The notes beneath the pieces were generated by a model. That model did no database searches. It had not been told where the DNA came from and saw only the letters and a program-made list of their open reading frames with translations. DNA of 40,440 nt from Tannerella sp. GTDB lineage: Bacteria > Bacteroidota > Bacteroidia > Bacteroidales > Tannerellaceae. Positions 1 to 40,440 of this stretch are shown here, piece by piece. The translations under genes were made by a program, and so were the position numbers. The stretch's first letter is position 1; every line of letters starts with the position of its first letter. The DNA lies in contig JAITVS010000398.1 of assembly GCA_031285685.1 (NCBI GenBank), positions 1 through 40,440 on the forward strand. Direction: 5' to 3'.

Positions 1-928
1 CAAATCCGTTATCATGGAGGTATCCGGCATATCTTTCGAGTACTTCGATGCTGTTTCGGGTAGTGATAAACTCGGCAGAAAAAATACCACGTTGTTTTAG
101 TGTTTCCGCCGCTTTTTCGATGTCGTTTTCGAAATCGGTAAAACCTCCGTTTGCATCGTCGGCAAGGAACGGGTAGGTTGGTATACCGCCCGCTGCAAGG
201 ATCATCTTGCGAACATCATCCAGTGGAAGGAAAGCCTTGGGATCTTCCGGAACGAAAGCCGCGCCGCCGGCTTTCAGCAGGTTGCCCCGTATTTCATTTT
301 CCACACCGGCATAGTCGAATATACCGGACTTTAATGTTTTGCTGTTGAATATTTTTTCAAAGAAAGTTTTGATATCATCCGGCTCGTTTTTGAAATGAAT
401 ATAGGTAGACATGCGTAATGCTTTTGCCAGATGACGTTCGCGGACAAGACCTTTTGAAAGGAAACTTTCAATTGTGTTGAAGCTAAGGTTGAATCCCGCA
501 TCGAAAGCGGTTAAGAGTTCATTTACCCTTTGACACATTTCTTTTACCTGTGCATTTGATTCGGCACGTACGTCGGCAAGTTGTGATGCGTACGGTTCTC
601 CTAATGCAGGCGGACAACATAGGCCTTTACCGCTGATGTATGTACGTCCGGGATTATTCGGGTCGTTTACCCGTATGCCGTTATCCTGATCTTCTTTCTG
701 AAGACTGATAAATTCGATATTGAATAATGGGTAAAGATGACGCTTTAGCGCCTCTTTATTCCATTCTTCATAGCCATCCATGGAATAAAAGTCGTTTATT
801 CCTACTATTTTGACATCCTCATCAGACGCCTTGTCCAGCGCGTCCGTTAATTTTTCGAACGCGCTGAAGGAAAATGGCGTGTGCAGGTGTGCATTCACAT
901 TTGGTATTTGATTGTATGCTCCCATCAT
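1..928 (-). CDS. PHP-domain protein, last visible gene of the 2-oxo-acid dehydrogenase operon (C-terminus cut by window edge)
   Basis: An open frame runs on the minus strand from ATG at 928 to the window edge without a stop, about 309 residues. The start reads MMGAYNQIPNVNAHLHTPFS; His14 and His16 form the HxH signature that opens PHP (polymerase and histidinol phosphatase) metal-dependent phosphoesterase domains. A downstream GINDFY segment fits the second conserved strand. I do not recognise a characterised family and the substrate is unknown. The ATG lies 3 bases after the stop of the fused E1 gene, so the two are almost certainly translated from one mRNA. That suggests an accessory or metabolite-repair role tied to the dehydrogenase complex, which is inference only. 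Two adjacent ATG codons (928 and 925) are possible starts. Confident as a gene and fairly confident of the PHP fold. Confidence 0.75.
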   Translation of the reverse strand, partial: MMGAYNQIPNVNAHLHTPFSFSAFEKLTDALDKASDEDVKIVGINDFYSMDGYEEWNKEALKRHLYPLFNIEFISLQKEDQDNGIRVNDPNNPGRTYISGKGLCCPPALGEPYASQLADVRAESNAQVKEMCQRVNELLTAFDAGFNLSFNTIESFLSKGLVRERHLAKALRMSTYIHFKNEPDDIKTFFEKIFNSKTLKSGIFDYAGVENEIRGNLLKAGGAAFVPEDPKAFLPLDDVRKMILAAGGIPTYPFLADDANGGFTDFENDIEKAAETLKQRGIFSAEFITTRNSIEVLERYAGYLHDNGF

Positions 929-931
929 AAT

Positions 932-3409
932 TTATACTCCGAGTTTTTGTCTGCGAATCTGTTCTGCATCAGTAAAATTATAGGTCGGAACATACCCTTT
1001 CAGAGGAACGATTTTTTCGTGTACCGCATCAAGGAAGCTTTCTTCCTGTGGGAAGAATGCATATTCAAGTTCGTAGGCCGGTGTGATCCAGTTACGTGAA
1101 CCTACTACAACAGGAGGGGCATCCAGATCATTGAATGCAAGTTCGGTGATGTTGCGTGCCAGGTCATTCAGGAATGAGCCGCGTGCCGTAGCGTCGCTTG
1201 CTATCACGATACGCCCTGTTTTCTTAACCGAAGCAAGTACTTTTTCGTAATTGAATGGGACGAGTGAACGCGCATCAATCACTTCTACGCTCATACCATG
1301 TTCTTTTTCTAATTTGTCAGCCGCTTTGAGAGCTGTATAAATGGTTGCTCCGATCGTAAGGAATGTAATGTCTTTTCCTTCGCGTTTAATATCCGGCTCT
1401 CCGAACGGTATTTCGTAGTATCCTTCGGGAACTCCGCCTTTGTGGAATTGCTCACCGATATCGTAGATACGCTGGCTCTCAAAGAAAATAACCGGGTCGG
1501 TGCCTTGCAATGCTGTATTCATCAATCCTTTTGCATCGTAAGGTGTTGCCGGGAAGCAAACTTTCAGTCCCGGAATATGCGCAGCAAGCGAAGTCCAGTC
1601 CTGTGAGTGTTGTGCACCGTATTTGGAGCCTACCGAAACGCGTACGACAACCGGCATTTTTAATATATTGCCACTCATCGCCTGCCATTTCGGAAGCTGG
1701 TTGAATACTTCATCTCCGCAACATCCGAGGAAGTCACAGTACATGATTTCCGGTATGACGCGTCCGCCGCACATCGCATAGCCGATCGCCGTACCTATGA
1801 TTGCCGATTCGGCGATCGGTGTATTAAATAAGCGGTGGTAAGGTAAAGCTTCGGTTAGTCCGCGGTAAACGGCAAAAGCTCCGCCCCAGTCACGGTTTTC
1901 TTCGCCATAGGCAACAAGAGAGGCATCTTTGTAGAATCTGTCGGCGATTGCTTCGAAAAGTCCGTCACGTAACTGGTATTGTTTCATTTTAGAGAATGGT
2001 TTCCCATTTTCATCAAAAGCGAAACGCTCTTTTTGTGCAATCTGTTTCACACGCGGGTTTTCTTTCATCGGGTGGTTTACATCCGGTTTTGCATTGGAGA
2101 GAGAGTCTACGGATTGGTTTGAAAACATCATATCTTCCAGTAAATTCTGGTTTTTATGCAAATCCATCAATGGAGACAGTTCCGGATTGATAGCCAGCTT
2201 GAATATTTCCAGCATGATGTCCTTGATCTCTTTTTCTATTGAGTCAAGCTCTTTTTGTGTTGCAACGCCGGCTTTTATGATCTCTTTTCCATAGCTTTTG
2301 ATGCAATCTATCTCTTCCCATGCTTCGATTTCTTCTTTTGTACGATAAGAAGATGCATCCGAAGGAGAGTGTCCGCTGTAGCGATAGGTAAGTACGTCAA
2401 TTAATACAGGTCCGTCTTTTTTCTCCAGGATTTCTTTCTTACGGCGGTAAGCGTCGATCACGGCAAGCGGGTTGTAACCGTCTACGCGTTCAGCATGCAT
2501 CTGTTCCGGGTTTACTCCGGCGCCGATACGTGCGGCAATGTCATACCCCATGGTTTCACCGACAGTTTGTCCGCCCATACCATATTGATTGTTCATGATA
2601 TTGATGATAATGGGCAGTCCGCCTTTCATGTCTTTTTCCCACAATTGTTTGAACTGGTCCATCGATGCAAAGGAAAGTGCCTCCCAAACAGGACCTCGTG
2701 CCATGGATCCGTCTCCGATATTCGCTACAACAACTCCTTTTTTGCGGTTTACCTTTTTGTATAATGCGGCGCCTACGGCAATCGTAGCGCTACCCCCTAC
2801 AATTGCATTATTGGGGTAGATGCCGAACGGAGTGAAGAAAGTATGCATACTTCCTCCCAATCCTTTATTGAATCCGGTTGTGCGTGCGAATATTTCAGCT
2901 AAAGCCCCGTATAGCAGGAAGCGTACGGCAAGTTCTTTCGTATCTTTTCCTTTATATGCTTTTTTCGCTACATTCAGCGTAGCTCCATCCCAGAACTCTT
3001 CCATGATTTTTTTCAGTTCTTTTTCCGGAAGCGTTTGGATGGCACGCAAACCTTTAGCCAGTATTTCGCCATGGCTACGGTGTGAACCGAATATAAAGTC
3101 GTTCGTATCGAGCATATAAGCCATACCTACAGCGGCGGCTTCCTGGCCTGCGGATAGATGGGCCGGACCCGGATTGTTGTATTCTATATCCTGATATGCA
3201 CCTGTTGTTTTAACAAGCTGAAGCATTGTCTCGAATTCGCGTATGACCGCCATGTCGAAATAGATACGCTTCAGATCTTCTTTTGTGAAGTTTTTGCTTT
3301 TAAGCTCTTCGCTTATTGTTTTTTTGTATTGGTTGACCGGAATGTTTTTAAATTTAACTTCGCCGGATTTTCTGACCTTTTTAGGGTCGATAAATTCTAC
3401 TTTTGGCAT
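932..3409 (-). CDS. Fused E1 alpha-beta subunit of a 2-oxo-acid dehydrogenase complex (thiamine-diphosphate dependent)
   Basis: This 825-residue protein decarboxylates a 2-oxo acid and passes the acyl group to the lipoyl arm of E2. Residues about 40-410 are E1 alpha: the TPP/Mg motif begins with GDGSMARGP at 232 and closes with NN at 273-274. Residues about 475-825 are E1 beta, with the TPIAES segment near 530-535 supplying the cofactor-activating Glu. A linker at about 410-475 joins the halves. Compared with ordinary E1 alpha, about 40 extra residues lie between ILAKG (116-120) and the FNKGLGGSMH segment (180-189). Separate alpha and beta genes are more usual; single-chain fusions are known in Bacteroidetes. 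Transcribed after E2 and E3 and 3 bases before a PHP-domain gene. The substrate (pyruvate, acetoin or branched-chain oxo acid) cannot be fixed from sequence. Confidence 0.9.
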   Translation of the reverse strand: MPKVEFIDPKKVRKSGEVKFKNIPVNQYKKTISEELKSKNFTKEDLKRIYFDMAVIREFETMLQLVKTTGAYQDIEYNNPGPAHLSAGQEAAAVGMAYMLDTNDFIFGSHRSHGEILAKGLRAIQTLPEKELKKIMEEFWDGATLNVAKKAYKGKDTKELAVRFLLYGALAEIFARTTGFNKGLGGSMHTFFTPFGIYPNNAIVGGSATIAVGAALYKKVNRKKGVVVANIGDGSMARGPVWEALSFASMDQFKQLWEKDMKGGLPIIINIMNNQYGMGGQTVGETMGYDIAARIGAGVNPEQMHAERVDGYNPLAVIDAYRRKKEILEKKDGPVLIDVLTYRYSGHSPSDASSYRTKEEIEAWEEIDCIKSYGKEIIKAGVATQKELDSIEKEIKDIMLEIFKLAINPELSPLMDLHKNQNLLEDMMFSNQSVDSLSNAKPDVNHPMKENPRVKQIAQKERFAFDENGKPFSKMKQYQLRDGLFEAIADRFYKDASLVAYGEENRDWGGAFAVYRGLTEALPYHRLFNTPIAESAIIGTAIGYAMCGGRVIPEIMYCDFLGCCGDEVFNQLPKWQAMSGNILKMPVVVRVSVGSKYGAQHSQDWTSLAAHIPGLKVCFPATPYDAKGLMNTALQGTDPVIFFESQRIYDIGEQFHKGGVPEGYYEIPFGEPDIKREGKDITFLTIGATIYTALKAADKLEKEHGMSVEVIDARSLVPFNYEKVLASVKKTGRIVIASDATARGSFLNDLARNITELAFNDLDAPPVVVGSRNWITPAYELEYAFFPQEESFLDAVHEKIVPLKGYVPTYNFTDAEQIRRQKLGV

Positions 3410-3441
3410 GATGTATAATATGATTAATTGTTAATGATTGA

Positions 3442-4803
3442 TTAATGGAATGCAAAAATTGCTTCTTTGAATATTTCCGAAACTGTCGGGTGGGGGAATA
3501 CCACCTCTTCCATTTCTTTGAGAGTCATTTCCTGCTCGATAGCCATACAGGCGCCATAAATGATTTCACTGCAGGGGTTTCCAAGCATATGTACGCCGAT
3601 AACTTCCCCGTGTTCGGCGCCGACAAGTACTTTGCAGATGCCGCTACCTCCTTCATTTTCAGCAATAAATCGTCCTGCGTAAGCCATTGGTAGTTTGGCT
3701 ATTTTATATTCAATGCCTTCTTTTTTTGCTTGTTCTTCCGTCAGACCGACGCCGGCTACTTCCGGATTGGTGTAAACAACTCCGGGAATTGCGTTGTAGC
3801 GCATGATATCGGGTCGTCCTGTCAGGTTGTTAACAACCACTTCTCCTTCGCGGCTTGCCGTATGTGCGAGCATGGAAAAGCCTGTTATGTCTCCTGCGGC
3901 AAACACGTTCGGTATGTTCGTACGCATTTTGTTGTCTACCTTAACGGCATTTCTGTCCAATTCCACACCAAGATTTTCAAGGCCGAATCCTTTCGTTACG
4001 GCACGGCGTCCGACACTCATCAGAATTTTATCTCCTTTTGCCGAGGCTTGTACTCCGTTCGGATCAACATATATCACTTCGTTGCCTTTGATCTCGGTCA
4101 CTTTGCATGACAGGTTAAACTTAATGCCTTTTTTCGTATACATGTCACGAAGCATTTTACTTATTTCAGCATCTAATCCGCCAAGAATCTCCGGCAGCAT
4201 TTCGACAACGGTCACCTCAGTACCAAGGCTGTTATAAAAACTGGCAAATTCCATACCGATAACACCACCACCAATCACAACAAGCGATTCCGGTCGGTCT
4301 TTAAGGGATAGTATTTCGCGGTTGGTAACAATAATATCTCCGGCTTCCTGTACTCCCGGGATGGGTGGAACAAAAGCTTCCGATCCGGTACAAAGTAACA
4401 GATTCGCGGCAAGGAATGTTTCTCCGTTGCAGGTTATTTCAATACCTTCCGAAGATCGTCCTTTGATCTGTGCTTCTCCTTTTATTACCGTGACATGATG
4501 CGCTTTCATCTTAGAGCCTACGCCGGCAACTAATTTTTTGACTACTTTATCTTTGCGGGCTACTATTTTTCCAAAATCAAATGTAGCATCCGAAACGTTT
4601 ATTCCGTACTTATCGCCATGTTTGGCATAGTCATAAACTTTGGCGCTGTATAATAGTGTTTTGGTAGGTATGCATCCTTCATTAAGGCAGACACCCCCCA
4701 ATTCCCTTTTTTCAAAAAGGGTAACATTTAATCCTTTTGCTCCTGCGCGTTCCGCAGCTACATATCCTCCGGGGCCTCCGCCTATAATCGCTAAATCTAT
4801 CAT
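3442..4803 (-). CDS. lpdA: Dihydrolipoamide dehydrogenase (E3)
   Basis: This 453-residue flavoprotein re-oxidises the dihydrolipoyl arm of E2 and reduces NAD+. The N-terminal FAD-binding glycine motif (IIGGGPGGYVAAERA) is followed by the redox-active disulfide in GGVCLNEGCIPTKTL, Cys39 and Cys44. A second glycine-rich motif (VVIGGGVIGMEFASF) marks the NAD domain. The dimerisation domain ends with HPTVSE, giving the catalytic His438-Glu443 pair. Length is normal for the family. It lies 20 bases after the E2 stop and 32 bases before E1, in the same direction, so it belongs to the same operon. It may also serve other lipoate enzymes such as the glycine cleavage system; no other lipoate enzyme is seen in this window. 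Confidence 0.95.
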   Translation of the reverse strand: MIDLAIIGGGPGGYVAAERAGAKGLNVTLFEKRELGGVCLNEGCIPTKTLLYSAKVYDYAKHGDKYGINVSDATFDFGKIVARKDKVVKKLVAGVGSKMKAHHVTVIKGEAQIKGRSSEGIEITCNGETFLAANLLLCTGSEAFVPPIPGVQEAGDIIVTNREILSLKDRPESLVVIGGGVIGMEFASFYNSLGTEVTVVEMLPEILGGLDAEISKMLRDMYTKKGIKFNLSCKVTEIKGNEVIYVDPNGVQASAKGDKILMSVGRRAVTKGFGLENLGVELDRNAVKVDNKMRTNIPNVFAAGDITGFSMLAHTASREGEVVVNNLTGRPDIMRYNAIPGVVYTNPEVAGVGLTEEQAKKEGIEYKIAKLPMAYAGRFIAENEGGSGICKVLVGAEHGEVIGVHMLGNPCSEIIYGACMAIEQEMTLKEMEEVVFPHPTVSEIFKEAIFAFH

Positions 4804-4823
4804 GATATATGTAAATTTTAAAT

Positions 4824-6182
4824 TTATAAACTGATTTCAAGGTTTTCAATTTCAATGGCAATCTGTTTTACGAAACGGGTCGCTTCACCTCCGTCGAGTG
4901 CGCGGTGGTCGTAGGTCAGACTCAGTCCCATATACGGAACAAAGCCATAAACACCACCCCCAAGGTCTTTCGGACGGGGAACAATCGTGTTTACACCAAG
5001 AATTGCTACCTGCGGCAGGTTGATGACCGGAGTAAATATTTCAACGCCGTAATTGCCCAGATTGGATACGGTGAATGATGCCGCTTCGGGTGAGAGAAGA
5101 TCCGGTGCTATACCGCCTTTTTTACAGGCATTGGCAATTTCTTTCAGTTGATTTGATAGTCCTTGTATGGATAAATCATCCGCATTTCTGACAGTCGGAA
5201 CCATGAGGCCGCGCTCCGTGTCAACCGCAAGTCCGAGGTGAACCTTCGAAAACAGGCGTGTGCTGTCGCCAAGGAAATGCGAATTTACATTCGGAAATTG
5301 TTTGAGCGCTTTGATTACGGCAAAACAAACGAAGTCATTGATGGTAATATCTGTAGGATATCCTTCCTGAGTCGCTTTTTTTACCTTTTTGCGCAGATTC
5401 ATAATATTACGTGCATCAGCGCCAAGATGGTGTGTGAGTTGTGCGGAGTTTTGAAGAGAAGCATGCATAGCTTTGGCAATCAGTTTACGCATGTTAGTCA
5501 ACGGTTTTATTTCGCTGTCGGATGTGTAAACCGGATTTTTTGCACTTACGTCGGCAGCTCTGACTGTTCCTGCCAGTCCGCTTCCGCTTTCAGGGAGAGA
5601 TGCGCCGGTTTCTTTCATTACGGTTTTTGCGAGAGGCGTTGTTTTGGGTCCTGCAGCGATGGCGGCCTGTACATCACGCTCGATTACACGTCCGTCGGGA
5701 CCTGTTCCGGTAAGCGTTTCCGCCTGGATTGCATTTTTGCCGGCCAAAGCACGTGCACGTGGTGATACGGGTGATGTCGTGTCTGAAGATACCTGCGCCG
5801 GTGCCTGCGTTTTGACAGCAGGTTCTTTTTGTGGTGATTGTGTTGTTATCTCGGGTGATGATGTTTTCGGAGTTGTTTCCATATTTGCCGCAGGTGCTGC
5901 TGCCGGTGTTTCTCCATCGGAACGGAATTCATCTACGGATTCTCCGGGGTTGCCTATTACCATAACATTGGTTAATACCGGAATTTCGTCCCCGTCGGAG
6001 AAAAATACTTCAAGTACTGTTCCGGCAATCTGGGCTTCTTCTTCGAATGAAGCTTTATCTGTTTCATAGGAAAATAGAATGTCACCTACCGCAACGGTAT
6101 CTCCTTTTTTCTTTTTCATCTCTGTTAGGATACAACTTTCGACAGACTGACCTTGCTTGGGCATAATTACAACTGTTGCCAT
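4824..6182 (-). CDS. Dihydrolipoamide acyltransferase (E2)
   Basis: This 452-residue core enzyme carries the acyl group from E1 to CoA. Residues 1-80 are a single lipoyl domain; the lipoylated lysine is Lys43 in SYETDKASFEEE. An Ala/Pro/Thr-rich linker spans about 90-138. A peripheral-subunit-binding domain lies at about 140-175 (SPRARALAGKN and GTGPDGRVIERDV). The catalytic domain begins near 222 and ends with YDHRALDGGEATRF, giving His426 and Asp430 of the HxxxDG active site. It is the first gene of the operon, read divergently from a GntR regulator. The ATG at 6182 is supported by the lipoyl-domain start and by a Bacteroidetes-type promoter about 60 bases upstream. Acyl specificity is not predictable. 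Confidence 0.93.
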   Translation of the reverse strand: MATVVIMPKQGQSVESCILTEMKKKKGDTVAVGDILFSYETDKASFEEEAQIAGTVLEVFFSDGDEIPVLTNVMVIGNPGESVDEFRSDGETPAAAPAANMETTPKTSSPEITTQSPQKEPAVKTQAPAQVSSDTTSPVSPRARALAGKNAIQAETLTGTGPDGRVIERDVQAAIAAGPKTTPLAKTVMKETGASLPESGSGLAGTVRAADVSAKNPVYTSDSEIKPLTNMRKLIAKAMHASLQNSAQLTHHLGADARNIMNLRKKVKKATQEGYPTDITINDFVCFAVIKALKQFPNVNSHFLGDSTRLFSKVHLGLAVDTERGLMVPTVRNADDLSIQGLSNQLKEIANACKKGGIAPDLLSPEAASFTVSNLGNYGVEIFTPVINLPQVAILGVNTIVPRPKDLGGGVYGFVPYMGLSLTYDHRALDGGEATRFVKQIAIEIENLEISL

Positions 6183-6243
6183 ACTTTTATTTTTTATGTG
6201 TTAATTAGAATGTTGCTGATTGGTATTATTTTAATATCAGCTG

Positions 6244-6275
6244 CAAAGTTACAATAAAAAAATGTATACATACAA
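6244..6275 (-). promoter_or_regulatory. Promoter of the E2-E3-E1-PHP operon
   Basis: On the minus strand the spacer contains TAACTTTG (6244-6251), matching the Bacteroidetes -7 consensus TAnnTTTG. A TTG -33 element lies at 6273-6275, 21 bases away. Transcription would start near 6235-6240, giving a leader of about 55 bases to the E2 ATG. The stretch between the two elements contains TGTATACA (6263-6270), related to the operator sequence on the other side of the spacer, so a bound regulator would block this promoter. Confidence 0.6.
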
Positions 6276-6334
6276 GTTATTTATAATATTTTTTTTGTTT
6301 ACTGAAAACCAGTATGTTGTTTTGTATTTTTGTG

Positions 6335-6357
6335 TATACAAGTTGAATACTTGTATA
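6335..6357. promoter_or_regulatory. Inverted-repeat operator, probable binding site of the adjacent GntR regulator
   Basis: TATACAAGT (6335-6343) and ACTTGTATA (6349-6357) form a perfect 9-base inverted repeat with a 5-base spacer. A related TGTATACATACAAGT element is at 6263-6277, inside the opposite promoter. HutC-type GntR proteins bind AT-rich palindromes of this kind, and the site lies between the regulator gene and the operon. The assignment to this regulator is inference from position and symmetry. Confidence 0.6.
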
Positions 6358-6378
6358 ATTACTTTTTTATAATTTTTC

Positions 6379-6409
6379 TTGTTTGAGAAAAATATATCCC
6401 ATATCTTTG
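6379..6409 (+). promoter_or_regulatory. Promoter of the GntR regulator gene
   Basis: TTG (6379-6381), 20 bases, then TATCTTTG (6402-6409) match the Bacteroidetes -33/-7 pattern. Transcription would begin near 6415, leaving a leader of roughly 15-20 bases before the ATG at 6432. The inverted repeat at 6335-6357 lies just upstream, so autoregulation is possible. Confidence 0.55.
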
Positions 6410-6431
6410 ACCCCGTATTGATGAGGAAGCT

Positions 6432-7139
6432 ATGAGTGAATTACCGCAATATAAACAAATATATGAAGATCTGAGATCTCAAATTGCCGACGGGGTTTAT
6501 ATTCCGGGCGATTTATTACCATCCGAGCATGAATTGTGCGCAACCTATAATGTGGCGCGCCTGACTGTTCGAAAGTCTTTGGAACAGTTGGTTGCCGATG
6601 GCATTATTGTTCGTCATCAGGGGAAAGGCAGTATTGTGAAAGGGACGCCTAAAGGGGTTGGGATATTGTCTTTGATGGGGACAACCTCTGCATTGGGGAG
6701 TCCGGATCTTACTACTTGTATAACACTGAAACCGGAATTGAGAAAATGGAATGAAGCGTTTTCTTTCTCAATTGAGCCACAGGAAGAAGAGGCAGGATGT
6801 ATTTATTTTGAACGATTGCGTTTACTGGATGGCGTTCCTGTATTTTATGACATAACGATGTTACCCAATATTAATTTACCCAGATTTTTAAATTATAATC
6901 TGGAAAATAAGTCGCTATTTGATACATTACGGGCGCAATATCAAATTGTCGTGACCGGAGGTTTACAGCAGATATTTGCCATACGTGCCGATAAACGCCT
7001 GCAGGAGTCGTTTAACGTACGTGCCGGCCATCCGATCTTACAACTTAACCGAAAAATCGACACCAATCGTCCCGGTTTCCACATATACAGTCAGGTTTTC
7101 TGCGCTACCCAGCGTTACGGACTAATAGGAACATTTTGA
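6432..7139 (+). CDS. GntR-family (HutC/UTRA subfamily) transcriptional regulator
   Basis: This 235-residue protein has a winged helix-turn-helix at about residues 3-70, with LPQYKQIYEDLRSQIADG, LLPSEHELC, ARLTVRKSLEQLVADGII and HQGKGSIV in the order typical of GntR. The remainder, about 75-235, fits the UTRA effector-binding domain of the HutC subfamily (ISO-ligand pocket with FERLRLLDGVPVFYDI). It diverges from the dehydrogenase operon, and the 249-base spacer holds matching palindromic sites and promoters for both sides. The likely job is control of the operon by a small-molecule ligand, perhaps a substrate or product of the complex. The ligand is unknown. Confidence 0.88.
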   Translation: MSELPQYKQIYEDLRSQIADGVYIPGDLLPSEHELCATYNVARLTVRKSLEQLVADGIIVRHQGKGSIVKGTPKGVGILSLMGTTSALGSPDLTTCITLKPELRKWNEAFSFSIEPQEEEAGCIYFERLRLLDGVPVFYDITMLPNINLPRFLNYNLENKSLFDTLRAQYQIVVTGGLQQIFAIRADKRLQESFNVRAGHPILQLNRKIDTNRPGFHIYSQVFCATQRYGLIGTF

Positions 7140-7177
7140 TTTTTCTGTTCGACGCTGATCCGCGAATAAATAAATAA

Positions 7178-7208
7178 TTGTATATGTCATAAAAATAACG
7201 TAATATTG
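7178..7208 (+). promoter_or_regulatory. Promoter of the SHOCT/DUF4870 gene
   Basis: TTG (7178-7180), a 20-base spacer and TAATATTG (7201-7208) approximate the Bacteroidetes promoter with one deviation in the -7 element. The start codon is at 7229, so the leader would be about 15 bases. It probably also drives pyrK-pyrD downstream, since no separate promoter is obvious before 7704. Confidence 0.4.
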
Positions 7209-7228
7209 CACTTCTAAATTGGATAGCT

Positions 7229-7672
7229 ATGGATATTTACAGTGAATTGGACAGATTAAAAAAACTGTTGGATGAAGGTGCAATCACGCAGGAGGAATTT
7301 GACCGGGAGAAAGCCCGTTTGTTAGCATCGAATTATGCGGTTCAACCCGGAGGATGGGATCTGGGTATCGACGAGAAGTCGTTTGTCGTGTTGATGCACG
7401 CATCGCAGTTTTTGTCGAGTTTTATCGCGCCTTTGATCATGTGGATTTTGTTTAAAGATAAAAGCCGTATGGTGGATGAAGCCGGTAAAAACATTCTTAA
7501 CTTTGAGATGAGTTTTTACATCTACAGCCTCGTGCTTTGTATTACCTGTATTGGTACTGTACTTGTGCCGTTTATCGCAATCGCAGCGGTTATCTTTATC
7601 ATCATTGCAATTATCAAAGCGGTGAATGGAGAGACATGGCCTTATCCGCTGACGATTCGTTTTTTGAAATAA
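7229..7672 (+). CDS. Small membrane protein with SHOCT-like N-terminus and DUF4870-type membrane region
   Basis: This 147-residue protein begins with MDIYSELDRLKKLLDEGAIT followed by QEEFDREKARLL, the short oligomerisation helix pair known as SHOCT. Residues about 50-147 resemble DUF4870: a cytoplasmic-facing segment around FVVLMHASQFLSSFIAPLIM, then two or three hydrophobic helices ending in the VNGETWPYP motif typical of the family. Its function is not known; the family is thought to be an inner-membrane protein. It sits 31 bases before pyrK in the same direction, and nothing ties it to pyrimidine synthesis beyond likely cotranscription. Confidence 0.8.
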   Translation: MDIYSELDRLKKLLDEGAITQEEFDREKARLLASNYAVQPGGWDLGIDEKSFVVLMHASQFLSSFIAPLIMWILFKDKSRMVDEAGKNILNFEMSFYIYSLVLCITCIGTVLVPFIAIAAVIFIIIAIIKAVNGETWPYPLTIRFLK

Positions 7673-7703
7673 ACGGTCTGTTTTGAAAAAAATGATAGAG
7701 TAA

Positions 7704-8483
7704 ATGAAGAAGTATTTGATGGATTTGAAAGTGGTGGAGAATATTCGTCTTCACCCGAAGTATTGTTTGTTGAAATTAACCTCGGATAAAACATTGCCGG
7801 AAATGGTTCCCGGACAATTTGTTCAGGTTCGTGTGGACGGTTCTTCGCAGACGTTTCTGCGTCGCCCTATATCGGTGAACTATGTGGATAGGAAGGCAAA
7901 CGAACTGTGGCTTTTGATACAGATGATCGGTGAGGGTACACGCCGGTTATCGGAGTATGTGCCGGGTGAAACGATGAATTTAATGCTTCCGTTGGGAAAT
8001 GGATTTTCTGTACCGCAGACGGCTACAAGTATAAATTTACTTCTTGTAGGTGGCGGAGTCGGAACCGCACCGATGCTTTATTTGGGTGAAGTGTTGAAAG
8101 AAATCGGTTTTGAACCGGAATTTTTGCTGGGTGCGCGTGCGAAAGAGGATGTGATGCAACTTGATGAATTTGAAAAATTCGGAAAGGTTTATGTAACAAC
8201 CGAAGATGGCTCGATGGGAGAGAAAGGTTTTGTTACGAATCATTCGATACTTCGTGAGAAAAAATTTGACAAAATATATACATGTGGTCCGAAACCGATG
8301 ATGGTTGCAGTGGCAAAATATGCCCGATCGTCCGGTACGGAATGTGAGGTTTCGTTAGAGAATATGATGGCGTGCGGGATAGGCGCCTGCTTGTGCTGTA
8401 TTGAAAATACCGTAAAAGGAAATGTTTGCGTATGTACGGAAGGACCTGTGTTTAATATAAATCAACTTACATGGCAGATTTAA
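7704..8483 (+). CDS. pyrK: Dihydroorotate dehydrogenase electron-transfer subunit (class 1B)
   Basis: PyrK passes electrons from the PyrD flavin through FAD and a [2Fe-2S] cluster to NAD+. The 259-residue sequence has the ferredoxin-reductase-like FAD domain ([10 protein letters not shown] near residue 55), the nucleotide-binding domain ([15 protein letters not shown] near 113) and the C-terminal cluster ligands in [15 protein letters not shown], spaced C-x4-C-x2-C, with further Cys in [10 protein letters not shown]. Its last 13 bases overlap the start of pyrD, the normal arrangement for the two subunits of one heterotetramer, consistent with translational coupling. Confidence 0.94.
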
Positions 8484-9385
8484 CTACAAAAATAGGCGCA
8501 TTGACAATGAAAAATCCGGTGATGACAGCGTCGGGAACATTCGGTTACGGACCGGAATATGCGGATTTTATTGATATATCAAAGATTGGCGGTATCATCG
8601 TAAAAGGTACCACGATACATCATCGGGAAGGTAATCCGTATCCGCGTATGGCGGAGACGCCGTCGGGAATGCTGAATGCTGTCGGACTGCAGAATAAAGG
8701 GGCTGATTATTTCATAAAAGAGATCTACCCGGAGATACGGGAGATTGATACGAATATGATCGTAAATGTCAGTGGATCCTCAATTGATACATATGTGGAG
8801 TGCGCGGAGAAAATAGCTTCACTTGCACATATTCCGGCGATAGAATTGAATATCTCCTGTCCGAATGTTAAACAAGGCGGAATGGCTTTTGGTGTGTGCG
8901 CTTCGTCTGCTGCTGAAGTAGTGCGTGCTGTTCGAAAAGTTTATCCGAAAGTCTTGATCGTAAAATTGTCTCCGAATGTAACGGATATAGCGGAAATAGC
9001 CCGTGCTGTGGAAGCTGAAGGTGCAGACTCCGTATCGCTTATTAATACGATATTGGGTATGGCCATTGATGCGGAAAGACGTAAGCCGATATTATCTACG
9101 GTTACAGGAGGTCTTTCCGGTCCGTGCGTGAAACCGGTGGCTTTGCGTATGGTGTGGCAGACAGCGCATGCCGTGAAAATACCGGTGATAGGACTTGGAG
9201 GTATTTCGTCGTGGCAGGATGCGATAGAGTTTATGCTTGCCGGAGCTGCAGCCATACAGATCGGAACCTATAATTTTGTCGATCCGACAATTTCGGTGAA
9301 GGTTATTGATGGTATTAATGATTATTGCGATCGTCACGGCTTTGAGTCTGCTGCCAGGCTTGTTGGGGCATTGGAAATATCCTGA
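8471..9385 (+). CDS. pyrD: Dihydroorotate dehydrogenase catalytic subunit (class 1B)
   Basis: This 304-residue FMN enzyme oxidises dihydroorotate to orotate in pyrimidine synthesis. The N-terminus carries [13 protein letters not shown] and the KGTT segment for FMN/substrate contact. [13 protein letters not shown] holds the catalytic-base cysteine that marks class 1 enzymes (class 2 uses serine). The phosphate-binding end of the barrel is visible in [21 protein letters not shown] and GAAAIQIGT. Length is normal. The gene overlaps pyrK by 13 bases, showing the NAD-linked class 1B type rather than a quinone-linked enzyme. Confidence 0.95.
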
Positions 9386-9457
9386 GACGACTTGACGGTT
9401 AGGCTTTAGAAAATAGTATCCGGTGTATACAAATGATATCAGGTTGAAAATTTGAAA

Positions 9458-11665
9458 ATGAAAAAATATATAATAAGTTTATTTACAGTGATTTCTTTTT
9501 GCGTAGGGGCGCAAAATGTTTTTATTCCCGATGCTGCATTTAAGGCATTTTTGGTAGAATATTTTGATTCGGACGGAGATGGAGAAATATCCGAAACGGA
9601 AGCAAATGCGGTAACGCGTATGAAATTTTCGACAACAGCCATTTCTTCAGTAGAGGGAATAGGGTATTTTACATTTCTGGAAGAACTGGAGTGTTCTCCT
9701 TCCAATCCGTTTGAAAAAGGGAAGCTGGAGGTGTTAGATCTTAGCCGTAATCCGGCTTTGAAAAAACTCAATTGTAGTAATAATCTTTTGGAAACTCTTG
9801 ATTTGAGCCATAATACAGAACTTACGGATCTGAATTGCGCAAGTAATACTTTGACGGTTCTTGATGTAAGCCGAAATCCGATGCTGGAGGAATTGATCTG
9901 TAATAATAATCAGATTGATTCGTTAGATCTTAATTGGTCCGGCGCTTTGACCTATCTGAACTGTAGCCGTAATAAGATTACTTTGCTGAATGTCGGCGCA
10001 TGTTCTATATTACGTTTTTTAGATTGTTCGGGAAATATGCTTACATCATTGGATATCAGTAATAATCCGGCTTTGTGGAAACTTCATTGTGCTCATAACC
10101 GCCTGGTAAAAGTTGATGTCGGCCATAATCCGGAACTGAATGATCTTGATTGCGGAAGCAACCGGATTGATACGCTTGATGTGAGCAAAAACCTGATGTT
10201 AAGTGAACTGGAATGTAGTATAAACAAACTGACAACTCTTGATGTGAGTAACAATCCTAACCTTAAAATGTTGTATTGCAATGCTATGCCTACATTGACA
10301 TCTGTCTATTTCAAGAAAATTAATGATATACATAAGATCAGCTATTCGAAAGAAACGGCTGTTCTTTATGCTATTAGTGAAACAGGCGTGGCAGAGGTTA
10401 CTACTTTTGAAAAAGAAGAGGATTTGTTGACGATGGATACACCTGTGATAGCCGAATCATCAAGGAGAAAGCAGCGCAAAACTGATATGGAATACGGCGA
10501 TGTTGCTGAAAAAACGAAGCGAAGTGAACGTGCAAAAACAGAGCGGCGCGAATATACTGACGAGGAAATATCCGAATCCGAAAGAAGAAAGCGTGAATTA
10601 CGCCGGCAGGCAGAAGCCAATCGTAATTATGCAGATATAAAACGTGTAGAAAAGGATAAGAAGCGTGAAGAATTACGCGTTTTTACAGGAAATATACAGA
10701 TCCCGGACTCGGCATTTAGTGCTTATCTGATAGCTAATTTCGATACGAATCGTGACGGTTTGATTTCCGGAGCTGAAGCCAGAGCGGTGAAATCTATCGA
10801 TTGCTCGGGAATGGAAATCGAGACACTCCAGGGAATAGAATATTTTACCTCACTGGAAACATTGGTCTGCCACAAAAATAAAATTACGGAACTGGATTTG
10901 AGCTATAATCCTTCGCTAAAATTCCTTGATTGTAGCCGTAATAAACTGAATCAGCTGGAGTTAAGAGAATGCCCAATGTTGACGATGTTACAATGTTCCA
11001 GAAATAATCTTGTCGTTATGGATGTAAGCCGCAATGCGATGCTTACGGATTTGCGTTGCAATATGATACGCCTTATTGAATTGGACGTAAGCAATAATAC
11101 TAAGTTGACAATACTGGAGTGCGGATACAATCATCTTAGTGCACTTGACCTGAAAAATAACCTGTCTCTTGATACCCTTATCTGTAATGAAAATAAATTG
11201 AAAGGAGTTGCAGTAGGTCATCTAAGCAGACTTGTGAAGTTTGACTGCAGCGGAAATTTAATGGTCAATGTGCTTGTGGCACGGAATAAAGCATTGAAAG
11301 ATTTGAATTGCAGTAATAATCAGATAGCATCAATAGATGTTTCGGAAAATCCTTCATTAGTAACCCTTGATTGCGGCAATAACTTTTTGACTTATGTGGA
11401 TTTGAGGAAAAATCGTGTTCTTGAAAATTATTATTGTTATGGTAATCAGATGCATAGCATAGATGTGAATGAGATACCTTCGCTGAAACGTCTTAAGTGT
11501 ATGAATAATCCGATGACGGAGGTTGACATACGTACGCATGCATCTCTGAAAGTAGTGGAATTGGCTCCGATGCCTTCACTGAAAGTATTATATTGCAAAA
11601 ATATTTTTGCTTATACATCCCTGATTTATCCGTATACGGCAACCGTAAATCTGGGAAAAAACTGA
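9458..11665 (+). CDS. Secreted two-part leucine-rich-repeat protein with EF-hand calcium loops
   Basis: From ATG at 9458 (a TTG two codons earlier is also in frame) the protein is 735 residues. A signal peptide (about 1-18) precedes two homologous halves. Each half opens with an IPDxAF segment, then a 12-residue EF-hand loop (DSDGDGEISETE near 37; DTNRDGLISGAE near 429), a GIxYFTSLE cap, and an array of about 21-residue repeats of the type LDLSRNPALKKLNCSNNLLET. The halves are joined by a highly charged Arg/Lys/Glu stretch at about 310-405 that is probably helical or coiled. No lipobox and no clear type IX C-terminal signal were seen, so its final location is open. Such internalin-like repeats commonly bind proteins; the ligand is unknown. 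A lipoprotein hydrolase follows 51 bases downstream of the stop. Confidence 0.85.
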   Translation: MKKYIISLFTVISFCVGAQNVFIPDAAFKAFLVEYFDSDGDGEISETEANAVTRMKFSTTAISSVEGIGYFTFLEELECSPSNPFEKGKLEVLDLSRNPALKKLNCSNNLLETLDLSHNTELTDLNCASNTLTVLDVSRNPMLEELICNNNQIDSLDLNWSGALTYLNCSRNKITLLNVGACSILRFLDCSGNMLTSLDISNNPALWKLHCAHNRLVKVDVGHNPELNDLDCGSNRIDTLDVSKNLMLSELECSINKLTTLDVSNNPNLKMLYCNAMPTLTSVYFKKINDIHKISYSKETAVLYAISETGVAEVTTFEKEEDLLTMDTPVIAESSRRKQRKTDMEYGDVAEKTKRSERAKTERREYTDEEISESERRKRELRRQAEANRNYADIKRVEKDKKREELRVFTGNIQIPDSAFSAYLIANFDTNRDGLISGAEARAVKSIDCSGMEIETLQGIEYFTSLETLVCHKNKITELDLSYNPSLKFLDCSRNKLNQLELRECPMLTMLQCSRNNLVVMDVSRNAMLTDLRCNMIRLIELDVSNNTKLTILECGYNHLSALDLKNNLSLDTLICNENKLKGVAVGHLSRLVKFDCSGNLMVNVLVARNKALKDLNCSNNQIASIDVSENPSLVTLDCGNNFLTYVDLRKNRVLENYYCYGNQMHSIDVNEIPSLKRLKCMNNPMTEVDIRTHASLKVVELAPMPSLKVLYCKNIFAYTSLIYPYTATVNLGKN

Positions 11666-11716
11666 AAATGGCTTTGTTTGTATTGTTAATACGGAATGAT
11701 ATTTAATACAGGTTTT

Positions 11717-13000
11717 ATGATTTATAATAAAGTAAATAAAAAATATCCGGAATCTTATCTTTTACTGTTACTGGCAGTCTGTTTTCTGGTTTTTATTCCG
11801 GGTTGTTCAAAAGATGACGACCCGATAGAACCAGAAAAGCCGTTACCGGAGGAAAATTTCAGTTATGAGATTCTTAGAGAATATTCTTTTAGCGAGCTGA
11901 AAAAGTTGGAGAATGATTTTTTGAAAGAAAATATCGGTATCTCGGGCTCTATTATTGTCGGAAGCAATGCGAAATATGACGGGGATGTACAGTTGCGCGT
12001 TTATAAAGTGACGATGAGTTCGAAAAGCCCCAATGGTTCGGACAAAAATATCACCTTGTCGGGCGTATTGGTTGTGCCTCCACAGGTCGAAGGGCGTGAA
12101 TATCGTCAGGTGATAGCGCCTCCATATACATATATAATGAAAGACGAAGCGCCGACTTTGCGTATCGCCAACAATAATATAGAGCCTAATCTGCTGTTTT
12201 GGATGTTGGAAGCTTACGCGTACGGTTACGCGGTGATTGTTCCCGATTATCCCGGATTTGGTGATTCTTACGGACAGTGTTATATTCCTTATGTAGAAAA
12301 GGAACCGATGGTGCGTACGACTGTCGAATTTGTCGAAGCGGCTCAATCAATACTTGAAAAAGAGAAATACGAAAAGAAGGGCGGATTTATTATTTCCGGC
12401 TATTCGCTAGGTGCATATGTTTCGTTGCAACTAGGGCGCGAGTTCGAAACGAACAGCTCACATAAAGGAAAATCGGTCGATTTCCTTATCGTAGGAGGTG
12501 CACCATGTGATTTGCTTCAGGAAGCGAACCTTATTCGTGCTTCGGAAAGTATGCCGCAACCATATCTTTTTCCGTTGGCTTTGCTGGGGTATACTAAAAA
12601 CGGATATCAACATCTTGTGATGAGCGATTATTTGAAAGAGCCGTACGCTTCACAGTCGGCGATCTACCTTGACGGCCAACATGATGATTTTAACAGCTTT
12701 TTTCCTAAAAACACGCAAGAACTGTTTACGGAAGCGTTTCTGAAAAATGAGAATATGGACGAAGTCAATAGTATACTCGAAGAAAACAGCGTTAAACCGT
12801 GGATAAACAGCTGTAAATTTATCATGACACACGGCGAGGATGATGAAACAGTGTATTATGCACAGGCAAGGGATTTTGCCTCGGCGCATAATCAGAACGG
12901 AGGTCGTGTGACATTTAGCAAAACGAGCGGAACGCATACGGGTGCGGGTGGGAGTTTTTTTCTCCGATTGTATTTGGAACTATTTAGCTTTGAAAAATAA
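11717..13000 (+). CDS. Lipoprotein alpha/beta hydrolase (esterase/lipase-like)
   Basis: I start it at ATG 11717; an ATG at 11696 only lengthens the signal peptide. A hydrophobic run ending in FIPGC gives a lipobox with Cys30, followed by acidic residues SKDDDP, so it is a lipoprotein, probably surface-exposed. The alpha/beta hydrolase core shows VIVPDYPGFGDS as the oxyanion region and GYSLG as the nucleophile elbow with Ser near residue 230. A late THGEDDETV segment and a HTGAG segment can supply Asp and His. This pattern fits secreted lipase/esterase-type hydrolases of the secretory-lipase kind rather than a peptidase. The substrate is unknown. Its stop overlaps the next start by one base (TAATG), so it is coupled to the MgtC-family gene. 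Confidence 0.8.
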   Translation: MIYNKVNKKYPESYLLLLLAVCFLVFIPGCSKDDDPIEPEKPLPEENFSYEILREYSFSELKKLENDFLKENIGISGSIIVGSNAKYDGDVQLRVYKVTMSSKSPNGSDKNITLSGVLVVPPQVEGREYRQVIAPPYTYIMKDEAPTLRIANNNIEPNLLFWMLEAYAYGYAVIVPDYPGFGDSYGQCYIPYVEKEPMVRTTVEFVEAAQSILEKEKYEKKGGFIISGYSLGAYVSLQLGREFETNSSHKGKSVDFLIVGGAPCDLLQEANLIRASESMPQPYLFPLALLGYTKNGYQHLVMSDYLKEPYASQSAIYLDGQHDDFNSFFPKNTQELFTEAFLKNENMDEVNSILEENSVKPWINSCKFIMTHGEDDETVYYAQARDFASAHNQNGGRVTFSKTSGTHTGAGGSFFLRLYLELFSFEK

Positions 13001-13710
13001 TGGAATTTTATTCGGAATTAAAGAGTATACTCTCGTCTACGGAGATAAATTTTCATACTGCTCTTGTCAGATTACTGATCAGCTTTCTGCTTGGAGCTAT
13101 TATTGGTGGTGAACGTCAGATGCGCCGCCGTGAAGCCGGCTTGCGTACATTTACGCTTATTTGCCTCGGTTCTACGCTGGCCATGTTGCTTTCAATTTGG
13201 ATACCGCAGATTTATCCCAATTTCCTGAATGGCGATCCCGGACGTATAGCCGCACAGGTACTTACTGGTATCGGTTTTCTTGGCGCCGGGGCAATAATAC
13301 AAAGCCATGGGAGTGTTTACGGACTTACTACTGCGGCATGTATTTGGGTTGTTGCGGTTATAGGCCTTGCTATCGGCGCCGGAATGTTTCTGCCGGCTCT
13401 TGTTGCAACTCTGCTTACGGTTTCTGTTCTGGTTTCTTTAGAGAGATTAGAGAAAAGAATGATGTTGTCCGGAGTTAACAAAATGCTGACAATTACATGT
13501 TCGACCTCCGATCCGGATCTGAAAAAGATACGTGAAACAATATTGTCTCATAAAGTGTATATCGTATCGTCATCTTATGAATACAATTATAAAGAGAATA
13601 CTTCGATGTTGATGTATAAGGTTAATGTAGACGTAAAATCTTCATATTCAAAACTTTTTGCTGCTATTAGAGAGGTGGTAAATGTGTCTCAGATAAAAAT
13701 ATTAACATAA
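13000..13710 (+). CDS. MgtC/SapB-family inner-membrane protein
   Basis: This 236-residue protein has an N-terminal membrane domain of about four to five helices with the MgtC signature: LLGAIIGGERQMRRREAGLR, then TFTLICLGSTLAMLLS and AQVLTGIGFLGAGAI. Residues about 155-236 form a soluble C-terminal domain resembling the ACT-like tail of MgtC. Family members are linked to survival in low magnesium and to membrane potential or ATP-synthase control, but most Bacteroidetes homologues are uncharacterised. The ATG shares its A with the stop codon of the upstream lipoprotein hydrolase, implying translational coupling between two otherwise unrelated functions. Confidence 0.87.
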   Translation: MEFYSELKSILSSTEINFHTALVRLLISFLLGAIIGGERQMRRREAGLRTFTLICLGSTLAMLLSIWIPQIYPNFLNGDPGRIAAQVLTGIGFLGAGAIIQSHGSVYGLTTAACIWVVAVIGLAIGAGMFLPALVATLLTVSVLVSLERLEKRMMLSGVNKMLTITCSTSDPDLKKIRETILSHKVYIVSSSYEYNYKENTSMLMYKVNVDVKSSYSKLFAAIREVVNVSQIKILT

Positions 13711-13857
13711 ATTAACCATTTCGGGTGTGTTTGAGAATTGCGATTTAGATTGTATATCTGCGATGAATAGTCGTTTTCTATGTTTAAAAACATGTTTTGC
13801 GAAAAGAACCATTTGTTTAATTAAATATAATTCTTTTACAGTGTCGGCAAAATAAAT

Positions 13858-13865
13858 TACTTTTG
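13858..13865 (+). promoter_or_regulatory. Possible -7 element before the structured leader
   Basis: TACTTTTG matches TAnnTTTG. No TTTG sits 19-21 bases upstream, so only the -7 element is supported. Transcription would start near 13871, right at the 5' end of the hairpin cluster. Confidence 0.35.
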
Positions 13866-13880
13866 GCAGCGTTTATAGAG

Positions 13881-13975
13881 ATATAGAATAGCCTAAACGT
13901 AGGCGATTTATATATAGGCCTCTGAAAATCAGAGGATCGGGTATGTGGTTGAATCTGGTTGTTGTGAAGCCCGGT
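13881..13975 (+). ncRNA. Structured 5' leader with three consecutive hairpins
   Basis: Three stem-loops can be drawn side by side. The first spans 13881-13913: an inner stem GCCTA/TAGGC with loop AACG (13891-13904) sits on an outer AU-rich stem with one bulge. The second is CCTCTG-AAAAT-CAGAGG at 13919-13935, a perfect 6-base stem. The third pairs ATCGGGT (13936-13942) with GCCCGGT (13969-13975) around a 26-base loop. None is followed by a T-run, so these are not terminators. The cluster ends 23 bases before the ATG of the thioredoxin-like gene. It may be a regulatory leader or riboswitch-like element; I match it to no known class. Confidence 0.4.
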
Positions 13976-13998
13976 ATTGTCAAACAAAAAATTACATT

Positions 13999-14505
13999 AT
14001 GAAGATTAGAACTTATGTTCTCTCTGTTGCTGTATTGATAGTTTTTCTTTCTGCAGGAACAGATAAGGCAGGTCTCACCAGGGGAATTCATTCGGGAGAC
14101 ATTGCTCCGGGAATAAAGTCGTTGGGAACTGATGCTGATATCACGTTCTCGAACGGTTCCGGTTGTTATACGTTATTGCATTTCTGGGCGGCTTATGATG
14201 CAAATTCCCGTATGCGAAACGTGCAGTTATGGAACAAATTAGGTCAGGATGGTTTATCTCAGGTAAAAATGATTTCCGTATCTTTGGACGAGCCTGAATC
14301 GGTTTTTACCGAAACAGTAAAAGCAGATAACCTGGAAATGACGAACCAGGTACATGAAAGGCTTGGACAGAATTCTGAAGTGTACAAAAAGTATGGATTA
14401 AAGAAAGGACTGGGAAACTTTCTGATAGACAACAAAGGCATTATTATTGCTAAAAACGTTACGCCGGAAATGTTGTCTGAGATTATGAACAAACAAAAGA
14501 ATTAA
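13999..14505 (+). CDS. Exported thioredoxin-fold protein lacking the CxxC motif
   Basis: I choose ATG at 13999 (168 residues); a GTG at 13945 would run through the leader hairpins and put 18 odd residues before a clear signal peptide (MKIRTYVLSVAVLIVFLSAG). The mature part resembles TlpA/AhpC-type redoxins: GDIAPGIKSLG, then LLHFWAAYDANSRMRN where active members have W-C-x-x-C, then a VSLDEPESVF strand-loop, and a late KGLGNFLIDNKGIIIAKN segment matching the PxxFLID region. Both redox cysteines are absent, and the usual cis-Pro position also looks changed. It is therefore probably a non-redox member acting as a binding or chaperone-like protein in the periplasm or surface. A strong terminator follows. 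Confidence 0.75.
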   Translation: MKIRTYVLSVAVLIVFLSAGTDKAGLTRGIHSGDIAPGIKSLGTDADITFSNGSGCYTLLHFWAAYDANSRMRNVQLWNKLGQDGLSQVKMISVSLDEPESVFTETVKADNLEMTNQVHERLGQNSEVYKKYGLKKGLGNFLIDNKGIIIAKNVTPEMLSEIMNKQKN

Positions 14506-14524
14506 AATGACAAACTATTTTTTT

Positions 14525-14557
14525 AAAGCCACTCCATCACGGAGTGGCTTTTTTTTT
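14525..14557 (+). terminator. Rho-independent terminator after the thioredoxin-like gene
   Basis: AAAGCCACTCC (14525-14535) pairs perfectly with GGAGTGGCTTT (14541-14551) around a 5-base loop, followed by a continued run of T to 14557. Confidence 0.92.
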
Positions 14558-14575
14558 AATAATAATACCGAAGCA

Positions 14576-14606
14576 TTTGTGTTTTTAGATAAAATTATTA
14601 TTTTTG
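14576..14606 (+). promoter_or_regulatory. Promoter of the cation/proton antiporter gene
   Basis: TTTG (14576-14579), 19 bases, then TATTTTTG (14599-14606): a full match to the Bacteroidetes promoter. The leader to the ATG at 14710 would be about 95 bases. Confidence 0.65.
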
Positions 14607-14709
14607 TAGATAAATTTTTCACCTAAGAAAACCTGATATATACGTGGAATGTGCCTTTCTGCACAAGTTCTTTTATTAAATTGATAGTAATAAAATAAAT
14701 TATAAATAT

Positions 14710-16209
14710 ATGGATTTTTCAAATGTTACCATAGAAAATGTTGTTTTAGTAGGGTCTTTATTGTTGTTTGTTAGTATTATTGCGGGAAAAACAGGTTATC
14801 GGTTTGGGGTTCCGACTTTGGTTTTATTTCTTGTTGTAGGTATGCTTTTCGGACACGATGGTCTGGGGTTGGAATTTTCAAGTCCGAAGGCTGCTCAGTT
14901 TATCGGGGTTTTGGGTTTGAATATTATTTTGTTTTCCGGAGGTATGGATACTAAATTTTCAGAGATAAAACCTGTTTTGCCACAAGGTATTATTCTGGCT
15001 ACTCTGGGGGTTTTGTTGACTGCACTAATTTCCGGAGTTTTTATATACCTGATAACCCAGCATGTCTTCACGGCCATATCGTTTACTTTTCTTGAAGCAA
15101 TACTTTTGGCTTCTGTTATGTCTTCTACCGATTCAGCTTCGGTCTTTGCCATTCTCGGAGCGAAAGGACTTGTGTTGAAAGAGCGCTTGCGTCCTCTTCT
15201 TGAGCTTGAAAGCGGAAGTAATGACCCCATGGCTTATCTTTTAACAATTACTTTTATTCAATGGATACAAATCGGTGAAGGTGGCTTATGGAGTGTAATA
15301 GGGACCTTTGTTATGCAACTTGTTATTGGTGCCGCATTAGGGTATTTACTCGGGCGTCTGGCTATACGCCTGATAAACAGGATTAATATTGATAACGAAT
15401 CTTTATATCCGGTGCTTTTGCTGACATTATTATTTATTATCTTTTCAATTACGAATTATCTGAAAGGAAACGGATATTTAGCTGTGTATATCAGCGGTCT
15501 TGTTGTAGGAAATTCCAAATTTGTGCACAAAAAAACATCAAAGAAGTTTATGGATGGGATGACCTGGCTTTTTCAGATTGTGATGTTTCTTACACTGGGG
15601 CTTCTTGTCAATCCGACGGAATTGCTTCCCATTGCCGGCATCGGTCTGGCAGTCAGTTTGTTTATGATTTTTGTTTCGCGACCTGTTGCAGTATGGCTTT
15701 GTCTGATTCCGTTCAGGAATATGTCGGTTAAAGCAAAGCATTATGTTTCATGGGTCGGACTTCGTGGAGCAGCTCCGATCTTGTTTGCCACTTATCCGCT
15801 TACAGCCGGGGTAGAAGGTGCAAGTATTATCTTTAATATCGTGTTTTTTGTAACATTGGTCTCTTTGCTGGTACAGGGTACTACTGTTCCTGCCGTGGCA
15901 AGATGGCTTGGATTGGCGGGAGAAAATAAACCACAGAATCGATTACAGACATTTGATGTGGAACTATCGGACGACATCAAATCGAGTATGTCCGAAGTTA
16001 CTTTGACTCAGGAGCATTTATTGTGTGGAAATCGCATTATGGATATGCCGATGCCGGAAAATACACTGGTCGTTATGGTCAAAAGAGATGAGCATTACTT
16101 TGTACCTACAGGTGCAACGGAATTGGAGCCCGGCGATGTGTTATTACTTATTTCGGATAATGATAAAACCCTGGAAGAAACATATGCCCAACTTGGGGTT
16201 TCCGAATAA
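14710..16209 (+). CDS. CPA1-family cation/proton antiporter with C-terminal RCK_C domain (NhaP2/CvrA-like)
   Basis: This 499-residue protein starts with about 390 residues of hydrophobic helices typical of Na+/H+ or K+/H+ exchangers. Conserved membrane motifs include FGVPTLVLFLVVGMLFG near residue 32, SVMSSTDSASVFAILG in the substrate-site helix and ELESGSNDPMAYLLT. The tail, about 415-495, contains LLCGNRIMDMPMPENTLVVM and ATELEPGDVLLLIS, an RCK_C (TrkA_C) domain that in NhaP2-type antiporters senses cytoplasmic ligands. It exchanges K+ or Na+ for protons across the inner membrane; ion choice is not decided by sequence. It stands alone between a terminator and a convergent gene. Confidence 0.9.
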   Translation: MDFSNVTIENVVLVGSLLLFVSIIAGKTGYRFGVPTLVLFLVVGMLFGHDGLGLEFSSPKAAQFIGVLGLNIILFSGGMDTKFSEIKPVLPQGIILATLGVLLTALISGVFIYLITQHVFTAISFTFLEAILLASVMSSTDSASVFAILGAKGLVLKERLRPLLELESGSNDPMAYLLTITFIQWIQIGEGGLWSVIGTFVMQLVIGAALGYLLGRLAIRLINRINIDNESLYPVLLLTLLFIIFSITNYLKGNGYLAVYISGLVVGNSKFVHKKTSKKFMDGMTWLFQIVMFLTLGLLVNPTELLPIAGIGLAVSLFMIFVSRPVAVWLCLIPFRNMSVKAKHYVSWVGLRGAAPILFATYPLTAGVEGASIIFNIVFFVTLVSLLVQGTTVPAVARWLGLAGENKPQNRLQTFDVELSDDIKSSMSEVTLTQEHLLCGNRIMDMPMPENTLVVMVKRDEHYFVPTGATELEPGDVLLLISDNDKTLEETYAQLGVSE

Positions 16210-16259
16210 TCGGATGTAGTTTTTGCAGATTCCCGGATAACTATGTTATGGTAAGAATA

Positions 16260-16296
16260 AAAAGCGGAACGTTATATTCATAACGTTCCGTACATT
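16260..16296. terminator. Bidirectional terminator between convergent genes
   Basis: CGGAACGTTAT (16265-16275) and ATAACGTTCCG (16280-16290) form a perfect 11-base stem with a 4-base loop. On the minus strand the stem is followed by GCTTTTTATT; on the plus strand by a weaker ATTTTT. It serves both the antiporter gene and the nucleotidyltransferase gene. Confidence 0.85.
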
Positions 16297-16337
16297 TTTA
16301 GAAATCGTTTTTTGTAAAACTGTTTTCCTGATGTGAT

Positions 16338-17240
16338 CTAAAACAATTTGTTCGGGTATTCTCCGGCATCAATAAGCGCCTGTATTTTATTGACAACACC
16401 CTGACGGTCGTCTGCATACGTTACACCAAACCATTTGGACGTTGTGTCGAGTACTTTTACACGTGCTATATTTTTTGTAACGAGTTCATTAACCATTAAT
16501 GGGATGAAATATTCACTTTTGAGATTGTCCATGTTTTCACGTAAGAATTCTTTGAAATATTCTTCGGAATATCCGAAATAATCAGGTGTGAATCCCCACA
16601 TGTTCATAGATACGGGAACATTCTCATTTAAAACAACCTTTTTTCCGTTTTCATCGGTAAATTGTATTTCTCCGTCAATACGTTCTATAGCCGTACGTTC
16701 TACAACCGTTGTCAGGTAGCCTTCCGCGTTTGTTTCACAAACGCCGCGTGCTACGGAACCACTTTCGCTTAACGTATTTCCTACACGGAAACCAACCATG
16801 CAGTATTCGTTTTTCTTACCTACAGTCTTTGTCAACTCTTCTCCCAGTACGGCAAAACTGTCACGTCCGTAGAAATCATCTGCATTAATGACGGCAAAAG
16901 GTTCGTTAATGACATCCTTACCCATAAGAACGGCATGGTTTGTTCCCCATGGTTTTGTTCGTTCTTCAGGACATTTAAATCCTTCCGGGAGTTTATCTAA
17001 TGACTGGAATGTGATTTCAACAGGGATGTGATTCTCATATTTACTTAAAATCTTAGAACGAAAATCTTCCTCAAAATCTTTACGTATAACAAATACAACT
17101 TTCCCGAATCCGCCACGGATCGCATCAAAAATAGAGTAATCCATAATCGTTTCGCCGTTAGGACCCAGTCCGTCAAGCTGTTTTAATCCTCCATAGCGAC
17201 TTCCCATACCGGCTGCAAGGACAAATAATGTTGGTTTCAT
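16338..17240 (-). CDS. Sugar-nucleotidyltransferase-like protein (NTP_transferase fold)
   Basis: The 300-residue protein opens with PTLFVLAAGMGSRYGGLKQL, the Gly-rich nucleotide-binding loop of NTP transferases, with the activating Arg and a Lys close by. PNGETIMDYSIFDA and the INADDFYG motif (the metal-binding Asp) follow. Length and motifs resemble glucose-1-phosphate thymidylyl/uridylyl-type enzymes without the extra C-terminal hexapeptide domain. It would join a nucleoside triphosphate to a phosphorylated sugar or similar alcohol, but neither substrate can be named. There is no sugar-pathway neighbour to help. It ends with a TAG stop. The gene diverges from the DUF5686 gene. Confidence 0.85.
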   Translation of the reverse strand: MKPTLFVLAAGMGSRYGGLKQLDGLGPNGETIMDYSIFDAIRGGFGKVVFVIRKDFEEDFRSKILSKYENHIPVEITFQSLDKLPEGFKCPEERTKPWGTNHAVLMGKDVINEPFAVINADDFYGRDSFAVLGEELTKTVGKKNEYCMVGFRVGNTLSESGSVARGVCETNAEGYLTTVVERTAIERIDGEIQFTDENGKKVVLNENVPVSMNMWGFTPDYFGYSEEYFKEFLRENMDNLKSEYFIPLMVNELVTKNIARVKVLDTTSKWFGVTYADDRQGVVNKIQALIDAGEYPNKLF

Positions 17241-17294
17241 ATCAAATTGGTCTTAAAAATGTTATTTTTGTTCTAATTCATTGATTCTGTCGTG

Positions 17295-17302
17295 CAAATA
17301 TA
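17295..17302 (-). promoter_or_regulatory. -7 element of the nucleotidyltransferase gene
   Basis: On the minus strand this reads TATATTTG, matching TAnnTTTG. The nearest TTTG upstream is only 13 bases away, so the -33 element is uncertain. The leader would be about 50 bases. Confidence 0.4.
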
Positions 17303-17310
17303 CATTATTT

Positions 17311-17341
17311 TTTGTCAAATGAAAAATAAAACCGACCTTTG
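17311..17341 (+). promoter_or_regulatory. Promoter of the DUF5686 gene
   Basis: TTTG (17311-17314), 19 bases, then GACCTTTG (17334-17341). The -7 element lacks the leading T of TAnnTTTG but the TTTG part and the spacing are right. Transcription would start near 17348, which favours the ATG at 17373 over the GTG at 17358. Confidence 0.5.
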
Positions 17342-17372
17342 TGTCGATTATTGAAGTGTGAAGAGAATAGTG

Positions 17373-19928
17373 ATGAGGCAGAAATTAATTCTATGTGCTT
17401 TATTTTCCCTCGTAGCGATGACGTTTGGAAAAATTTATGCACAATATACAATACAGGTAGAAGGGTATGTTAAAGATTCGGTAACTAAAGAGGCCTTGCC
17501 CGATGTTACTGTTGCTTTGAAGGGGACTACGATCGGAACTGCTACGGCAGCAAACGGATACTATTCGATAAAAGCAACATCGGATAGCACCATGCTTAGT
17601 ATATCGTATATCGGATACGAAACAAAATATGTACCTTTGAAAAAAGGAGTGAACCGGATTAATATAGACCTGAATCCGGCTTCTTATGAGCTTACCGAAG
17701 TGGTGGTGCGTCGCAGGAAAGAGCAGTATTCGAAAAAAGATAACCCTGCGGTGGAATTCGCCCGGAATGTTATTGCACGGCGGGAACAAAACAGTCCGAA
17801 AGACCATGATTATTTCAGTTATAATACTTACGAACAGAGGACATTCGCGAACGATGAATTCGATGTGGAAAAGGCGCGTCATAACTGGGTGTTAAAACAT
17901 GTTGACTTTATATTTGATTATGTTGATTCCACATCCGTGAGGGGGCGTACTATTTTGCCTCTTTATAATGAGGAAACGATAGAGGATTATTTCTACCGGA
18001 AATCACCTCATGCGGAAAGAAAAATCGTGAAAGGGTATAAACGTGCGGGATTGATTGAGATGATATCCGAAGACGGGGTCAAGCAGTTTGTTGATGAGGC
18101 TTTTCGTGATGTAGATATATTTCAGGATAATATTCCGTTGTTTCTGAACCGGTTTGTCAGTCCGTTGTCCTCAATCGGCCCCAGTTACTATAAATACTAT
18201 CTATTGGATACCATGATGCTTGACAACGAGTTGTGCCTCGATCTCGGATTTGCTCCGTTTAATTCGGAATCATTCGGCTTTGTGGGGCATTTGTATGTCA
18301 CATTGGATTCGACTTACTTTGTAAAAAAAGTAGAACTGAATGTTCCGCGTGATATAAATTTGAATTTTGTTGGGGAAATGTCTATCAGCCAGGAGTATAT
18401 ACGTGCGGACGACAACACCCGGCTTCTTACCAAGAATGATATCGCGATGATATTTAAAGTGACCAAGAAAATGAAAGGCGCTTATGCCAGGCGTATCGCA
18501 TTGTATCGCAACCATTCTTTTGAAAAGCCGAAAGATATGACGGTGTTTGAAGAAAAGGCTCCGGTGATGGAATCGGAAGGCGCCCGCCGGCAGACGGAAG
18601 AATTTTGGAATAATGCGCGTGAAGGCACGACTGAAATACAGGAAACATCCGTGGAAAAGATGATGGCGCAGTTGCGTGAAGTGCCGTTCTTTTTCTGGTC
18701 CGAAAGGATCATTAATATACTCATTAACGGATATATTCAAACATCGGAAATAGACAGTAAGTTTGAGTTCGGACCGGCTAACACGTTTATAAGCGGAAAT
18801 GCCTTGGAGGGTTTGCGTTTGCGTGTAGGAGGCGCTACGACGGTTAATCTTAGCCGGCAGTTGTTCCTTGACGGCTATATGGCTTATGGATTTAAGGATG
18901 AAAAACCAAAAGGGAATGCTATTTTGGAATATTCTTTTAACAAAAAGAGAAGTTTTCGTAAAGAATTTCCGTTTCATTACATCCGGGCCGAATATAAATA
19001 TGATATCAATCAGATCGGACAGCATTACCTGTATACGAATGCCGACAATATGTTTATGTTGATTAAACGTCGTGAAAATAACCTGATTACCTATATGCAA
19101 CAGGCGGAACTCAGTTATTATCACGAAAATTACAAAGGGCTTGGATATGGTGTCATGCTTCGTCATCTGAAGGAATGGGCGACTCCGGATGTGCCGTTCT
19201 CTCTGATACAGGCTGATGGTACAACAGTACCGGCAGATCATTATACTTCCGCGCAATTGGAATTTCATCTTCGTTGGGCTCCGAATGAGAAGTTTTTTCA
19301 GTCGCGCAATTATCGCTATCCGATCACTCTGGATGCTCCGATTATAACGTTGACGCAAACTTTATCGCGTAAAGGCGTATTGGGAACCGATTATAACTAT
19401 AACCGGACGGAGATAGGTATACGTAAGCGCTTCTGGCTGTCTCCTTTCGGGTATGTCGATATCTATGGGCAGGCCGGACAGGTGTGGGATCGTGTTCCAT
19501 ACCCGATGTTACTGATACCCAATGCCAACCTTTCGTATAGTATTGAAGCGGAAACATATCCGTTGATGGATCCGATGGAGTTTATAAACGATCGTTTTGT
19601 TTCATGGGAAATGTCGTATTTTATGAATGGATGGCTGTTTAACCGTTTGCCGCTTATAAAAAAAATGCAGCTTCGTGAGATTCTTACATTTCGCGGATGG
19701 TACGGTGACCTGAGCGATAAAAACAATCCGTATGTGGATGGTGAAGGTTTGTATCGTTTTCCGGAAAATACGTATATAATGGGTGATAAACCTTATATGG
19801 AGTTTGGAGTGGGAGTAGAAAATATATTTAAATTAATACGTCTGGATTATGTCTGGAGGTTGTCCTATCGTGATCATAAAGATGTACCTAATAGTGGGTT
19901 GAGAGTAAAAATGAAGTTTTCTTTTTGA
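17373..19928 (+). CDS. DUF5686 outer-membrane protein with carboxypeptidase-regulatory-like domain
   Basis: I choose the ATG at 17373 (851 residues), which starts directly at a signal peptide ending at GKIYAQ. Residues about 25-108 form a carboxypeptidase-regulatory-like beta-sandwich (VEGYVKDSVTKEALPDVTVA, then SISYIGYETKYVPL), a domain often fused in front of Bacteroidetes outer-membrane proteins. The rest matches DUF5686: alternating amphipathic strands, aromatic-rich and ending in Phe (MKFSF), as in outer-membrane beta-barrels. There is no TonB plug, so it is not a SusC. The function is unknown. The stop codon TGA at 19926-19928 lies inside the promoter of the following START-like gene. 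Confidence 0.85.
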   Translation: MRQKLILCALFSLVAMTFGKIYAQYTIQVEGYVKDSVTKEALPDVTVALKGTTIGTATAANGYYSIKATSDSTMLSISYIGYETKYVPLKKGVNRINIDLNPASYELTEVVVRRRKEQYSKKDNPAVEFARNVIARREQNSPKDHDYFSYNTYEQRTFANDEFDVEKARHNWVLKHVDFIFDYVDSTSVRGRTILPLYNEETIEDYFYRKSPHAERKIVKGYKRAGLIEMISEDGVKQFVDEAFRDVDIFQDNIPLFLNRFVSPLSSIGPSYYKYYLLDTMMLDNELCLDLGFAPFNSESFGFVGHLYVTLDSTYFVKKVELNVPRDINLNFVGEMSISQEYIRADDNTRLLTKNDIAMIFKVTKKMKGAYARRIALYRNHSFEKPKDMTVFEEKAPVMESEGARRQTEEFWNNAREGTTEIQETSVEKMMAQLREVPFFFWSERIINILINGYIQTSEIDSKFEFGPANTFISGNALEGLRLRVGGATTVNLSRQLFLDGYMAYGFKDEKPKGNAILEYSFNKKRSFRKEFPFHYIRAEYKYDINQIGQHYLYTNADNMFMLIKRRENNLITYMQQAELSYYHENYKGLGYGVMLRHLKEWATPDVPFSLIQADGTTVPADHYTSAQLEFHLRWAPNEKFFQSRNYRYPITLDAPIITLTQTLSRKGVLGTDYNYNRTEIGIRKRFWLSPFGYVDIYGQAGQVWDRVPYPMLLIPNANLSYSIEAETYPLMDPMEFINDRFVSWEMSYFMNGWLFNRLPLIKKMQLREILTFRGWYGDLSDKNNPYVDGEGLYRFPENTYIMGDKPYMEFGVGVENIFKLIRLDYVWRLSYRDHKDVPNSGLRVKMKFSF

Positions 19929-19954
19929 TATATCAAATATTATATTTACCTTCG
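19924..19954 (+). promoter_or_regulatory. Promoter of the START-like gene, overlapping the preceding stop codon
   Basis: TTTG (19924-19927), exactly 19 bases, then TACCTTCG (19947-19954), a one-base variant of TAnnTTTG. The -33 element overlaps the DUF5686 stop codon. The ATG is only 9 bases beyond the -7 element, so the mRNA would be nearly leaderless. Confidence 0.6.
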
Positions 19955-19963
19955 CATAAAATT

Positions 19964-20344
19964 ATGAAAAAGGAAAAGTTTCATATTGAGTATGTGTTTG
20001 ATAAGGTATCCAAACGTAGTTTATGGAATCATCTGACAACACCGCCGGGCTTATCATCTTGGTTTGCCGATGATGTGGATGTGGATGGCGATACATATAT
20101 ATTTTCATGGGATAAAACACAGGAAAAGGCTCAGGTTATCTATATGAAACCTGAAGTATGTATACGTTACAAATGGGAGGATGAGAGTGATAATGTCTAT
20201 TTTGAATTTCGTATCCATACCCTCGAATTGACCGGAGCTATAGCCCTTGAAATAACTGATTTTGCGGAACCGTCGGAGAAGATGGATTCTATCAGTTTGT
20301 GGGATTCGCAGGTCGATGAACTGAAAAGGACGTTAGGAGTGTAA
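19964..20344 (+). CDS. START-like (AHSA1/SRPBCC-type) domain protein
   Basis: I start this at ATG 19964, giving 126 residues; an upstream start at 19925 would overlap the promoter elements. The sequence KFHIEYVFDKVSKRSLWNHL, then TTPPGLSSWFADDVDVDGD and KWEDESDNVYFEFRI follows the START/Bet v1-like pattern: a long first strand, a helix pair, and the WFAD segment found in AHSA1-type proteins. This fold binds hydrophobic ligands or protein clients in the cytoplasm; no ligand is known here. The LptF/LptG-type permease gene follows after 7 bases, so the two are cotranscribed. Confidence 0.82.
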   Translation: MKKEKFHIEYVFDKVSKRSLWNHLTTPPGLSSWFADDVDVDGDTYIFSWDKTQEKAQVIYMKPEVCIRYKWEDESDNVYFEFRIHTLELTGAIALEITDFAEPSEKMDSISLWDSQVDELKRTLGV

Positions 20345-20351
20345 TAATGAT

Positions 20352-22280
20352 ATGCGCACTATAAAGCGATTAGATCTGTTTTTGTTGAAAACCTTCCTGC
20401 CGTTATTTATTATGACGTTCGGGATCTGTCTGTTTATTTTCCTGATGCAGTTTTTGTGGAAGTATGTTGACGAAATGGTTGGTAAGGGAATTGAAATTCT
20501 TGTTCTTGTGCAATTGTTTTTTTATGCGGCTATGACATTCGTTCCACAAGCGCTTCCTTTGGCAATTCTTTTTGCCTCTCTTATGACATTCGGAAATCTT
20601 GGAGAACAACTGGAACTGTTGGCAATGAAAGCTTCCGGTATTTCGTTGATGCGGATCATGAAGCCGCTTACAATTTTTCTTATATTTATTGCTGTTTCCG
20701 CATTTTTTTTTCAGGATAATATCATCCCTGTTTCACAAGTGAAGTTTTATACGCTTCTTGTTTCCGTTAAACACAAATCCCCGGAACTGGAAATTCCGGA
20801 GAATATTTTTTACCGGGAAATAAATGGCAAGAATATCTATGTCAGAAAAAAAGATAAAGAAAAGAAACTACTGAAAGATGTAATGATTTATGATTATACG
20901 GACGGTTTTAATAATGCCCGTGTTATTGTTGCCGATTCCGGCCGGCTCAAAACCTCTACAGATAAAAAGTATTTAATTCTGACATTGTACAGCGGCGAAT
21001 CGTTCGAAAACGTGAAAGGAAATAATAATCGTGCGAGGGAAGCCAAAGATGCTGTTCCGTACAGGCGCGAATCATTCGATTTGATGGAAATGTTGATAGA
21101 GTTTGACGGTAATTTCAATATGAGGAGCGAGTCGATGTTTCAGGATCGTTATGTAGGGAAGAATATAGCCAGCCTTCAACATTCGATAGATTCAATGACG
21201 GTACGGCTTGACAGTATTAAGGAATCCGAATCAAAAGCTTTGTATGCGCAGTCATACCGAAAAACCCTGGCTCGTCATGAAAGAAATACAGGACCACAAC
21301 AATCTGGTCAGGAAAAAGATACCTTGGCTGTGAAAAATATAATAAACTTTGATAGTCTCTACAGGGTGCAGGAGCCTACTAATAAAGCATCCCTGCTTGC
21401 ATATTCGAAAAGGAATATTGAAAATCTGCAAATGAACTATGATGCCAAATCTGCCATGTTGAGATATGACGAGAAAGATATACGATGGCATTATGCGGAG
21501 ATGCACCGGAAGTTTACACTTTCGTTTGCTTGTCTGATTTTTTTCTTTATAGGAGCCCCTCTTGGCGCTATCATCAGAAAAGGGGGATTGGGAGCGCCGG
21601 CTGTTATCTCTGTTTTTCTTTTTGTTTTCTATTACATTATAGATAACATCGGATATAAGATGGCGCGTGATGCGATATGGCAACCGTGGCAGGGTATGTG
21701 GCTTAGCTCGGCAGTTCTTCTCCCTTTAGGTATTTTTCTGACCTACAAAGCGGTAAATGATTCTGTTCTTTTGAATGCCGAAACCTATATCGATACATTT
21801 AAACGTTTAATCGGAAAGCGGGAGTATCGCAAGATAGAAAAGAAAGATGTAATCATGGAAGCTCCGGATTATGCTGAGGTTGATATACTGTTGCGACAGC
21901 TTAAAACTTCCTGTAATAATTATCTGGCGAACAACAAGCGATGGTTGCACTATTTCGCCTTTTGGAAGCAGGGCGGCATAGATTATGAGGCAGAGCCGAT
22001 CGCTCATAAGCTGGAAGAAGTTGTGGATATTCTTAAGAATTCGGATCAAAATCTGGTTCTTAATAAAACAATGGATTTTCCGATTATAAAGAATTATCAA
22101 CTGACGAATTTTTCAATAAGTCCGAAAATGGGAGTAGCATTGGCTATCGTTTTTCCTGTAGGAGGAATCGTTTATCTTATAGCTGTTTATCGCCGCAGGC
22201 TATTGCATCAGGACATCAGGGTTACAGCGAAGGTTTGTGATGAGATGATAAACATAATCAATGATAAAAATATAAAATAA
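20352..22280 (+). CDS. LptF/LptG-family permease (YjgP/YjgQ), lipopolysaccharide export
   Basis: The 642-residue protein begins with the family hallmark LDLFLLKTFLPLFIMTFGIC and further membrane helices around MTFVPQALPLAILFASLMTF, with LLAMKASGISLMRIM as the coupling-helix region that contacts the LptB ATPase. Residues about 115-385 are a large periplasmic part containing the beta-jellyroll and a charged coiled stretch. Helices resume at FTLSFACLIFFFIGAPLGAI, followed by two more near 418-470. A further ~170 residues after 470 include another hydrophobic helix (about 595-615). Escherichia coli LptF and LptG are about 360 residues, so both the periplasmic insert and the tail are larger here, as is common in Bacteroidetes. 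Whether it is F or G is not decided. Confidence 0.85.
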   Translation: MRTIKRLDLFLLKTFLPLFIMTFGICLFIFLMQFLWKYVDEMVGKGIEILVLVQLFFYAAMTFVPQALPLAILFASLMTFGNLGEQLELLAMKASGISLMRIMKPLTIFLIFIAVSAFFFQDNIIPVSQVKFYTLLVSVKHKSPELEIPENIFYREINGKNIYVRKKDKEKKLLKDVMIYDYTDGFNNARVIVADSGRLKTSTDKKYLILTLYSGESFENVKGNNNRAREAKDAVPYRRESFDLMEMLIEFDGNFNMRSESMFQDRYVGKNIASLQHSIDSMTVRLDSIKESESKALYAQSYRKTLARHERNTGPQQSGQEKDTLAVKNIINFDSLYRVQEPTNKASLLAYSKRNIENLQMNYDAKSAMLRYDEKDIRWHYAEMHRKFTLSFACLIFFFIGAPLGAIIRKGGLGAPAVISVFLFVFYYIIDNIGYKMARDAIWQPWQGMWLSSAVLLPLGIFLTYKAVNDSVLLNAETYIDTFKRLIGKREYRKIEKKDVIMEAPDYAEVDILLRQLKTSCNNYLANNKRWLHYFAFWKQGGIDYEAEPIAHKLEEVVDILKNSDQNLVLNKTMDFPIIKNYQLTNFSISPKMGVALAIVFPVGGIVYLIAVYRRRLLHQDIRVTAKVCDEMINIINDKNIK

Positions 22281-22286
22281 TACACT

Positions 22287-23504
22287 ATGCAAAATTATAA
22301 ACTGAATACTATTGAAGAAGCTATTGAAGATTTTCGTGAAGGTAAATTTTTGATAGTTGTCGATGACGAAGATCGTGAAAATGAAGGTGATTTCATAATA
22401 GCTGCCGAAAAAATTACGCCTGAAAAGGTGAACTTTATGATGACTAACGGACGTGGCGTTTTATGTGTACCGATAACTGAGGAACGATGCGACGAGCTTG
22501 ATCTGAATATGCAGGTTATTCATAATACTTCTGTACTGGAAACTCCGTTTACTATTACGGTAGATAAAATCGGCGGAGGTTGTACTACCGGTGTATCAAT
22601 ATATGATCGTGCCCAAACGATTCTGGCTCTTGCCGATCCGGCAACGAAGCCGTCCGATCTGGGTCGTCCGGGCCATATAAATCCGCTTCGTGCGCGTTCG
22701 CGCGGTGTGCTTCGTCGTGCGGGTCATACGGAGGCGACCGTTGATATGGCAAGGCTCGCGGGTTTATATCCTGCAGGAGCTCTTATTGAAATTTTGAATG
22801 AAGATGGAACAATGGCCCGTCTTCCTCAATTGATGGAAGTGGCCCGGAAATTTGAAATTAAAATTATATCGATACGTGATCTTATTGCTTATCGTTTGCA
22901 AACCGAATCTCTCGTAGAAAAAGGAGTCGAAGTGAAAATGCCTACTAAATACGGAATATTTCATCTTATTCCGTTCAAGCAAAAGAGTAACGGACTTGAA
23001 CATGTAGCCTTGATAAAAGGTGAAATATCTGTAGATGAACCGTTACTGGTACGTGTTCATTCCTCTTGCATGACCGGAGACATTTTCGGCTCTATGCGTT
23101 GCGATTGTGGTGAACAGTTGCATAAAGCGATGAGACTTATTGAACAGGAGGGAAAAGGAGTGGTCCTTTATCTTAACCAGGAAGGACGCGGTATCGGTCT
23201 GATGGATAAAATGAAAGCTTATAAGCTTCAGGAGGAAGGGATGGATACAGTGGATGCAAATCTTCATTTGTGTCACAGGGCTGATGAACGTGATTATGGG
23301 GTAGGTGCCCAGATCCTTCGCCAGATAGGTGTTCATAAAATGAGGCTTATTACCAATAATCCGGTAAAACGCGTAGGATTAGAGGCTTATGGCCTTCAGG
23401 TGGTTGAAAATGTACCGATTGAAGTGACTCCGAACAAATATAATGAATTTTATATGCGCACAAAAAAAGAAAGAATGGGGCATGAATTGCATAATATTAT
23501 GTAA
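22287..23504 (+). CDS. ribBA: Bifunctional 3,4-dihydroxy-2-butanone-4-phosphate synthase / GTP cyclohydrolase II
   Basis: This 405-residue protein supplies both starting compounds of riboflavin synthesis. Residues 1-200 are the RibB part: [16 protein letters not shown] holds the acidic metal and substrate residues, and [22 protein letters not shown] completes the site. Residues about 205-405 are the RibA part: [20 protein letters not shown] carries the three zinc cysteines, and [19 protein letters not shown] the GTP site. Both halves look complete. It starts 6 bases after the permease gene, so it is probably in the same transcript, although the functions are unrelated. Confidence 0.96.
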
Positions 23505-23586
23505 CTTTACGCCCGATTTTTATAGCATATTGTCAGTAAATATCGAAAAGAGAAAATAAATAATTAACAACAAACAATTAATTCAC

Positions 23587-24780
23587 ATGGAACATTTATC
23601 AGCACGCTTGGTCAGTTTGTCTCCGTCGGAAACGTTGGCAATGTCACAAAAAAGCAACGAACTCAAAGCTCAGGGTATTGATGTAATCAATCTTAGTGTA
23701 GGCGAACCGGATTTTAATACGCCGGACCATATCAAAGTTGCTGCCAAAAAAGCTATTGATGACAATTTTTCATTCTATTCTCCTGTTCCGGGATATATGG
23801 ATCTGCGTAAGGCAATTGTTGATAAACTTAAACGTGAGAACGGACTTGATTACTCAACAGATCAGATTATCGTATCCGGAGGAGCTAAACAATCCGTGTG
23901 TAATGTCTTACTGAGCATTATCGGTTCCGGTGATGAAGTGATTGTGCCTGCGCCGTATTGGGTTAGTTATGTAGAAATGGTCAAACTGGCCGAAGGAACA
24001 AACGTTATTGTTACGGCGGGAATTGATCAGGACTTTAAAATAACGCCATCTCAGCTTGAAGCGGCTATCACTCCCAAAACAAAAGCATTGATACTTTGTT
24101 CTCCGTCAAATCCGACAGGAAGCGTTTATAGTAAAGAAGAATTGAAAGGACTTGCCGACGTACTTGTCAAATATCCGGATGTTATTGTTCTGGCTGACGA
24201 AATTTACGAGCATATTAATTATGTTGGTAAGCATGAAAGTATAGCTCAGTTTGATGAACTAAAAGACCGGGTAGTTGTTATTAACGGTGTTTCGAAAGCT
24301 TATGCTATGACCGGATGGCGTATTGGTTTTATTGCTGCTCCTCTGTGGATTGCCAAAGCATGTAATAAGTTGCAGGGACAATATACTTCAGGTCCTTGCT
24401 CTATTGCTCAGAAAGCGTCTGTCGCAGCTTTTAACGGTGATCAGTCCTGCGTTGAGGAAATGCGCCAGGCTTTTCTTCGCCGCCGTGATCTTATTGTCAG
24501 ACTTTGTAAGGAAATACCGGGTGTAAAGCTGAATGTTCCTCAGGGAGCTTTTTATATTTTCCCGGAAGTTGACAGTTATTTCGGTAAGAGTGCTGATGGC
24601 CGTAAAGTAAACGATGCAGCAGAGCTTGCTATGTATCTGTTGGAAGTAGGTCATGTGGCAACTGTAGGAGGCGCCGCATTTGGAGCTCCCGAATGTATAC
24701 GCCTGTCGTATGCTACATCCGATGAAAATATAATCGAAGCAATCAAACGTATAAAAGAAGCGTTAGCGAAACTTGGTTGA
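23587..24780 (+). CDS. Aspartate-type aminotransferase (class I, PLP-dependent)
   Basis: This 397-residue enzyme moves an amino group from an amino acid, most likely aspartate, to a 2-oxo acid. PLP-binding residues are in place: SVGEPDFNTP near 37-46, NPTG at 175-178, ADEIYEH with Asp204 and Tyr207, and the Schiff-base Lys237 in GVSKAYAMTGWRIGF. A late Arg in CIRLSYATS binds the substrate carboxylate. The sequence is of the Bacillus/Thermus AspC-like (Ib-type) group rather than the Escherichia coli Ia group, judged from motif wording. It ends at a strong bidirectional terminator. Confidence 0.92.
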   Translation: MEHLSARLVSLSPSETLAMSQKSNELKAQGIDVINLSVGEPDFNTPDHIKVAAKKAIDDNFSFYSPVPGYMDLRKAIVDKLKRENGLDYSTDQIIVSGGAKQSVCNVLLSIIGSGDEVIVPAPYWVSYVEMVKLAEGTNVIVTAGIDQDFKITPSQLEAAITPKTKALILCSPSNPTGSVYSKEELKGLADVLVKYPDVIVLADEIYEHINYVGKHESIAQFDELKDRVVVINGVSKAYAMTGWRIGFIAAPLWIAKACNKLQGQYTSGPCSIAQKASVAAFNGDQSCVEEMRQAFLRRRDLIVRLCKEIPGVKLNVPQGAFYIFPEVDSYFGKSADGRKVNDAAELAMYLLEVGHVATVGGAAFGAPECIRLSYATSDENIIEAIKRIKEALAKLG

Positions 24781-24817
24781 TTCATTGTCAGACACTGATG
24801 TTTGATTGTATCTGTTT

Positions 24818-24858
24818 AAAAAAGCGGGATATCATCGAAAGAAGATAATCCCGCTTTT
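24818..24858. terminator. Bidirectional terminator between aminotransferase and secreted nuclease-like gene
   Basis: AAAAGCGGGAT (24820-24830) pairs with ATCCCGCTTTT (24848-24858) around a 17-base loop that can extend the stem by ATC/GAT. A-runs and T-runs flank both sides, so it can stop transcription in both directions. Confidence 0.85.
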
Positions 24859-24867
24859 CCTGTCTTG

Positions 24868-25779
24868 TTATTTGTAATACAACGTCACTTTTACAGGATA
24901 ATGATCTGAAATCATATGGATTTCGGCCTCTGTGGAAAAGACTTCTTTGGGAAAATCTCCGGCATTAAATATCTCCTGGTTTTTGGGTATACGATAACTA
25001 TCTGTCAATATACCGTAGCGATCGACTTTAAATCTGTCAGATACGAAAATATGATCAATGCGGCTGTTTGTCAGCCGGTCGCTTTCAAATGAATTGAATG
25101 TTCCGTTTAGGGCATATCTTATCTCTGCCGTTTCGTATGTATCATAAAGAATACCTGAACCTGCGAGCAGCTTGTAGCTCTCATTCGTTTGATCAATATT
25201 GAAATCTCCGGTCAGAATAACGGCATCTTTACCGCACGTCTCCTTTATTTTATTCAAAACGAGTATAGCACTTTGTTTACGGGCTTCAACGCCTATATGA
25301 TCAAAATGGAGGTTAAAAAACCATACATTCTTCTTTTTCTTCAGATCCTTGAATTTACTCCATGTACAGATACGCGGCAATGCGGCATCCCATCCTTTAT
25401 TGGGATAGCCGGTATTTTCCGAAAGCCAGAAATTTCCGGAATCCAGAAGCTTGAAACGATCTTTTTTATAGAATATAGGTGCATATTCGCCTTGTGTCTT
25501 GCCGTCGTCGCGTCCTACACCGACATATGCATACTGCGGAAGCATGTTGAGCAGGTCTTCTAATTGGTTGTGCAGAACTTCTTGCGCTCCGAAGATGTCG
25601 AAATCATTGAATAATATCTGTTGTGATAAGATTGGGCACCTGCGTTCCCAGCCGTCACCTTTTTCTTTATCTCCGCTATTGTCATTGCGTATGTTATATG
25701 ATCCTATTGTGAGATCCTGTGCCTTGGAGATACCAATGACAAGAAAAAACGAGATGTAGATAAAAATTTTATTTTTCAT
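24868..25779 (-). CDS. Secreted endonuclease/exonuclease/phosphatase-family protein
   Basis: This 303-residue protein has a signal peptide (MKNKIFIYISFFLVIGISKA) and all main motifs of the metal-dependent EEP fold: IGSYNIRNDN near residue 27, GAQEVLHNQL with the metal Glu, FNLHFDHIG with a catalytic His, LTGDFNIDQT with Asp and Asn, RIDHIFVSD and the terminal SDHYPV with the catalytic His. This family includes nucleases, sphingomyelinases and inositol phosphatases, so the substrate is open. Export makes nutrient scavenging plausible. It lies downstream of tsf but a hairpin terminator separates them. Confidence 0.88.
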   Translation of the reverse strand: MKNKIFIYISFFLVIGISKAQDLTIGSYNIRNDNSGDKEKGDGWERRCPILSQQILFNDFDIFGAQEVLHNQLEDLLNMLPQYAYVGVGRDDGKTQGEYAPIFYKKDRFKLLDSGNFWLSENTGYPNKGWDAALPRICTWSKFKDLKKKKNVWFFNLHFDHIGVEARKQSAILVLNKIKETCGKDAVILTGDFNIDQTNESYKLLAGSGILYDTYETAEIRYALNGTFNSFESDRLTNSRIDHIFVSDRFKVDRYGILTDSYRIPKNQEIFNAGDFPKEVFSTEAEIHMISDHYPVKVTLYYK

Positions 25780-25798
25780 GATTATTGATGGTTTAATA

Positions 25799-25834
25799 AA
25801 AATGGGTTATCTGAAAAAGCAGACAACCCATTTA
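25799..25834 (-). terminator. Terminator after tsf
   Basis: On the minus strand AAATGGGTT and AACCCATTT, with inner CTG/CAG pairing, form a stem whose downstream side runs into TTTTATT. It lies 20 bases after the tsf stop and before the secreted EEP-family gene. Confidence 0.75.
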
Positions 25835-25854
25835 TTTATAGTAATAAGATTCTT

Positions 25855-26679
25855 TTAATCAACGTTTAGAGTTACACGTTTAAACGCAGTAACCGTTAAT
25901 TCTTTATCTTGTTGCTTCAGATACTGTTCGATGGTCAACTTGGAATCTTTTACGAATTCTTGTTGTAAGAGTGTATTTTCTTTGTAGAACTTCTGAAGAG
26001 CGCCTTCTGCGATTTTATCAAGAAGATTTTCCGGCTTTCCGGCTTCACGTGCTTTATCGCGTGCGATCTGCATTTCAGTATCGACAACATTCTGAGGAAC
26101 ATCAGCTGATGTAATCGCTACTGGATTCATGGCTGCAATCTGCATTGCAATATCACGTGCAACCTGACGGTCTACGACTTTATTGAATGCAACAATTGTA
26201 GCCAGTTTATTCCCCGGGTGTATGTAAGAAATAGTGGAAGCATCTTTTACAAATTCATAGAAGCCTAACTCCATTTTTTCACCGGTTACACCTACGCGGT
26301 CTGTGATATGATTTTCAACCGTGCGTCCGTCGCTAAGCTTTGTATTCAACAATTCTTCGCTGTTAGCCGGCTTGTTAGCCATAGCCGCATCCAGAAAGCT
26401 TTGTGTCATCGCGATGAAGTCTGAATTTTTTGCAACGAAGTCAGTTTCGCATTTAACTGCCACGATAGCAGCGAAATCGCCGTTTTCTGTTGCAAGAACA
26501 CAACCTTCTGATGCTTCACGGTCCGAACGTTTTGCTGCAACAGCCTGACCTTTTTTACGAATGATTTCCATTGCTTTGTCAAAGTCATTACTGGCTTCTT
26601 CCAATGCATTTTTACAATCCATCATTCCGGCTCCGCTCATTTTGCGCAATTTTGTTATATCTGCTAATGTTACTGCCAT
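25855..26679 (-). CDS. tsf: Translation elongation factor Ts
   Basis: EF-Ts recharges EF-Tu by exchanging GDP for GTP. The 274-residue sequence begins with the UBA-like domain TKLRKMSGAGMMDCKNALEE, followed by the core VKCETDFVAKNSDF motif that inserts next to the EF-Tu nucleotide site. Length is normal for the family. It follows rpsB by 26 bases on the same strand, the standard rpsB-tsf operon. Confidence 0.97.
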   Translation of the reverse strand: MAVTLADITKLRKMSGAGMMDCKNALEEASNDFDKAMEIIRKKGQAVAAKRSDREASEGCVLATENGDFAAIVAVKCETDFVAKNSDFIAMTQSFLDAAMANKPANSEELLNTKLSDGRTVENHITDRVGVTGEKMELGFYEFVKDASTISYIHPGNKLATIVAFNKVVDRQVARDIAMQIAAMNPVAITSADVPQNVVDTEMQIARDKAREAGKPENLLDKIAEGALQKFYKENTLLQQEFVKDSKLTIEQYLKQQDKELTVTAFKRVTLNVD

Positions 26680-26705
26680 AATATATTAGTTTTTATTATT
26701 TGTAA

Positions 26706-27533
26706 TTATTCTTCTGAAGCCTCATCTTTTATTTCTGCCTCTTCCACCATCTCTTCAACAGCTTCTTCCGATTTTTTAGCACGTGTTTTACGTTCACGTT
26801 TTGGTGCTGCTTCAGCATCTCCGTCTTCTTTGTTTGCACGTTCGGCTTTACCCTCCTGGATTCCTTCCTGTATAGCTTTGCAAAGTGCTCCTAATATCAG
26901 TTCTACTGAATTTGTTGCATCATCGTTTGCCGGAATAACAAAATCCACATTGGATGGATCAGAATTGGTATCAATCATACCGAATACCGGTATACCGAGA
27001 CGGTTAGCTTCACGAACGGCAATATGTTCTTTCATTACGTCAACTACGAATAGTGCCGCAGGAAGACGGTTCAGGTCGGCAATAGAACCAAGGTTCTTCT
27101 CCAGTTTTGCGCGCTGACGTGTGATTTGCAGCTTCTCCCTCTTTGATAGATTGTCGAATGTACCGTCAGTGGACATTTTGTCGATAGTGGACATTTTTTT
27201 GACGGCTTTACGGATTGTCGGGAAGTTCGTTAACATACCACCCGGCCAACGTTCGATCACATAAGGCATATTAACTGATGCTGCCATGTCGGCAACGATT
27301 TGTTTAGCTTGTTTTTTGGTCGCAACGAAAAGGATTTTACGTCCCGATTTAGCGAGATTTTTCATCGCTTCCGCCGCTTCGTCTACTTTAGCAACTGTTT
27401 TATATAAATCAATGATATGAATACCATTGCGCTCCATGAATATGTAAGGAGCCATTGCAGGGTTCCATTTACTTTTTAAGTGCCCGAAATGAACACCTGC
27501 TTCTAATAACTGTTCAAAACTTACTCTTGACAT
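26706..27533 (-). CDS. rpsB: Ribosomal protein S2
   Basis: I start at ATG 27533, giving 275 residues; an ATG at 27578 would add 15 residues of Lys-rich sequence before the conserved MSRVSFEQLLEAGVHFGH. Other S2 landmarks are KWNPAMAPYIF, FVATKKQAKQ, RWPGGMLTNF and GIPVFGMIDTNSDPSNVDF with the IPANDDA motif. Residues about 237-275 are a charged, disordered tail typical of Bacteroidetes S2. It is first of the rpsB-tsf pair and probably also reached by transcription from rplM-rpsI. Confidence 0.97.
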   Translation of the reverse strand: MSRVSFEQLLEAGVHFGHLKSKWNPAMAPYIFMERNGIHIIDLYKTVAKVDEAAEAMKNLAKSGRKILFVATKKQAKQIVADMAASVNMPYVIERWPGGMLTNFPTIRKAVKKMSTIDKMSTDGTFDNLSKREKLQITRQRAKLEKNLGSIADLNRLPAALFVVDVMKEHIAVREANRLGIPVFGMIDTNSDPSNVDFVIPANDDATNSVELILGALCKAIQEGIQEGKAERANKEDGDAEAAPKRERKTRAKKSEEAVEEMVEEAEIKDEASEE

Positions 27534-27670
27534 TTTTTTGTTTTTAAATCGTTTACATTCTTTTTTGTTAAACACCAATTACCCGGTAGTTTCACGACAT
27601 TTCCGCATGCAGAAAAAATCCGGACAATTTAGATACTAAACGCATATTACTTGTAAGAGGCTCACAAATA

Positions 27671-28057
27671 TTAACGTTTACTGAACTGGAATCTCTTACG
27701 AGCTTTCGGTCTACCCGGCTTTTTACGTTCCACAGCACGAGGATCACGTGTCGTGAAACCTTCTGCCTTCAATGCGGGTTTAGATTCCGGATTGATTTTT
27801 ATCAATGCGCGGGTAATCGCTAAACGGGCTGCTTCAGATTGACCTTTGAAACCGCCGCCGAACAGATTGAGCTGAATGTCATACTGTTCTGCTACATTCA
27901 AAGTTGTCAAAGGTTGTTTTACAACGTACTGAAGGATTGATGAAGGAAAATAATTTGTTAAATCACGTTTGTTGATTGTGATTTTGCCGTTGCCTTCTTT
28001 TACATAAACGCGGGCTACTGCCGCTTTACGTCGTCCTATTGCATTTACAACTTCCAT
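27671..28057 (-). CDS. rpsI: Ribosomal protein S9
   Basis: The 128-residue protein carries the S9 start VNAIGRRKAAVARVYVKEG, the GGGFKGQSEAARLAITRAL core and a basic tail ending in RKRFQFSKR that reaches the P-site tRNA in the 30S subunit. It lies 5 bases after rplM on the same strand, the usual L13-S9 pair. Confidence 0.98.
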   Translation of the reverse strand: MEVVNAIGRRKAAVARVYVKEGNGKITINKRDLTNYFPSSILQYVVKQPLTTLNVAEQYDIQLNLFGGGFKGQSEAARLAITRALIKINPESKPALKAEGFTTRDPRAVERKKPGRPKARKRFQFSKR

Positions 28058-28062
28058 AATAA

Positions 28063-28518
28063 TTATTTAAGTGAATTTATATCTATTGATTTAGGCTGTT
28101 GTGCTTCATGTTTATGCTCGCTACCTGCGTATACATACAGGTTTCCAAGCAATTTAGCACCCAATTTGTTTTTAGGCAACATACCCTTCACTACTTTACG
28201 AAACAGGCGATCTTCACCTTTTTCTTTTAATTCGGCAGGAGTTGTTTCCTTTTGTCCTCCCGGATAACCTGAGTACGAATAATAAATACGGTCATCCCAT
28301 TTCTTTCCCGTTAAAACGGCTTTGTCTGCATTGATAATAATCACATTATCACCACAATCAACGTGCGGAGTGAAGTCTGGTTTGTGTTTTCCGCGCAAAA
28401 GTTTTGCCACTTTTGAGCCGATACGTCCAAGATGTTGACCTGTAGCGTCTACTACAATCCACTCTTTTTTTACAGTTGCTTTGTTTGCAGAAACGGTCTT
28501 ATAACTTAAAGTGTCCAC
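28063..28518 (-). CDS. rplM: Ribosomal protein L13
   Basis: This 151-residue 50S protein has the signature VDATGQHLGRIGSKVAKLLR, then KPDFTPHVDCGDNVIIINAD and RIYYSYSGYPGGQKE, and KGMLPKNKLG near residue 112. It is the first gene of a run that continues through rpsI toward rpsB and tsf. A canonical promoter lies about 100 bases upstream, with a leader carrying small inverted repeats. Confidence 0.98.
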   Translation of the reverse strand: MDTLSYKTVSANKATVKKEWIVVDATGQHLGRIGSKVAKLLRGKHKPDFTPHVDCGDNVIIINADKAVLTGKKWDDRIYYSYSGYPGGQKETTPAELKEKGEDRLFRKVVKGMLPKNKLGAKLLGNLYVYAGSEHKHEAQQPKSIDINSLK

Positions 28519-28571
28519 TGCTTAAAATTTTTAATTAGTTAATTAATAATTATTTATGTCGCTTTCCGATT

Positions 28572-28605
28572 GTAGTGTACTACGGGCATGTTGGCACAAA
28601 ACATG
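28572..28605 (-). ncRNA. Hairpin-bearing leader of rplM (candidate ribosomal-protein leader)
   Basis: Between the promoter and the rplM start, two inverted repeats are visible: GTAGT-GT-ACTAC at 28572-28583 and CATGTT/AACATG with a 7-base loop at 28587-28605. Leaders bound by the encoded ribosomal protein are common upstream of rplM, and an L13 leader class has been proposed for Bacteroidia. I cannot align this one to it. Confidence 0.35.
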
Positions 28606-28617
28606 AAAAACGGCTCG

Positions 28618-28648
28618 CAAAGGTACGGTTTTAGTCCGTAAAAACAAA
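28618..28648 (-). promoter_or_regulatory. Promoter of the rplM operon
   Basis: On the minus strand TTTG (28645-28648), 19 bases, then TACCTTTG (28618-28625): a perfect Bacteroidetes promoter. Transcription would begin near 28611, giving a leader of about 95 bases. Confidence 0.75.
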
Positions 28649-28859
28649 AATATTTTATTTATTTGTTGAAAAAATGATTTGCATAGTATAGTTTTTTTGT
28701 TTTTATGCTACTTTTGTGCGTTTTGTGTAAATTGATCATTGAAGGCGATACGACCGAAGGTTGCAAAAAAAGAGAGCGAAGCGACAGAAACAGCTTACCG
28801 CACGAAAAAAAATCATACATATAAATATTGATTAACTATTTATCAGAAAAAAGACGATT
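28649..28859. other. Remaining spacer between divergent rplM and the M81 peptidase gene
   Basis: Together with the rplM leader this is the only gene-free stretch over 300 bases (28519-28859). It is AT-rich and holds a -7-like TACTTTTG at 28709-28716 for the rightward gene. The 28738-28800 part is less AT-rich and has no stable hairpin or coding frame that I can support. Confidence 0.5.
28709..28716 (+). promoter_or_regulatory. -7 element before the M81 peptidase gene
   Basis: TACTTTTG matches TAnnTTTG. The nearest TTTG elements upstream are 9 and 27 bases away, outside the usual spacing, so this is a partial match. The leader would be about 140 bases. Confidence 0.35.
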
Positions 28860-30410
28860 ATGAAAAAAAACAGATTGCTGATTTTATTATTTGCGTTGTG
28901 TGCAATTTCAACAACGCATGTTTATTCTCAAAAGAAGCCTCGTGTTGCTATTGCGGGGATTGCGATTGAGTCAAGTACTTTTTCACCGGCATTGAGTGAT
29001 GAAAGTGCTTTTCGTAAAACTTCCGGGAATGCCATATTTAATTTATATCCGTTTTTGAAAGAAGGAACTCCTTTGCGTGAAAATGCGGAATGGTATCCTG
29101 CATTTATTGCCAGGGCAACTCCGGGCGGAGCGGTTCCGCGGGAAACATATGAATCATTGGTGAAACAGATTCTTGAGCCGTTAAAAGCGAATATGCCTTA
29201 CGATGCCATGTTTCTTGATATTCACGGAGCAATGAGTGTTGTCGGATTAGACGATCCGGAAGGGGATCTGATTGTGCGTATCCGCGAAGTGATAGGGACA
29301 GAACCCATCATTTCTACCTGCATGGATTTACATGGGAATGTGACCTGGAGACTTGCAGAAAATACAGATTTTATTACATGTTATCGTCTGGCTCCTCATG
29401 AAGATTCTATGGAATCAAGGGAAAGGGCGGTCACCAACCTTCTTGACCGGATTGAATCGGGAAAAGGTCGTCCGAAATATAAGGCATGGGTTCCCGTACC
29501 TATATTGTTAGCCGGCGAGCAAACCAGTACACGTGTGGAGCCGGCGAAGTCCCTGTATGCCATACTCGAACCGGCAACAGCACCGGAAGGTGTGCTGGAT
29601 GGTGGAATATGGATCGGATATGCATGGGCGGATGAGCCGCGAAACCGGGCTACGGTAATGATGACGGGCGATGACAAGGAACTGGTTACTATTACAGCGG
29701 AATATATTGCCAATTATTTCTGGAGTGTAAGAAATGATTTTGAATTTGTTGCGCCTACAGCTACGCTGGACGTTTGTCTGGAAAAAGCGATTGCCAGTGA
29801 TAAAAAGCCGTTTTTTATCAGTGATATGGGAGATAACCCGACGGCAGGTGGCGCAGGCGATGTGACATGGACTATCACGGAGTTGCTGAAACGTAATGAA
29901 TTTAAGACAGGAAATGGTAAAACGCTTATATATGCCTCTATACCCGGTCCGGAATTTGTCGCGAAAGCAATAAAAGCCGGGGTTGGAAATAAGGTGGAGG
30001 GAACTTCCGGGGCGAAGGTCGATAACCGTTATGCTCCTCCTGTTAAGCTGTCGGGAACTGTTACTTCAATATATCTGGATAATCCGGAAAATAAGGAGGT
30101 GGTTGTTAAAGTGGGGAGCATTTATGTTATCGTTACGGAAAAGCGGAAAGGATTCCATTTTGTGCGTGAGTTTGAGAAACATAACCTGGATCTGAGACAA
30201 GCTGATATCGTCGTTGTTAAATTAGGCTATCTTGTTCCGGAATTATTCGATATTCAGGCGGACTGGATGATGGCTCTTACGCTTGGAGGAGTGAATCAGG
30301 ATTTACCAAGCCTGCCTTATAAACGGATTGATCGGCCGATGTTTCCGTTGGATAAGGATATGGCTAAGCCGGATTTCTCCGTCAAATTGGTACCGTTTGT
30401 CGGAAATTGA
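28860..30410 (+). CDS. Secreted M81-family metallopeptidase (MlrC-like)
   Basis: The 516-residue protein begins with a signal peptide (MKKNRLLILLFALCAISTTH to about residue 23) and then KPRVAIAGIAIESSTFSP, the M81/MlrC start. Family landmarks are LDIHGAMSVVG and CMDLHGNVTW, which carry the metal His residues, and SDMGDNPTAGGAGD in the C-terminal domain. MlrC of Sphingomonas cleaves linearised microcystin fragments, but most family members are uncharacterised, so a general role in peptide or amide hydrolysis is all that can be said. Export to the periplasm or surface is unusual relative to many cytoplasmic members. Confidence 0.85.
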   Translation: MKKNRLLILLFALCAISTTHVYSQKKPRVAIAGIAIESSTFSPALSDESAFRKTSGNAIFNLYPFLKEGTPLRENAEWYPAFIARATPGGAVPRETYESLVKQILEPLKANMPYDAMFLDIHGAMSVVGLDDPEGDLIVRIREVIGTEPIISTCMDLHGNVTWRLAENTDFITCYRLAPHEDSMESRERAVTNLLDRIESGKGRPKYKAWVPVPILLAGEQTSTRVEPAKSLYAILEPATAPEGVLDGGIWIGYAWADEPRNRATVMMTGDDKELVTITAEYIANYFWSVRNDFEFVAPTATLDVCLEKAIASDKKPFFISDMGDNPTAGGAGDVTWTITELLKRNEFKTGNGKTLIYASIPGPEFVAKAIKAGVGNKVEGTSGAKVDNRYAPPVKLSGTVTSIYLDNPENKEVVVKVGSIYVIVTEKRKGFHFVREFEKHNLDLRQADIVVVKLGYLVPELFDIQADWMMALTLGGVNQDLPSLPYKRIDRPMFPLDKDMAKPDFSVKLVPFVGN

Positions 30411-30429
30411 ATTGTCCGTATTTTTCATA

Positions 30430-30466
30430 ACAAAAAAAGATGTCGGTTTCAGGCATCTTTTTTTGT
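30430..30466 (+). terminator. Terminator after the M81 peptidase gene
   Basis: ACAAAAAAAGATG (30430-30442) pairs perfectly with CATCTTTTTTTGT (30454-30466) around an 11-base loop, with the T-run inside the descending arm. A/T-rich arms also make it plausible in reverse. Confidence 0.85.
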
Positions 30467-30602
30467 GTTGGAATGAAGATCGGCCCTTTTTCGGATGATA
30501 GAATTTTAATGATAAATACCCTGCAGGAGTAAACAGGGGTTTCATTCGTTGTTGAAAACTTTATTATGAAAGCTTCTATTTTATCATTAATTTTGCAACG
30601 AT

Positions 30603-33600
30603 ATGGAACCATTTATACACTTACATGTACATACGCAGTTTTCGTTGCTTGACGGGCAGGCGCCTATTGATGCACTGATAGAAAAAGCTCAGTATGACGG
30701 GATGAAAGCGCTCGCTGTAACCGATCATGGGAATATGTTCGGCACAAAAGAATTTTTTAATAAAGTCTAGAAAAAGAACAGCAAGCATTTAGGAATCGTA
30801 AAGGATTGCGAAAAAGAACTGCAGCAGTTACTCGGAAAGGCAAATCCGACGGAAGAGGAAGATGAAAGGATAAAAAAACTGTCCAGGAAAATACATGAAG
30901 AAAAAGAACATCTGTTTAAACCGATCATTGGTTGCGAATGTTACTGCGCGCGCAACGGAAGACATAGCAAAGCCGGAAAGGAAGATCTTAGCGGTTGGCA
31001 TATTCTTCTTCTTGCAAAAACGTTGAAAGGTTATAAAAACCTGATAAAAATGGTTTCATCTTCCTGGACGGAAGGCTTTTACGGCCGTCCGCGTATTGAT
31101 AAGGAATTACTTGAAGAATATCATGAAGATATTATAGCCTGTTCTGCTTGTCTGGCCGGAGAGGTGCCGCGTTATATTCAGAACGGTGATATGCGGAAAG
31201 CTGAAGAATCGGTTCTGTGGTTTAAAAATTTGTTTGGGGATGATTATTATCTGGAACTTCAACGCCATGAAACGCATGATCCGGATGCGGCACAGGATGT
31301 TTATCCGCGGCAGGTTGAAGTGAATAAGGCGCTTATCGAAATAGCCCGTAAGCATAATATTAAACTGATAGCGACGAACGATGTTCATTTTGTGAATGAA
31401 AAAGATGCGGCTGCGCATGAGATCTTACTTTGCCTTAGTACGAACAAAACGATCAATGATCCGAACCGTATGCGTTACAGTCGTCAGGAATGGCTGAAGA
31501 CAACAGCGGAAATGAATGCCATATTCTCCGATATCCCGGAAGCTCTTGGTAATACGCTTGAAATTGCGGATAAGGTAGAATTTTATGACATAGACTCCCC
31601 AGCGCTGATGCCTTTTTTTGAGATAGATGCTTCATTCGGAACGGAAGATGAATATCGTGAGAAGTATGAAGAGAAAGATCTTATGGCTGAATTCGGTGAG
31701 AAAAATTATCTCCGGCTTGGCGGATATGAAAAGGCGATACGGATAAAACTGGAAGCTGACTATCTGGCGCATCTTACTCATGAAAAAGCCCATGATCGTT
31801 ATGGCGACAATTTGTCTGATGAAATAAAAGAGCGTATTGAGTTTGAACTTAATACAATGAAAACAATGGGTTTTCCTGGATACTTCCTGATTGTTCAGGA
31901 TTTTATCTCGGCTGCGAGGGAAATGGGAGTTGCGGTTGGTCCGGGGCGAGGTTCCGCTGCGGGATCGGTGGTCGCTTACTGTCTGGGAATAACGGATATT
32001 GACCCGATAGCATATGATTTGCTGTTTGAGCGTTTTCTGAATCCCGACCGTATATCGATGCCTGATATTGATATTGATTTTGACGACGACGGGCGGGGTG
32101 ATGTATTGAAATGGGTCACGGATAAGTACGGATATAGCCGTGTGGCACATATCATAACTTATGGTACGATGGCGTCAAAAATGGCAATAAAGGATGTTGC
32201 CCGTGTATTGGAGTTGCCGCTATCGGAATCAAATCGGCTGGCAAAGCTGGTTCCGGATCGTATGCCCGAGATTGACGGCCAGTCCGTGAAACTGAATCTT
32301 GCCAATTGCCTGAAGTATCTGCCGGAATTCAAGGCGGAATTGGGAGGGGGGAATCCTCTGATAAAAAAGACGCTGGAGTTTGCGTGCCAGTTGGAAGGAA
32401 CTGTTCGTAACACAGGTGTTCATGCCTGTGGTATTATCATCGGACGTCAGGATATTTCCGATATTGTACCTGTTTCGACCGCCGATGATAAAGAAACCGG
32501 GGAGACGCTTCTTGTGACACAATACGAGGGCTCTGTTATTGAAGATACGGGACTTATTAAAATGGACTTTCTCGGTCTTAAAACGCTGTCTATCATTAAA
32601 GAAGCTATTGAAAATGTAAAGCAGACCACTGGTGTGGAGATAGATATAGACCATATTGATATAGAGGACGAGAAGACCTACCAGTTGTATTGCCAGGGAA
32701 AAACGACTGCTACATTCCAGTTTGAGTCCGCCGGTATGCAGAAATACCTGAAAGAATTACAGCCATCCAAGTTTGAGGATCTGATTGCGATGAATGCTTT
32801 ATATCGCCCGGGGCCGATGGATTATATCCCTTCGTTTATCGCACGTAAACACGGTCGTTCGGAAATTGCTTACGATATTCCTATTATGGAACGATATCTG
32901 AAAGATACGTACGGTATTACAGTTTATCAGGAGCAGGTCATGCTTCTGTCACGTCTGCTTGCCGGATTTACCCGCGGCGAGAGTGATACCCTGCGTAAGG
33001 CGATGGGTAAGAAGCAAAAAGACAAAATGGAAGAACTGAAGGAAAAATTTTTTACCGGAGGCGAATCAAACGGATATAAGCGTAAAACGCTTGAGAAAAT
33101 ATGGGGTGACTGGGAAAAATTTGCATCTTATGCATTCAATAAAAGTCATGCGACATGTTATTCGTGGGTAGCTTATCAGACGGCCTACCTGAAAGCTCAC
33201 TATCCTTCGGAATACATGGCTGCAGTGTTGAGTCGTAACCTGTCCAATATAAAGGAAATAACGAAGTCGATGGATGAGTGCCGGGCCATGGGGTTGCAGG
33301 TTCTCGGTCCTGATGTCAATGAGTCGCACCGAAAGTTCGGTGTGAATAAAAAAGGAGATATGCGTTTTGGACTTGCCGCGGTTAAGGGAGTAGGCGAGGG
33401 TGCTGTCCTGAATATCATAGATGAGCGTGAGAAAAACGGCCCGTATAAAGATATTTATGATTTTATAGAACGGATAAATCTTTCTGCGTGTAATAAAAAA
33501 GTGATTGAAAGCCTTGCTCTCTCCGGAGCTTTTGATAATCTCGGGGTACGCCGTGAGCCGTTTGTTATACCGAATGAAAAAGGTGAAACCTTTACGGAGA

Positions 33601-34370
33601 TCATATCACGTTATGGAACGAAATTTCAGATGGACAAACAAATGGCGACCAATTCTCTATTCGGAACGGATGATGCTGTTGATATTGCAAAGCCGGATGT
33701 GTTCAAATGTGAGGAATGGAGCGATCTGGAGCGCCTGAATAAAGAGAAGGAATTGATCGGCATCTATCTTTCCGCTCATCCGCTGGATGCATATCGCGTG
33801 ATTCTGACTTCCGTTTGTAATACCGGAATGGCTGAAATAAACGAACGTGAAGAATTGAGAAACAAGGAATTATTACTGGGAGGGATTGTTACCGGATTCC
33901 GCGAAGGGACAACCAAACGCGGTAGTCCATATGGAATCCTTACCGTGGAAGACTTTACCGGCAGTGGTGATATTCCTCTTTTTGGAAATGATTATATCAA
34001 CTATGGTAAGTTTGGCCGGTTGGGCATGTATCTGTTTATCAGAGCTGCGGTTGAACCTCGTAGTGCACATATCGGCACTCTTGATTTTAAGATCAAAATG
34101 ATAACTCTTCTGCAGGATGAGAAAGATAAATTGATTGAAAAATTGAGTATACTGTTGCCTGTTAGTGAATTAACTGCTGCACTGGTGGAAGAGTTTCGTA
34201 TTATCTTTAAAGATAACCGCGGAAAGACGACATTACATTTCGATATTGTGGATGATGAACAAAGAAATGTGTCTGTGAATATGTATTCAAAAACCCATGG
34301 AATTGAAGTCACTCAAAAACTTATAGATATGCTTGGCGATATGGAAAATGTTCATTATAGAATAAATTGA
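30603..34370 (+). CDS. dnaE: DNA polymerase III alpha subunit, interrupted by an in-frame TAG at codon 56
   Basis: Reading from ATG 30603, the frame gives 1,255 codons of replicative polymerase, with one TAG at 30768-30770. Before it is the PHP-domain start (PFIHLHVHTQFSLLDG, then AVTDHGNMFGTKEFFNKV); after it the same frame continues (KKNSKHLGIVKDCEKELQ) without any shift. Downstream motifs are intact: SACLAGEVPRYI, the catalytic GPGRGSAAGSVVAYCLGI and PDIDIDFDDDGRGDVLKW aspartates, NTGVHACGIIIG, the helix-hairpin-helix region and an OB-fold near residue 1010-1080 (LLLGGIVTGFREGTTKRGSP). A protein begun after the stop, for example TTG 31023 or ATG 31050, would lack most of the PHP domain. 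Trx follows 23 bases after the stop. Identity is secure; whether the gene is expressed whole is not. Confidence 0.88.
30768..30770 (+). other. In-frame amber codon within dnaE
   Basis: The bases read AAA GTC TAG AAA AAG, codons 54-58 of the dnaE frame. TAG is also the natural stop of the nucleotidyltransferase gene (16338-16340) and of the ECF sigma gene (35508-35510), so general reassignment of TAG is unlikely. Confidence 0.9.
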
Positions 34371-34393
34371 TAACTTTATAAATTGATTAAATT

Positions 34394-34708
34394 ATGGCAT
34401 TAGTAGTAACAGATGAAAATTACAAGGAATTGTTGAACGGGGACAAGCCTGTTGTTTTGGATTTTTGGGCGGAATGGTGCGGACCATGCCGTATGGTAGG
34501 ACCAATCATTGATGAATTGGCTACAGAGTATGAAGGACGTGTTGTAATGGGAAAAGTGGATGTTGATGATAATAATGATATTGTCTCTGAGTATGGTATA
34601 CGTAATATCCCTACCGTTCTGTTTTTTAAAGGAGGACAACTTGTCGATAAACAGGTGGGTGCGGCAGGAAAAGAAGCTTTTAAAGAAAAGATCGATAAAC
34701 TGCTTTAA
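34394..34708 (+). CDS. trxA: Thioredoxin
   Basis: The 104-residue protein is a classic cytoplasmic thioredoxin: FWAEWCGPCRMVGPII carries the redox pair Cys29 and Cys32, and NIPTVLFFKGGQ holds the cis-proline. There is no signal peptide. It reduces disulfides in cytoplasmic proteins using thioredoxin reductase. It lies 23 bases after dnaE and is probably on the same transcript; a hairpin terminator follows. Confidence 0.96.
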   Translation: MALVVTDENYKELLNGDKPVVLDFWAEWCGPCRMVGPIIDELATEYEGRVVMGKVDVDDNNDIVSEYGIRNIPTVLFFKGGQLVDKQVGAAGKEAFKEKIDKLL

Positions 34709-34736
34709 AAAGAATAAATTGCTTTAGTTTTGGTTG

Positions 34737-34779
34737 ACAGAGGTGCTTTTTCTTTTTTTGAGAAGGTTCCTCTGTTTTT
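34737..34779 (+). terminator. Terminator after trxA
   Basis: ACAGAGG (34737-34743) pairs with CCTCTGT (34769-34775); inside it CTTTTTC pairs with GAGAAGG allowing G-U pairs. A T-run follows the descending arm. Confidence 0.75.
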
Positions 34780-34878
34780 ATTTGTTTTTGCAATCTGTTT
34801 ATAAATAAGGAATATTTACGGTCTTACTTATGAATAAAACCATGATCAATAGTTTTTTGTCTGAAAAAATAAACGAAT

Positions 34879-34908
34879 ATTTGCCGAATTAATATTAATC
34901 CGGCAAAT
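34879..34908. repeat. Near-perfect 30-base palindrome upstream of the ECF sigma gene
   Basis: ATTTGCCG (34879-34886) and CGGCAAAT (34901-34908) flank a centre ATTAATATTAAT that is itself a palindrome; only one base pair, A87 against C900, is mismatched. It ends 20 bases before the sigma-factor ATG. It has no T-run, so it may be an operator or a leader hairpin rather than a terminator. Confidence 0.6.
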
Positions 34909-34928
34909 AAGTTATTGGTAGTTTGTAT

Positions 34929-35510
34929 ATGAAAAATATCAATATGAATAATATGACAAGTTTTGAGCAGCTTTATTTGTCATATTATCCGAAGTTGGTT
35001 CGTTTTTCCAAAGAATATGTTTTGTCGGAAGAAGATGCGGAAAATATAGTTCAGGATGTTTTTCTGATTTTCTGGGAGCAAAAAGAACAATTGCCTTATC
35101 TTCGGAATATACCCTCTTACCTGTTTAAGCTGACAAAGAATAAAAGTATTGATTTTCTGCGTCATAAGATGATAAGTGCAGAAAAACAGAAACAATTATA
35201 CGAATTACAAATGCATGAATTACAATACCGATTGTATGCTATGGAACAATTCGGGGAAAATGTTCTGTATGAAAAAGAATTAAATGCAATCATACATCAG
35301 GCCATACAATCACTTCCCCAAAAATGTCGGGAGATTTTTATTTTAAGCCGGTTTGACGAGTTAAGCCAACAGGAAATCGCCGATAAATACAGTATCTCCG
35401 TCAGTACGGTGAATAACCAGATAACCAAAGCCCTGAAGATATTAAAGGAACAATTGAAAGATATTTTAAAAGATTACTTGTATATCTTTATCTTTTTAGG
35501 GCTTCTGTAG
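34929..35510 (+). CDS. ECF-type RNA polymerase sigma-70 factor
   Basis: I start at ATG 34929 (193 residues); TTG 34923 and later ATGs are also in frame. Region 2 spans about residues 13-80: LYLSYYPKLVRFSKEYVLSE, then DAENIVQDVFLIFWE, the core-binding and -10 recognition part. Region 4 spans about 125-175: LPQKCREIFILSRFDELSQQ and EIADKYSISVSTVNNQITKA, a helix-turn-helix for the -35. There is no extra C-terminal domain. It belongs to the SusC-linked ECF group of Bacteroidetes and pairs with the FecR gene 96 bases downstream. It would direct transcription of the SusC-SusD locus when its anti-sigma releases it. It ends with TAG. Confidence 0.93.
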   Translation: MKNINMNNMTSFEQLYLSYYPKLVRFSKEYVLSEEDAENIVQDVFLIFWEQKEQLPYLRNIPSYLFKLTKNKSIDFLRHKMISAEKQKQLYELQMHELQYRLYAMEQFGENVLYEKELNAIIHQAIQSLPQKCREIFILSRFDELSQQEIADKYSISVSTVNNQITKALKILKEQLKDILKDYLYIFIFLGLL

Positions 35511-35606
35511 CCATATTGTCTGCAATTCATATTATTTAACACATTTCCGGTAGTTATAAAATCGGTTTCATTCGACTTGAATATATAACGATTGAAAAAT
35601 GAAGCC

Positions 35607-36572
35607 ATGGAAGATAATCTGGATAAATATATTTTAGGCCTTTCGTCTGATACGGAGAAACAGGAATTATTGAAAGAGTTGGATACGGATGAAGCTTTGC
35701 AGAGAAATTTTGCAGATAAGTTGAATACATTATCCCTTGTGATGATGCAGGAAAAAAAAGGAGACCGTGTCTATGCCAGTCGTAAGCTCAATGAGTTGAA
35801 GCAAAAAACGCGTAAAACACACTTTCGTAAGATCGCCGTTCAGCTTGTCAGATATGCTGCTGTTATGTTGTTGACTATCGGCATTTATTCGTTGTATCAG
35901 ATTTCTCAAAAAAATTCTTTAGCGGATGAATATGCCCTTTTTGAAGTCCCGAACGGACAACGCGCCCGGTTATTGTTGCCGGACGGATCTGCTGTTTGGT
36001 TAAATGCCGGAAGCCGGTTAAGATATCCGACGGACTTTTCGGCTGAAAACAGAAATGTCTGTCTGGATGGCGAAGCTTATTTCGAAGTAAAAGGAGATGA
36101 TAAAAATCCGTTTAAAGTAAAGACTTCATTGATCACCGTAAATGTTCTGGGAACGAAATTTAATGTAAAATCTTACGAAAATGAGTTGACTTATGTAACT
36201 TTAATGGAAGGGAGCGTAGAGTTGAATACGGAGGATAAATTGAACAAACTAACGCTAAGGCCGAATGAACAGGTCTCTATTTCTCAGGATGGAAGCATGA
36301 CTCTATTCAAAAAAAATGAGTTGAACGGAATCAATTCATGGACGACCGGTGAATTTTCTTATATAAATCAGCCACTGTATTCTATTGTTAGAGACCTGGA
36401 ACGTCAATATGATCTCAATATTACCATTCTTGATGATGAATTAGCGAACGATTTGTTTACCTCAAAATCAACTGAAAAAGAAAATGTCGTGCAAATACTG
36501 GAACGTCTCAGAGAAACCCGCGAACTGGACTATGAGATAGAAGAGAATAACATAAAAATTTTTAAACAATAA
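35607..36572 (+). CDS. FecR-family anti-sigma factor
   Basis: I start at ATG 35607 (321 residues), MEDNLDKYILGLSSDTEKQE; the TTG at 35592 is less likely. A cytoplasmic N-terminal part of about 70-80 residues would bind the sigma factor. One membrane helix follows (VRYAAVMLLTIGIYSLYQIS). The periplasmic FecR domain carries NGQRARLLLPDGSAVWLNAG, YPTDFSAENRNVCLDGEAYF and TSLITVNVLGTKFNVKSY. The C-terminus, about 255-321, matches the DUF4974 domain (INQPLYSIVRDLERQYDLNI), a STN-like fold that meets the N-terminal STN domain of SusC. Together with the sigma factor and the STN-SusC it forms an outer-membrane-to-nucleoid signalling chain. Confidence 0.92.
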   Translation: MEDNLDKYILGLSSDTEKQELLKELDTDEALQRNFADKLNTLSLVMMQEKKGDRVYASRKLNELKQKTRKTHFRKIAVQLVRYAAVMLLTIGIYSLYQISQKNSLADEYALFEVPNGQRARLLLPDGSAVWLNAGSRLRYPTDFSAENRNVCLDGEAYFEVKGDDKNPFKVKTSLITVNVLGTKFNVKSYENELTYVTLMEGSVELNTEDKLNKLTLRPNEQVSISQDGSMTLFKKNELNGINSWTTGEFSYINQPLYSIVRDLERQYDLNITILDDELANDLFTSKSTEKENVVQILERLRETRELDYEIEENNIKIFKQ

Positions 36573-36612
36573 ACAGGATGCCTATGGAATAAAAAAAGAA
36601 AAATTAAAAAAC

Positions 36613-36642
36613 GAACCGAAGATGCACCACCATCCCCGGTTC
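36613..36642 (+). promoter_or_regulatory. Hairpin in the FecR-SusC spacer
   Basis: GAACCG (36613-36618) pairs with CGGTTC (36637-36642) and, across a small symmetric internal loop, GATG (36621-36624) pairs with CATC (36631-36634), with CACCAC at the tip. No strong T-run follows. It lies about 64 bases before the SusC start and could shape transcript levels between the regulator genes and the abundant SusC mRNA. Confidence 0.45.
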
Positions 36643-36705
36643 TGATTTTGCGGGTAACGCATAAGTGATACTTAAATTTATTACAAACAAAACCTTTACA
36701 AAATT

Positions 36706-39700
36706 ATGACTTATTTCATGAAAAACAAATCATGGCATACGAAAAGTGTGTCATCGAGAAGAAAAAGCTTATCAATTATGAGATGTATCTGTATCTTTCT
36801 TCTATTGGGAACATTGCATTCTGTTGCAAATCGGGCCCATTCACAAACGGCAAAGTTATCTTTGTTATTAAGCAATGTAACAATACAGGAGGTATTGACC
36901 GAGATAGAAAATAAAAGCGGATTTCATTTTACTTATAACACGAAAAAGATTGATGCCAACCGTAAAGTGTCTGTCGATTTGGAAGACAAGACTGTCTCAG
37001 AGATCTTGAATGAACTGTTTTTAGGAAAAAATATAGGCTATACAATCGAAGATAAACATATTGTATTGTATAAAAAAGATGAATTGAATCCGGGAAACAA
37101 TCTTTTATCATTGCAGCAAAATAAAAAACAGATATCCGGAATTGTAACGGACGAGAATGGAGATATGATTATTGGGGCGAATGTAGTTGAAAAAGGTACT
37201 ACAAACGGAGTGATAACCGATGTGGATGGTCAGTTTACCTTGTCTGTTGCAGGCAATGGCATACTGGAAGTCTCTTATATCGGATATATCACTCAGAATG
37301 TGTCCGTTAGTAATCAGACAAGCATTGTTGTCGTATTGAAGGAAGATACCCAGATACTGGATGAAGTCGTTGTTGTCGGGTACGGTAGCCAGAGTAAGCG
37401 AAATGTAACCGGTTCTGTCGTTAAGGTTGATATGAAGAAAATGGAAAATCTACCGAATTCGAACGTGTCTCAGGCATTGAGGGGGCGGGTCGCCGGGGTT
37501 CAGTTTACCGATAATGGCCGTCCGGGACAGGAGGGTACGATTTTGATCCGTGGACAAAGATCTATTAAAGCCAGTAATAATCCGCTGATAATTGTGGACG
37601 GTATGTTTTTTAACGGTTCATTTTCCGAAATCAATGCAAACGATGTTGAAAGCATGGAAATATTGAAGGATGCCAGTGCTTCTGCAATTTATGGATCGCG
37701 GGCAGCAAATGGCGTTATCCTGGTTACCACCCGGAAGGGGCAGACCGAAAAACCGACAATCCGTTTTAATACGTATGCAGGCGTTTCGGATTGGAGTAAT
37801 GAGATGAAATTATTATCGCCGGAACGTTATCTGGAAAGAAGGCTCGACTATCGGAAAAAAGTTGGCCTTGAATCGGATCCGGCTAAAGTCGCTGAATATT
37901 TGTCGGATTCGGAAAGGGCAAACTATCTGGCCGGGAAAACAATTGACGGGTGGGATATTGCATCTCAAACCGGCGTGGTGCAGTCGTACGACTTAAGTGT
38001 TTCAGGGATGACCGAGCGGATTAATTATTTTGTTTCGGGCGCGTTGACAAAAGAAAAAGGTATCATATACAATGATAAGGCGGATCGGTTATCTTTCCGG
38101 ATGAATGTGGATACTAAAATAACCGATTGGCTGAAGGTTGGTGTAACTTCCCAATTCTCGCACAGAGACTTGTCAGGTGTCGTTGCTTCGGTTTTAAATG
38201 CATATTATCTGAGTCCTTTTGGGACCATTTATAAAGACGATGGTTCGTCAAAGCCTACCTCCCGGCCGACATCCGATAGCAATGCGTACGCAATGAACCC
38301 GTTATTTGATCCGATGACACGAAAAAATGAAACGATCCGGCAAAATCTTTTTGCGAATGTTTACGCCTTGGTAGATATACCGTTTATTGAAGGATTAAGC
38401 TATCGGTTTAATTTATCTCCGAATTTACGATGGTATCATAAATATGATGCGATCCCGGAATATAAAGATGAAAATATAGCTCAGATTGCAAGTGCAAGTA
38501 AATATGACCAGAAGAGCTATGACTGGTCGATGGAAAATATTGTGAACTATGATCGTTATTTTGGTAAAAATCATCGTGTCCATGCGACGTTGATGTATGG
38601 AAGAAGCCATCGTGAAACAGAAAACACTACTGCGAAAGGTTCTAATTTTGTGAATGATGTGCTGGGCTGGAACAATCTGGCATTAGCCAGTGTACAGGAA
38701 GCTAAGTCCGATGCCAGTGAATTGGAAGAGATATCTTCTATGTTTCGTTTGAACTATACATTTATGAACCGGTATCTTCTTGCGCTGACAGCTCGTCGCG
38801 ATGGGTGTTCCGTGTTCGGGGATAATAACAAATATGCGACATTTCCTTCTGTCGCGCTTGCATGGATTGCTTCGGATGAGAGCTTTTTTAAAAACGTCAA
38901 GCCTATTGACATGTTAAAACTGAGGCTTTCTTACGGAAAAGTCGGTAATCAGGCGATCGATTCCTATTCCTCGCTAAGTAAGACGGATAATGTACAATAC
39001 GTTTTTGGTGATGGAAGCTCTACATATATAGGGATATATCCGTCTTCCATGGCGAATTCTTCATTGAAGTGGGAAACAACCAAATCGATGAATTTAGCTG
39101 TTGATTTTCTTTTGTTGGAGGGACGTGTCGGAGGTACGATCGAATATTATAATATGGATACGGAAGATTTGCTGTTAAGTAGGGCTATACCGACTATGAC
39201 AGGTTTTACAAGCGTGATGTCCAATATCGGTGCAACAAATAACAAAGGAATAGAAATAACTCTTAATGCGGTGAATGTCAGAAGTGGAAAATTCGAATGG
39301 AATACGGATATTACATTTTCAACTAATAAAAATAAAATTGTCCACTTATACCGGAGTGATCTGGATGGAGACGGCAGAGAAGATGATGATATCGGAAATA
39401 AATGGTTTATCGGTCAGCCCGTCTCTGTTAATTATGATTATGAAGTCTCTGGAGTGTGGCAGGTTGGAGATGATATACCGGACAGTTTTAAGGCGGGAGA
39501 TTATAAGATTGTAGACCAGAATGACGATGGGGTAATCAATTCCGAAGACAGGGTCGTTCTTTCTCAGAGAGAGCCAAAATACCGGTGGGGGTTGACAAAT
39601 ACATTTCGTTATGGCAACTGGTCATTGTCGGTTTTCCTGAATTCGTTACTGGGTTGGGAAAGTGATTTCAGTCTTTTGGGTATGATGGGTAGTTCACGGC

Positions 39701-40047
39701 CACAGCCTAATTTTCCAGAGAGGGCCATGGGTGGAATCGACGCAGGCTGGTGGACGGAAGAAAACCGGTCAAACTCACGACCGGCTTTAACTTATCTGAA
39801 TGCATTGGGACATGGTTTTTACGAGAACCGGAATTTTGTCCGTATACAAGACGTGTCTCTTTCTTATGAGTTTCCGAAAATATTGATTTCAAAATGGAAA
39901 ATAGGCTCGTTGAAAGCTTATGTCAGCGCTAAAAATCTGTATACCTTTACTGATTATGTGGGTTTTGATCCTGAAAATGCTGCGGAAAGTTCATTGAGCT
40001 ACCCAATGCCTCGTTCCGTTGTAGGAGGGATAAATATTAGTTTTTAA
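36706..40047 (+). CDS. SusC/RagA-family TonB-linked outer-membrane protein with STN signalling domain
   Basis: The 1,113-residue protein transports a bound nutrient across the outer membrane using TonB energy. After a long signal region (about 1-45) comes a STN domain (about 48-120: LSLLLSNVTIQEVLTEIENK, DKTVSEILNELFLG), the part that signals to a FecR partner. Residues about 140-222 are the carboxypeptidase-regulatory-like domain (ISGIVTDENGDMIIGANVVE). A TonB-box-like DEVVVVGYG segment precedes the plug (about 225-345) with LRGRVAGVQFTDNG, IILVDG-type and ILKDASASAIYGSRAANGVI motifs. The rest is a 22-strand barrel ending in GGINISF. A second ATG at 36718 is possible. SusD follows after 23 bases. 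The substrate is unknown. Confidence 0.95.
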   Translation: MTYFMKNKSWHTKSVSSRRKSLSIMRCICIFLLLGTLHSVANRAHSQTAKLSLLLSNVTIQEVLTEIENKSGFHFTYNTKKIDANRKVSVDLEDKTVSEILNELFLGKNIGYTIEDKHIVLYKKDELNPGNNLLSLQQNKKQISGIVTDENGDMIIGANVVEKGTTNGVITDVDGQFTLSVAGNGILEVSYIGYITQNVSVSNQTSIVVVLKEDTQILDEVVVVGYGSQSKRNVTGSVVKVDMKKMENLPNSNVSQALRGRVAGVQFTDNGRPGQEGTILIRGQRSIKASNNPLIIVDGMFFNGSFSEINANDVESMEILKDASASAIYGSRAANGVILVTTRKGQTEKPTIRFNTYAGVSDWSNEMKLLSPERYLERRLDYRKKVGLESDPAKVAEYLSDSERANYLAGKTIDGWDIASQTGVVQSYDLSVSGMTERINYFVSGALTKEKGIIYNDKADRLSFRMNVDTKITDWLKVGVTSQFSHRDLSGVVASVLNAYYLSPFGTIYKDDGSSKPTSRPTSDSNAYAMNPLFDPMTRKNETIRQNLFANVYALVDIPFIEGLSYRFNLSPNLRWYHKYDAIPEYKDENIAQIASASKYDQKSYDWSMENIVNYDRYFGKNHRVHATLMYGRSHRETENTTAKGSNFVNDVLGWNNLALASVQEAKSDASELEEISSMFRLNYTFMNRYLLALTARRDGCSVFGDNNKYATFPSVALAWIASDESFFKNVKPIDMLKLRLSYGKVGNQAIDSYSSLSKTDNVQYVFGDGSSTYIGIYPSSMANSSLKWETTKSMNLAVDFLLLEGRVGGTIEYYNMDTEDLLLSRAIPTMTGFTSVMSNIGATNNKGIEITLNAVNVRSGKFEWNTDITFSTNKNKIVHLYRSDLDGDGREDDDIGNKWFIGQPVSVNYDYEVSGVWQVGDDIPDSFKAGDYKIVDQNDDGVINSEDRVVLSQREPKYRWGLTNTFRYGNWSLSVFLNSLLGWESDFSLLGMMGSSRPQPNFPERAMGGIDAGWWTEENRSNSRPALTYLNALGHGFYENRNFVRIQDVSLSYEFPKILISKWKIGSLKAYVSAKNLYTFTDYVGFDPENAAESSLSYPMPRSVVGGINISF

Positions 40048-40070
40048 TCAATTAAAAAATAGAAAAGATT

Positions 40071-40440
40071 ATGAAGAACATATTTGTATATGTAAGAATG
40101 AATATAATTCTTTTGTTATACATGGGAACGATGTTTTCCTGTAATGATGATATTCTGAATGAAGTTCCGAAAAGCTTCTTTAATCCGGAAGTCATATTGA
40201 CGAATAAAGCCGGATTTGAAACCAGCCTGACTGCTATTCATGCGAGGCTAAGAAATGCTTACTTTGTGACCAATGATAATACGACGAATTCCTTTATTTT
40301 ATTTCATGAAGGAACAGACATAAGCATGAATAAGGATGCGCTATACAATGATTATCCGCAAACGGTAACGCCAACAATGCCTCAGGCTGCATACATTTGG
40401 AACCTGGCTTATGTGACTATTTTGCCGACAGCAAACATGA
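40071..40440 (+). CDS. SusD/RagB-family nutrient-binding lipoprotein (N-terminal part, cut by window edge)
   Basis: An open frame from ATG 40071 to the window edge encodes the first 123 residues. A hydrophobic signal ends in the lipobox GTMFSC with Cys24, followed by NDDILNEVPKSFF, the usual SusD start. The TNKAGFETSLTAIHARLRNA segment fits the first TPR-like helices. It would cap the SusC barrel and bind the substrate at the cell surface. No stop is reached, so length and binding residues cannot be judged. Confidence 0.9.
   Translation, partial: MKNIFVYVRMNIILLLYMGTMFSCNDDILNEVPKSFFNPEVILTNKAGFETSLTAIHARLRNAYFVTNDNTTNSFILFHEGTDISMNKDALYNDYPQTVTPTMPQAAYIWNLAYVTILPTANM

Follow-up and report, generated by a model that had tools for sequence, protein, structure and literature searches.

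In the crAss-like phages of Bacteroidetes, TAG is recoded with the use of a suppressor tRNA. Sporadic in-frame stops are widespread in bacteria; they are mostly short-lived and the affected genes have dN/dS below 1, according to the part of Belinky et al. 2021 (PMC7918605) used here, and as a guard against artefacts that study kept stops found in orthologs of at least two species. A homolog of the Pol III alpha subunit is found in every one of about 2000 bacterial genomes, as stated in the portion of PMC3919608 that we draw on.

The gene described here is a dnaE with a single in-frame TAG. It shares with the phages of the same phylum the presence of TAG inside a coding frame, but in the source genome TAG is one of three types of in-frame stop, a suppressor tRNA was not found among the candidates scored, release factor RF1 is intact and the stops replace unlike residues. 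With the sporadic stops as they appear in the same part of PMC7918605 it shares a lone and short-lived nonsense codon in a gene that is otherwise intact and constrained. The dnaE TAG, known from one draft genome, would fail the two-species filter. Compared with DnaE1-type Pol III alpha, as far as the consulted portion of PMC3919608 defines it, the gene has the whole-length family match and the PHP ligands of a normal DnaE1; it differs in a helical-hairpin insertion in the PHP domain, which is common to its relatives, and in the lone TAG.

The window, i.e. the whole stretch of 40,440 nucleotides that was analyzed, is contig C231 of the source genome (G000; 5,577,185 bases in 423 contigs, 91.86% complete, 5.04% contamination). 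This is presumably a metagenome-assembled genome; Tannerella sp. MAGs like its nearest relatives come, we assume, from termite guts. Its closest relative, the sister genome G007, served as the reference for all sister comparisons. The features of the locus are as follows.

30603..34370, + strand: dnaE, encoding the replicative DnaE1-type DNA polymerase III alpha subunit, from ATG at 30603 to a terminal TGA with one in-frame TAG (translation and family match)
30603..30767, + strand: 55-codon N-terminal piece with the PHP metal ligands H8, H10, D17 and H42 (NCBIfam match; ligands from alignment to PDB 7pu7)
30768..30770, + strand: in-frame TAG, dnaE codon 56 (translation); the sister codon is Lys, one base away by a transversion
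30768..30917, + strand: helical-hairpin insertion of about 50 codons in the PHP domain, codons 56-105, with the TAG as its first codon; absent from Thermus DnaE
31023..34370, + strand: open frame from the first ATG, GTG or TTG past the TAG, which is TTG at codon 141; the first ATG is codon 150, at 31050

Translation of 30603-34370 gave 1,256 codons with a terminal TGA and one internal stop, the TAG at codon 56, and the alignment to 29 relatives spans this codon without a frameshift. The first-pass annotation had described a lone TAG in a frame that is open and free of frameshifts on both sides, and this description is borne out. The NCBIfam model for DNA polymerase III alpha, NF004226, takes both pieces: the 55-residue piece matches at model positions 5-56 and the 1,199-residue piece at 57-1133 of 1146. 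On its own, the C-terminal piece reaches 1194.7 bits, above the cut-off of 1002, and the full-length match places the gene among DnaE1-type Pol III alpha subunits. A chance open frame is ruled out, since frame, family match and codon-wise selection all run past the TAG. As had also been noted, TAG ends two other genes of the window, 16338-17240 on the - strand and 34923-35510 on the + strand (2 of the 29 window genes tabulated). No tRNA genes were found within the window.

We then compared the codon with its counterparts in relatives. We found the gene in 40 of the 41 genus genomes and in 119 of the 123 family genomes. A stop inside dnaE occurs only in the source genome, both among 43 matches from the 40 genus genomes, some of which end short of codon 56, and among the 150 family matches listed (118 of the 119 matching genomes), some of which miss this codon. 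In the 29 aligned relatives the column holds Lys in 24 (AAG in 18, AAA in 6), Arg in 3 and Gln in 2. The alignment that had been suggested for codon 56 thus yields a Lys/Arg/Gln column, with TAG unique to this genome among the relatives listed.

The TAG falls at a boundary within the PHP domain. When the sister protein is aligned with Thermus DnaE, residues 4-55 correspond to residues 7-60 and those from 106 onwards to 66 onwards; on NF004226 the two dnaE pieces abut at 56/57 after 43 residues are set aside. The hairpin insertion occurs at the same place in relatives. A model of the first 300 residues of the sister protein, computed from an 18-sequence alignment, is of moderate quality only (mean pLDDT 66, pTM 0.62); it contains helices at 48-77 and 84-101 and is confident over 61-100 (pLDDT 93-94). 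Codon 56 would thus lie inside a helix that leaves the PHP core. The interrupted gene retains all nine PHP ligand residues: H8, H10, D17, H42, E112, H133, C183, D260 and H262. Their correspondence was read off the alignment to PDB 7pu7, with the metal-ligand residue numbers that we take this structure to have. The ligand motif itself was taken from the accessible part of PMC12926913.

Next we analyzed the selection acting on the two sides of the TAG. Relative to the sister, dN/dS is 0.081 over codons 1-55, 0.046 over codons 57-140 and 0.043 over codons 141-1254. Codons that differ nonsynonymously and synonymously number 9 and 30 in codons 1-140, and 50 and 255 elsewhere (Fisher p 0.36). After polarisation of the changes, 35 synonymous and 13 nonsynonymous ones fall on the branch of the source genome, and 33 and 17 on that of the sister. 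Both flanks of the TAG are under strong purifying selection, and the compared parts of dnaE show no sign of decay or relaxed constraint in either dN/dS or codon differences.

The dnaE TAG is one of a sporadic class of in-frame stops in this genome. We counted 13 distinct sites including dnaE (TAG 7, TGA 5, TAA 1). Eight isolated stops were judged genuine in 1.72 Mb, that is 4.7 per Mb or about 26 genome-wide, from a non-random sample of contigs chosen from earlier match lists and by number; five more came from family searches. The named sites outside the SusC searches are the following.

L082:5294, TAG: SusD (homology scan, PF14322)
L121:2844, TAG: Mob_Pre (coding score and by eye; Pfam support for the first piece only)
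L109:1238, TAG: gene without a name (coding score and by eye)
L084:2600, TGA: SPFH/SHOCT (coding score and by eye; in Pfam an SPFH piece followed by a SHOCT piece)
L133:814, TGA: GH32 (homology scan)
L111:1318, TAA: AbiEii (homology scan)
L184:14238, TGA: SusD (homology scan; SusD by eye from homologs)

Without a coding-score filter the homology scan was swamped by antisense frames. Of the 19 candidates from the source genome listed in a later scan, 5 were accepted (dnaE, L082, L111, L133 and L184), and the other 14 were set aside as antisense, weak or non-coding, 10 of them by eye. Both L086 sites, L148 and L090 were set aside with a longer coding frame on the opposite strand. None of the 10 candidates listed from the last 40 stretches was accepted by eye; the L184 site in these stretches was found only by the homology scan. 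Among SusC matches (TIGR04056), 4 of the 56 scored carry one stop in the source genome (2 TAG, 2 TGA) and 0 of 56 in the sister, with 56 of 141 and 56 of 149 first-look candidates scored, respectively. The difference is not significant (Fisher p 0.12), and a genome-wide excess of stops over the sister was rejected. The SusD N-terminal domain (PF14322) has a stop in 2 of 70 matches, both TAG, one of them being the L082 gene. SusC or SusD genes with single in-frame stops lie on contigs C168, C390, C5, C406, C311 and C199 of the source genome, and C168 carries two, both TAG. In 387 kb of the sister genome, one apparently broken gene that resembles the start of isocitrate dehydrogenase was seen by eye (L161:9093).

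Together, these results make it probable that the dnaE TAG is an error in the consensus of the draft, or else a nonsense allele that is rare or very young. The TAG would then be a single-base departure from a sense codon and not the way in which the living majority makes DnaE; the cells would carry, or would very recently have carried, a normal dnaE frame, and reads would be expected to carry a sense codon here in the majority of copies, if not in all. We hold this explanation best because none of the other 12 stops interrupts a clearly essential gene and no further copy of dnaE was found. In its favor are also the single base that separates the TAG from the sister codon, its uniqueness among the relatives listed, the selection on both flanks, the lack of a suppressor among the tRNA candidates scored, the intact RF1, the fragmented and incomplete state of the draft and its other lone stops of all three kinds. 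The first-pass annotation had offered four explanations; base error, widened to include a rare allele, is the one that fares best, while neither a suppressor tRNA nor a second dnaE was found in the incomplete bin and internal restart is disfavored by selection.

Two features of the wider set of stops count against an error. Outside dnaE, the SPFH gene and one gene without a name, the stops fall in accessory or mobile genes (SusC/SusD, GH32, Mob_Pre, AbiEii); this bias fits real loss-of-function mutations, because pure errors should spread evenly. Furthermore, TAA is under-represented among the 13 stops. Random substitutions are expected to give TAA, TAG and TGA in proportions of.45,.33 and.21, and at most one TAA in 13 has a p of 0.0045 if all substitutions are equal and of 0.14 if only transitions occur; the shortage is nominally unlikely under equal substitutions, yet not under transitions alone. 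If the other 12 stops are real mutations, then the case for an error in dnaE is weaker. The density in the sample, with 85% coding assumed, predicts about 0.02 in-frame stops for a gene as long as dnaE. A stop in dnaE would be unlikely had this gene been named beforehand, but it was picked after its stop was seen, and it would not be surprising if one of about 26 random stops fell in an essential gene.

An unlikely alternative is a real and fixed TAG, with enough DnaE made by readthrough, either by near-cognate misreading or by a suppressor tRNA that the bin lacks. The position of codon 56 takes Lys, Arg or Gln, and as it would lie in a helix where a lineage-specific insertion begins, several residues might be tolerated there. 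The constraint on both sides of the TAG, the further TAG and TGA interruptions and the general prevalence of short-lived stops in bacteria all agree with such a view. The decoding machinery and the relatives speak against it. The Rfam tRNA model was applied to 150 of 242 candidates from this incomplete bin and gave 37 matches; none of the 36 read by ARAGORN, of which one is untypable, has a CUA anticodon, nor does the one read by eye, a partial tRNA at a contig end (L075) that ARAGORN did not call and that is Asp GTC. ARAGORN found 14 tRNA genes in the 1.72 Mb, none with CUA. A whole-genome pattern of CUA loop plus T arm matched 8 times, with one match inside a known tRNA that is Arg TCT; matches outside tRNA genes are at chance level, because the reversed control gave 18. 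The RF1 gene prfA scores above its cut-off and has no internal stop in either the source genome or the sister. Strong suppression would be costly, because TAG terminates 109 of 849 long ORFs in the 1.72 Mb. Finally, this genome stands alone among the relatives listed.

A reassignment of TAG to one amino acid was rejected. Homologs, where informative, have Lys (dnaE), Gly, Trp or an aromatic residue in place of the stop. At the two clear TAG columns the residues are unlike, namely Lys 25, Arg 3, Gln 2 and Asn 1 in dnaE and Phe 13, Tyr 11, Trp 4 and Leu 1 in the SusD gene on C168; the remaining five in-frame TAG sites have mixed columns or no homolog. With mixed stop types, an intact RF1 and TAG as an ordinary terminator, the earlier view that the code is not generally changed holds.

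We consider it very unlikely that a fixed amber codon sits in the sole replicative polymerase, with the enzyme made by steady leaky termination, lone TAG and TGA (rarely TAA) codons tolerated elsewhere and readthrough setting the replication capacity. The literature surveyed on in-frame stops in MAGs, suppressor tRNAs of Bacteroidales and consensus errors names no tolerated amber in dnaE. If real, the codon would offer a rare chance to see in nature how far an essential gene withstands leaky termination. If it is an error it carries a caution, namely that lone stops in essential genes of drafts need read support before biology is built on them.

It is also quite improbable that the part of the genome absent from the bin, roughly 8%, holds an intact dnaE, with the window copy being a recent decaying duplicate or belonging to another binned strain. 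The completeness and contamination values leave room for this. In contrast, the bin, within its 91.86%, holds one dnaE and no second copy, none of the 40 matching genus genomes shows two full copies, and the compared parts of the gene show no relaxed constraint.

Restart at TTG codon 141 or ATG codon 150 would give a polymerase without the first half of PHP, possibly a mutator. A 1,115-codon ORF does follow the TAG, and a DnaQ-like exonuclease is encoded elsewhere (L095:11836-12612, - strand; its NCBIfam matches are below cut-offs among the 25 listed). A restart is nevertheless highly improbable: codons 57-140, which it would drop, are as constrained as the rest and still selected as protein, a start at codon 141 loses six of the nine PHP metal ligands, all of which are present, and PHP is strictly conserved, with its integrity affecting Pol III stability and activity (PMC3666897, in the portion cited here). 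A mutator through loss of PHP was rejected, the dnaE branch of the source genome being no faster than that of the sister.

Three minor observations were made. The DnaQ-like gene on L095 directly follows a gene that looks like dnaN by eye. A tRNA-like gene on contig C237 of the source genome (L076:103-179, - strand; 40.8 bits) could not be typed by ARAGORN, which gave the anticodon as 'ataa'; inspection by eye shows an anticodon loop of 8 bases, which would suit a frameshift-type tRNA or a decayed copy. Upstream of dnaE, TAATTTTG at 30588-30595 matches the Bacteroidetes -7 promoter motif, TAnnTTTG, and 7 bases separate its end from the ATG. Judged from this predicted position, the dnaE mRNA may be nearly leaderless.
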